Shown here in pieces: positions 1 to 64,000 of a DNA stretch of 64,000 bases. The number at the start of each line of letters is the position of its first letter. The stretch's first letter is position 1. The DNA comes from Nymphaea colorata (taxonomy: Eukaryota; Streptophyta; Magnoliopsida; Nymphaeales; Nymphaeaceae). The stretch lies in assembly GCF_008831285.2 (NCBI RefSeq), contig NC_045145.1:8494802-8558801 (forward strand), in the 5' to 3' direction. Both the position numbers and the translations under genes were made by a program. The notes under the pieces are model-generated. The model saw nothing but the letters and a program-made list of their open reading frames with translations. It had not been told where the DNA came from and searched no databases.

Positions 1-2470
1 TTCCATCTTGGGAGCTAACAGCCACTGGGTGCATTCTGGTCTTTTTGTGTGTGACACTGGTTGGACTCTCATTCTTGGTTAATTTTAATCCAATTGAGCT
101 TTAGATGTATCTATGTAATCTCATGACCCATTTGGGACTTGGGCCATTCTAAAGGTTGGGAATTCAGCTTTTCATGAAAATAATAAGAAGGTGATATGTG
201 GGGGTCAGTGTAGGTTTCCTCATGTACGGCACGAAGGTATACATGTTCAGACTTATTGTTTAGAGACACATTTTGAGTTTAAGAACATACTCATTTTCTA
301 ACATCTTTTGTACCAAAGGATTGAGTACGATCAGAGATAAAATTTCTTCTCATAAAAAACAACGTGACTTGACAAGCTTGGGCTTTGGGGCTGAAATTTA
401 GCTGATTATAGTCTCCCATGAAGGAGTAGGCAATACACCCAAAGGTCTATGTGTAGTCATATTGAGAATCCTTCCCAAACAACTTTGCATAGGGAGTTTT
501 ATGTTGCAGATCAACCAAGGACAATTTATTAATAGAATAAATACGAGTTTTAAATACATATATGCAAAAATAAGTTGGTAAATTAGCATGAAAAATTATA
601 TGTAGCCCCATTTCTACCACATAATGATGTTTCCTTTCTGCTATCCTATTTCGTTGGGAAGTACAAAGACATGTTAGCTATCAGCTAATGCTCTAAGGAT
701 CAACAAAGGATGATAAGTCTTTTCTCACTAAGTTGCCCGCACAATTGCTGTGAAAAAATTTAGTTTTCCTTTCTAGTTTCCCTTCAATAATTTTTTGAAA
801 AGTTAATTAGAAGCACGGCAAAATATATGATTTCTTCATCAATGGGAGAATCTAAGAGAACCTACTAAAATGGTCAACTGGAAGATCTGATAAATCATTC
901 ATGTGAAGAACAAGATGCCGACTAGCCCCAGAGATGACCATGGAGAAATTCATGGGGGCCCAGTGGCCTTAAAAGCATATTTAGGAAAGGGAAAGCAATG
1001 CATTGGCCATGAACATAAATCAACTTAGCATCATGCATCTTAGATAAGAGTTGGAACAAAAATGTCTCAAATGAGAGTGTCATACATAAAAAATGTCAAA
1101 GTAGACTATTCAAAGACATGAAAGAGTTGCTCATTCAGATCTAAAATATGCATATTATTAGACCCTTGAAAAGAACTATTACTGTCTTGACCACCATGAA
1201 GCTGCATTGGAGTGGACAAGACACAGAGGCCTTCCGTATTGGGGCATGTATAAAGAGTATTCCCCATCTACAAACTCCTAACAACAAAATCATTAGCCAT
1301 AAACTATACCCTCCAAGAGTTATCTCTGGTAAGGTCCAAAATCGACTAAGTTTTTTGAAGTGCAAACGCGAGTCACATTGTGAGAATAAGACAAGAGGAA
1401 CTGAATGGTAGATAGAAAATATCAACATGTTTAATCATCATTCATTCACCATTACCAACTATAATAAAATCCTGTCCAATGTAAACAGGTTGATCTTGCA
1501 TATGTTGGTTAGACTTTACCATGTGATGAGGACACGGCACCTATGTCTAGGTACCACTCAGTATTAGATGCACTTTTGGTAGTATGGGCATCATGATCTG
1601 AAGTAGCACCATTTCTAATCAATAGAGCTATTGTCATGAAAGCTTTCAAAAAGTTCAAACACTAATTATTGAATTTACAACAGTTTCTTGGTAATCATGA
1701 CTCGATTGAATTGGCAAATCCAATGTCTATGCCCTCTTTGGGTGACAAATGTTATAGAGGATATCCCTAAACTGGATAATAGTGCTGAGAGAAAACACGT
1801 TGAGCCATTTTTCTTGAGACATAAGCATGTCATACAGCTCATAAAAAAGAGAAGCTGTATGGCAATTGTATTCAACGTGATGAAGGATTTGTAGTTATTT
1901 GTGGGTCCATATAGGGCACATTAAAAAAAGTTTGAATCCGGATAACATGGTTTACAATACAAAGAAGTCATTAATAAATTTCATATGATGAAGATGGTCA
2001 GCCATAGAGATATTATTGTTTTTGACATTTTGTAGATCTCATTTCAATTGAATAGTACACATGTTGGACTGGGATGCGTGTTATTTTTCAAGTGTTAACC
2101 ATGTTTCATGAGAAGTATAGTAGTATGGTGAATGAGTTGAACAAGAATCGGTTTGGTGAACACAACCTCTAGCCAGCTTAAAGCCAATTGGTCTGTATGT
2201 TTCTATTCAAAAATGCTGGATTGCACTTGGATCAATCACTACCAATAAATTGAGATGGAGAAAGGAATGAGCAATCAACATATCACTTTAGGTCCTGACT
2301 TATCATAATGTTCTCAAGTTGCGAATGCCATAGGAGATGGTGCAATCAAGCTTGAATAAAACCATAACATGGAGAACGTATTCCATTGCTCATGGGAACA
2401 TTAGGCATAATAACGGGAGTTGAAAATGCTGACATATTAGATGAATGCTCTTCAGCCACGGAAATGAGAG
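1..2470 (-). pseudogene. Ty1/copia gag-pol remnant no. 1
   Basis: This is a decayed copia polyprotein that reads right to left. Around 2,100-1,900 a gag-like stretch is readable (HASQSNMCTIQLK and MADHLHHMKFINDFF). Near 1,800 there is ELYDMLMSQE, as in the UBN2 gag family. Near 1,540 WYLDIGA corresponds to the WYLDSGA protease site, with Ser replaced by Ile. Integrase follows at about 700-400, with AERKHHYVVEMGLHIIFHANLP and then a KTPYAKLFGKDSQY motif. Frameshifts and stops interrupt every domain, so no product is expected. Reverse transcriptase and the 3' LTR would lie to the left, outside the window. The domain order gag-PR-IN identifies copia rather than gypsy. Translation was done by eye, so domain edges are approximate. 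Confidence 0.82.
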
Positions 2471-2485
2471 ATGGGTTTGATACCA
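2471..2485 (-). other. Retrotransposon primer-binding site (tRNA-Met type)
   Basis: The minus strand reads TGGTATCAAACCCAT, a close variant of the initiator-Met tRNA complement TGGTATCAGAGC used by plant LTR retrotransposons. The bases just before it on the minus strand end in CA, as an LTR end should. It lies directly upstream of the copia gag remnant, in the right place and orientation. Confidence 0.7.
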
Positions 2486-3171
2486 TGAAAATAAAAGCAT
2501 GAGAGAGCAAAAAAAGCAAAGACAATATGAACTAATTAATGTGGTATTGCTGGAGCAAAGCTTGTAACCGTTAAGGTATATCTCTCTACTTCATAAAATG
2601 GCTAGCTATAGTAAGTAATCAAGAAGGCAGTTTACAATTCAAATTTGAAAGACATACATATAGATTCCATTTGATAAGGCTCTTTTCTGTAATGGCTCTC
2701 TTAGACTTAGGCAATTTCCTTTTATCTTCATCATCGTTATTGTAGGTTGTCATGTGCCACACTCTCTTCTACCAATGAATCAATATTATGAACAAATTGA
2801 AGAACATAAATCGAACTTCCTCGAATATACAACATCCATAAATAAGTAGTAAAATTGGACTACCTTATGATATCTCATTTTCATTCATGTAAGCTATATT
2901 TCCCCATCTCATGGCCATCGTGCTAGCATAAAACTTAGTCGCTATAGAAAATCCATCTTAATCATCCTAAACTAAAATAAGCTAGGTATGTTAAAAATTA
3001 TTGAAGATTATAAAAAATAAGAAGCAGGTGGTCCTAAAATTCTCTTTCTCATGCAATTCGGAGGCTTTGTTCAGGTTACCATTGCTCATGGATGATGACT
3101 ACTAGCAACTCCACCTTCATTTTTGCGCCACAAGTCGGCTATGTTTTGTTGGAGTTTCTTACCTTGCATTG
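2486..3171 (-). repeat. Probable 5' LTR of copia remnant no. 1
   Basis: This stretch without coding capacity sits between the primer-binding site and the next repeat. By position it should hold the 5' LTR of the copia element to its left. Its inner end (TTTTCA at 2,486) fits an LTR terminus. I could not find a matching outer TG end or a second LTR copy, so its left-right extent is inferred. Confidence 0.4.
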
Positions 3172-3745
3172 TTGTAATCACCTCAAATTTTTCCAAAAGA
3201 CTATGTTATTTTACCCAAGTACAAAACCCAAATTTAGATGCAAGATTCAAATCCAAAATCCAACTCTCAGATCCAAATTAGATCCAAAACCCAAGTTTAG
3301 ATCCAAATCAAGCATTTAAAACTCAAAATTCAAAATCAAGTTCAAAACAACAAAGTCCGGTGCAATAAGTGTCTCTGCGCATGCTCAAACCTCTCCTTTG
3401 TTTTACGCTTCGTCCTCGCACCAAAATATGTTTTTGAAGCTTAACATGAAGCCGACCACTCTTTTGTAACGAAAAAACAGTTTTATACACTTTTTAAATA
3501 AATTAAAAAAGAGTCTTTATGTTTTAATACAAAAAACCCTTATTTCATAAAAAGTTAAAAAAATAATAAAAAAATAATAGTTTCACGTGTCGCGCGATGC
3601 ATGCGACCGCACACTATCGCTACAGTGCGCGTCTCGCCGGTGCTGGGAGCTTTTGCACTTGACGTGCAACAGCATCCCAGCCGGGGCCTGCAACAATGCA
3701 GGCCCCCCTTTTCTTGCAAAAACCACCCCCAAGGGGTGGTTTGGC
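3172..3745 (+). repeat. LTR-like repeat, copy D
   Basis: The first bases, TAATCACCTCAAATTTTTCC and what follows, match the start of the LTR-like units at 7,030 (minus) and 7,833 (plus). After that comes a stretch of degenerate AAACCCAAATTTAGATCC repeats, an AT-rich block, and a GC-rich CpG block (3,585-3,745) with several GCATGC-type motifs. The right edge contains a small palindrome (ACCACCCC/GGGGTGGT, 3,722-3,740) and joins the copia integrase reading frame to its right. It looks like an LTR or related unit that truncated or interrupted that integrase. Confidence 0.5.
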
Positions 3746-5846
3746 ACATAATAAGGAGACTTATTTTCCAAAATACTCATAGGTAGTTGATTTATGATGT
3801 AGACAACTGTATATCATGCATCATACTCAAAGCTGTCTCTACAATATGTCAGTGTTTTCACTTGGCTATCCCATTTTGCTGAGGAGTATGGGGGCAAGAT
3901 ATTTGTCTAGTTATCCCATTATTTCGAGATATTCAGTAAAACCTTGGGAAAGATATTCTCGTCCACCATGACACTGAAAATGCACAATATTAGATGAATA
4001 TTCGAATTAGGGCATGAAAGTCTTGGAATTGAAGACTTCAAATTTATGTTTCATAAAACGTATCCAAGCATAATGCAAGAAGGAATCAACAAAAATAACA
4101 TAGTAACACTGCCAGACAATGAAGGAATTGGGGCAGGTCCTCATACATCAAAATGAATACTCTCAAAAGGTTTAGAAGCTCTCTTATTCAAAATATGAAA
4201 TGGAAGGACATGACTCTTACAAAGTTGGCAACTTGAGCACTTACTGACTTCTGAGATAGACTCTAAACAAGACCATGGAATAAGGTCATCTGCAACAAGT
4301 TTTTTAATAAAATTCTAACTACAATAACCCAAATGATCATGCCATAAATCAAACTTATTACATTGAAACAAATTCAAGACATTTGGACTTTGAATCTACA
4401 GTTTGGACTAGAGATTCAAGAAGGAACTGTTATACCAATCAAAGAAATGACTAGCTGATGATACCAAGGCTTCCTTGAAAATGTATATATTCCCTCGTCA
4501 CTTTCTCTTAGTGAACATCTTCTTCGTTCGATGGTCCTCGCATACACAGAGTAGGGAGTGACTTCAATAGAAGAATATGTATCACGAACAATTTTAGACA
4601 TAGAAACAATATTTTTCTTTATATTAAAGAAAGTTAACATTGGACAAAGGATAACAAAGAAATTGACATGGGAATTTGTGCAATCCTAGTATGAGTAATG
4701 GAATGATATGATCCATCTCCTTGACAATAGATCCTCTTTCAAAATAAGGGAATAAGTTAGACAATTTACTTGTATCTCTAGTGATGTGTGTAGCAGCCCT
4801 AGAGTCTAGGTATCATTGTCCTTGAACATTTTGTTTTAAATGCATCCTTGAAAGACCTGTCATAAGTACTTGGTGCACATCATTCGGCACACATTTAGGC
4901 TGCCCTTGTGTTGTCAACATTTCTCTCTGCTTGTTCTCTTGTTTGTATGTCTTTCCCTTATTTTGTGGATTGTACTAACAATCTACATTTACATGACCTT
5001 TCTTGTTGCATAGGAAACAAGTGAGAATTCTCCTATGATTCTTGGTTCCTAGAGGGATATTAGGAGTTGGTTAAATTCCTCTGCCATCCTGACCAAAACG
5101 ACTATGCCCTCATCCTCTTTGGTAACCTCCACTTCTATGACCATATCCACATCTACTGTCACTCACTAGCACGTTGTGATAACCTTCATCACTAATATTA
5201 GAGATTTGTTTTCTCTTCAACTCATGCTGAAGAAGTTTAGCCTTGAGTTTTTCAAAACTAGGAAGAGTAGGAAGAACTTCTAAAGCAGTACAAAAAATAT
5301 CATATTCTGGGCCTAGCCCACTCAAAATCTATTGAACCTTATCACGGTTTGAAACTGCATTCCCAATCATGACAAGTTGATATGTGATCCCCTTCATTTG
5401 AGACAAATATTCTATAGCGGATTTTGAAATTCTCGCTTTAATTGTAGAACTAACACCTCTGAAACCTAAGAATGTGTCTACAAGTATGTCACACAACTCT
5501 ACTACACAAAGATCATCAGAAATAGTAGCAAATACTTCATCTGAAAGGGTGGAAGTGATATATGCTACGAGAGAATGGTCAGTCCTAATCAACTCAACAT
5601 ACTTTGGATGCCACTCTGTTGTGATAGATGACTCTCCTTTATCATTCTTCACTTCCTAAAAGATAAACTATGGCATGGCAAGGGAAATTGCAAGGGAAAT
5701 TCCATCTAGATGCCCAAACAGATCATGGCTCTTTATAAAAGGTACTACTGTCATTTCCAAGTCAAATAATTGGTATGGGTAAACTTTTGGAAAATAAGTT
5801 GTGTCAAGAAACTACAAGAAATGCCATTGTTAGAAGTAGAATCCAT
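3746..5846 (-). pseudogene. Ty1/copia gag-pol remnant no. 2
   Basis: This is a second copia polyprotein on the minus strand. The gag start codon lies at 5,846-5,844 (MDSTSNNGIS) and is followed by TNYLTWK and HDLFGHLDG, both hallmarks of copia gag. The UBN2-type gag continues through LSGLGPEYDIFCTAL near 5,320. A perfect CCHC zinc knuckle, CFLCNKKGHVNVDC, is at about 5,015-4,974. A protease site, YLDSRAATHI, is near 4,810. The pre-integrase WHDHLGY and Cx2C follow near 4,330-4,240. Integrase SCPHTPQQNGIAK is near 3,890 and NKSPYYV near 3,755. At least several stops and shifts are present. The frame ends abruptly at a GC-rich repeat, so RT and RNase H are missing. Confidence 0.87.
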
Positions 5847-5915
5847 GAATAAACAAGAAGAGAAACTTTTTATGCCATCAAACAGAATGCTGCAAGAAAG
5901 GCAATCGTTAGCCTC

Positions 5916-5942
5916 TTTTTTTTTTTTTTTGGGGGGGGGGGG
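5916..5942. repeat. Homopolymer tract T15-G12
   Basis: Fifteen T are followed directly by twelve G. On the minus strand this is C12-A15, lying between the LTR-like block and the copia gag start, about where a primer-binding site would be expected. It may be slippage expansion or an assembly-sensitive tract. Confidence 0.9.
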
Positions 5943-5959
5943 TGCTTATCAAGTCCCTT

Positions 5960-7030
5960 CTATGCAAAAAAAAACTAAGATTGTGTGAAACAAATATGAA
6001 ATTAATGACAATGGATATTTAATTCTGCTGAAAAAAATGACATGAGATTCTATAAGCAGATCAAAAACAAGGTAGAACATGCACAAATTTTATTCTAATT
6101 TTATTTTGCCTTTCTCATACTCCCGATGCACTCAAGAGTAGGTATCAACTCTGGATAGGAAATCTTTAAAGCTTTCTTATATAGCCGTTGGGAGGTGGCA
6201 AGAAGAAATGAAAATAAACAAAAACAAGTAAGAAGACTACATACCTCTAATATTAATGATTTTAGGAACGAGTCTCTTTCTTTGAATGATCCTAGGGTCT
6301 CCTCGGGTGAAGCTCCAATAGTTTTACTCAAAGAGATCTCCTTATGCGTTTTTGGAGAGTTGGAACTTGGAGAAGCTTGCTCCCCAAGGTTGGAGAAGAC
6401 GAAGAAGAGAAGAAGATAGAAATGGAGCGAGAGAGAGAGAGCTAAGAAAAACTCTACATCTTCAAGTGAGAAAGTACTAGAGGTTCCCCAAGGGGTAGCT
6501 CATGCTCAAGAGAGAAGATTGTAGGAGTATTTATAGAGAGTTTTGGAGCATTTTTTAATGATTTAATTTTTTTAAAAAAAGGTAGGCTTTGACCAAGTAG
6601 GATTGCCCTTGCATTTTAGTTGACAATGGGGCCTGTGCAATGTGCAGGCACCTGCTCGGCGCGTTTGCACACGCATGCAGCCACGATTGGCCCCGTGCGT
6701 GCACAGCACTGTCGTGTGCCAGGCATTGTTGCGCTTGCGTGTCAGCATGCAGTGCGCGATGCATTGGGCACTACGCATGACGTGCTATGCACGACCAATC
6801 TTGAGTCTCTGTCTAAAGATGGATTTTGAATTTGAATCATGCATTTGGACTCAGACATGGGTCCAGAGATTTGTTTTGGACCAAATAGTCGTGAATTGGA
6901 CTTACGTAAGGATATGAAGGTTTGTTTTGCGGGCTTAGGGTCCAGAAATTAAATCCACATGAAATAATTGAGAACTTCATTTGACTGAAAATGAAATATA
7001 GTCCTTTTAGAAAAATTTGGGATGATAACA
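5960..7030 (-). repeat. LTR-like repeat, copy A, upstream of copia no. 2
   Basis: Read on the minus strand it begins TGTTATCATCCCAAATTT at 7,030 and then follows the same order as the plus-strand unit at 7,833: GGATTTAATTTCTGGACCC, a GC-rich CpG block (6,620-6,800) and ACTTGGTCAAAGCC near 6,590. A TATA box comes next (CTATAAATA, 6,536-6,528), then a CT-rich leader and GTGCATCGGGAG near 6,130. It stands directly before the copia gag, so it is the natural candidate for that element's 5' LTR. No clear inner LTR end or primer site is visible. Confidence 0.6.
6528..6536 (-). promoter_or_regulatory. TATA box of LTR-like copy A
   Basis: The minus strand reads CTATAAATA, followed about 30 bases later by a CT-rich leader. 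This fits an RNA polymerase II start in the U3/R part of an LTR. Confidence 0.5.
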
Positions 7031-7832
7031 CACTTCCACCACAATATAGTCATGTCCATCTAATATTTCATATAAAATGCTACGAAAACATGTTTCATAT
7101 TCTTTACATGTGATAGACTATGAAGAGGTAGATTTGCAAGAAAATATGGCAATAGAGCGACAACCACTTTAAATCATAGACAAGAAGGAACATGTCACGA
7201 ACAAAACAAGTTCTGTTAGTAAAGGTGGAATGACAACATCACAAAATCAAATAATCCACTTGGGAGTCTGAAGATGACATGAAGGAGAGTTGTCATCAGT
7301 TGTTTGAATAAGGCATGTGCAAATTTTGATGACAAAATTTCTTTTAAGCGGGGACGGATGTAAAGCCTTAGAGTGAGAATGATATACCTTCCATTTTCTT
7401 GCTACATCCCTACTTGGAGTCTAAGTTGAGTATAATGACTTGTTTACATGTCATTTCAGCCATGATGTGTTAGAGAAGGAAGCTAGTGGGCTGCTAATTT
7501 GGATTCAAGTAATCTCTATTTAGTTAAGTGTTCTACTTAGTTTGGGTTAGCAATCTTGAATGTAAAGATATGTTATGTGCCAAAAGGCTATGTGGTAAGC
7601 TGTATATACATGGTGTAGTGCAAGGAAGGTGAAGAAACTGATCAGTCATAGTCAATCAGGACTGCCTTTGTCCATATATTTCTCAAGTACATATTTAGAA
7701 ACAGAAACAAGCTCGTTTTGGACATCTATGAAATTTTAAATATGTTATGATCTGATCATAAATATATACACAAGTATATGTCACAAGGGTGTAAAGAGAG
7801 ATCCTGTGCAGCAACTATCGTAGCCTAGAGTG
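7031..7832. other. Intergenic stretch, no gene seen
   Basis: AT-rich sequence with no long open frame and no recognised repeat. It separates two copies of the same LTR-like family that face each other. Confidence 0.6.
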
Positions 7833-10708
7833 TGTTATCACCCCAAATTTGTAAAAAAAAAACTATATTTTATTACTCGGATTTAAATTCTGGACCCAGA
7901 ACAAGTTAGCGATTGTTCGAACCAAAGTGAATCTTCAAACCCATGTCTTTTTACCCAAACACAAATTCAAAACTCAACCTTAGACATAAGATTTAAACCC
8001 AAACTCGACCAGCATTTCTTTAGATATATGTTAACGGGTCTGGTCTAAACCCAGACCCAACTTGCTAAATTGTATCACCCAATTTTTTTTTTGTAACCCA
8101 GGCGAGACAGCCGATTCAGTGCTTCAGAACTTGACCAAACCAGGTCGACCGTTCGACTCTCAAGCGCGATGAGGACGGCGTACAACAACTTCCGACCACC
8201 ACCGCTACAGATCCAGCAGATTGCATGACAATCTGGTATGCAGTGTCAAACAACGAGCAGGTGACATAGCTAGATTCCGTCGGGCGGTGGTTGAACCTCT
8301 GACAACATGGGCGACCACTGGGCGGCGGTGGGGATTTCCAATGAAAGACGTGGATGACTGGCAGCACTCATCCTTTAGCGAGCAAATTTCCAAAGACGAG
8401 CAGAGGCAGCGTGGTGGCAAGCAACGTCCCATGGATGGAAAGCGACTGGGTGGCAGGCTCGACGGGCGACCAGTGTGCAACGGTGTGGCTTCCCGACATC
8501 AACAACATGAACAACTGACAGACTGCAACGCTCCACTGGTTAGGCGTCATCATTTCCTCTCCAAAGGGCAGCAACATGTGAGCGGATCTCCCCTCTTCTA
8601 TTTAAACGATCGTCGACGAGAAATTTGAGAGCTTTTTGTTCGTCCTGTAGAACTTGCAAATCTCTAAGCAATCCTTGGTCAATTTGAGCACAAATCGACC
8701 CTGCACTTAAGCTCGAAATAGCTCCTTGTTCCCTGGCGAAGTGATTTCTCGATAGGCCAGATCAAGCGTCCGCCATTGTTTACTCAGGGAGTCATTCACT
8801 CCCCAAGTTCTCAAATCGGTTCACCGGTCTCCTACGGTTCTGTCAAGCCTAAGCTCGACCGGTGCCATGCCTCCTACTGTCCAGAATCGACAGAACCCCC
8901 GCTGCCTAATTGTTGTCTTGAGGCAATGATCCTCTGCACGCATGAAACAGGGCGACGCCCGATGCCACTCCTCTATTCCTCTGCACAACGTTGCCACCAC
9001 CGACTGCCGTTGTCCGAGAATTTACTCAGATAACATCATCTACAAATTGTGGATCCAACGAACCAATGCTTGATCCCTGAGGTGAGCTCTACTGGCTGGA
9101 ATCTCTCGATCTCCGGCCACCCCTGTTCTAAAATAGAATATTCCAATAGCTCTGTTCAAACCATCATTGTGGCTCTACTGGCGACCAAACACCGCCAAAG
9201 TACTCAACTATAATCCCTGGTGTGTGACGATTCTAACGAGCCCAAGATCGACTGGAGAGGTGACCGGAGTCACCAGTTTTTTGGCCACCTATTCCCCTGT
9301 TCCAGTGTTGCTATTGCTACGAGAGCATAACAGACCTCTATTCAATAGGCCATATCTTTGGATCCCATTGTTGGGTAATTGCAAGAGTGGGCTCTTCATC
9401 TTCCTGACTCCCGCAAGTTCCAATGAGCCATAAAACTCGTAAATCCGAAAAGGGATAAGAAATCTATAAAGGTGTGAAGCTGCCCCTATCCTTCGACAGG
9501 CTAATAAGCTGAACCGGCAATTGCCGCAAGAACAATCCCTATTCCATGTCCCCTGCCGCCCAGACCTCATCTCCGATTCACTCTCTCGTTGGCTCCACGA
9601 CGTACCTGAAGATGTCATGACTCCAACTAGCCTAAGTGAGTCCAAATCCAAGCACTGTGGGAGGAGCTCCAGCCCCTAGTAGCTGCTACTGTCCATCGGC
9701 TGCTACAGATAGGAAGCAGTCCGTACTCGAGCAGTGTTGTCGACCCTCTTGTTGTCTATCCTTGGCATCTCAAATAGACCGACAGACGAGAGGCGCTGCT
9801 TTTTTGGCAATATCCCTAGTCACTAGCGACCGCTCTAAGATCTTCCGAAGTATGAGTTCCTCTTCTAAGTCATTCTCATTAGAAATATGTGACCAATATC
9901 TCATTTCATTTCTTTTCCTTGTTTTTTCTCTTCTTCATCTTCTCATGGTCATATGAGATAGCTCTAAAATCTCCTTTTTGGAGTCAAGAAGCTATTCACA
10001 AGTGCATCGGGAGCATAAGAAGATGAGATGATATTTCATTTTTATTATTAAAACATGTTCTCTCTTTTCTTGAATGTTGCTTTGTTTTGAAATATTGTTT
10101 ATGTATAGTCGATTAATTTTTCCTATTTATATGTGAATGCACGGTGAGAATGAGGGTGTGGTTTGGGGTTCTTCTTTTTATCCTTATGTTAATTTTTGAG
10201 GTTAGGGCTTGTCCAACCCGAAAAAACCCTCATGAATATGTACATATTAATATGCATTCTCGTGTCATTCTTGTGTTTAGTTTTCCTTTTAATTACCCAA
10301 TTAGGAACCCTAATGAGTGCTTTGTTATGCAGTTTGATTTTCTTCCATACCCAACGATAGAAGAAATATATTTCACTGTAACAAACAAAATAATAATGTT
10401 TTATGTTTTTTGAAATCATGCTTTTCAAAAGTTTTTCGAAAACAAGAACCCTCTCTAATGTGGCTTTGGAAACTTAGCTTAGTTTCATGCATGAGCCCGA
10501 GTTCCTCTCCAACCTACATAAATCTTGAAGCGAGATAGTTTAAGTCATTTCTTGATTTTCAATCTCATGAAAATACATACATATATTCATGTTAATATAC
10601 GTACATGTGCACATGATGATGTTATTTATCCTTTTCTCTTTATGTTTTCACATTTTATTTTACAAATTTTCATACACACCCCTTTTGAAAAAATTTGGGG
10701 TGATAACA
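7833..10708 (+). repeat. LTR-like unit, copy B (2.9 kb, inverted ends)
   Basis: The left end TGTTATCACCCCAAATTT and the right end AAATTTGGGGTGATAACA are perfect inverted repeats of 18 bases. The first 200 bases match copy A read in reverse. GTGCATCGGGAG recurs at about 9,997. The block 10,140-10,690 recurs inverted at 18,230-18,790. The middle (8,100-9,950) is much richer in GC than the surroundings and has a TATTTAAAC motif near 8,599 that could be a promoter. Open frames there (for example 8,221-8,628) match nothing I know. Flanking 5-mers (GAGTG and GATGT) do not match, so no target duplication is seen. It is probably a long LTR, solo or detached from its body. Confidence 0.6.
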
Positions 10709-10807
10709 GATGTCCCTCTTTGTTACTAAGCTAGTACTAGCCGCACTGAGTGGCAAAAATAAGCACCCAAGATTTTTCAAACAAAATATGTTTGGAGTGG
10801 CATTTCA

Positions 10808-10983
10808 GATTTCATCCCTTACTTGAATGGGTTATTTGAGCTGGATTGAGTTCAGGTTTGACCCCTTACCTCAGTGGGTTTGGGCAAGATTGAGTTCAAG
10901 TTTGATCTTTTACCTAAGCGGGTTGCTTTGCATTGTAGGTTTAATCCCTTACTTGCATGGGTTGCTCTTGAGTCTTGAGTGAT
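10808..10983. repeat. Four diverged tandem repeats of about 40-48 bp
   Basis: Units start at about 10,808, 10,856, 10,900 and 10,939. Each reads roughly GTTTRATCCCTTACYT, a few bases, then GGGTT, then a variable tail. They lie between the end of the gypsy integrase (about 11,100) and the TGTTATCACC terminus at 10,708. A purine-rich AAAGAGGGACATC lies just before that terminus on the minus strand and could be a polypurine tract. Confidence 0.7.
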
Positions 10984-11099
10984 AAAAATAAAAAAAAATA
11001 CCCCAGTGTAATTGTTACGTTTTACAACTGAAAAAAAATATAAATGAATAATAGATCAAATGTGGAGAACACAAATATTTGTCATTGATTGAAAGGTGA

Positions 11100-11640
11100 A
11101 TACAATAGGACTAGATGTAGAATTTCTTGAGGTGAAGAGTATTAACAGGATCGATAAGTTTTCACCCCATGAGCAACAATCAACCGGTATGAGTTACGTG
11201 GTAAGGCTTCCTTAATAACGTATGGGTCTTGCTAGTTGGGTGCCCACTTGCCACGTGGTCATCCTTTGAGGTATACCACAGATCATAGGACCAAGTCATT
11301 CACTTTGAAATATCTCTCGATAACTGACTTGGCAAATTGTTGAGCTACCCCGTTGGCGATAGCCTTCAGCGTGCTCGGCTGGTTCTAGCCTTTTTTCAGA
11401 TACTATATGATATGGGACTCCAAATCTTCAAAGAAGATTCTTGTGAATGAAAGATATTACATGATGCCCTTCTACTTTTCTGAGCATCACGACCTCTACG
11501 CATTTGGTAAAATAGTTTGTTGCAGTAAGAAAATATTTATGGCCGTTAGAAACTACATGAGATGTTGGTCCAACTACGTCAAATGTCCACATTAAAAAGG
11601 GCCAAGGAAATGTTATAGGATGTAAATGAAGGCCGGTCTA
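11100..11640 (-). pseudogene. Gypsy integrase core and C-terminal end
   Basis: The integrase core reads WTFDVVGPTSHVVSNGHKYF, with the first catalytic Asp, then TNYFTKCVEVVMLR and FGVPYHIVSE, where the usual Asp is replaced by Glu. The zone holding the last catalytic Glu is lost in a shift. The C-terminal part is visible as KVNDLVL, PRGKWAPN and a final NTLHLKKFYI-like end near 11,110, where the polyprotein should stop. Confidence 0.82.
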
Positions 11641-12099
11641 TAGATTATTGGAGCATGCAACTGACATTCTTTATACCTTTTGACAAACTAGTAACAAACT
11701 TTTTGCATAGTAGACCAATAACATCTTGTTCGAACTATTTGCTTAGTGAACGTTTGGTAACCAACATGGCCCCCATAGTCTCCTCAATGCGACTCTTCGT
11801 TGACTTCCTTTGCCTCATCTTCATTAAGGCACCAAGAGTATTTGGTACTAAACTCACGCCTGTATAGCACTCCTACAATAATAATGTACCCAATTGACGT
11901 ATGTTGAATTGTCTTTTGTTCCTTGTTAGGTATTTCATTCGGGAATTCTCCACTATCAATAAAACTTTTGATATCTTGATACCAAGGCGTATTCCCCTCT
12001 TAGATATGATGAACATGCTTCACCATTTCATAAGCAGGTATTCTAGTTTTCCAATCTCAAAAGAACGGATTGCTTTATTGGTTCAAAATGAGACAGTGG

Positions 12100-12466
12100 A
12101 AACTAAACTTGCGAAGCCATCTACAATAGAGTCGTCTTCTCTTTTTATGTGAGCCAGTTGTACTTCTTTAAACTAATGGATCAACGAAGTGGTGATTTCT
12201 TGATATGGCACGACCTTTTTGTCTTTGACTTGCCATTCTCTATTCACTTGATAGATGATAAGCTAAGAGTCGCCGAAGGCATGCACCCTTTTTCCATGAA
12301 AACTTAGTAAAGAATGAAGTCCTTGTATGAGGGCTTCATATTCAGCCATGTTATGGGTACATGGAAAGTCTAGTTTTAAAGAGTATGAGATCATTTTATC
12401 TTTCGGAGTGATAAGTAGAATACCTATACCTGCTCCCATCACATTTCTGGATCCATCAAAGAACAT
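12100..12466 (-). pseudogene. Gypsy RNase H domain
   Basis: The frame opens with FFDGSRNVMGAGIGILLITP, the first catalytic Asp in its usual FDGS setting. It continues through MAEYEALIQGL (the conserved Glu) and GDS (the second Asp), then reads IIYQVNREWQVKD and HIKREDDSIVDGFASL, where the last active-site Asp is still present. All four acidic positions are recognisable. A stop lies just after the GDS. It belongs to the surrounding gypsy element. Confidence 0.85.
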
Positions 12467-15219
12467 CTTTTACACAGGATCGTTTTCAATCTTAGCACGT
12501 GTTCATATGAAAATTCATCATCTGTTTTGATTTACTTGTATTGGGAAAAATCTGCTAATTGATCCACAATTGTTTGTCATTTGATTGACTTTTGGAATAC
12601 GTATTCAAGATCATATTGCACCAGAAAAACTTGCCATTTATGATTCGCCCATTAAAGAATGGCTGCTCTAATATATACTTAAGAAGATTTAACTTGGAGA
12701 GTATCTTGACCTCAAAAGCTAATAAATAGTGGTTCAGCTTTTGACACATCCAAACTAACACTAGACAAGTTTTTTTCATGAGAGTGTATTTTTTTCATAT
12801 TTTTTAAAAGTTTTGCTGATGTATATATTGCATGCTCGATATGAATTCCTTCCTCATACTATGCCAAAAAGTCACCATACACTAACTTATTTACTGTGAT
12901 GTAAAGCAGCAATAGTCTATCCAACACTGAGGGTTTTAGGATTGGTGGATTTAGAATGTATTTCTTGATAATTTCTAATGACTATTGGCACTCAAAACCC
13001 CATTCAAATTTGATGTCATGCCTGAGTAGTTGGTTGAATGGTTCGCATCTTATGGCTAGATTGGCGATGAATCATCTGATAGATTGGATTCGCCCATGTA
13101 AACTTTGTCTTAGAAGAAAGTCCACAATTTTTTCTTCTCCTCTACTAACAAACTGGTGCCAATTTGAATGATCTTAGGATTCTCACTGGTTTTAATGTTA
13201 ATTTTTTCAATTGGATCATTAACTAAGGATGAAGGATATTCTTATTTTTGAACCTGAGAGAAATCTAGTAATTCCGACTCAAGTACTATCGTAGGTTCTA
13301 TTTCACCAACAGTTTGTTTGATAAATGATTTTTTGAGGACTTCCGAGCAAAAAGAAGAAACTGAGACATGTTGAGTTCCAACATCCTGTAAGGAGGAGGA
13401 TAAAGGAAAAAAACAAAATTAAAATTGATAATCATAACAAAAGATTACTTGCATTGCGTATAAAAAGTTCTTTAGTTCATAGGGGGGTCCTCTCATGAAA
13501 CTAAGCAAATACAAGATAAGAACACAATTTATGGGAGGATTTAAAAACAAAAGCAAATACTGTCGGCCAACAAGATCTTCTTCAAATTTCTTAAGGGTAT
13601 CTCAATCTTCTAAAGTTCATCTGAAATGGGATAACGATCAACTATAAGATGTCATCTTCATTCTTCCCGAGCCTAGTGAACAAATGGTAGCCACCTTTCA
13701 AAAGTAACTGAAATCCTTTAGGGTTTCTCATGAAATGAGCATACAAGGGATGTTTTTGATAACTCAGATGGCTGCTTGAGACGGTATAGGCGCTTCCAGA
13801 TGATTTGCCTACCTTCAGGTTTTGCATCCACTCTTCCAAAGGTCCTTCTTTTGTTCTTATGCTGGGTATGTCCACCGAATCAATTGGCCTAGCGAGCATT
13901 GGTTGTACTAGCCTCTTCACCAGGTCCTCAATGCGTACAATGATGACTGATGGGCCAAAATTCTATTTGAGGCATTAATAAAGAGTGAAGAAGATACCTC
14001 GTACTTCATGAATCCAAGGCCATCCCAAGAGCAAGTTTTATGATAGTGGTACATCCTCCACATGAAATACAATGCGCTGGTGCATTCGATGATCACGTCC
14101 ATGATAAGGTTACCTTTGCTATTCATACTTCGACCGTTGTATCCATAGATCTTGGTATCATCGGGGTGATATTTGCCTTCATGAAAGCCCAAAGCTTTAG
14201 CCGTGAGATCAGATCAAATATTTAAGCCACTTCTTTCGTCAATCAATACATGTGGCACCGCCATCTTATTAACTTGGACGACGATGTAAAGAACATGTAA
14301 TATCCCTATTTTGAAAGATCTTTTTCTATAAAAGTAATTGACTGGTCCTTAGAGGCCTGAATCCAGTCTTTCTCAGTCAGATGTTCTTCCAAAGGGATGA
14401 CATCATCTAAGTAGCATGGATCCTCATTTGAGGAGTCATCTAATGTCTCATCATTGTCGCGTCGTAAGCAAAAGTCTTTGGAATTATGATAGATTTTTTG
14501 TATGAACCTTCTGCCTTGTTGTTCATCATACTAATAAAAACTAAAGGTTTCCTACCTTAATTGGTCACCATAACTTGGTGTGAATTTTTTTCATCATAAG
14601 GTCGGATGTGCTCCTGCAGATGATATGAGAGTGGAGTGACTGTGGTGATCGTGGCAATTGCTGTCTTTTTGTAGTCAGTAAATGAATACTTCAATATCTT
14701 AGGGATGCTATCATCATCAACCTTGAGATTTTTGTTAATGAAATCTTGGATAATGTTTTTGAGGACAAAATAATCCTCGATGTCATTATTAGGGGCACGA
14801 TGAAACTTACATAGTTTTTCTTTATCACCTCCTACCATTTTTAGAGGTTCCAAAATTTGTGGTAAGATGACGGTTCCTCTGGTAAGGAGTTATCTAGGAT
14901 GTTTTTGCGAGATTGACTAAGAAGAGTTAACTTCCGGTCATAATTCTAGTCTAGGTGTTTGTTCCTTCCTTCTTTGTTTCCTTTGAATAGTGATGTATTC
15001 TTCTTGTGATTTGTCTCTTTATTGCCTTCATCAATTCCTTCATTTATTGAATCTACTTGTTCAATCAACTCGGCAAAGGTCTTGATTGAAGCATTGCGGA
15101 TGAGGCTTTTCAACGGTTGGGTGAGATTTTTCTTGATGAGTGACAAAGCTTATGTTTCAGAGATAGGCTCATTCATCTCATTGCATTGAATTCTTCATTT
15201 ATGGAGTCGTAAAAACATT

Positions 15220-16185
15220 TTACTCAAATCTCTTGATGAACATGTTAACTAATTTGTTAAATTCTTTAAGTTCAACTAGATTAACTTTTTCTTTATACCA
15301 TTGTGTTGCAATGCCTTCGAAACTCCTAGGAAAATAGCGAAACAATGCTATGTTATTCACCCGGATCTTATAGCAATCATTGATGAATGTCGAAGGATAA
15401 ACGTGTGGGCAGGTGGTTCTATCATATTTGACAAATTCTTTGGGCAAACCCTTCAAGTTTTTGTCTCCCTCAATGCCTAAGTAGAAATCCTCACATGAGT
15501 ACGAGTGTTTTCCTTTTCTCCTAAGTTCAAAGTTGCTCATTCTTTTCTCCATTTCATAAAATTTGCGCTTAGTTAGACTTTTGTCATCACTTGATTTGCT
15601 TGATTCTGACTTTGTCTTTTTCTTCTTGCCCTTGATCTCTTTTACTTTCTCTTTAGAAATCTCACTGTCTAAACTACTGCTTGGGGTATACTTCTTTTCC
15701 TTTTTGCCTTTCTTGGTATGCTTTCTCTTCCTTTTTGGCTTTTCTTTCAAACTTTCGCTTGTGATAGGGCTAGGTGAGTTACTATCCTCTACGATTTCTT
15801 GTCATTTCTTGCTTTTTTTGGTTGTCTTTTTCTTCTTGAGTGGAAGCAATTCAGGTTTTTCATCCTTACTGGTTGTTGAGTCTGAATCCATATGGTCTTT
15901 ATCCCGACCCGTAGGAGAAGGCTTATTGTTGTTCATGTTTCTTTTTTGTTTGGTAGGCTTTTCAGTTGTTGGTTTTAGAGTAACCATAAGATCTTTTTGT
16001 TCTTCTTGCTCCCTCATGAATCGCTCCATAAACAACCAGGCCATAGGATAGCCTTCTGGTTCGATTGTTGGGAAGACAAGTGTTTCTGGCATAAGATCAG
16101 AAGATGAAGCCTCATTCTGAAGGAGCCTGCTTAGCATGTGCTCATGTTTCAACCGTCCTATTGACTTTAAGTATTCACAAGACAA
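15220..16185 (-). pseudogene. Gypsy gag region (two open blocks)
   Basis: Two adjacent open blocks, 16,185-15,802 and 15,750-15,220, form the gag part of the gypsy body. The first is acidic to basic with a run of Lys near its end. The second begins very Lys- and Ser-rich and then enters a typical capsid fold region ending IATQWYKEKV and LVNMFIKRFE, which match the W(F)xxL...FIxRF signature of plant gypsy gag. An open frame on the opposite strand (15,563-16,051) is only a shadow of this low-complexity coding sequence. It continues at 15,146-14,946 with QPLKSLIRNASIKTFAELIEQ. Confidence 0.8.
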
Positions 16186-18017
16186 GAAAATAAAAAATCA
16201 TTCGAGAGAAATGATGACAAAATGAATGTTCATATTGCATTAAGAGTTTGAAGATTACATCCAAAGAAAACATTTAACAAAGATGACAACGACTGAAGAT
16301 CAAATAAAGAGTACAAAGTTGACAATAGAAACTTTTAAGAAAAGATGGATGGTGGTTGGTTGTCATCCCACCACTCGGCATATTCCTGTTTTTACTATCG
16401 GGCCTATAAACCAAGTGTAGGATATCTGCGTCCTCCATTCTTGTCGAGCTTGTGAACAATGATGCCCATTGAGGAAAGCTGAGGTCGAATTCAAGAATAG
16501 CTCTAATTGGTGCATGCATAGAAATCATCTTCTGTTTCTAAGAGAATTATCTCATGCATCTATCAGAACAATAATCAACTACAAAATAAGGGCCCAAAAT
16601 TGTAGTATGACCATGGTAATGGTGAGTATATCTAGGTGGATTCTGGCGACGACCATAACAATTCCATAATCTTTTCTCCATCTAACTACTCGATCAAACG
16701 GTAGTATTGTTCTAAGATTGTCAATGCTCTATCAGTGTTTCTGAATAGACTAGCTTGGGATATCGCCTGTTTGAGAAACCACAATTGTAAAGCATATGTG
16801 CATCATTCTACAAAGTCGGTGTCTCCGATGGTGAATCATGTGAGTCCTCAGTAAAGGAAAGCCAAGGTTGTTGTCGCTACTGACAAGTGTCGGGTCCCGC
16901 GAAGTCCCCATATTTAAAAAAGTTGGGTGATACGAACATCTCGGAGGTTAGTTCTGTTAGTAAAAATGGTCACTCCCACTGTATAAAGCATCATACAATG
17001 TTTAACTCATCATATGGCTTTTCAAGAAGGTAGAAGGTTCAACATAAGCTCCAAATTCTCTGTATAGCTTTTTTAGGTTGATGCTTTGTCAGGTGTCAAG
17101 TTCTTCCTTCAGTAAAATGAGCCATAAGGTCATTTGTATTAACCTTAATTGGGTTCACGAGGAACTGTTTCTTCAATTGATCATTTGGATCACAAGTTAG
17201 GGTAGAGAGGTATAGTATTTCAGCAAATTCATCTAATAATACTGTCACTTCTTCCCATGAAAACCAAAAAGAGGAGGTCCTTGGGCTTCATCACTGGGCA
17301 ATTGCATACACCAAATTTTCATCCACTGATTGCATTCCTCCGGCTGCCACTGTTTTTAGCCCACATTCTTTAAAGTGAGAAGGAAACATTCGAAAGAAGG
17401 TGGAATGCCAAGACCGATACCATTCGGGAGCCAAAAGTCTAGACTCAAGAGAAATATAAGTAGATCGTTGGGGTCCAAATATAAGCAGACTCAAGACTAA
17501 ACCATTTTGATTTGGAGAATCTTTACAAATATCATTTGGGAACCTTTGAAGATCACTATTGAAATTGATTTAGTGTTCTCTCAATAATTTAAGTAGGTTT
17601 GAGATTTTGCTCTAATTCGGTTACTACCAAGCTTGTGCTCCATCACATCTTGCTTAAGTTTTAGAGAGATGCTTGTGATCATTCATTATTTTCACAAGTG
17701 AATGTAAATGTATGAATACATTGACCCTACATGATTAGATACAAATCACTCATTCCTACCATGACATTTATCTAAAAGCATTCCTACCATCACATACATC
17801 TAAGTTTTTTATTTTTATTTGTATAATAGTCATAAATATTTTTTATGAAGAGAGAAAATTTTTGAAAATGGAATGGGGTTGTAAACCATCATGCATATTC
17901 TAGTATCGGGTCATTACTAGAGTTTTAGTCTTGGTGAAGCCGATAAATAAAAAGTTGAAATCTTAGATCTTGAGAGAAAATATTTTAATCCGAGAATGTG
18001 TCAAAAAAAAAGAGAGA
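16186..18017. other. Non-coding leader region of the gypsy element
   Basis: Between the gag region and the LTR-like block I see no gene. Short open frames (for example 17,291-17,494) match nothing known. By position this should hold the leader and primer-binding site, but no convincing TGGTATC-type site was found. Confidence 0.45.
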
Positions 18018-18056
18018 TACACACACACACACACAGATATATATATATATATATAT
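18018..18056. repeat. (AC)n-(AT)n microsatellite
   Basis: A run of AC dinucleotides passes into a run of AT dinucleotides. It is followed at 18,110-18,200 by a purine-rich array built from TTTTAGAGAGAGA-like units. Confidence 0.9.
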
Positions 18057-18075
18057 TTGAAAGCTTGTGAAACGA

Positions 18076-19165
18076 AAGTGTTAACTCTAAAAGAGGAAGA
18101 AGAAGATTTTAGAAAGAGAGATTTTAGAGAGAGGGAGAGAGGAATAAGTTTTTAGAGAGAGAGATTTTAGAGAGAAATAGAAAAACAAGTTTTTAGAAAG
18201 AGACATTCATTTATATGTATACGTAAATGAAAATTTGTAAAGGAATATGTTAAACCATAGCGAGAAAAGGACGAAGAGAAATAATTATGTGCATGTTTAC
18301 GTACATAACATGTATATACGCATATGCCTTTATGAAAGTTGAAATCAAGAAATAACTTGGGAAATATCCGACTTCAATTTTTCTATGTAGGCCAGAGAGG
18401 AACTTGGGCTCATGCTAGAGCCTAAGCTAAGTCTCTCATTAAAAATGGTTTTGCTTTTGAAAATCTTTGGAAAACATGGTTCTAAATATTTTTATATGTG
18501 AGCATAAAACTATAATTATTTCGTTTATTACAAGAAAATCTATTTCTCCCACCATTAGGTATGGAAGAAAATCACACACACATGAAATAGAGAGCAACAT
18601 AAAAAAGCACTCATTGGGGTTCCTAATTGGATGATTAAGAGGGAAGCTAAACGTGAGAATGTTATCAAGATACATTTTAACATGTACACATTCATGAAGG
18701 GTTTTCTCGGTTTAGACAAATTTCAACCTCACAATCAGCATAATAATGAAGAAATCCCAACCCAAACTTTCGTTCTTAGTGTTCATTTGCCTATTAATTA
18801 AGAAAAATTAGTGAAAATTAATTTTTTTAATTTAACAATATTTTCATGCAAATTCCAAGTATTTTTGAATGATTTAAAATTTTTCTAAAAAAAATAGGTT
18901 TTGACCAAGTGGGATTGGCCTTAGCCCTGCAAATACCCTTTCGGGTGTGGGTAGGGCTAATGCCCACCCAATAGGCCCAAACCCCCCACCCCCTAAAGGA
19001 GCTGTTTTTAGCTAGAAGGAGGGTCTGCGTAGTGCACAAGCCCTAGCTCAGCACAATTGCATGTCTGACAAGCGTGCAGTTGCCCTTGGCGCATTTCTGC
19101 CATGTGCAGTTGCACCTAGCACATTTCTTCCATGCGCAGCGCACGGTTAGAGCACGTCCTGTGGT
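18076..19165 (-). repeat. LTR-like repeat, copy C
   Basis: Read on the minus strand it shows a GC-rich block (19,160-18,920), then the ACTTGGTCAAAACC motif near 18,900 shared with copy A, then 18,790-18,230, which matches 10,140-10,690 of copy B in inverted orientation. Examples of the shared sequence are CCAATTAGGAACCC, AATGAGTGCTTT and GATTTTCTTCCATACC. It lies upstream of the gypsy gag and so could be that element's 5' LTR. Its outer TG end was not found. Confidence 0.6.
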
Positions 19166-19639
19166 CTGAGTGCATGTACCTAAATGTGCCAAATGATTAA
19201 GAGATTGATTGTGAGAAAGCTTTAATGAGAAAAAAAAAGCAAAAAATGGTTAAGAACTTTTAAAACAATTAGAGCCAAATTTGAATTATTCCAATCCAAG
19301 TCACCGATCCAGTGAGTCAGCAGATTCTTGTTCGATTTGCCGAGTTTTGGTGCTACCTTGCATGGGTCCTAACTCATGGCCCAATGAGTGGATAATCCTC
19401 AGTCGACTCGGGCGATTCTTGAGTTGACTCGCCAAGTTGGCCAACAATTGATTTTATGATGTTTATGGAATTAAGTAATAAAGACTCAATATTGGTGGTA
19501 ATAATGTAGTATCCAATTAGGTTCTTTATATTCCTTTGATGACAAGAAATTTGACCTCAATACTATTTTGATTGACAAAGGTTTGAATTTAGATTAAACC
19601 TACTAATGTAATACTGAGAAAACATGGGATAGGCTTCTT
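19166..19639. other. Intergenic stretch, no gene seen
   Basis: Sequence with degenerate CCGAGTCGACTCG-like motifs and no open frame of note. Confidence 0.5.
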
Positions 19640-22350
19640 TCAAGGGAGATTTAAAAACAACAAAGTATCGTAGTTTGTTCAAACTATATGATAGAAGAAT
19701 GATAATGTTTTTTTTTTTTTTTTTGCTTATATGAATGATGTTCTAAATGGATCTTTTAAAATCTCGCATAAAAAATTGGGACTTATAAGCATAAAGAACA
19801 TGAAAAGGTTTCACAAAAAGGTGTAATACTTAATTTAACAGAGCTAGTTTTGATAAATGTCAGTCTTGCATAATGAAAAGATAGAAATAAAACTCTTTCT
19901 ATCAAATTCATGTGTGCCATTGATCAATTGAAAATTATCCATATAGATATCTATGAACTTTTCAACATCTAAATTTCATAATGTATGTTATATTTTATAA
20001 TGTTAATGGTTTATTTCTCAAGATATAGGTACCTCTCTAATTACCCAAAAATCTAAAGTGTTTGATAGATTTAAATTGTATAAAGCTGAGGTTGAATGGA
20101 AACTTAGTTCATATATCAAAATAACAAGATCTAATATAGAAGATTTACTATACCTTTAATGTTTCTAATACGCATAGAATTAAAGAACAGAATGCAGACC
20201 TTTGAACATCAAAACAAAATGATGTTACAGAGTGGTTTAACATAACCCTATTTTTCTTGGCAGGTGTGCAATATTCAAAGCATTATGTGGTGAAGATATG
20301 TATATAGCTATATATACTTTGAACATAGTACCTTGCAAAGTTGTTCCAATATGGACTAGTATGAGATCATATTTGGGTCATCTCAAGAGATAAAGATTTG
20401 TGGCACATAAAAAATCCTAGATCTAAAAATGGATCAACCGGATAATAGGTGTGTATGATGCATACCTATTAGATATATATCCAAAAAGATCCAAATGTTA
20501 TGGGTTATATGCAGGGCTAATTGGGAGTGAAGATGTGGAGGTCCTAAAAAAAAATTCAACAGTGAATGAACTGATTGTATTGATGACCAATTTGATTTTT
20601 TTTGTTGGCCTTAATTATCCAAATTGATTGGCGAATAGTTGAGCAATAAACCAATTGATTTTGATATTGATACTTTCCAAATTTTGACAGGTAACAAGTG
20701 GTATCACGATACATTTTTCAGAAAGGAGAACTGTATTTTTTTCAAGTAGACCTTAATTAAATTATACATAATGTAACCTCTAGTGAAGCAATAAATTCAC
20801 ATGAATAATCAACCAGGTAAAAGGCCATAGATGACACAAGACAACATGTTGAATATACAGGGGTTGAGGAAATCTATAAAGCAGTTAAAACAATTGATAA
20901 ATTTAATGCTAATCTTATAGCAAAAGGTTTTTTTTAAAGAGAAAGAACTCATTACAATGGAAACTTGATCACTAATAGCTAAACATACTTCAATGAGAAT
21001 AGTTTACCACTGCTGCATTGTATGATATGGAAATTTGATATTTAATATTAGCATTGACCTCTCGATGGTGAGTTAAAAGAAAGAATCATTATAGAACAAC
21101 CAGAAGGCTATGTCATTGACGAAAATAAAAACAAACTATGTAAGTTGAAAAAAACCTTGTATTGACTAAAACAGTCTTCCAAGTAGTGGGATTTTGCTTT
21201 GCATAAAGCCACAACAAAACTGAATATCAATTAGACCAATGTCTCGATGGCTCAAGAAGTGGAAGCTTGTTTTGTATATTCTCAAGTATACGTTAATGAT
21301 ATTTTGTTGATGAGAAATGATATTGGGAATCTGTTCATATATTCTTATTGTATATTGATATTATTATGTTAACATGAAGTTAATTGAATAATGATTAAAA
21401 GATAAGGTGAATTATTCTACATACTAATAGAAAAATTACTCAAGACAGAAAACCAAAATTTCTTAGTTTTATTCAAAATGATGCATTAATTATATAGAAA
21501 GTAGGACCTGAAGCTAATTAGAATTCTTGTAACTAAACGTATTTACTTAAGCAAGAGTGGTCACCCGGTAAAGGACAAAAAAAATAAATAAATGTATTCT
21601 ATGCTCAGGTTGCTGGTAGTTTCTTGTATCTGACATTGTGTACAAAAATATTATATACAAGCTTTCTTTTAGGTCTTGTGAGCACATATCAAGAAAAACT
21701 AAGATGGCCTCATTGCTGTTAAAGGAATATTTTGAAATATAAAATAAATAAAAAAGATCGAAAGGTTTTGTGAGCACATATCGAGAAAAATTAAGATGGC
21801 CTTATTGCTGTTAAAGGAATATTTTGAGAATATGAAAGAAATAAAAAAACATCGGAAGGTTTTGTGAGCACATATCAAGAAAAACTAAGATGGCCTCATT
21901 GCTGTTAAAGGAATATTTTGAAATATAAAATAAATAAAAAAGATTAGAATAATGTTTTCAAGCTAAGAAACTAAATCTAATTGGATATTTTAATGTTGAT
22001 TTTTTGCTTGTTGCAAGTATGAAAATAAATCTACATCTAGATGTATATTTTTTGAGGCGGAGCAACTGCTTTGGTTCAGGAAGAAACATGGTTGTGTTGC
22101 TCAGTATATTTAGAAAATGAGTGGGGAGGTTGTAATGACATCCCAACTGTTTTGTCACCTCGGTAAATCATTTATGGAAGACCTCAAGAAAATCATTGGT
22201 AAGACATGGGGTTGTCTCCTAAAACAAATACATAATGGCAAAATATAGTTACGTTCATGAAATAATTAAAAAGAATGAAATTACAATAGACTGATAACTG
22301 ATGTCATTGTTGTCTCCCAACTAAGTGGGTCGCAGCTGAGATTTATATAA
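19640..22350 (+). pseudogene. Ty1/copia pol remnant no. 3
   Basis: A heavily decayed copia pol on the plus strand. Integrase traces (FSRYRYLS, ELKNRMQTFEHQN) occur near 20,010-20,220. CGEDMYIAIYTLNIVPCK at about 20,290 is the end of the integrase core. RT follows near 21,060-21,310, with GELKERIIIEQPEGYV, LCKLKKTLY and YVNDILLM; the last corresponds to the YVDDILL active site, with the first Asp changed to Asn. Downstream, YAQVAGSFLYLTLCT at 21,600 matches the RT-RNase H connection. At about 22,000 CKYENKSTSRCIFF matches copia RNase H. Many stops and shifts make it clearly dead. Confidence 0.82.
21672..21948 (+). repeat. Three tandem copies of a 92-bp unit in copia no. 3
   Basis: The unit begins AGGTYTTGTGAGCACATATC and ends AATAAATAAAAAAGAT. 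Copies begin near 21,672, 21,763 and 21,857. Copies one and three are almost identical, while the middle one carries several shared differences. The unit is a piece of the copia polymerase-RNase H linker. Confidence 0.9.
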
Positions 22351-22469
22351 ATGAGTTGCCATGTGAAAGCCTGAACTAACATAGATCAAAACTTCTTAAC
22401 TTACCTTGAAATAAAAGAACACTAAAAAAAATAAAGTACGAAAAACCATGTAAATGCTTTTAAAGGAAG

Positions 22470-22625
22470 CCAACAATAATGAGAGGAAACTAGTCTCATC
22501 GCCAAACAAGAGTCGTTGGGTTATGGGCATGAGCTACTCCCTTATTTGTTTTCTATGGCTCTACCAGTTTTCGAACCATGGACCTTTCACATACCACCTT
22601 CACATGATACCACAAGGCCAAGTTT
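22470..22625 (-). mobile_element. Possible SINE-like sequence
   Basis: On the minus strand the sequence begins TTGGCCTTGTGGTATCATGTG and about 45 bases on has ATGGTTCGAAAAC. These resemble the A box and B box of a tRNA-derived promoter at the usual spacing. I saw no clear target duplication or 3' tail, so this is tentative. Confidence 0.3.
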
Positions 22626-23219
22626 TTTAAGAAGAACATTTTGGGGCCCCTTGAAGCAGAACCCCGAAATGAAGATCTGACCTTCTCTCTTGCATGTTTC
22701 CTCTATCAGCTTCTCTCCCTTTGCTGATCAGTGCTTGCTGCTGCAAGATGGCTCGGTTATTCCAAGTGCTGCTGCAAAAGAAGTACACCAATAGTTCATC
22801 TCCACTAAGTTTGGTGGTATTTGGAGGTCCACGGGCTCCATTAGGGAGATGCCTTATTTCTGCTCCCTCGGTAGGTGGAAAAGGACAAAGATTTGCAGTG
22901 CTAATTATTTGAAGACCAGTTGGAAATTTTTGGATGTAGATCATGTGGACAATACCAAAATGAAGATGAAGAAAAGTGTTTGTACAACACCAAACTTTAT
23001 TAATTGTGGTTATTCAATTATAAGTTTTTCATTTCATGTTAATTAAGATTCTTAACATAGACAGCTTGTTCATAGGATTAGGAATAGCAAAAAATGGACT
23101 GCACAAAATTTATATGAAAATATAACACTTTTTAGTACGCCCAACCTGGGGCCGCTTCGCATTTGCCTGGGCACGTGTAGGCACATGCCAGCCCCCTCTT
23201 TTTCTTTAAGGATGTTCAA
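22626..23219. other. No gene recognised
   Basis: Open frames occur on both strands at 22,627-22,944, but neither resembles a known protein and they overlap each other. No repeat structure was found. Confidence 0.4.
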
Positions 23220-23640
23220 TGAGTCGAACGCTCAACTCAAACTCACCCACCCAGTTAAACTCGACTCAAGCTGGACTTGTTTATAAACAAGTCGAGTTCA
23301 CGTTTTAAAATGAACTAGTTTAAGAAAATAACCTGAGCCCAAGCTAGCTAGACTCGCTCAATTAAGCTCGATCAAACTCATGGAGACTGAACCTCTCCTT
23401 TTGGCTAGCAAGGGAAAGGTTCATACTTCAAACTTGATTGTTTGTACCAACTTAAAAGGAATTTTTTTTTAAAAAAAAAAAACAGCTCGAGTAAGCTCAA
23501 GCCAGATCTCAGCTGGACCCTAGCGGAGTTCCAGCCCTCTTAGGCTCGAGATGAGCTAGCTCAAGCTCAAGCCGAGCTATCTCATGATGTTCAAGCCAAG
23601 CTTGAGTTAAGTTTTCAGCACTCGAGCGTCGTGTTCATCC
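23220..23640. repeat. Self-complementary GAGCT/CTCGAG-rich repeat
   Basis: The stretch is dense in short palindromic words such as CTCGAG, GAGCTC, AAGCTCGA and their variants on both strands. It is broken by an A/T run at 23,460. Such TCGAGCT-rich segments are common in plant dispersed repeats. No ends or coding potential could be defined. Confidence 0.5.
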
Positions 23641-23759
23641 ATTCACCTGACCCCCTGGCCCACCCAGCGGAGCTGTGTGGCGTTAAGGGACGGGCAGGCA
23701 CATGTGCCCTTGGCACATATAACCTGCACTTATTTTAGTTAGGTTCGGGTTTCAATTCG

Positions 23760-25340
23760 CACCTAAAATTTAAAAAATAAAAAGGAAATTATAAATAATG
23801 TTTGCCCAAGATGCTGCTTATGAAAAATTTAACAGGCACTTATAAGTTTCAAATCATTTCTTTTAAGCCCTTGACCTAAAAGATAAATTACATAAACACC
23901 AGCATGCTTAAGTGATTTGTCAACACTTGAAGACTGTCTTTTGTTATTTTATCCAAAAGTGATACTGCTTTCTGTAATTTATATATCCCTTAAGCCAAGT
24001 TTTGTGTTATAAAAGTTTTTCCTTATGCCTACAATGTAGGTGGGCTACTAGAACAAGTAGTGGTCACATCATGGCTGAAAAGCAGCTAAAAAGTAGTAAA
24101 GGTTCAATTTATCCGTAAATATAGGCCTATAACAGTAGCTTCTCCCAACAGCTTTTGCCACCTTCTACGTGACTCTAATCGGCTTGGTCGTTTAAGACAT
24201 CAATTGCTCTCCCTAAATTTTGGCCTTTCTCGGAAGCAGCGTCATGGCCTTCTGTCAGTCATTAGTACTCCCAGGACCGGCCTTCATCGGCCGGCTTAAT
24301 AATTCATCACACCTACAAATCTGAGGCAGTTTTTGTTCTTAAGTTATGCCACAAGGAAGCCGCTGCAATGGAAGCCACCGAGTTCAATTTTGATAAAAGC
24401 TGTAACAAATGTGTTCTACGGATTTTTTTTTTTTTTCTTGTCGTCATTGCATTTATATTATAAATGTAAGGGAAGTTCAAATTTTACTGGATCGTTGATA
24501 GCGTAGCATTGTTTTATAATGTTTTTAACAATGATTTATGGTAATTTAGGCAACATATTAATGTTTTTAATTTTATAATTATCTAATAATATCTAAAGTT
24601 TGACATATTTAAATAGAACACCACTTCGAGACACCATGAACTTTAAATGAAAGTAATTTCACCCTAAAGTAACAACCTCTTACTCACTCGAAATATGAGA
24701 ATTTATTACATAAGGTGAATACAGATCGGCTCAAGTTTTTATTTACCGCGTTTCATTTAACGTTTTCCATGGTGTAGCCCTCAGCAATGTAGAAGTGTCC
24801 TTTGACAGCAATATAAATTACTAAATAACACTGTTTTAGGATGAAAAGGACGTTAACAACTCATCACCTAAGTCTCAAGCTTCCATTTCTTTTACATTCA
24901 CGACCATGTGTCCCTCAACTTAGGTACTGCTTTAAAATAAAGAGATATAAGCTCACGTGAATAGAACCAAGAACCTCTACCATGGGGAAGCTAGTTCTAT
25001 GCACATTCATGTGCGTGCACAAAAGTGTGCGGTGGCCAGAATGCTGTTGATAAAATTAAAAAACAGGGATTTGAAAAAAAAAAAAGAGAAAAAGAGATTA
25101 TAAAAAAATAAAAGACTAAAAAAATAAGTTATACGATTAAAAAATTTCTAAAATGCTTTCATTCATGACACCATCTGCACGCAATTCGATCTGCTAACCT
25201 GCCGATTTATGCGATGCTTGAAACCACTCACGCCGTTATTTACAGCGAGTGTATTGACAAAGAAAAATTATAGTCGAGATACCAAGTCCGTCCGTGAACC
25301 AAGCTTACAAAAGCCACGCGGCTTTGTCTCCTAATAATCC
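23760..25340. other. Intergenic, no gene seen
   Basis: AT-rich DNA with no domain-bearing frame, a short poly-T at 24,424 and no repeat I could define. It lies upstream of the CASP-like gene. Confidence 0.5.
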
Positions 25341-26067
25341 AATTGCTACGTAATTTAATAATGCTTGAAACGTGTCTTCATGTGGCCTGATGCAGCTTTG
25401 TCCTTCAACAATGGACCGAGGACTCGATTGTCCCTACGAGGCCAAGGGAGAAAAGAAAACGAAGGGAAAAAGAAAAGCGCACGCCCAGAAAGGTGGCCTG
25501 CGCACTCCATACAAAGCGTTGGCACCAACCATGGAGAAAGCGACACCGTCCCACTGTCAAATACCAATATGAAATTTCCAAGATAAAAGAAGAATGCAGG
25601 CAATCCTACCACTGCCCAATCCTTTCTCTACGAAAAGCTCCGCCACTGTAATTACAAAGGGCTCTTCATCAAGGACCCAAGCGCCCATCCCCCTTCCTCG
25701 TCCTTTGAATGCATCCATTCTCCTAAGGCAATAAATTTCATTTTGCTTGTTGGAACTATCACACAGTTGCAGCCTTGCAGAGCCCCAGTGATTCTATCGA
25801 CTTTGCATGCAGGAGAACTTTCCTGTTCGAGCATTTATTTTTTGGTCTTCCCCAAATTTTTTCCTCGTCGTCGAGAAAGTATCCTTGATTTATGGATGCT
25901 AAAGATTCCTTCGTTGCCAGCCTCTTTATCGTGATAGTCTAGGAATTCTAAAACCTTGTCAGGTTGTTTGAAGACAGCACTGCCTACTTCCTCTGTTGGT
26001 GGAGGTTTATTAAGACCTGGTGCGTTTGGTGGTGGTGATCTAGGGAACGAACCTGTGGGGACAAAAC
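25341..26067 (+). promoter_or_regulatory. Upstream region of the CASP-like gene
   Basis: This stretch has higher GC than the DNA before it and no credible protein. By position it holds the promoter and 5' leader of the gene starting at 26,068. I could not place a convincing TATA box. Confidence 0.35.
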
Positions 26068-28332
26068 ATGAGGTCCATTGATGTAGTAGCTAATGCGGGG
26101 AATGCTAGCGCCTGCCGTCCTCATGCTTTGAAGGTGGCTGAGAAGAGATTGAAGCTCACAGAGCTTGTTCTTAGGTGTGTCATATGCGGAGCAGGGGCTC
26201 TTGTGGCTGTTCTTGTAGGGACTGATACAGAAGTCATGGAGATTTTCACCCTTGAAAAGAGGGCCAAGTTCACGGATATGAGATCTTTGCTGTGAGTTTT
26301 TTGCTTACTGGCCTTGCATTTGCTTTTGAGACGGCCGTTCTTGGTCCATTACCTCTTTGCTCTGTTACTTTGTGGTTAGTTTCTCTGGATGATTGAGGAA
26401 GACGTACGTCTCTGAGAGTTGCTTCTGTTTCTGCAGGTTCTTGGTGATTGCAAATGGAATGGCGGCTTCTTATTGCTTGGTTCAAGGCTTAAGGTGTGCC
26501 GTCTGCCTGTTTGGAGAAAGCGGTAGCTTGTTGCTCAGTAAGCCGCTGGCTTGGATCATTTTCTCGTGCGACCAGGTTGGCTCTCACCCGTGCTCTCTCT
26601 GGTGAATATATATTTCAGTTCCCTTAAAACTATCTCGAAATCTTTGGGACCTCTTCTTTTTCCTGGATGTATTTCTCTTCTCGTCACTTCCTCGTGAGGA
26701 ATTTCTGCACAATGGTTTCGTTATTCATGATTCTCCGCCTGCTAGGATGAAAACTGCAGATCGCTCTTGAGGAGCTATCAGAATCTGCCTCTGTGATCAT
26801 GGTGTACCGCAGTAACTTGCTAGAAGATAATTGAAAATTTGATCCCCTGCTTCGATTACCTTATATAAAGAGAATTGATGCAAGTTTTTTTCTTGTTTTT
26901 TCTTCCTTTTAGGTCTGGATTTCCCATTTTGGGAGCACAAATATTCTTTCGTATATGATTTCATCCCCATCCACGCTTTTCTTGGGCGCAAGAATGGCCT
27001 AGATGGTATCCAGCAACGTCGGTGAATCAAACATCTGATCTGTTGGTAGTCTGAAAAATGTTTGATAATGAACCAAACATAACCAAGGCTACATTCTAGA
27101 AGAATATAACACTCAGCCACTTATGTAATGCATAATATATTTCTATGCATGTTCAGATGTGGCACAGTCAAATTTGTCTAGGTTCTGCAAAGCAGCTGGG
27201 ACTTGAAGAGTTGTGATGGAAAAGACAGTAGGACTAATGATGCTGACTTTCAATAAAGAATTGGCAAACAGTAACCGTAGTGAAACGCAATATGCTTTTA
27301 GGCATCAAATCCTGCTGAGTGCATGATGTTGTTGAGACCTTTTGCCCAACTTATAGCGCCGTATTTGCTGCATCTATTGGCTGAAGGCCGGTCGAAGAAA
27401 GTCCAATTTTCTTGCCTCTAATGATGTCATCGACCTTGTTTTTGTCTGAAACTAAAGTTTTCACATTGACGTTGATATTCTTTTGAAGGATCTTTCGAAC
27501 TTTTTCTCAATTCATGAAGTACCATTCACCTTCAATCAACTCGAGGCAAACTGCAGCAGTAATCCATTTTGTCGGTTCCTGATTGCCGCCATATCCTTGG
27601 TATCTGATTTATAGTGGGAAGTTGCAATTTTGTCCATTATAACAGTTTACTGGCAAATATAATCAAAATCCCATGATTTGCTGTCTAATTATTTTAGCTT
27701 GTTCCGTACCTTCTTGACACTCTCATCGCACAGTTGGATGTGCTGGAGAGGGGAATTCATACATAAACGGGGAAAGGTCTTTCAATGCGCTTTCAAATGA
27801 AAGAGGTGGGAAAAAACTTTCATATCTTCACATAAGTTTGGATTTCTTTGTTCAGTTTCATATTTTGTAGAGCTTTTACAATTCAGTACACCAAAAAAGT
27901 TTCTCCAAGGAAATGCCTATCAATGGTGAAGAGTTTCACATCCCTGCCTTCATGTTTTGGTGCTTGTATGACCCATGATCATTAAGATCATTTCATAAGA
28001 TTTTTCACTCTTGAATGTGAAACTTGGATGATTTGTTCCCATGCCTTTGAGAAACTGATCAATTGAGAAAGCACTTTGTGCAGGTGATGGCCTATGTATT
28101 GCTTTCAGCAGCAGCTGCGGCCACGCAGTCGGCGGCCCTTGCAGAGACAGGGCAGCATGAGTTCGAATGGATGAAGCTGTGTAATTTGTACAGAAAGTTC
28201 TGCACCCAAGTGGGGGAAGGCATCGTTGGTTCTTATGTAGTCAGTTTGAGCATGATCGCTCTCTCTTGTGTGTCTGCGTTTAACCTGTTTAGGCTGTATG
28301 GTGGCAAAGGCAAGAGCATCAGCGTGTGGTAG
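26068..28332 (+). CDS. CASP-like membrane protein (CASPL2 type), 3 exons
   Basis: Exons are 26,068-26,291, 26,437-26,575 and 28,084-28,332, giving 203 residues. Donor and acceptor sites are GT-AG with matching phases. The protein has the four-span layout of the CASP/CASPL (MARVEL-related) family. Span 1 (about 31-51, [20 protein letters not shown]) holds the family's conserved Arg (R36). Span 2 is about 76-99. [20 protein letters not shown] (about 109-128) carries the conserved Asp of span 3 (D120). Span 4 is about 170-190, ending FNLFRLYGG. NxxYxKFCxQVGEGI (about 155-168) is the typical extracellular loop. Founding CASPs build the Casparian-strip membrane domain; CASPL2 proteins are plasma-membrane proteins of less certain role. 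The length is normal for the family, and intron 2 (1.5 kb) is long. There are no sequence defects. Confidence 0.93.
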
Positions 28333-28409
28333 TCTCTCCGGCGCTCTTAACTTCGTGTGAGGACTGCCATTTGCTACGTCCTAAGCTAAAGAAATAACTC
28401 TGCTTTCTG

Positions 28410-28945
28410 CTGCAGTTCCTTGGCTCTCGTTTTCTGTATGTGTGTGCATGAATGTGTGTGTGTGTGTGTGTAGGGATGAATGGAGAAATTCAAATGAGAG
28501 AGAATGCAAAAGGAAAAGAGGAAACAACGTGAGTTCCAATAAAAGTTACTCTTCCTCTTTCCTTAAGGGGGGCATGGCTGCTTTGAGACATAGATGGTCT
28601 TACGGCACAACCTTTAACTCAAGTCTTGAATGGATGATAGCAAAATCATAGGCATAAACTGTAGAACTAGTGGTTTACTGCAGTTCCTTGGCTCTCGTTT
28701 TCTGTATGTGTGTGCATGAATGTGTGTGTGTGTGTGTGTAGGGATGAATGCAGAAATTCAAATGAGAGAGAGAATGCAAAAGAAAAGAGGAAACAACGTG
28801 AGTTCCAATAAAAGTTACTCTTCCTCCTTCCTTAAGGGGGCCATGGCTGCTTTGAGACATAGGTGGTCTTACGGCACAACCTTTAACTCCAGTGTTGAAT
28901 GGATGATGGCAAAATCATAGGCATAAACTGTAGAACTGGTGGTTT
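28410..28945 (+). repeat. 268-bp tandem duplication just 3' of the CASP-like gene
   Basis: Two copies, 28,410-28,677 and 28,678-28,945, differ at only a few positions. Each contains CTGCAGTTCCTTGGCTCTCG, a (TG)n tract, CCAATAAAAGTTACTC with a possible AATAAA poly(A) signal (about 28,538 and 28,808), and GGTGGTTT-like ends. The first copy starts only 78 bases after the stop codon, so it probably lies in the 3' UTR. Open frames inside are by-products of the repeat. Confidence 0.93.
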
Positions 28946-28964
28946 GTTAGAGGTGAAGCTACCC

Positions 28965-29125
28965 CCTTTTCTCAATCTGTCCCTTGGGCACAATGCAATG
29001 CTGCTTGGTGGGTGGTTTTACAGTACACCCTTCAACATGAGTTTTGTGTATGTTGTTGTATATGTCACTGCTCTAATGTAGAACTGATGAGGACAAAGTC
29101 ATAGGCACAAGTTATATGACTGGAT
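28965..29125 (+). repeat. Degraded third copy of the 268-bp unit
   Basis: Part of the unit recurs with many changes: CTTGGGCACAATGC, ATGCTGCTTGGTGGGTGG, TTTTACAGTACACCCTTCAA and GACAAAGTCATAGGCAC follow the same order as the second half of the tandem unit. This suggests the array is older than the two near-identical copies. Confidence 0.55.
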
Positions 29126-30730
29126 TTGATTACACAAACCTATTCAGAATGTCTTTTATTAACAATCGAACTTTGTATTCTATTTTTTCCAATGTGGAAA
29201 TATGATATTATGATTCATCAAGTTTAAATACATTTTAAGCCTTCAGACATCACTGGTTATTTACATGTTAGAATCGCATGACTCAGAATGTCCTACTTTC
29301 TGAATCAGCAAATGACATTTGTATATGGTTTGATCTCTGAGAAGAAGAATATCGCAGAAGGCAGCTTACTCCTTAGTTCACACCCACCTTGGTGCTGCAC
29401 CTAAGGAAGGAGAAACGTACGTGCAACAAGAATTAGATGTTATATCTATTACCTAAATCTAATTATTAAGTCAAATCATGATCACAAACGTCAGCTATAT
29501 TTTCAAATTACCACATTAATGTCACAAAAATAAAATAAAATTATTGCAATGTTTGAAAACATTATCAAGTTCAATTTTTCGTGATAATATCGCTAGTTCT
29601 CCTATTAATACCCGAGGAGAACCTCACAGGTAACAACCTAGGGACTACATTTTTGAATATGATCAAACTAAAGATAATAACTCAAATATATTCAGATAGG
29701 AGTATATATGACAACAAATGCATATTCAGTGGAATTATATATATCTTTTGGTTGTAAATGCTCGCAAATCCGTCATCTGTCGGTGCAATTAATGAATGGA
29801 AAGTCGTAAAACAAGGCGCTCTCTTTGCAGATTGTTTGCATTGCTAAACTGATTGAGGTTTAGCATGTGGTAAGCAAAGGTGGACTCTTATCTGAAAGCG
29901 GACAAGAAATCTATAGCTCGTATCACTTTTTGTTGAATTTAGGAGAACTGCTTATTTGGAAAACTGCAAATTACTAATTAAATTATAAGATAATTCACAA
30001 ATACATGCTTCATGAATGGAACACGTGAAAATATCTTGAAAAATCATTTTACCCCTAATAAGTAAATAAAACACTTTTTCATAGTCTACATTTTCTTTCA
30101 TTAGATTCTTTGTTGTTTTGCCTTTTTCTTTTTAGGTATGATTGTCAAGACAAAAGATTGAAAAAGAGAGCCAGTGAAAGATGTGAAATAACTGAGAAAT
30201 TGCCTGATAAAATGTGATTTTTAAAAAAATTTACAAAACCTGGACAGTAAAATGGTCTTTTTAAATATGTTTAATTATTTTACATTACTGAAGCATGGCT
30301 TGTAGATTGTTTTTTGTATACTTAAGGAGTAACTTGTATTTTCTCAAATTTTAGATGGCTATGTGAACATGCATCAAACGTTGAGAAGTCATATGTAAAT
30401 ATTTCGTTAAAAAAAACGGAAGGTCTTTTTGTAAGATAAGGTAAAAAGCTGTCAGCGACGTGATATTCCTCGGTGATATTTGGGAATTAAATTTGTTGAA
30501 GATTGTGCTGCGATTCTGTCTTTCACGCAGACCAAGCAAGTTAATGTGAAAAGGCTTTCTTTTTCTCTTGGGCCAACGAAGTACAGCGTTCAAATAATAT
30601 AAACCATATATTGGACAAAATCGCAAACTAGAGCCCATGGTTTGCACTTGTACGCAGCAAAAGTGAAGAATTAGCTGCCTGATACAGGCGAACATCTTCT
30701 GTTTCAGTAACATTTATACAAACTAACGCT
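29126..30730. other. Intergenic, no gene seen
   Basis: AT-rich sequence. One open frame on the minus strand (30,713-30,351) is not like any family I know. Confidence 0.5.
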
Positions 30731-31125
30731 GGATACCCGGCCCCATTCGCTCTCGGGCTTGGATTTAAACATACCCGGTCCCAGCCGAGCAGGGATGGCC
30801 CCGGCTGCTCAAGAGATAACTTGTTTAAAATATTAGTTTATTTAAAAAATACATATTTATTATTATTATTATTATTATTATATAGTTAAAAAATCAGACC
30901 TGGGTGCCAAGTCCAGGCTGTGGGAATGAGCTGTGGTCTGGCCTGAACCTAACTTCTTATTGAGCGGGGCTAACCCAGCCCTTCCAAACCCAAGTAGCAA
31001 CTCTCGTCTGCTCCGACGGCCCCTCCTCAACTGCTGGGCTGCCCATACCTTGTACACTCACGACGAGAAAAGTGACCAGGCCAGCAGCAAGAAACTGAAC
31101 CGGTTTCTCCCTGTCCGGCAATAAG
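30731..31125. repeat. GC-rich CCCGGCC-type dispersed repeat with (TTA)n core
   Basis: CCCGGCCCC, CCCGGTCCCAGCCGAGC and the mirror-like GGCCTGAACC and GAGCGGGGCTAACCCAGCCC flank an AT-rich middle with an (ATT)n run at 30,858-30,881. This arrangement is common in plant non-autonomous elements. The ends were not defined. Confidence 0.4.
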
Positions 31126-31360
31126 TGCTAAAAATAGCAGTTTGCCTATTGGTGGTTCATCCCCACTAAACCAGTTTGTCCACCCAAATGTACACCCATC
31201 ACCTCACTCAATTGATTAGTTACATGTAGATATGTCAATGGATGGGATCAATTTGAATCAAACATTTGTGTCCACTTTTTGGATATTCACATATTCATAT
31301 TCGAATTCAAATCCAAATTGAAAAAAGTTTTGTACCATATCAAAATCTAAATTTATAACC

Positions 31361-31556
31361 CAGAGGCGGAGGGAAGGGAGGGCTGGCAGCTGCCATGCCC
31401 ACCCAATCACACTCCTTATATTTTTAAAAATGTTCATAAAATTTTTTAAAAAATATTAAAAATTCAGAAAAATATTATTCGGCCCCTATACAAAATTTGA
31501 AAATACTGTTCAGCCCTTCTAAAAAAATTGAGGTGGAATTTATGGCTCTGCCCCTG
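31361..31556. mobile_element. hAT-like MITE (196 bp)
   Basis: The left end is CAGAGGCGGAGGGA. The right end on the opposite strand is CAGGGGCAGAGCCA, so the ends are imperfect inverted repeats of the GGCGGAG type found on hAT elements. Flanking 8-mers (TTATAACC and ATGAAACC) agree at five of eight positions, as expected of an old target duplication. No coding sequence. Confidence 0.6.
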
Positions 31557-34500
31557 ATGAAACCCAGATTAGTAAAACCTCAAATTTCACTTCTTTTTTT
31601 TTATCAAGAAGAATACTTAAGATGCTAGAAAGAAGCACCTCTTCAGCCAAAACATTTTTCAGTGAACAAGAGGTTAACAACCCACTATTTAGAAAGGTTA
31701 ACAGCCTACTGCCTAAATTAGAGACCCGAATACCCATCATTCTGCCTACCTTTGAGGTCTTGAGTTGCTTCGGCGTCAACAATGGCAGTGGGGCACCCTT
31801 CAATTTAAGTACCACATCCCACCACATAAGGCACAAATACATCAGACCCACCAGACCCATGAGCATCAAACTAGAAACCTGTCCTTTGCATAATTCCCTC
31901 TTCTCTTTCAACGGTGAAACAACAATCTTGTAAACCAGTCAATATCCATTTGACGCCAGTAACTCATTGGACCTTTTTGTGTAACAACACAAAAGACACT
32001 TGTATAAAAAAAGGTACTGATTATTTATCGTGGACTACATCAGGGACGGACAAACAAAACTTGGATGTGTTTTCAGAACTTCCACCAATTGTTTGTGAAG
32101 TTGTAGCGAATTGCTCGAGATACATATATTTCCATAAGCTCAACTCAACCGCCTTGATGCCTTCACAGATAAAAATGGTGCCAGAAAAACCTCACACACA
32201 AACACACACACACAGATGCCATTTAACCTGATCCAACCAATATATTGACCCCAATTAATGTACTTCTGTTTTTTTTAGAATTAGTCCCTGCCTGTAAGCA
32301 ATCGACACATTCATTCCGACCTTCCCGTGAAAGAGAAATGTCATTTCCGACACTTGCACTTTTAAGGCAAAACATCCCTTTGTCCCTTAACCATGGTTAC
32401 CTGCTTATTCTATTAACTGGTTCACTTTTTTTCTTTTCTGGGCATATTTATTTTCTAAAAAAAATTAATTGCTAAAATTTATTATCAGTCTAATTTGGAA
32501 AAGCCAAGATCATGATGGATTTGTCGATAGCAATACAACAGAAAGAGGCTGTCAATTGCAGGGGATGCATTTGGGAAAAAGCTAGGCCATTTGGCAGTCT
32601 AAAACTAGCTAAGCTACCTACTCATGGAATTGTGACGATGATTGATAAGTCTGGACCAGACGTGCACCAGCGAGTTAAATAAGACAGAAAAATAGCATGC
32701 TCCAAGAAATAGCAGTACCTCCACACTGTAACTGCATAAAGAGCATCTCATGCAGGCAGCTTTTAGGTTTTTCTTCTTTGGGAAATTTTATGCCAGCCTA
32801 CCTACTGACTGGAGGCCTCTAGGGAGGATACTGAGCAAACTGTTGAGTGTTTGTAAAGCTCATAAATGAATTTCACTGGGTACCATTAATAAACTAGTAG
32901 GGATTCATCTGCCTAACCCCTGCTCATCCATCCAAAAAAAATTGTTAAAATTATTTTTCTAATCTTGTTGAGAAAATTAATGGCAGAATGCATAAAATAG
33001 GAGATAAGGGCACATAGTCTTTTGAATCTGTATCGTATAAAAGCACGTTCCATGATACTTTCAGAAAAAAATACTGCTTAGAAAAATTTTGCAAAGCACA
33101 ATTCACTTGGATGGAATTTAGAATATTTTATCCCTTCGGTCAAGATATTTTTTGCTTTAAAATCTTCAAAAAGATCGGCTCTTAGACAAAAGTAAATAAT
33201 TTTTCGGGAATAACACGTAAGTTTGCACCACCAACTGGTAATGCACAGCTAGAAAAAAATGCGGACTAATATCAATATGTCTATCGGCCTGGAGGTGGTT
33301 TAATTTTTTTTTAAAAAAAAAAAAAATCATTGGTAGAGAAGAAAACATATAAGCTTTACTTCTTCAGATGATACATATTAGTGAAGAGAACATGCCATGC
33401 ACATCATATGCTCAATCAGAAAAAAGGCAGATTAGGAACAAGTAAATGCTCGAGTAAGGACGCAAGAAAACAAGGACAACAAACAGAGAAAAAAAAAACC
33501 TAACTTGGTGAGAAATACCTCCAGGAACAGCACTATGGAAAGAATATTGCTAAAAACTAGAGACAGGCCAATGACAGCAACAGTATTAGCATGCCTATCA
33601 AGTCGTAATCACGCTCCTAACGCTGAAGAAAAGCTGCAGACAATGTTGGAAAAATTTGCATATCATAATCTTCCTTGACAAAGAATTTCTTAACAAATGA
33701 ACCACTTAAGAGGAGCTCCAATGGTGTCTCATCTCTTTCATTCTCCAACTTATGATTCACAGAGGAAAACTTTAAGCTGATACCACCTTATCTCGATGGC
33801 AACTCAATTTGCCATGAAAAGTATTCCAAGTGCACAACATGTGGCGGACTGTACCATCATCTCCAATCTTAGATAATGAAAAAGTTGTTATTTGTTTTAG
33901 ATTTCAAAATTGTTATTTGTGTGGAAAATATTCGAAAGTGCACCACCTTCACCAGTTTCCAAGTATGATCAACCAAAGCATATGCAAGGAGTTGGGCCAA
34001 TATATAAGCATACAGCAAAATAAGATGACCAGCCTGAAGTTTGAACAGATCCTCGAGTTGTTTCTCCATTCTTTCTTACCAGAAGCTATACATGAGCAGT
34101 TATTCTTACCGTCTTAAGTTAATGCAGCTAATACAATGAAATTAGACGAAAATTTCACATGTATTGTTTTAATATCCTGCCAATGAAATTTAAAAAAGAC
34201 TACTTTTTTTTCAGCTTTGTATCATTAATGCTGTGACACGTCCCATAGAGGAGTATTCAAGTCATCATAATCGACTAGTTAAACTTTATTTCCTTTTAAA
34301 TGCCTCAGACATGAATAGTGGATGTCTAACCAACAAAAAATCCAAAAAGATCAATTTGATCTTGGATTTATTAGTTTTGAGAAACAACAAACAGAAGATC
34401 ACTTTGCAACAGACCAAACTATAAAAATCCATGCAAATAGTCATGTCAAATATAGGATAGACCTACATGTACAAATTCGAGCTTAATATCAAGTATTATC

Positions 34501-34980
34501 TAAATGAAAAATAATATTCTACAACCTCTACTTTGTCATGCATACAGGTACTTAGGAGTTTTGCTGCTATCTTGAAATTTTCAATATCTTAAAAGAAATA
34601 CAGAAGCTCACAAATGTTATTGCAGGTACAATCTGCATGTTGATAGCTATCAGTGTTAGTTTAACAATGGTTATACAAAAGATTAGTCATGAGAAAGCAT
34701 ACTAGATAAAAAAAGCCAGGCACTGATGAGCATGAAGAGATTGGCATCCCTTAATAATATTGACATTTTACAATTATATTATCTTCTTGAAAGAACATAA
34801 GCAATCAAAACATATGCTGTGATATCAAAAACTGATAGAAATAAACAGCTTTGTACAATACGGCCATCACAAAATCAGAATGAAATGCTACAATATGAAG
34901 CATTTGCCCTTTTGACACTTTTTCTGTAACATCATTACAGGAAATGAATTGCATATATTATGTTACAATATTTATACAAC
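31557..34980. other. Intergenic, no gene recognised
   Basis: Several open frames of 60-123 codons occur (for example 31,540-31,911 minus and 31,622-32,231 plus, which overlap). None has a recognisable domain. A (CA)n run is at 32,192-32,212. The right end may hold the 3' flank of the histidine kinase gene. Confidence 0.45.
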
Positions 34981-35135
34981 AAAGTGGTGGTCAGGCTGCT
35001 ACCTCCTGAAGGATGCACTTAGGCCTTCACATGGCAACAAATCATGTACAAATTCTTGGCACAAGGCGAGGAAAGCAAATCTATGAAACCAACAGCACTT
35101 CTCAATAACATCTCCTGCATAAAAAACAAATGTTG

Positions 35136-35141
35136 TTTATT
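35136..35141 (-). terminator. Possible poly(A) signal of the histidine kinase gene
   Basis: The minus strand reads AATAAA, 546 bases after the stop codon. The distance suits a plant 3' UTR, but other signals may be used. Confidence 0.3.
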
Positions 35142-35686
35142 CAACAATTAGTCCTTATTGCCCATTATAAAATTAAGACATCCAACTCTGGATACAAATT
35201 ACTGTACAAACTGCAAAACATAATAACAGCTAACAAAAATTTCCTTCACAATAAGTAATCATATGGGAGTGGCAGATTATCAATTCTGTGGATACTTCAT
35301 AAAACTACATAATATCACTCACATGTTCAACAATTAGTCCTTATTCCTTTAAGTCGAAGGGAAAACCCTTTGCCCAGATTAGCTGGCCAGTGGTTGGTAA
35401 AGCCCTTGAGGTAGCCTCTGCTCACCAAAAAGTATACCCAGATCTGACCTTAAGGCAAGGGTGCCTGCCATGGTTTTTCAAACTCCCAAGGCTCCTCAAA
35501 TTGGTGACAATCACAAGTGTCTCCTACTGAATAAGCTGAGCATCTACAGGCCATATATTCGACTAGCACAGAGCAGCTTGAATAAGTAGAAACTCACACA
35601 GATCCAGATTCTGGCAGAATTTGGTTGATAACCAAACGTCATGACTGCAATGCCAGTTAATTCTGACCTGGAAACTAATTTCGAAG

Positions 35687-38600
35687 TTAAGAAGTCGGCT
35701 GCACCTTGTCAGACTCAAAGAAGTGAGCCACAGCAGAATACAGCTGTTCCTCCTCAAATGGCTTTGATACATAACCATCCATGCCACATTTGGTGCATTC
35801 CTCATGCGTTGCTTGAATGACATCAGCTGTCATTGCCAGTATCGGAACATGCCAATGAGAAATGCCTTCATACATTTCTGATGAAGTTGCACCAGATTCA
35901 ATCTGCTCATTCACCATGTTTTCAGTATGTCTTACCTGCCTTGTTGCTTCAAACCTGTTCAGTGATTAAGTGGCTTAATGTTACGAAAAAATGGAGCTCA
36001 TTGAGATATAATTAAGTGAATAATCTTAAAAACAGAAGATAGAAGTAAAAAGATGTGGAATGATAGAAAAGCTAAAGAGACTAGGTTGATACCCATCCAT
36101 CTCAGGCATCTGAACATCCATGAAGCAGGCATCAAATTTGTGAGGTGGTTGAAGCAGCTTTAAAGCTGCTTTCCCACTTTCTGCACAAGTGACATTAGCT
36201 CCATACTTCTTAAGAGCACCAGCAGCCACCCGACGGTTAATAACATTGTCATCAACTACCAATATTTGCTTGCCACTGAGTAAACTTTGGAGCGATGTCA
36301 ATGGCTGTCTCTTCTCTTGTTGGCTTTTGCTTCCCATGCCGAAGGCTTGTTGGAGGCATGCTGCTATCATGCTTGCTCTGAGAGGCTTCATGATTACAGT
36401 ATCAACATATCCCATTGACTTGGCATCATCAAGCTCACTTGAACTTATAGATGTTGCTAGGAGGAACATTTTTGGAATGTCTGGAACTGCAAGGGAATTG
36501 GATCTGCCATTCTGCTGAAGCTCTTTGAGAAGTGAGGGAAATGCCATGCCAGTTTCCTTAGCCCAAGCGTCTTTATCAACGAGCACCATGTTAACATTCT
36601 CTGAGGCACTGAAACAAGCAACGACAACAAAAAAACTCACCAAATAGAATAGAGGAACAGCAAAGCAACCCTGATATAGGCATATGAGTTGTAAAAGTAC
36701 ACAAAACAACTTTATTTATTAATGGAGATGAGGCATATGATTTAGAATTTTCTTGTCACTTGTTACTTGAGAAGTACAAAGCAATCTGTAATGTATTTTT
36801 AACTGGAAAGTGCAGTAAGGGCACAATTAGACTTTGAGGTGAAGAACAGCAATTCCTAGCCTTTCTATTCTAATGAAAATTTGTGTTTGATTTTGAACTT
36901 TGGACAGGCTTTTGGCTTCAGGTAGAATGCATAAGATTTTCTAGGTCACATCATTGTTGAAGCAAATTTCGAAACTAGAAGAGTGCAAGTATCATATTTG
37001 CACAAGAAACAACTGAAGTTCAACATTGCGCACCTGGATATAAAAGATAAAGCTGATTTTAGACAATCTGCAAGCTCAACTTGAATGCCTAATCTCTTCA
37101 AATGGTACTTTGTGACCATAGCGCGTATGCTTCTGCCATCAACAACTACTGCCCGCATTCCTTGGAATTCTGAAGTCACAGAGTCAGACTGTTGCCGCTT
37201 TATGTCTTGTGAGTTTGCTTGTCCCCTAGTAAAAGCAGCAGTGAAAGCAAACGTGCTGCCAACCTTTGGTTCACTTGCAAAACCTATTTCCCCACCCATA
37301 AGATCCACCAAGCACTTACTGATGCTCAGTCCTATACCAGTTCCACCATACGTACGGGATGTAGAACTGTCAGCCTGCATGAATGGCATGAAAATGCGAC
37401 TTTGTGCATCTTTAGGGATCCCAACACCTGTATCCTCGACAGTAACTAATAAATTTATAGGGCCGCTAGCTTCTACTTGTGAACTCATGCTTAGTGCCTT
37501 AAAGCTCTCCCAACTTTTTCGTCTATCAACTACTTGATATCCGCTTAGTGTGTAAAAAGAATCTGTTCCTCCAATGCACAAAGAATCTTGTTTCTGTTTA
37601 AATGCCTCACAGCTGGCACCTGACAAGGTCCTCAACTCCTCAGCAAGATGCACTGAGACAAAAACATGCCCCTCTTCTGTGAACTGCAATAAATTACCCA
37701 ATAATTTTACATGCTGAATAATCGAGTAATCTATTGGAAAAGCAAACTATCCCATTTGAGGGTTGGAAAAAATCTAGTAACCTTGATTGAGTTGCCCACA
37801 AGGTTGGTGATTATCTGACGGAAACGCCCTGGATCACCAATAAGAATCTCTGGAACTTGATTAGAGACATACACAGCCAGCTTCTCTCACCAAAAACATG
37901 AAGGAGAGAGTTTAGGTAAAGACAGGATGATTCGGCCAGTACAGGAACAAAATTTGCAAAAGAAATTTGAGATTACCTCAATGCCTTTGTCCTGTGATGT
38001 TTCTGCAAAGAGTGACACAACGATATCCAGGATAGTACGAACATCAAATGGAACAGCCTCAAGCTCGAGTCTACCAGATTCTATCTTTGCCTGGTCTAGG
38101 ACTTCATTTATAAGAGCTATTAGAGTTTTCCCACTAGCTTGAGCTGTTTTTGCAAAATCTTGCTGAGTTGCATCAAGATCAGTGTCCATAAGCATCTGCA
38201 GCATACCTGCATCAATAAAATAAAGAATTGGCTATCCCTAAAAAACTATATGACTGCAAAGACCAACATCATGGTGCCTATGTGTATGCTCTTTTCTAGC
38301 AAAGTCATGCAGAGAACACGCACACACATGGAAAGTAGCAGAAGTTACCTAGTACTCCATTCATTGGAGTCCTGATCTCGTGAGAAACAGTTGCTAAGAA
38401 CTGTAACATCACAGAATTCGTTAGTCCATAGAAAATAAAGAAAAAATCATAAAACAAAATTCATTTCATGGTTGATGTGGGTAAATGGTAAAACAGTGGA
38501 TCACACTAAGAAGGTTTCTCCATATAATTAACCATAAAAGAAAACATTCCAGAGGTTTTTTTACATTTGATAAGCAACCCGATGAACAATTACCGTCTGA

Positions 38601-39793
38601 AACCTGAGAACTGAGAAAAGAACTCTTCAAAACAACAACACCAATAATAATTTCCCTTTATTAAGCAGAAATAACCGGCAATTCCCAGTGCATAAAAATG
38701 TTCTTGACCAAAAGCAACCACACAACATTCCAGGCATGAGGTATAAAATCATAGCATTCAGATAAACACTAGAAGAAGCAGATCAAGGATAGTAATGACA
38801 CCTGAGACTTAGCAACATCTGCCGCTTCTGCACGTACTTTTAACTCCCTCATTGCCATATAGTCATCCTCCACTTTGGCAATGCGGTTCAGTGCAGCATG
38901 AAGTATATGTCCAACAAGTAATACAATCACAAGAACACCAGATGACATCATTATTGCTGACCATGGTAGTGGTGGCTTCTGCTTAAATCTGTTTAATAAT
39001 ATGGTTATTGGTCCACAATTTCACACCCATGAAATCGAGAAATAAGCTTTAAACTTTAAAGTTTATTGAATTATCAACCTGCAATGCATCTCATGCTTCC
39101 GATATGGATCACCGAAGTCAAGGTTGCTAACGTGGCATAAACCAGTTTCAGTTACATTAGGGCCATACATGTTTATTGGAGAAGACCTATTAGTTGTATC
39201 ATACACATTGACCACAATTGTTTGCTTGCTAGCTAATTGTTGAAGCAGTTTCTCCACCAAAGATGGGACATCAAAAGCCGCCCCCAAGTATCTGTATTCA
39301 AAATATAATAGAGTTGAAATAGAGAATGAAGTACTTATGTAAAGTTTAGAGTCTTTAGACAATAATAGGCCATCCATGTAGTTGTACAGAAGAAACTTGC
39401 CCTTCAGCTGCACTTATCCGCTCTTTAGGAGTGGCATCAGGTGGAAGGTTGACCTTATATACAGCAAATGTGAGCACAACTCCAAGGTGATTCGATTTCA
39501 GGAGCTTGAATGGAGATGTCAAAACTCCCTTCCCAGATGCTCTTGCCCGCAATATGTTCTCACGATCTTGCTGCATAATGAAAGACAATCCTATTACTCA
39601 TTAGGAGGAAATGCATTGCACTCTATGTAAACAAAGTACAAGGTTTATGTAACCCAGAAACTAACCAGCCTCGGTTGGCATAAAGAACAATGAGAAGGAA
39701 AGAAAAAAAGCATGAAAGACACGGGGCAGGTAAGCTGGAATCAACATGTCAAAAGATAAAACAAGTTACACTTTTAACCGTTAAAAATGTAAG

Positions 39794-39825
<32 letters not shown>

Positions 39826-41956
39826 AGTCCAGCAGCCCATTAATAGCTTAATTAATTAACAAGCCTGATGAACCTAAGCTTGAATGAATATAACATCTTC
39901 AATCTTGAGTCACTAGTCCTAGTCAGCTGGCTCATGTGCAACTCAACTTGTTGAGCCAAATACAGATGAGAATTGCACTAGCTGAGCCAATTCAAGTTGT
40001 TTGCTACTTGACTCAATTTTTCACACAGAAATATGAGCTAAGCAGGTCATTAATAGTTCATTTAATTGATGAGCCTAATCAAGCCAAGTTCAGACAACCA
40101 CAACCTGTTCAACCTCGGCTCATTAGTCCTAGCAATCTGGCTCAAGCCAGTTCACTAACTTAGAAATACATGCCAATTTATTCAAAGTTTCAAACCATTA
40201 TGATGTGTCTTGGCAGCCATAAAATTTAGAAACGACCAATTATTTATTTTTGAATAAAAGAAATGTAAACTGATGTAACTCAAATGTGTTTCACTAATTT
40301 AGAGGCACCAGGCTAGCGTTCAAATTATTTGAATTAAGATGCGGATAGACATCATAAAATTTTCAATGCCAGGCATTTAGATTCAAATCAAAAGAAATGA
40401 ATACTAATATAATTCCAGTTCACTGATATCCACCTAAAGAAGATACAATTCCTAGATTACTGGAGTCCCAAGTAGCAGAAAGCAAGTTGCAAGTCCCTAA
40501 ATATGGATCTGAAATTTTTAAGCTATAACATATGCAATTTTACAGCAGTCCTACTTAATACATAAAAATGACATAGAATAACCACATGGCCCAAATTTCT
40601 AGCATTGAAGGAGTTCCATTGAATGTTTCCTACGGCTAGTGTTTTTGCTTCGTATTGTGTCCCTCATTTGAGATGCTAAAATGCAGGTCAGATATGTCAA
40701 AACTGATTACAAAGGTTGTGTAAGAAGGCATGAACACACATGCTCAACCACGTGATTTTTAGGAGTAATCCACAGAGAGCGAATCATGAGAATTCTGCAT
40801 AAAGGTGGAGATTTTAAAATTAACCTCTCCAGACATCATGTCGATGGACACAATATGAGACATGGTATCTTGAGAGAAGATGACCGGTGCATATTCATCT
40901 TGTACTGGAGCTGGATCAAGCTTCTCAGGGATATAGTCATCCTGCACACGGGACTGATCTTCTGTTCCCATTCTCTTTATGGTCCATCCATGCTGTTTCT
41001 CAAATTGTTCCCTCTCGGACTGAAGTACTTTGACAGCATAAGCAACACCACTGGTCAAAGGTCTTTCAAAGGCTGTCCTCTCAGTATACTCTGCGAACGT
41101 TTTCTGCAATAATGTTCAAAAAATCCAAAACGAGTTGAACCAATAGAACAGTATACACTATGTGATCAATTTTTTAAACTGTCTATGCAGAACTAAAGTC
41201 CGAACGACTTATATATGAATATGAAAGGGGGCACCTTTTGGTTTCATAAAAGTGTTTCATTTTCCCCTTCAAAGTCCCAGAAAAAGAAAAAAAAACTGAG
41301 AAGAAAACCTGGCTACCACCTTTCCAGAAATAAGTCCCTTTACACATTTACAAAAAAAGTTAGAACACATAAAGAGCAATTCTTCTTTTCATGATGACAT
41401 AAATCTAATGAAATCTTCCCCGACCAGAATATCAAACACAGAATACAACCAGACAAATCAGAGTCCTCAAAACCTCTGCTGTTTGGAAATTAAAAATGGA
41501 AAGATCAGATGGAACGTGGTCATTCCCCTGCACAAGTCTTCAGATCAAAGATATTTACTGATAAGCCCACACAATTACGCAATAGGAAGTTGGTACTCCG
41601 GTTCCGAGGAAACAGTTATACCAAATATGTTAACATTAAAAACGTGAGGAGGGATGGGTTATAATAGCAAGCCACAACTCATTCAAGAACAGTTATAAAC
41701 TAGCAGATCAACATTCCGTAAACATATGACCAACACCTTTAGTGTCTAATGTTTCTTTACTTTTAGGCAATCTCGGTAACCCTGTTTCACATGTAGATCA
41801 ACATTCCCACCACCATCAAAAAGACCAAGCTCTTCTTTTATACTGTCAACGTACAATCGTCAAAAAACGCCCTTAACTTCACATGTGATGAACATTCCCA
41901 CCACCATCAGGAAGACCAAGCTCTTAATTGATATACCCGCCAACGTACCAGAGAGG

Positions 41957-42018
<62 letters not shown>

Positions 42019-42366
42019 CTGATCAATGGCGGAAGGCTGTTTCCCATGATGAAATGTGGAAACCAAGATAGCCAACGCATGGACGTGGTTCATACTGACG
42101 TTGAACTGATCCTGCAACATCCTAGCCCTCTCATCACACATATTAGCAAGCGTCTCCTTCCTCCTGGTAACATTATTGTGGTTCATACACCAGAAAATGG
42201 CGCAAGAGCCGATGACTCCAGCCAGTACCCATAATATAAGGAGCCTTTTTCTCCATTTGACACCGCCCTTCAGGTTCTGCACATGATGAGCCGGCTGCTG
42301 CTGATGCTTCTTGGAGCTCAAGCTCAACCTCCCGTGGGAACCAGAGACCCTGAGATTTGAGGACAT
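35687..42366 (-). CDS. AHK2: Cytokinin receptor histidine kinase (AHK2-like), 11 exons
   Basis: Coding exons: 42,366-42,019; 41,103-40,825; 39,570-39,401; 39,291-39,079; 38,988-38,802; 38,400-38,349; 38,206-37,977; 37,880-37,782; 37,683-37,034; 36,608-36,093; 35,954-35,687, giving 1,003 residues. A membrane span at about 41-61 is followed by the cytokinin-binding CHASE domain (about 85-310; D211 and T227 match binding-site positions known in AHK4). A second span is at about 346-368. The H-box [10 protein letters not shown] has phospho-His H406. N-box N519/N523, VEDTGVGIP (D610) and GGTGIGLSI complete the ATPase. A receiver-like domain follows, then a true receiver with DD 862-863, phospho-Asp D907, T957 and K979. 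The protein senses cytokinin, mainly at the ER and plasma membrane, and starts the phosphorelay to HPt proteins. The CHASE linker ([14 protein letters not shown]) and C-terminus favour AHK2. Arabidopsis AHK2 has a long N-terminal extension that is absent here. ATG 42,366 has A at -3; ATG 42,453 is an alternative. Confidence 0.95.
39292..39400 (-). other. GC-AG intron (intron 3) of the histidine kinase gene
   Basis: The exon ends GAAGG and the intron begins GCAAGT, the donor consensus of GC-AG introns. The acceptor is TACAG. Joining at this GC gives the family's conserved GYLGAAFD. The nearby GT (39,396-39,395) would break the frame. All nine other introns begin with GT. Confidence 0.88.
39794..39825. 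repeat. (TA)n-(CA)n microsatellite in intron 2
   Basis: TA dinucleotides pass directly into CA dinucleotides inside intron 2 of the histidine kinase gene. Confidence 0.9.
39837..40160. repeat. Diverged tandem duplication of about 209 bp in intron 2
   Basis: CATTAATAGCTTAATTAATT followed by AAGCCTGATGAACCTAAGC at 39,838 recurs as CATTAATAGTTCATTTAATT followed by GAGCCTAATCAAGCC at 40,047. CACTAGTCCTAG near 39,911 recurs as CATTAGTCCTAG near 40,122. The copies are strongly diverged, so the duplication is old. Confidence 0.6.
41959..42016. repeat. (GA)29 microsatellite beside the exon 1 donor
   Basis: Twenty-nine GA units. On the gene's strand this is a (CT/TC)29 tract that begins at position +3 of intron 1: the donor reads CAG-GTTCTCTC. 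The tract is part of the splice donor context. Confidence 0.95.
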
Positions 42367-42716
42367 TTTAAACAAAACCCAGCACCAACATTTCTTCAAG
42401 AAGGGCTTGTTTGGTAGCCTAAGATTCACACAGGGTATGGCAGAAAAACTCATCCAAGTACTAATTCTTTCACTTCTCCGTTTCAAAACTCAATCTTTCT
42501 AAGACCCTCCAGAAGCACTTTTCTTCTTGTCTTGGTCACTCAAAATCAAAATCTAAAAGACGCCCAAAAACCAAGAGCTGTTCCTGGTGACTACCAACTA
42601 TTTCTTCCTTTTCCTAAACACCAAAGGACCAGGTCTTCACAAGACCCACACAACCCACATCTACAGAGCGAGAAACCAAGTTGAGTCTTTTTTTTCCAAC
42701 TCTGGCCTGTAACCAC

Positions 42717-42737
42717 AGAGAGAGAGAGAGAGAGAGA
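42717..42737. repeat. (AG)10 microsatellite upstream of the histidine kinase start
   Basis: A CT-repeat on the gene's strand, 350 bases upstream of the chosen start codon, probably in the 5' UTR or core promoter. CT/GA repeats are frequent in plant leaders. Confidence 0.85.
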
Positions 42738-43372
42738 TGTGGGTATTTTTCAGATGGGGCGTTTTATCTGAGGTGTTCTCTTCTCCTCCTTTTTGCTTTG
42801 CTGTTAGCTGAGATGAGTTGGAGCGACATTTGTCTCTTGAGACTGAGTACATCACTCTTGCAACACCCCCCACCCCTGCTCCAAAAAAATTATTCATCAT
42901 CAGCAAAAAAACAAAAAAGAAAAAAGAAAAGCGAAGAACGAGCTAACTATAGGAACATCAATATCATCACTACAATTATTATCAAAAGGAATTAACATAT
43001 TTTATGATAACAATAATAATGGTAGCGCCAAAAATACTTCTGGTTCTTTTGCCTTTTTGTGGTGGTGAAAAACTGAAAAGGACTCCACCATTACCCTCAA
43101 CTCAAACATGGGTCACCCTTCCCTGCTCACAGATGAGAGAGAGACAGTGAAAGTTATTGATCCCAAAGGAGCCAGCTACAGTTTGATTGTAGCGAGGGCA
43201 GAAATGGAGAGAGAATTCAATGCAAAACCCCCCAACAAGATCGGCGATTAATCGCCACCTTTCCCAAAAACTCCCCACTAGAGCAAAAAGTTGACAAAAC
43301 TTTCCTCCCAGTTCTCCCACCGTCTCGTATCGGGAAAAGAATCGTCAGTTTAGGATTCCGTTCGTTCTCCAA

Positions 43373-43532
43373 CCTTAGGGGGTTATTTGGTTCATCAAAT
43401 GGTAATAGTTTGATGAACATCCCCCAAAAGTTAAGCCCCAAAAGTTAAGATAGATTCACGATTTCTCCAAATTTTTGAAACAAATTCAGGGAACCGTATG
43501 CAACTGTTCTATCAACCAAACAAGCCCTAGAC
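43373..43532. mobile_element. MITE upstream of the histidine kinase gene
   Basis: The left end TTAGGGGGTTATTTGGTT and the right end, read in reverse, CTAGGGCTTGTTTGGTTGAT, form imperfect inverted repeats of the common GGGCNTGTTTGGTT type. It lies about 1 kb upstream of the start codon of the histidine kinase gene. No coding sequence. Confidence 0.6.
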
Positions 43533-43954
43533 ATTCTAGCTTTGCATAGTTTGGTACAACCACAATACAATCAGGCACATCCAAGAACTTGGATCGGCTG
43601 AATTACACAAAGATTCAAACTCAGGACAAAGTCTAGATTGGTTTGAGCTATGTGTAGATCTACAATTTGGATGAGCTGCAAATATAAGAACTGAAGCCCT
43701 TCCCTTTTCTTCTTGCTCACATGGTCTAGGTTGCACCAAGGTCTGTTGTGAAGATAAGGTACCGTCAACTTCACATTATTAAGCTTCATATTAAGGTCTG
43801 TTGTACAATTAATAATTTATATTTTATCCACTAACTCAACCTGCCTAAACATGTAAGTGTGATCAATGCACCTAAGGAGATTGTATGCAGTTTAATTATG
43901 TATAACAGGCAAGAATGTAAACTATTAGGAAATGTTGTGGAGTTTTTTTAAGGG

Positions 43955-44060
43955 TCGTTTGGTAATGAGAACAATATATGTTTTTCCATGAATCTGCCTT
44001 GATTCAAAAGCAGATACATGAAACACTATGTCATTGCTCTGGTTGCCAAATTTGAGGATA
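43955..44060. mobile_element. Foldback MITE fragment
   Basis: GGGTCGTTTGGTAATGAG starts the copy. Near its centre CATGAATCTGCCTTGATTC and GCAGATACATG form a palindrome-like core. Related copies are at 52,470 and 54,471. Confidence 0.5.
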
Positions 44061-45669
44061 TCTAGTTTCTAACGTCATTTACATTGTCTGAATTCAAACA
44101 AAAAATGGATGAAGATGATGGAAAAGGATCATAATCTAGCTAACGGCTACAAATTGAGGACTTAGACCCTCTTAAAGGGCCAAGTCAATGCATAATGTTG
44201 GTGGCTCTTGCTTGCTCGCTCAATACAAACCCGATCCGTTCTTGCAGCTGAATGGAAAACCCGATCTGTCTCGGCCGAGTCGATACAGAACATTGGTCAA
44301 AGAATGAAAGGTGGGGATGTTTTGGTATTAAAGACCGACAGATATTCAGACGCAGAGTTCCTTTGGTCTTTTATGGCTCTGACCAACCTCATTTTGCAAA
44401 TGATGTTGAGATTACCTTTCTTTTTTACGGCAACTGCTTTCCCCACTTGTAGTTTGGATTTAAGAAAGACCCATTGTCTTTCTCCATTAATGAAACAGTT
44501 TAATTCGATTAGAAGTTTGGAAGTGGGGATGGAAAAAATTTTCCTTGTCCAAAATGGGTAGAAGAAAAATATAATTGCAAAAAAAAAAAAAGAAAAAAAG
44601 CTATAGACTGGGCCCAGACTTTGTCTTTTTGTCTTTACCAAAGTAAATATTTAAAAAGGAAAAAAACAAAGAAAATTGGTGCAAGTTGGCAATTTTTAAA
44701 ACTGGGCACAATAGACAAAGCTCTATTTTAGTGAAATAAAATACACATAAAATACAAAGAAGTAAATGATTGATGAGAAAGTTCTAGCTTCAGAGCAATA
44801 TTTTAATGGCCCTATAGGAAGGGTGGGAATAGGGAAAGAGAATGAAATAATAAAAAATGTTTCTTTTTTTGGTTTTACATGGAAAACAATGTGGGGTGAA
44901 AAGTAATTTGCCAACAGTTGTCTTTCTTTAATGAGGAAGGAAGAAAGGAAAGGGAGGATTATGGATGCTTGATGTTCTAGCTTTAATAAAAGCACTGAAC
45001 TCTTTTTCTTCCCACTTGCAAAATCTCTATGATGCAAATGGATCCGGTTAGATTCGAAAAATGGGATCCATATCCAACAATATTTTAATTCGGGTTGGAT
45101 TCCGCGCTGCAAACTAGCTCGGTTTGGTCGGTCCTCTTACCCATATATACCCAACAATCTTTTCAAAGACAGAATTTGGATCTGCAAACTCTGTAGATTA
45201 GATAGCATTCGGCTTCAGACCGACTTACTCAATGTTTTGCCTAAGATTCTTGTCAGTATATGGAATATCTAAGAAAATCTGCCTGTTTTCTGGGACCTAT
45301 ATGCCAGATCCAAACCCACTATAGGTATCGTCTTGGATTTGGATATCGTTGGATCCAAATTGAATGCATGAGATGCCGATTCGATTCTATCGTCGAATCA
45401 AGAGCACCATCTGTTAGCTTTTTCCTTTTTTTTTTTTGGATATTGCATGATTTTACATGTTGCTAATTTTTAGATATTTTTATTTATTATTTAAAAATGA
45501 TTTTAAATATTTCTGGCCTATTGACAACTCGTCCAACTGAATCGCGAATCCACCAGTTCACCGCTGCGGCTTATAAACTGAACTGCACAGGTAGTGTTTG
45601 CATTTGAAGGTCAAGAAAAGTAGAGTAAAAGAAGAAAACAGTAAAAGTTTTCCTGGGTACATTTTAGGA
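44061..45669. other. Intergenic, no gene recognised
   Basis: An open frame at 44,208-44,561 overlaps frames on both strands and matches nothing. From 44,970 to 45,560 there is a GGATCC/TTGGATCC-rich dispersed repeat of unclear type, with related words again at 46,270-46,740. Confidence 0.4.
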
Positions 45670-45672
45670 AGA

Positions 45673-45708
45673 TATGTATATGTATATGTATATGTATATA
45701 TATATATT
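45673..45708. repeat. (TATG)n-(TA)n microsatellite
   Basis: ATGTAT units pass into a TA run. Confidence 0.85.
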
Positions 45709-47100
45709 TAAGGAGGAAAAAATTTCACCTTATTTATATCTCCATGCATGTTTAACATGAAAAAGTGGGTGAAAACGTCGATGTATACAACGACGATAGA
45801 TTGATTTGATGCATCCAAGTATCCAAATGCTCTCCCTCTATTAATGCCTACGTGTTTGAGAGGGAAGGATGGTTGGTCGTAGACCACACCTTCACTCAGC
45901 GCGTGAATCGTGATGGTTTATCCATAGCAAAACTGCCACAAAATGTGACTGAACCAGAGGTGTTTGATTGAGGGGATGTATTAAAGTGTCTCAAACGCCC
46001 TTAATTACGGCGGCCTATGTGAAGGACCAATTAACAAACCCGGTCTAAGATATCATTTTCTTTAAATGAGATCTCAATTCAAGCTACTTATTATATATCT
46101 TTGACTAGAATGCTTCGTTTTTCTAATTCAGTTCTTCTACCACGTTAGAATACACTTTTTAGTTATTGGGTATCTGATACGTTTTTTAGTTATTAGAAGG
46201 ACCATATTACTTTCTTATAGATGAAACAACTCTAAACATCTTTTCCCTTTTGAAAGACGAAACAATCTAACTTATTGATATTGGATCCGATTCAGGTGAA
46301 TGTAATATGGGTCCGTGTCCATGTCCAGCAAAGCCTGGACCCACTTGTTCTTTTCCTTTTTTTTTTGATTTTCTACTTTATGTATTAAAAATAAAATAAT
46401 GATAATAAAAAAGAAGGGGGCCTAAAAAGCGGCTGCTGTCGGGCTCAGATCTGATCCCCTGAAGGAGTTCACAGATCAGCCTAGTAGTGCCAAAGCCTAA
46501 GGAGGCTACTGCCCCAAATAAACGTAGCCTGCCAATGAGTTGGATCCGCGTCGAGAATCCGAACCGGAATCTGTACGGGCACGGACGTACAGGGACCGAG
46601 TGGTTACTCTTCTGTTTTTGCTTGACCCGCCGTTTTATGATGCCATTTCTTATCAAACAAAAGCGCCTCACTTTTCCAGGGCAGATTTGGCTTCCAACAA
46701 ATCTTGGCGATACAGGGTCCAGACCCGAAGTATGGCCTAATTAACTAAAAGCTGATTTTGAGTACAGTTACTCGTGTCGGCGGTATGGACGATGTGTTAC
46801 CGTTATTGGTGGAGTCTAGGTTAGATATTGCAGTGTTGGCATTTTTTTTTTTTTTTTTGGTTTTTAGTTATAAGGTCAATAAGTCATACACTGGAGAGTT
46901 CTATGATGCTGTGTATTAGATGTTGTTGAATGACTAGAAATTTAAAATCCATCAACGTTAGCAATAATTTATGATACAACAGTGATTCACGTTATTTTTA
47001 GCAACAATTCATGATCCTTTTGGTGGCATATTTTTATTTTTTAGTTGTTGACAATGTACGGTACACAACAACAGAGAATTCTCTCTCTTTCTCTCTCACA
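45709..47100. other. Intergenic, no gene recognised
   Basis: The block 46,260-46,740 has raised GC and open frames on both strands, with no domain recognised. A poly-T run is at 46,842. Confidence 0.4.
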
Positions 47101-47103
47101 CCC

Positions 47104-47127
47104 ATATATATATATATATATATATTT
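47104..47127. repeat. (TA)n microsatellite
   Basis: A simple TA run preceded by a CT-rich stretch. Confidence 0.9.
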
Positions 47128-48231
47128 ATATGTACATAACAAAAAAGCAGGCTGATATTAAGAAAAAGACTATATCTATCACAAAATATTCACTAATAAA
47201 AAATCTTTTGAAATGCTTTAAAAGACATTAAACATACATGTATCATATATTGAGATTTCTTTGGCGCTATCTTAAAACGCCAATTATTGTGTTGTAGACT
47301 AGGGAACCGTTTCAATTCAAAAAATCAAAGTGCAATCCATGTTACCACTTACTGCCAACCGAGGAGGTTCCATTACGAGAATAAAATGTAGGATGCAAGA
47401 TGGATTATAATGGGCGCGCTTAATTTTTTTTTATAAAGTTTGTCCATGCCAATTCTATAGGCAGTCTACCCACTACAACAACATGACAAGAATCCACATA
47501 CTTTGATCAATTGTATAATCACTTCCCGGAGTTGAGGAAAACCAAGTACTCTTCCCGTGGAAACAGACTAAATAAAGGATGTAGCACCAGTTGGCTTTCT
47601 CGCATGGGACTTCTAAGGGCTTCCCATAAAGAAGGCTATTGTTCAGCATGCATGTGAACTTTGAGAGATCTTCATCTTGTACTAAATGTTTCCTTCATCA
47701 TTAAAACTCTTACTTCACAGTTGGAAGACATTATGCTCCACCACTTGCAACATAGATTTCATCTTTTGAGTTGGCATTGGCATTATTTCATGCTAGGGCC
47801 CAACCTTCTACACATCCTCCTCTATAATACAAGCCCTTTAAAGAATGTTGAGCTCTAAAAAGCAAGTTGCCCAACTTCATTCCAAAAGTTACATATATAT
47901 ATTTTAAGTGGTAGTCCATGAGGTAGTTCCACTTGTTCAACCTTAAGAAAATGTGCCCAGCCATTGGGTTATTCAAAATGCAGCAGCAAGCAAGATGCTT
48001 AAATATTATTTATTTATACCTTAAGTAAATGCATGATTTCGTCGATTAGTTGGATCTAGAGTTGGACATAAACAAATAACAAGTTCTCTTTAGAAAAATT
48101 ATGGGAAATTATGAACGAAAATATAAAATTTGAGATTTATCAACTTGGGATAAGCCTCGTTAGAAGGCCATGGTTGACAATCACTGCCAGCTTGACGGAC
48201 ATTTATCTTCATGTAAGCGGCACTGAAAACT
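47128..48231. other. No gene recognised
   Basis: Open frames at 47,661-47,858 (plus) and 47,976-47,788 (minus) overlap and match nothing I know. No inverted ends were seen. Confidence 0.4.
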
Positions 48232-48376
48232 GTGGCGGAGCCAGAAAAGGGGCATTAATTATAAAATTTTAAAGCGCTTCGATATGTGAATGAGAAAAAT
48301 TATCCTGAAGTATCAATATAAAAATAAGCATTTTTGTTGGTCAGTGTGGGGCACCCACACCTAACTCAACCTCCGG
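48232..48376. mobile_element. hAT-like MITE fragment
   Basis: The left part reads TGTGGCGGAGCCAGAAAAGG, the widespread GGCGGAGCCAG end of plant hAT elements. The right part reads CACCTAACTCAACCTCCGG, a degraded complement. No coding sequence. Confidence 0.5.
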
Positions 48377-48826
48377 TTGAAGAATTACAAACTGCAATTT
48401 TACATGTTTTTGTAGAGCACATTTTTTTCTCTTTGTTGATTATTTCTAGGGATGTCAGAGAGGAGAAGAGGCAAATCTCACATTTACCAGATTTGGCTTA
48501 GACCAACATTCCCAATGGCATTCAAGTTCGAGCTAAAATTCAGACTAAAGTTTTAGGATCTTAATCCAGATACAACAAGAGTTATAAGATCTGAAGATCC
48601 CATGCAATTGGGCTGGATCCTTTTCGAGTCTCAAATTTGGATTCTGATTCATTTATCTACACAATATACTGAGGTCAATTAATACAATAGGATTCAGAAC
48701 ATTTTTCCTTTACATAATCTAATGAAAATGTTAGGATCGGGTTGGTAGCTAGTGGTGGACCTTACTCAACCTCTTGACATCCCTAATTACTTTAATTAAT
48801 TTCCTCCGTAACACACGTTAAGCAAG

Positions 48827-48965
48827 CACTACAAAAACTAAGTATATTACGAACGGCCAGAAAACGTTGGTAAAGATGATCTAAGCATTTACTGACATTT
48901 CCTCTAGATGTCGATAAACAAATTGTAGGTGAAAACCATCACCGACATTTTCACTGCACGCATCA
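48827..48965. mobile_element. CACTA-like terminal fragment
   Basis: CACTACAAAAACT is close to the CACTACAAGAAA terminus of En/Spm elements. Subterminal words such as CATTTACTGACATTT and ACCGACATTTTCACTG follow, as expected near a CACTA end. The other end and a 3-bp target duplication were not found. Confidence 0.4.
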
Positions 48966-49211
48966 GTGGACTTTTAAATGAAAGAAAAATTATGTTGATG
49001 CTGTGAAGTTCGCATTCATGATATTCAATTTTATAATCTTGAATTTCTTACTATCATTATATTGTGTGAATACTAGCCTTTCAAGAATTGAAGCAATTGT
49101 GACTGTCCAACCCCTATACTTTCATGCAAATAGCCACAATCATTTTTCTAAAATATGGCTCCTAGTATATACAAAACGAATACCTATGTACTAATCTGTT
49201 CCAAGTGATGT

Positions 49212-49392
49212 GTAAGTTGGCCCCAAGAGGTGTAGCTCAAATGAGTGAACGTTTTGTGGGGGTAGGTCTTATGTGCAAGTGTTGATATTACTATCTTATA
49301 CCGATGGACATATAGATCGTGTGGGCAAGAAGGAGGGAGGTTTCAGCTTTCCTTAGGTAGTAGGATTAATCCTCCCGCTCATCGGAAAACGA
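49212..49392 (+). mobile_element. Possible SINE-like or small dispersed repeat
   Basis: GAGGTGTAGCTCAAATGAGTG resembles a tRNA-type A box region. About 40 bases later GGTCTTATGTGCAAGTG could be a degenerate B box. The end reads TTCAGCTTTCCTTAGGTAG and TCATCGGAAAACG. There is no tail or clear target duplication. Confidence 0.3.
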
Positions 49393-52300
49393 TGTGTAAG
49401 TTGATAATATTTAAATGAAGGAAAGGTGTTGTCTCACCTTCTTAATTTGGTCACGTCACACTTGTCATGAGTGGGCCCATGTTGCAGAAACCAATGCTAT
49501 TTGACAAGCTCAAATCCATCACAGTAACTCCCATACTAACAACTATACTATCATTTTTAGTGGCTGTTCAACAAGTACTTCAAGCTACATAAACTAACCT
49601 CTTCATGGGTCCATCACCTTAAAATAGAATAGATATATAGAGGCAGTTCACCATTCAGTAGAAACATATATGAGATGCTTCATAAGAGATCAACGACATA
49701 ATTAATTTCATTTTTTTTCTTGGGCAGCATGCACATAGAACACCAGTTACCATTTCTCCATTTGAATAACTAAATTTAAAATTGTTTCTTCAGGACCATT
49801 AGGTTAGGTTATGTTTGATAACCTCAAATCTTAGATATAAGGCTGCATAAAAAGGTGTGCTTTGGAAGATCAGATATCATTGAAATCCATGCTGCATGTT
49901 AAAAACCAAGGTTTAAGGTCGGATGGTGGAGAGGGGGTTCTGACCTTAAATTCATGAATATGAGATTCTACATCACTACGGATCTCATATCTGTGATGGA
50001 ATAAAAACAATCTTCAAGTGGAAAGGAAAAAATGAAGAAACAAAGTGGGAATATAAAAACAAAGTTAACATGGTGTTCTACATTGTGGCCTACATCCATG
50101 GAAGGAAAGGGTTTCTCCACGTGAAAGAACTTGGGTATATATTTATATAGCTGTTTAGCCCTTTTCAGCTACTTTTTCACATTATTATTTTGGTACCTTA
50201 TAGCTTCGATTGACATTAAAATAAATTGATTTAATTCTCCTGCATGGTTTGTTGCTTTGGGTAACACCTTAAAATTTTAAACTCATTTCCTTTAATTTTT
50301 TTTGTTTGTTTTGAAAGTATGATAATTCTTAACATGGACTCGTGTCTACGTGGTACCAATGCACAGCCATAATGTAATTCCACAAAATTAATACTAATTA
50401 GCGTAGGTTCGTCCCGTGATATCACAAAATCAATATAAGAAGTGTGCCTATATGATTGGCTCATGGCATGCTCTGCCCTATGTAGATAAAGGTTCTACTG
50501 AACATGGAATCCTAAGTAAGTCAACACAATATTACTCATGAATGAAAATCCAAAAGTGATTTCATTTCTAGAAACTACAAAAATGTAGTTATTTACATAA
50601 AAGAGGTCCCAATTCATTCTAGGCTAGCCAGTGGACCATCAACAAATATACATACATACAACTATACAAACAAACAAGCTATATGCATTACACCAATCTT
50701 GATTACTGCCGACGGTTATGAGGAAGAGAACGAGCGTTGGCACATCCTCATTTTGTTGTAGTCACGTATATTTAGCTTATGCACTAAAAATGAATAACGG
50801 CAATTCCCCGTTCACCACATCATTATAAACGTAAATGACATGTGCAAGTGTTCAATAGTTACAATGTGTTAGGCACAATTATAAATCACCACCAAATCCA
50901 CAAGTACATATACAATTTTAATAAAGAATAACCCTAAGCATGAGGGAATATACGATCATTTGTGTACGCATCTAAGTATGAAAACACATCACATGTCAAT
51001 GCATACATTGTATGAGCTCAATACTTGTTTCTAAGTCAGGTATTATACAATACATGTGTTTTGAGGGTGGCATCAAAACCTACTGGATATGAGAGGATTA
51101 AAGACATACTTTATTAAATCTAAGGCACTCCCCAACTGTCCAACTTACAAAGTTGGCAAGGTGATTTTACAAATCTTATAAATTCAAGCTATACAGCCTT
51201 GCATTTATGATTTGTTTAGCATCAATTAATTAAATACTAGTCCTCATTTATATTGATTCCATCATGTGCACATCTCAACACAACGTGTGCCACAATAAGT
51301 TCAATAAAAAGAACCAAAATTCTAATTTTAACTCCCTAACCATGGTAAAAGTTAATATAGTGCTTCTCCAAAACCATATAAGTGCAAGGGATGCTCAATA
51401 TATTCCTAAGTCGAACTCTTCCCCCTCACTTTCTCAATTTAATTCAAAACCAAAACTGAAATAAATCTTTTTTCTTTTTTTTGATGAGGGACCGACCTGG
51501 GTTCATACCTCAACTCCTCTTCTTCCTCTTCAGATTCCCTTGTTTCCTCCCTTTTCTCCTGCCGTTCCCCCTTCTCCTCTTTTTTCTTTTCTGCCTTCTC
51601 TCTCTACCCTAACTTGCTCTCAAAGGTGAACTACACCCTTTCTCAATATGGTTTCTCTTTCATTTGTTTTATTTATTTATTTATTATTAATGAGATGATG
51701 AGGTGGGACACCACGCGAAGTGGCCTCCCACCTCACGTAAACTGATTTTACTTAAAATAAGCAAAGATAATTAATTTTAAACCATTTACTTAGCCCACTT
51801 GTGTAATTTATTTAGCTGGTTTCCCCATTTTCTCTCATCTTTTCTAAATTAGCATTTATGTTCCAATTAATTCTATTCTAGGTTTGCCCTTCAGGAATTC
51901 AATTAATTCTTTGCTTACCCTATGTTCAAAATTTAACCAAAATTACCTTCTTGCACTTTGAGTTTTCAATTAATTCTCAATCTATCGCTGATTGATTTTA
52001 GGTTCTGTTCGTATTTAGGTTGCTAATCACAGATACTAACCAAGGGTTTTAGTTTTTGGCAATCCTATTCCCATCCCAAAATAAATACTGGTTTAAATAG
52101 AGAAGTTAGCATATAAATGCATGTATTAAGCACACCTATAGGAGGTTAGGCATTACATTTATGAGCCTGATCATAAGAGATATGTAAGATATCCTTGATA
52201 TGAGTTCTGTTGGCATGGGCTTCAATGTGATAATTGTGATCATCATCAATTCCCTGTCAGCATGGCCCTTATCCACAACATTTCCATGTTTGATATGACC

Positions 52301-52829
52301 ACGCTGAGCCGCCATAATACGCTCCTTGGCATGGCAAGTGTCCACAAGCCAAGTTCACATTAAAGAGCATTAAAGCTTTGCTTAGTGAAAGAATATCAAC
52401 GACCTGAGATGATGATGAAACAAATTAAATGATAAGTAAAGCTGAGATAGATACATAGAACACTTGTTTATTTTTTCATGAATCTACCTTAATTTTATGG
52501 AAGAGTCATGAAACATTCATGTGGTGTTCCTAATGTCAAACATCTTATAATAGTGCATTCATGTGTTGACATACATAATTAATACTAAAGTCAAACATTG
52601 TAAATGTTAAGTATTGCAGGCTAATGCACTATTACTTTGAAAAAAACTTAACATCGGAGAATGGAGGGGATGAAGAAGGTGGCGGCTTGAGTTGGCCAGC
52701 GATGACAAGTAATGACTTGTTTCTCCCAATAATGAAAATACTTCTAACATAGAGGAGTGGGAAAATGATCTTTTGTTGATGATGGCAAATGAATAGTGAC
52801 AAATCAACCATACTACAAAAAAGCTCATG
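49393..52829. repeat. Diverged dispersed repeats, copia-related
   Basis: The stretch 50,020-50,290 resembles 53,050-53,300 (GTGGCCTACATCCATGGAAGG against GTGGCTTATGCCTATGGAAGG, then matching pieces). The stretch 52,160-52,345 resembles 53,330-53,465 (TATCCTTGATATGAGTT against GCCCTTGATATAAGTT; TGACCACGCTGAG against TGACCATGCTGAG). No intact protein was found. A pyrimidine-rich block is at 51,470-51,600. Confidence 0.5.
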
Positions 52830-53040
52830 ATTCAAAGAACTTCCTATGAACCAAGTTGGAGAAGATCACCAAAAACCATATGGAACTTATTAAAAATTGA
52901 ATCATGTATAGCTTAGCAGGATCATAAAACCCTAATGGTTGCTCCATGTACACAAGTTCCTCAAGCTTGCAACGTGCAAATGCACTTTTAATATAGAGTT
53001 GCTGAATAGTCCATTGGTGAGTCAAGGAGATACTCAAAAC
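52830..53040 (-). pseudogene. Copia reverse transcriptase fragment
   Basis: The minus strand reads QLYIKSAFARCKLEELVYME followed by QPLGFYDP, which matches the copia RT motif LDVKSAFLNGxLEEEVYMEQP. The frame is lost right after it. It is an isolated scrap set inside the diverged repeats of this region. Confidence 0.75.
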
Positions 53041-54470
53041 ACTTGGAAAGTGAAAGGCAAAGTGATTAACTGTAAGAAGAGAGAGAAAAATGAACATGGT
53101 TTCACCTTGTGGCTTATGCCTATGGAAGGAAAGAGCCCTTTTTAAAAAAAAAAAATTAGAATTTTCCTTTGAAACAACTCAGGTTTACATGTAGCTATTT
53201 AGCCATTATCAACTATTTTTCCTCATCATTTTTGTGTTCAGAATTTTGATTGAACTCATAACAAATTGATTTTATTCACTTGGCTTTTGCTTTGAGTTGT
53301 TATCCTGTTTATACAAGTCAAGTAAGATGCCCTTGATATAAGTTAGCCTGATTTTCATGAGCAACAAAAGCTTCAATGTGATCATTCACCATTTCCATGA
53401 TTACCCCTATCCTTGTGCAAACCGTTTTCATATTTATCATGACCATGCTGAGTGGCGAAATAGACATTTTGCCAAATTTAAATATTCATAATTTGTACTA
53501 GTGAATGGAGTAGACATGATACTAAGGAACTATGGAGAAGTAATCATCAAAACAAACTTAGTTGCTGCTCAAAATTAAAATGAAAAAGACATATATGTAG
53601 GTAAATGAAAGAGAGAGAGAAGTTATTTAAGTACCCATCAAGGCCTTCGTTTGCAGCAACTTGTGGGCCAACATAACTCCTTACTATGGATTGTATCTAG
53701 TAGAAGCAAAACTCGGCCCTATTATATATCACTTCAACCCTCCTGTTGTAACCATTGTGTATCTTGTTTTACAAGTTTAAGCTATTCAAGGCAACATTGA
53801 AGGATGTACATGTGCACCCCTACCATGAGCTTGCAAACCCTTCAAAATTCTATATCAATGAATAATTTTGCAAAATAACCAACTGTTAGAACAGCATAAT
53901 CCCTCAAGAAATGAGGCAAAATATGAGGACTTTGATGCATTGGCAGATTAGTTGTTTCCTTGCACCTTCGGGAATAACGTAGTGCCTTGATAGGAAGGAA
54001 GTTGATGGTACTTAGCTGTTATGGCTAATGGAAAAAGGAAATTCAAATGGTACATAGCTATTGTGGAAAAGGGTGTTATATACATAAATTTTAGTCTAGT
54101 AATATAGGTAGATCTAACCTAATGTGTTTAGAAGTTTTTACATAAAAATGCATCTTGTGGTCCTTAAGATATAATGTTGAAGGAAAAGCAGCATTCCTCC
54201 TCAAAGTGGTGTCATCCTTCTCCTTATTTCTCATAATTCTTTTGCAGTTTATGTTAAGTTGTTGTAGGTTATGGTTAAATTTTTTCCAAATTGACAATAG
54301 TATGATTCTCTTTATTCATAAAAATATGGTGCAAGTAGGTCTAACACGCTAAATGCTCAACTATGTACAAGATTTGCATTCAAGAAACATAGCTTATTCA
54401 AGTCCTCCATTGAACTCAACGACAAATTCAAGCCAGATTTTAAGATATTAGTGACATGTAGACACTATAG
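53041..54470. other. Repeats and intergenic DNA, no gene recognised
   Basis: The left part (53,050-53,465) is the second copy of the dispersed repeats seen at 50.0 and 52.2 kb. The remainder has short open frames on both strands near 54,091-54,352 with no recognisable domain. Confidence 0.45.
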
Positions 54471-54636
54471 GGGGCATTTGGAAAAAGGAACATTTGCTCA
54501 GTGTTTGATGAATCTATCTCAAAATTTTGGGCAGGTTCATACATTATTAGAACACAATATTCATGAATTTGCCCCAACCTTTGGGATAGATTCATAGAAT
54601 CCTATTTTAATGTTTCTGTTGCCAAAACCCATATCC
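54471..54636. mobile_element. Foldback MITE (about 165 bp)
   Basis: The left half (GGGGGCATTTGGAAAAAGG, ACATTTGCTCAG, GATGAATCTATCTCAAA) pairs with the right half read in reverse (GGGTTTTGGCAACAG, AACATTAAAATAG, ATGAATCTATCCCAAAG). Almost the whole unit can fold into one long imperfect hairpin. Related units are at 43,955 and near 52,470. Confidence 0.65.
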
Positions 54637-54879
54637 ATGAGTACTGTATTTTTTTGTTCAAGTAATTATTGCAAAAAAAAAAAGTTCCCTTTGCATAGAT
54701 AGATGAAACTCAACTTCACATATTTTGTGGGATATATATTTTTTAAAAAGAACAACAGGATTATTCATTAGGTGCAGATCTTAGTTCATCCACTTTTGTT
54801 TTGCCCTATATTTTTTATGATTTGATGAATTATAGTGACCTTTTGTTGTTTTAAGTTACAAGCTACTTTTTAACTATCT

Positions 54880-55460
54880 TGATACTTTGCAACAACATAT
54901 GATTTATCAACAAGGAGTTCAATTGGACATGTAGCATCAATTCATCCAAACCCCTACTCAAGTTCAACTGCCTAACTTTTTGATACACAAATACTTATAT
55001 CAGCCCTTGGGTGATGGTTTTGCCAAAATATCTATAAGGTGGTGGCTTGAACAAATATATCTTATGAGTAGTTTTTATTTTATTTTATTTTATCTATTGC
55101 ACATGAAGTGTATGTCAATTTTAAAACTTGTTATAAGAAAATGAATGTGATGTCAAGCTAGTTGCACCCACAATATTGCACCTCACAATTGGGGTTGGGG
55201 TTTTTTTTTCGCTGTATAGTTGGGTTTGCTGAACTAGTAATTTCAAGTTCCTTGATCAGATTTCTAGTTAAAATGATTTTGTGACCACATGGACTTAGTA
55301 CATCAATTTTGTACCAGATTTTAAAGTTGTGGCCTATTTTTAGAACAATGTGAGACAATATTTGGTCAAAATGTTATAGATATTACCCATTGACTTTTTA
55401 TCATTTAGATTATTGACTTAATCACTTTTTGAATAAGCATACATGGGATGGCTTGAGATT
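54880..55460 (-). pseudogene. Copia RNase H / C-terminal fragment
   Basis: On the minus strand, PPPYRYFGKTITQGL and VYQKVRQLNLSRGLDEL are in the position and style of the copia end motif (ADIFTKxLxxxxFxxLRxKLxV). Upstream frames hold decayed RNase H. It is broken by stops and lies just outside the hAT element. Confidence 0.5.
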
Positions 55461-55566
55461 TCTTTCCACAAACTCGTAATCTAAAGTTTATTTCAAGTAT
55501 ACAAAATAAAATTCATACAATTCTAATGTATATTTTTAAGAGAATGCATATATTGACAAACTTATT

Positions 55567-55574
55567 AACAATTG
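55567..55574. repeat. Left 8-bp target-site duplication of the hAT element
   Basis: AACAATTG here is repeated exactly at 59,075-59,082. Eight bases is the standard target duplication of hAT transposons. Confidence 0.85.
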
Positions 55575-56184
55575 TAGGGGCGGAGGCAGGATTTTTTTCA
55601 GGGGCGGGCCAAACGGTCCAACGAACTATAATATATTATAACATATATATATATATATATACACAGTCACACACTTTAGATAATATTTGCAAACCACAGT
55701 ATAGTAGAAGTGAACATATGTCATATATAATTGCCCATGTCATGAACGTGAAGCACGACTTGTCCTACGACACATTTAATAATTGCTTGTGTCATTAGCA
55801 CAAAGTGCGATATGTCATCAGTAGATAAGGTGCTATGTTTCTATTACAGTGACGTAAGTGTGAGCAATGAACATAAGGTGGACATACAAATATCACAACT
55901 CAAAATATAGCAAATAAATACATCTATAAACTCCAAAACCAAAACATATTACTTACCTTAAACAAGCAGTTGTGTATTCTTTCTATGTAACACAATCAGT
56001 TTTTGCCTTTATTTTTATTAAAAATAGTTACACATCATCATTCATTCACCTGCACAATAAAATATAAACAAAAACTACATCATTTATTATTGAAACTGAA
56101 TAATGACTCAAATAAACATTAACATAAAAATGATGTAACAAAATACTTTACCTATTGCAATTGTGCTCTACGACTTTTTATCTT

Positions 56185-57104
56185 TTAAAAGACATCAATA
56201 ATATCATTGGAATCAAACATTTGAGAAATTTCTTTCTCAATATACAAAAGTAAACAATCTGTAAAGAATTCATCCTCCATTTTGTTATGCAACATTGTTT
56301 TAATAAACTTCATAGTAGAGAATGCCCCTTTTGTGGTTGCAGTGGAGACATGAAACGCTAGAATGAGAGTAAGCAACCTGTATACATAAGGATATCATTC
56401 ACTTTTTCTACTATGTACCGTTGCTTGACATAAATTTGATAGTGTACCCAAAGTTCTGAACTTTGCTTTTCAATCATTTTATCTATGTGTTTGCTTTGAT
56501 GACTTAAGTCATTAAATGCTCGCACATTCATATTATGAGGTGAATTTTGACTTGTCCCTTCATGAATACAAAATACACATGTTTTCTCACTACCACCCAC
56601 CCTCTTCCAAACTCTGAATCTTTCAGTAATAAATGGACTGTCATTTGAATATGGAGTACTGAAAAGATAACATGGCAAACAATATGCATTATTTGTCTTG
56701 GAAAAATATTCCAACCATGAAAATTTTTGAAACCATGAAGCTTGACATTTACGAGGATTATTTGAAGGACTTGACACTGGATATCTATGAAGCTTGTGCT
56801 GATATGACCCATAATTAATATACGCTCGCCTAACTTCATCTCTCTTATTTACTAATATCTCTCATATAGGACGTCGCAACCCTGGATCACACATGATGCT
56901 TTTTGCAGTTTCAATTTTTGAATACTTAAAAGGTGGAGAATCTGAGTCAAAAAGAACAACATCAAGAGCTTTGAAACTAGAACAACCAGCATTTTGGTTT
57001 TCTCCCTCTTGGTTTTGTCCCCCTTGGTTTCTTTGCTCTTGGTTTTCTTCCTCTTGATCAATAACTTGTTTTTTTGTGAAACAATTTTGAATATTTTTCT
57101 TCAT
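56185..57104 (-). pseudogene. hAT transposase, internally deleted
   Basis: It starts MKKNIQNCFTKK near 57,104 and runs through a Glu/Gln-rich linker. A TTF-type zinc finger region follows at 56,777-56,500: SWFQKFSWLEYF, then NAYCLPCYLF with its CxxC, and the HIDKMIEKQSS segment. The next recognisable part is the C-terminal hAT dimerisation domain at 56,376-56,185: VSTATTKGAFSTMKFIKT, then LHNKMEDEFFTDCLLLYIEKEI. The DUF4371 and catalytic RNase H-like middle, normally several hundred residues, is absent between 56,480 and 56,380. There are also frame breaks. Family members run to about 700-800 residues, so this cannot be an active transposase. Confidence 0.88.
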
Positions 57105-57253
57105 CTTGTCAATAAGCTAACATGAAAAACCTGAAAATTTAAAATAGACAATAAGATTTAAACATTTTAGATATATACAAACCTAAGAAACATAGCACAA
57201 TGCAAGCAACATAAGTTGGCAGGAAATTGTTAAGGTACATGTTCAGTTTGTAC

Positions 57254-57822
57254 CTCATAAATCTTCTCGACATAAGCCTCTTGGCCCTTTTTAGAAGCTC
57301 TCTTAATGTTTCTTTCTGCTATTTCCTTAGGGACATCAAGCTCTCTAGCTTTTCCCAAGATAGCAGCAAGAACTGAATTTGAAACTGGATTGGGCCCCCC
57401 TTTGCTCACTCTGAATCCATGCATTAGGAAATTTATCCCAATTAGAGGTGTTTCAATCATCTTGATAACAATGTGACAAGTAAGACAATAAAACAACAAT
57501 TAATGAAAGATAACCAGAAGAAAGACAAATATCACTGGAAAATTTCACAAGAAATATTTTCCTCAAGTCAATAAGTTAAACAAGAACAATATGGTTATAA
57601 AACATACTTTAGCTACATGCAGAGCATATATTATTGGATGTTTCGAATTTAATTGATGACTCAATAACTTTACTTCTATAAAGATGAAAAACAACTATTA
57701 TAGTAAATCTGAAAAGCATAACAAATGAATAATTAATCATATGCTTAGACTGACGCAAATACTATCTCCTTCCCAATTTTCCCATATCGCTTTGCCTTAT
57801 TTGCATCTTGTGCTCCCTTCAT
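57254..57822 (-). pseudogene. Captured YebC/TACO1-type exons inside the hAT element
   Basis: Two exons and their 344-bp intron. Exon one, 57,822-57,755, encodes KGAQDANKAKRYGKIGKEI and ends GC-GTCAGT. Exon two, 57,410-57,254, opens after ATTCAG, encodes VSKGGPNPVSNSVLAAILG and RELDVPKEIAERNIKRASKK, and ends GAG-GTACAA. The phases fit (GC plus A gives Ala), and the joint reading frame of 75 residues has no stop. This is the N-terminal part of the YebC/PmpR/TACO1 family, whose plant members (such as At2g25830) are organelle-targeted and help ribosomes through proline-rich stretches. The transit peptide exon and the C-terminal domains are absent. Retention of the intron indicates capture as genomic DNA. 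Whether it is transcribed is unknown. Confidence 0.9.
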
Positions 57823-58001
57823 CTAGCACAAGACCTTAGATGAAATACCTAATGCATTTTTCCTATGCATTTAACATAGAAAGGCATTAACAAGAAGCCA
57901 AAAAGCTTAATTTCGACTAACTATATAAGCATTTGGATGAAGTCAACATTCAATACCATCACTAGTATCATAGCCTATGAGATATATCAACTTCATGCAC
58001 C

Positions 58002-58250
58002 TTAATTGCTCACTACCTTTCCAATAAATGAACAACCACTAAAGGCAGAGTCTTCTAAAGAATCTACATGACCAGAAGATGAAGATGATTCAGATGATTC
58101 TTCATGATGCACATGACAAGAACATAATAAATGGGAAAGGACAACGTTTTGACAGAGTATGTCCCTACACCCTCCTGTTGTTGTGCCAACATAATTGAAA
58201 AAGTTCATACAAATATAGGTCCCTAGAAAATATTCAATTTTTCTAAGCAT
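58002..58250 (-). other. Unrecognised Ser-rich frame inside the hAT element
   Basis: An open frame of 82 codons with an acidic Ser-rich part (EESSESSSSSGHVDSLEDS). The frame passes through GGAAAG-GTAGTG, which could be a donor site, so this may be another captured exon. I know no matching protein. Confidence 0.3.
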
Positions 58251-58599
58251 GTTTTTTGGAGAAAAAGAAGAGGAAATATCACATTATTTACAAGATTTGG
58301 AAAAACTAATAGCAGCCTAATGACAAAGCATATAACTCAACAAATGCCTAATGAAAACACTATTGCAAAGGCATGGGGGAAGTGATAGCTTACAGCGAAG
58401 AGCAAGGGAGTTGGGATTCATAACACAAATCCTCAAACTGAGCAAGAATGTTATATGTGCGTAAAATCAGACTACTATAATTTATAATACTATATAAATT
58501 AACAACAGAAGTTGGGGAAAAATGAATTCCTTGAAGTGCTAGTAAAGGGGCAGAGATTTGTGAGAAAGAAGTGAGAACCAACCTGTCAGCAGAGAGAGG

Positions 58600-58990
58600 G
58601 CCCCCACCCCTATGTTGTGGTTGTGGGCGAGGGTAGGGAGGGAGGGAGCCAGCGAGAGAAAGGGCGTGAGAGAGAGAGCCATGCGTTGTGATTGTGGGCC
58701 AGGGCAGGGAAGGAAGGAGCCAGCGAGAGAGAGGGCCGTGCTATGGTTGTGGGCCAGAGAGGACGGGAGCAAGCGAGAGAGAGGGGCGAAATAGGGTAGG
58801 GCAAAGAGGGAGTGAGCGAGAGAGAAAGGGGCGAAAGACAGAAAGAAGGTCAGCCCAGAGAGAGAGGGGCGAAAGACGGAAAGAATGTCGGGCCAGAGAG
58901 AGGGGGAGAGAGCAAGGGAGAGTGTTATGTGTGAAAGTGGGTCGGGCCAAGACGATCCGCGGGTCAGGCCAAGAGGAGCGACAGGTCGGG
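58600..58990. repeat. Subterminal direct-repeat array of the hAT element
   Basis: ATGTTGTGGTTGTGGGC, then GCGTTGTGATTGTGGGCC, then GCTATGGTTGTGGGCC each precede a GAGCCAGCGAGAGA-like run. After these, GGGGCGAAAGACAGAAAGAA occurs twice and GGTCGGGCCAA-like words occur three times. Open frames on both strands here are products of the repeats. Such arrays are typical transposase-binding zones in hAT elements. Confidence 0.75.
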
Positions 58991-59074
58991 CCAAACTAAA
59001 AAAAATTAATTTTTTCAATATAATTTTTTTTCCTATGTTGACCCAGGCGCCCCCCCCCCCCCCTTCCGCCTCTA

Positions 59075-59082
59075 AACAATTG
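59075..59082. repeat. Right 8-bp target-site duplication of the hAT element
   Basis: AACAATTG, identical to 55,567-55,574. Confidence 0.85.
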
Positions 59083-59290
59083 TATGTTCGGTTTTTTGTA
59101 GTTGCATATCTGCAATACTTCTATAGAGTGTAGCATCTTTAAAAAGTGATTTTAAAAATAGCATTTAGAGCTGACAATGTAGCTATAGGTGTGGATGCAA
59201 GTTTGCCATAAAAGAGTCTTATCTCTACAAAAGGTTCACCAATATATTTTGTTGAGGCAAAGTCCAATTTTAAAAATTCAATGCCCAAAA

Positions 59291-61730
59291 TGTAACACCC
59301 CTTCCCCTAAGCATGTTTAAGATATATATTTATTTCATCTCTCTTTATATTTGAACTATTAGATATTTTGAGTCAAAGTCCAAGCAATGAGACACCATGT
59401 TAGCTTAATATTGGTTGAATTTGATCACGATTTGGACTAACCCTTGTTAAGATTAACTTGATCATTTATAGGGAACATAGAGTGGATTAAGTAGAAAGAC
59501 AAAGGATAGACATATAATTCTAACCCAATGAACATGTTGGGAAATATGATAAAGGACAAGGATAAAATTGGAAGAAAATAAATGGCAATTTCGGAATAAA
59601 GTTAAACAGTCAGTGGCTGATTAGTAAATTGGGTAATAATTTGATTAGTGGCCTTAAGTAGGAATAAAGACTACTTAATTACATAATTAAGTGATGATTA
59701 AACTAACTTCACACGATTAATTTTCAATAATCTTTTGGACTTGATCTCAGATTTATAGGAACCCGAATCCAGATAAAAATCCATTTTATTTATTATAAAA
59801 AGGGAATTAGGCCCCAAAAGGTGCAGCAACTTTTGGAGAGGAGAGAGCTAGAGCATAATAGAAAAAAAAGGGAAGGAGAGAAAGAAGAGGAAGAGAAGAG
59901 GAAGAAGGGAAGAGGAGATGGAAAGCAAGGAGGGGAGCAAAAGGAGATGATATGGAGCAAGGCCCCAACCCATAGGTCTTCTGACCCAAAAATTTCAAAT
60001 TTCTAAGGTTTGATTTGAGATAAATGGAGAAGAAAACAATGGGAAGGAAAGCTCAATGTGAGGAATAGTTGGGCCTCCCCTGAGATTTTGGATTTGGATT
60101 TTTGCTCAACTCATCATACACCCTAGATTGCTCTATGGTTTTTGCTCCAAGTGTTTATTAATTGTTCCAATCAATTAGACTAGTACAACCTTAAAATCTA
60201 ACATGCATCACTTGAATCTGCTTAATTTTTAAGGTTGACATGTCGTTATCTTGACACATTGGAGCAATTGGGATGGCAAGGCTCCGTGACCTATGACCCA
60301 AGCCGCTAGACATCTGCTACCTAGGATGAAAACCATGCTTAAGCATGGAGGTCCATGTCAATTTATTTGGAAACCTACTGTAAATATAGCATGCTATCTA
60401 TGTAATTTCATGATGCGTATTAAATATTACACATATGGATGAAGCACTTCCCACCTATACTATTTCATGTTGTTTATGCACTTGTTGAACTGATAAAGAT
60501 GTGTGATCGTGTTTTGCATTTGGCAATTCATGATCGTTCATATATGCATCAAGGTAGTGAAATAATTAGAAATGCATATTTGTGCATTATATGATTTGCA
60601 AAAATGATTGCCCTAATAAGCAATGTAAACTTGACATTGATAAAAAGCATAGATGAAACTTGCTGCAAGCGGCACAACTCTGAGGAAAAAATAGGCAAAG
60701 GCTCATAGATGCTCATACTGGCTGAAGGTCCGTATTCATCTACCGTTGACAATGCTCAATGGGAGTTGTTCGGGCAATGACCCTGCTCAGAAATGGGACC
60801 GAACGGGTTCATATCTAAAGAGGTCTTGGAATGGTAGGTGTCTTGTTTCCCCCATTCTCAGTGTGAGTCTTTAGCAGGAAACTCATACTACCTATACTGT
60901 GGAGGTGGGGTATTGTATAACAGGGGTCGATCAGTGGGAAGAAATACTATAGTAGGAGTAATACTAGAACATTAAATAAAAAGTGTATACTAAAAGAACT
61001 TAACAATCTATGATCTTACGATGTAGAGATCTTCTTAGAACAGTAATCAAATAATGTCATTCCCTTATGTCTACTATTTTAGCATAGTATTGTGACACCT
61101 ATTATTGATTGCATGTTGTTAGCATGGCCATGATATTAAGTTTATGGGATTTCATGACTTGCATAGTTCAAGTTAGCTGCACTTATTTATAAATGAATTT
61201 TCTTTGCATCACGAGGATACTTATTGAGTATATGCATACTGATGTTCTAAATTTTAAATTTTTTTGGTGAATCCAATGCATGACAACAATGATCTGGTAA
61301 TTTGGATGAGCAATCTAGAGTCTGGTGGCCTCTCCCCCACACATGTCCATTCTTTTTGGCTCATTTAATGTTTGCTATGTAAATGTTTAGACATGTAAGT
61401 GGTTCAATATCTAATCTAAAGCGATTTAGGACCTCTTTTATGTAAATGAACATGTGTTGAGGATTTCAAATAGTAAAATGAACTTTGGATTTGTGCATTA
61501 CTAATAAATTACTGCGGTGACCCTTAGGTTCTTCCCAATTCAATAGAACTTCGTATAGCTGTTGCCAATCGCTAATTATGCAAGCGATTTACTTTTTCAC
61601 GTGGTAGAATAAGTCGAACATACAACAATTACATAAGTGTAGCAATTATTTTATGTAATCATCTTAAAGTTTCATAAGCTTCCCCCTTAGACACGATTAA
61701 AAAAAAAAGTTGAAACTTCGAGGTGTCACA
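59291..61730 (+). repeat. Long gypsy-type LTR (2.4 kb)
   Basis: It begins TGTAACACCCC and ends GAGGTGTCACA, so the ends are short inverted repeats with the TG...CA boundary; TGTAACACCCC is a common start of plant gypsy LTRs. A TATA box (TATTATAAAA, 59,791) precedes a purine-rich leader starting near 59,820. The gypsy body starts about 300 bases to the right, in the same orientation, so this is its 5' LTR. A TGGTATCAT sequence near 61,830 could be the primer site, 100 bases later than expected. Confidence 0.75.
59791..59800 (+). promoter_or_regulatory. TATA box of the gypsy LTR
   Basis: TATTATAAAA followed after about 30 bases by GTGCAGCAAC and a purine-rich leader; it fits the U3/R border of the LTR. 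Confidence 0.5.
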
Positions 61731-62039
61731 CCATTGAGTATTAGGGACTTGGACTAGCAACATATTATTATTAGTTCTATTTGATTGTGTGCACACAACT
61801 GCATGGCCATAGATTGCTCTCTAGCCTTATGTCATGGTGGTATCATAAAAAATGTTTCTGCTTTTCAGGAACATTTAGTCGAAAAAAAATAAAAGTTAAT
61901 GATATATTTTATTCTTATAATAGGCGGACGATGATCAATCCAGTAAATGGGTGGAATAGAGGGATTTCATCGTAAAGTCCCTATGAACCATGGCTCAGGT
62001 AATGACAGTTTGACCTTCTTTCTTATAGGCCAAACCATT

Positions 62040-64000
62040 AACTACAAGGAAAGATGTCACTAACAAGAAATTTATGAAAATGGAACTGCAATCCTTCTCG
62101 AGTGATGGTGATCCTCAGTTGATTGAATAGTGGATAAGTAGCATGGAAAAGATCACTTGAGCATTGCAAGTTTCACACGATCAGAAGGTTAATCTTGGCA
62201 CCTATAGGTTAACAGGTAATGCTAGTGATAGGATACTATCAAGGAGATTAGATTTTTTGTAGATGCAAAAGTAACTTGGGAGCAATATAGAGGGATGTTA
62301 CTTGAGACTTAATAACCTAGGATGAAAAAATAAGAAACTCAAAAGAATTTCTGAAGCTCATGCAAGGGCCCAACATGTCTATTATTGAATATACTACTGA
62401 ATTTAGAATCTTTCTCAAGTACAACCCTAACACATATGTTGCAAAAACGGCAATGGCTAAGAGGTATGTTAATGGCTTGAAGGATGACCTTAGAAGCATG
62501 ATCCTCCTCAGTAGATCCCCTACTCTGGCAGTAGCCAAAGTCAAAAGGGCCAATAGTGAATAGCAGAAATCAAAGTATCGTAAGAAGATGAATTATAGCC
62601 ATCTAGTAAAAAAACAAAAAAGGTTGTGATGAAAATCAAATTTGGCCAACCTTCAATAGTTTGGCAGAGCATTCCCCCAATAATAGGGATAATTTAGCAA
62701 AACTTTAAGTGTACTACTATCTGTGGAGGAAATTTTTTCGACAAACAAAAAGTTATTGCAAAACTAGAATATGCTTTTATTGTGCGCAACAATGAAACTA
62801 TGCTAGGGATTGACTGAGTAGAGACATATTCCAAGCACCCTTGCAAGACTTCTTAACTCTCATAGTCATCCTCAACCCTGCATACAGTAGGTAGAGTTCA
62901 TCCTATGACTGCTCTAGATGCTAACAAAGATCAAGGTGTATTGTAAGGTACTTTTCTTGTAACAAGTTCCTTGTCTCAATTGATGTTTGACTATGGACCA
63001 CATATTCATTTATTTCTAATACATTTCTGAATCACTACCCTTATAGTGTGAAATTATGGGATTTGCACTTGAGATACATTCACCACTTGGGGTCAAATTT
63101 ATTTGTTGCATGTATTTGCTCAATATTGAAACAACATAATGGACCGAAATATTCCTGCTAATCTAATAGCATTAGACATGGATGACAGTGATCTTATATT
63201 AGGTATGGACATTGGATGAACATCATGCTATCATAGTGTGCCATGATGGAAAGGTACTAAAACAGAATGTCACTTGAATAGAATGGTTGTAGATAACAAT
63301 TAATATTTGCCCTTAACAGTTAGAGGCTACTTGAGTGATGTCTTCAACCTATCTTGCTAGTATCATTTCGTTAGAACCTCCACCAATGGCTCTCATATAC
63401 ATAAAGGTGATAAAGGTGATGAAATGTATTCTTGATGTTTTCCTTAAAGATTTATTAGGTGTGCCTCCAACCAGAAAGAAAGTTTTCATTATTGATGTTC
63501 TCCTTGACATTGCTATAGTTTTTAATACCCTTCTATAAATGGCACTTTTAGAATTTGCCAAACATAAGAAACAATTATAAAACTATTAGATAAAAGATTT
63601 ATAACGCCGATCAGTTTGTCTTGCAAATCACCAATATTATTTGCAAAGAAAAAGGATAGTTCACTTCGCTTATGCATAGACAATACAATTTTTAATTATG
63701 TGACCATAAAAAATAAATATCCTGTACCTAGAATCAATAATTTATTTGATTAGTTACATGGTGCATTGTGTTCTCAAAAAGTGATTTAAGATGCAGCTAC
63801 CATTAGGTAATAATTAAGGAGACTAACATGTTGAAAACTGTCTTTCAAACCTAATATGGGCATTATGAGTTTAAAGTTATGTTGTTTGGTTTAATTATTG
63901 CAAGGAATTCCAGTGAACTCTCTACAACCATTAATGATGAAAATTCAGATGCATTTTTAACAAGATTTGATATTGAGATGGTCATTAATGTTGGGAATTC
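62040..64000 (+). pseudogene. Ty3/gypsy gag-protease-RT, cut by the window end
   Basis: The gag part is at 62,060-62,580: GDPQLIE, then VSHDQKVNLGTYRLTGNA, then the capsid segment MSIIEYTTEFRIFLKYNP and VNGLKDDLRSMI, as in the Retrotrans_gag family. Protease follows near 63,140-63,215 with NLIALD and SDLILGMD, close to the IVLDMxxFDVILGMDWL motif. RT starts near 63,580 with [18 protein letters not shown], then [15 protein letters not shown] and [14 protein letters not shown], matching KKKDGSMRMCIDYRxLN and NKYPLPRIDDLFD. Frameshifts and stops occur throughout. The rest lies to the right, beyond the window. Confidence 0.87.

Follow-up and report, generated by a model that had tools for sequence, protein, structure and literature searches.

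Gene capture by hAT elements has already been published for maize Ds, for Hatvine-6 of grapevine and for Pack-hAT elements, and the element described here is a case seen in unusual detail. According to the consulted part of PMC2528002, copies of Hatvine-6 in grapevine share their transposase and terminal inverted repeats (TIRs), while the remainder is variable, with frequent matches to exons and introns of the host. The hAT copies of the present family likewise share transposase and TIRs around a variable, host-derived remainder; unlike for this family, however, that part of PMC2528002 describes neither a stepwise history nor a scar, and the likeness to Hatvine-6 is one of description only. 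The Pack-hAT elements of maize and rice, as set out in the consulted sections of PMC8903248, agree with ours in having 8-bp target site duplications (TSDs), hAT TIRs, a non-autonomous structure, captured coding DNA and clustered copies. They nevertheless form a separate element set, and here the capture adjoins transposase remnants and the slots of longer copies are filled as well. Maize Ds2 and Ds-l4, in the extract of PMC3260210 used here, resemble our element in carrying gene-derived filler with retained introns from a parent on another chromosome, but gene filler in maize Ds is called rare in that extract, whereas one family here holds pieces of YebC, of a NagX-like locus and of several other loci. 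Animal Pack-TIRs, including the frog element Pack-hAT-N8_XT, show in the consulted part of PMC8277862 a gene piece inside a hAT element, copies with distinct TSDs and microhomology at breakpoints; those elements are mostly single-copy gap fillings, whereas here one capture spread and was later, on our preferred reading, cut down or overwritten. The consulted text of a 2026 review (PMC13317346) contains no match to 'hAT'.

The window, by which we mean the whole stretch of 64,000 nucleotides under analysis (C8:8494802-8558801), was placed against a searched genome of 407.8 Mb, and the features of the element within it are collected in Table 1. As the first-pass annotation had noted, the element is flanked on both sides by the same 8-bp duplication, has inverted ends (TAGGGGCGGAGGCAGG.. 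and TAGAGGCGGAAGGGGG..) and contains a deleted transposase. The TIRs are imperfect (TAGGGGCGGAGG / TAGAGGCGGAAG) and are mostly CAGGGGCGGAG-like in other copies. Its ends are common to many genomic copies, as that annotation required of a true element, with the 3' end found in at least 44 rows of genome matches (the best 40 of 381 candidates were scored). For the transposase of the family, a first genome-wide pass gave 197 candidates, of which the best 40 were scored. An 8-bp TSD, short TIRs and a transposase with a hAT dimerisation domain place the element in the hAT superfamily, while a captured piece of a gene whose parent lies at another locus, a non-autonomous structure and movement together with its cargo place it among Pack-TYPE elements. 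It is non-autonomous because its transposase carries both a deletion and a stop. The longer copies of the family (L011-L014, L021 and L022) agree in their transposase part and ends but vary in the region between; L014 contains both PF14291 and PF05699, and at the transposase position of L021 (4774-6549) there is a 592-aa open stretch, the longest frame among the 12 elements scanned.

Table 1. Features of the hAT element and of its captured segment (window positions; L007 is the parent gene)
Feature	Positions	Strand	Remarks
Target site duplication AACAATTG, left	55567..55574	.	8-bp, exact
Non-autonomous hAT element, 3,500-bp	55575..59074	- (strand of transposase remnant)	TIRs and TSD
Terminal inverted repeat and subterminal sequence, transposase 3' side	55575..55610	+	Other copies end similarly
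Transposase C-terminal remnant (hAT dimerisation region, Dimer_Tnp_hAT)	56185..56391	-	PF05699, Pfam E 1.2e-6
Internal transposase deletion junction	56451..56460	.	1.3-1.5 kb absent relative to L011-L014
Transposase N-terminal remnant	56451..57116	-	One in-frame stop (56862-56864); ORFs; DNA identity to longer copies ~90%
Intron end and splice acceptor before transposase exon, common to copies	57131..57164	-	Upstream sequence varies by copy
Junction of YebC intron 4 and hAT sequence	57191..57213	-	Block recurs as putative scar in YebC-less copies
Captured YebC/TACO1 segment	57191..58357	-	Parent L007 3237-4437: intron 2 end, exon 3, intron 3, exon 4, intron 4 start; 86.9% identity with gaps
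Captured YebC exon 4 (157 nt)	57254..57410	-	TACO1_YebC_N match
Captured YebC exon 3 (62 nt)	57755..57816	-	
Captured YebC exon 1 end and intron 1 start	58355..58437	-	Parent L007 1634-1716, 90% identity
hAT 5' region, GA-rich repeats and second terminal inverted repeat	58438..59074	-	
Target site duplication AACAATTG, right	59075..59082	.	8-bp, exact

YebC/TACO1 is an organelle translation protein. We consider it very probable that the locus is a Pack-type hAT element in whose ancestor a genomic stretch of the host YebC/TACO1 gene was copied into the intronic region preceding the transposase exon, and that the family then spread in trans, gained pieces of other loci and, in one lineage, came to hold only a scar of the YebC piece.

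The captured exon region has six matches in the genome, including the window itself, and one of them is the parent. This gene, whose existence the first-pass annotation had predicted, lies at C1:29.08 Mb (L007) and contains the only PF01709 match found (C1:29083992-29084297), preceded by an exon of the N-terminal domain; the borders of its exons 1 and 2 were read by eye. In the element, parent positions 1634-1716 are joined directly to 3237-4437 and parent exon 2 is absent, the whole captured stretch (57191-58437) amounting to ~1.25 kb and including part of parent exon 1. TACO1_YebC_N matches the window exons with an E of 4.3e-9 (37.2 bits, cut-off 36). The two phase-matched exons (57816-57755 and 57410-57254, minus strand) and the intron between them have intact GT/AG borders, as originally read, and the joint frame is stop-free over 73 codons, or over the 75 first reported if the in-frame ATG AAG just upstream is counted. 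Since intron 3 was copied entire and none of the capture borders falls at a splice site of the parent, the template was DNA, in keeping with the earlier proposal that the hAT element took up a genomic, intron-containing piece of the host gene. The presence of this intron also leads us to reject a retrocopy. A host YebC duplicate struck by a chance hAT insertion is rejected as well: TIRs and TSD lie outside the YebC piece, its breakpoints recur at other loci, and the flanks of the element, into which a full YebC gene might have been expected to continue, contain no YebC match, those found in the genome lying outside them. We regard either origin as barely conceivable. One element of the earlier proposal has to be abandoned, namely that the capture replaced the middle part of the transposon. 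The captured DNA lies instead upstream of the transposase exon, and a capture at the transposase deletion is rejected, the two sides joining at 56451/56460 without filler.

The search for further copies with the same cargo, which had been suggested together with that for the parent, yielded five other elements that hold the capture entire or in part, making six carriers with the window. Three of them (the window, C1:12.15M and C9:5.95M) share the same outer breakpoints, at parent positions 1634 and 4437, and in all three parent 1717-3236 is absent, the match in C9:5.95M resuming at 3248; C7:23.42M, C1:42.49M and C10:7.98M hold the capture in part only. Clean and distinct 8-bp TSDs are present in four of the six carriers (AACAATTG in the window; GTTGCATC, CTTTTTAT and CCCACATA, read by eye, in others), while C1:12.15M sits in a TG repeat that makes its TSD ambiguous and C9:5.95M is truncated at one end. 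Because three carriers besides the window have clean duplications of their own, the capture moved after it arose, probably with transposase supplied in trans. Outside the exons, and with gaps left out, the three long copies differ from the parent by 6.1-7.3% of substitutions and from one another by 5.4-6.2%, a star-like divergence that suggests, on the strength of these alignments, a spread soon after capture. The partial carriers are mosaics: C10:7.98M retains the internal YebC join, followed by sequence of another locus (L017), C1:42.49M runs from an L035 piece (reaching at least base 1741) through L017 to YebC ahead of the transposase, and C7:23.42M combines pieces of three separate loci from two chromosomes. 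The C1:12.15M carrier (L005) additionally holds, at ~2387-3495, a 1.1-kb insertion within captured exon 4, where a 7-bp overlap of the flanking matches suggests a duplicated site.

Judged from the aligned copies, the capture position is a slot upstream of a common transposase acceptor that is filled by other loci in other copies. The acceptor block precedes the transposase exon in 21 of 23 aligned rows, with CAA in place of CAG in L022; the exceptions are L016, which begins further in, and L034, whose form is shortened. Upstream of it we distinguished at least six different sequences by eye, those of L022-L028 and L031-L034 differing from the YebC type. L017 (C2:19.573-19.575 Mb) was captured in three YebC carriers (L010, L008 and L009) with differing borders, and L018 is present in one YebC carrier; L018 is NagX-like at E 9.4e-6, with 25 bits against a model cut-off of 480 bits, and a PDB search with it gave a best E of 0.75. 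Matches to L019 and L020 occur in two long copies (L014 and L021), those to L036 in L011, L013, L014, L021 and L039, and those to L035 in scar copies and one YebC carrier. YebC and the NagX-like locus are the only donors with an identified protein, and both lie in sense orientation. Scans of the chosen slot and donor open reading frames with Pfam and NCBIfam returned nothing over a family cut-off except YebC and transposase families; L017, L019, L020, L035 and L036 are therefore not proven to be genes, those of L035 and L036 having lain outside the scan. The slot filling is not all genic: in L011 it includes a dispersed repeat that has numerous matches, most of them at 70-83%. Two further observations concern these donors. 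A 192-bp stretch of the L017 part in C10:7.98M also matches C4:18267445 at 77%, and the hAT family has a second large capture in a scar copy at C7:14.6 Mb (L038, 1606-3037), where several collinear pieces amount to ~1.2 kb of the L035 locus.

Among the 19 aligned rows without YebC exons, seven have a YebC-like intron block at exactly the position of the YebC/hAT junction and 12 do not. A 17-mer of this block is exact in two of the seven, has one mismatch in one and two mismatches in four. Genome-wide, the 17-mer occurs at 13 sites with at most one mismatch, against none for the reversed control; these are the parent, four YebC carriers, seven YebC-less hAT copies, which overlap the seven aligned rows only partly, and one unplaced site. 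The last (C7:21130567, L037, one mismatch) lies outside any recognised element, and comparison with three elements and with the YebC gene gave no match. Our best reading of the block in YebC-less copies is a scar that remained once the YebC piece had for the most part been deleted or overwritten. In this regard, DNA matching L035 meets the block at a common CATAT in L011 and L013 (C8:4.17M, C13:13.3M), and L035 matches stop at the identical base, 1521, in L011, L013, L014, L021 and L038; in L012 the L035 piece is short and lies further upstream only, and L029 and L030 resemble L011 by eye. The scar copies may thus derive from a carrier like C1:42.49M, whether through overwriting or through loss of the DNA between CATAT sequences, and it is in this one lineage that the YebC piece would have shrunk. 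It could also be that the block, of 17-25 nt, is native hAT sequence that served as a long microhomology for the YebC capture, and that the YebC-less copies never had YebC: the block adjoins common hAT intron in the seven aligned YebC-less copies, and the tree does not root the order. This would, however, require a 17-nt identity with the YebC intron past the switch point; moreover, the block is absent in 12 of the 23 aligned rows, pieces of L035 and of YebC coexist in one carrier, and only CATAT is shared where L035 meets the block. We consequently hold a native block to be rather unlikely and prefer the scar. Trees resolve little here, as the YebC carriers form no single group and the order of events is not fixed: scar copies and L016 cluster together at 90/99, a value that the tree tool itself does not rate as firm support, and the short row of C1:12.15M (147 bp) is placed at 95/80 with L028, a copy with neither YebC nor scar. 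At the level of titles and opening lines of abstracts, we found no description in the literature of a scar of an earlier capture, which is no proof of absence.

Related copies acquired fragments of other loci in the same slot. The capture most likely took place when the gap left by excision was repaired and the repair switched templates where short sequences were shared. Such sequences are seen at some joins (CATAT between L035 and the block, and TAGTTG, read by eye, in C1:42.49M), others having no clear microhomology. A composite origin, in which host DNA was trapped as two neighbouring hAT insertions moved jointly, has been put forward for Pack-TYPE elements in the consulted sections of PMC8903248, which cite local pairs of hAT and of PIF elements in maize. 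Against it, the capture is internal, between hAT 5' and transposase sequence, and the pieces in C7:23.42M come from three loci on two chromosomes. Seven donor loci (3.4-8 kb each) were also read for hAT ends with the terminal 450 bp of two copies as query, and none was found, the only match being a simple AT repeat in L018. Because the captures are internal, come from separate loci, join in some cases at short shared sequences and stem from donors in which no hAT ends were found in the stretches read, template switching in gap repair fits better than joint mobilisation, which we deem improbable. This hAT family repeatedly took up pieces of host loci, and its parents, common breakpoints and short scar allow an order of captures to be proposed. 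It therefore offers a specific example on which gene acquisition by cut-and-paste elements, through template switching in gap repair, can be tested.

The captured exons could, in principle, contribute to a chimeric product kept by selection, through splicing to either the transposase exon or an adjacent gene. The splice sites of exons 3 and 4 and the frame are intact in the window copy, and the GT donor of exon 4 faces the common transposase acceptor, so that splicing from the captured exons to that acceptor is possible on paper. Read from the sequence, use of the first acceptor would lead to a stop after nine codons, whereas a second AG (ttag/CTT) would preserve the frame; the transposase remnant beyond has a stop and a large deletion. 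Exon and non-exon divergence are alike in the pairs among the three long copies (6.4/6.1, 6.0/6.2 and 6.4/5.4%), and the exon 3 acceptor is lost in both other holders of that exon, C1:12.15M and C9:5.95M. Relative to the consensus, 28 changes in four copies are nonsynonymous and 2 synonymous, a nonsynonymous share of 75% being the expectation in the absence of selection (two-sided p 0.019). The parent departs from the consensus by two changes, both of them synonymous. The count left out C7:23.42M (40 nt of exon) and C10:7.98M (neither exon 3 nor exon 4). We do not read the nonsynonymous excess as positive selection, because the set is short, changes at sites 112 and 119 are common to two copies and were counted twice, and C1:42.49M contributes exon 4 only. 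The stop-free frame of the window copy is unsurprising: when 20,000 copies were simulated, each with 10 random substitutions but without indels, 63% retained an open frame. Given the similar exon and intron divergence, the 28:2 changes, the acceptor losses and the simulated open frames, we see no indication that a YebC product has been selected for, and purifying selection on the captured exons is rejected by the first two of these. Nor does the segment look like a functional YebC/TACO1 gene, which would have a complete coding sequence under purifying selection; its N-terminal domain is partial. This pattern of decay, as read from the copies, speaks against a functional protein, and we judge a selected chimeric product highly improbable. 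The case also cautions against taking splice sites and an uninterrupted frame within an element as evidence of a gene.

A more speculative idea, to which we give little credence, is that the 5' end of the transposase is modular, the common acceptor letting captured fragments act as 5' exons or promoter, in which case refilling of the slot might alter expression or aid escape from homology-based silencing.

Elsewhere in the window, a tRNA scan found no tRNA. A cytokinin-receptor-like histidine kinase has exons on the minus strand at 36026-37743 (Receiver_CRE1 at E 9.3e-27, Response_reg and HATPase_c), which identifies the DNA as that of a plant, and there are two tandem repeats, one of two copies of a 269-bp unit (28410-28945) and one of about three copies of a 94-bp unit (21671-21941).
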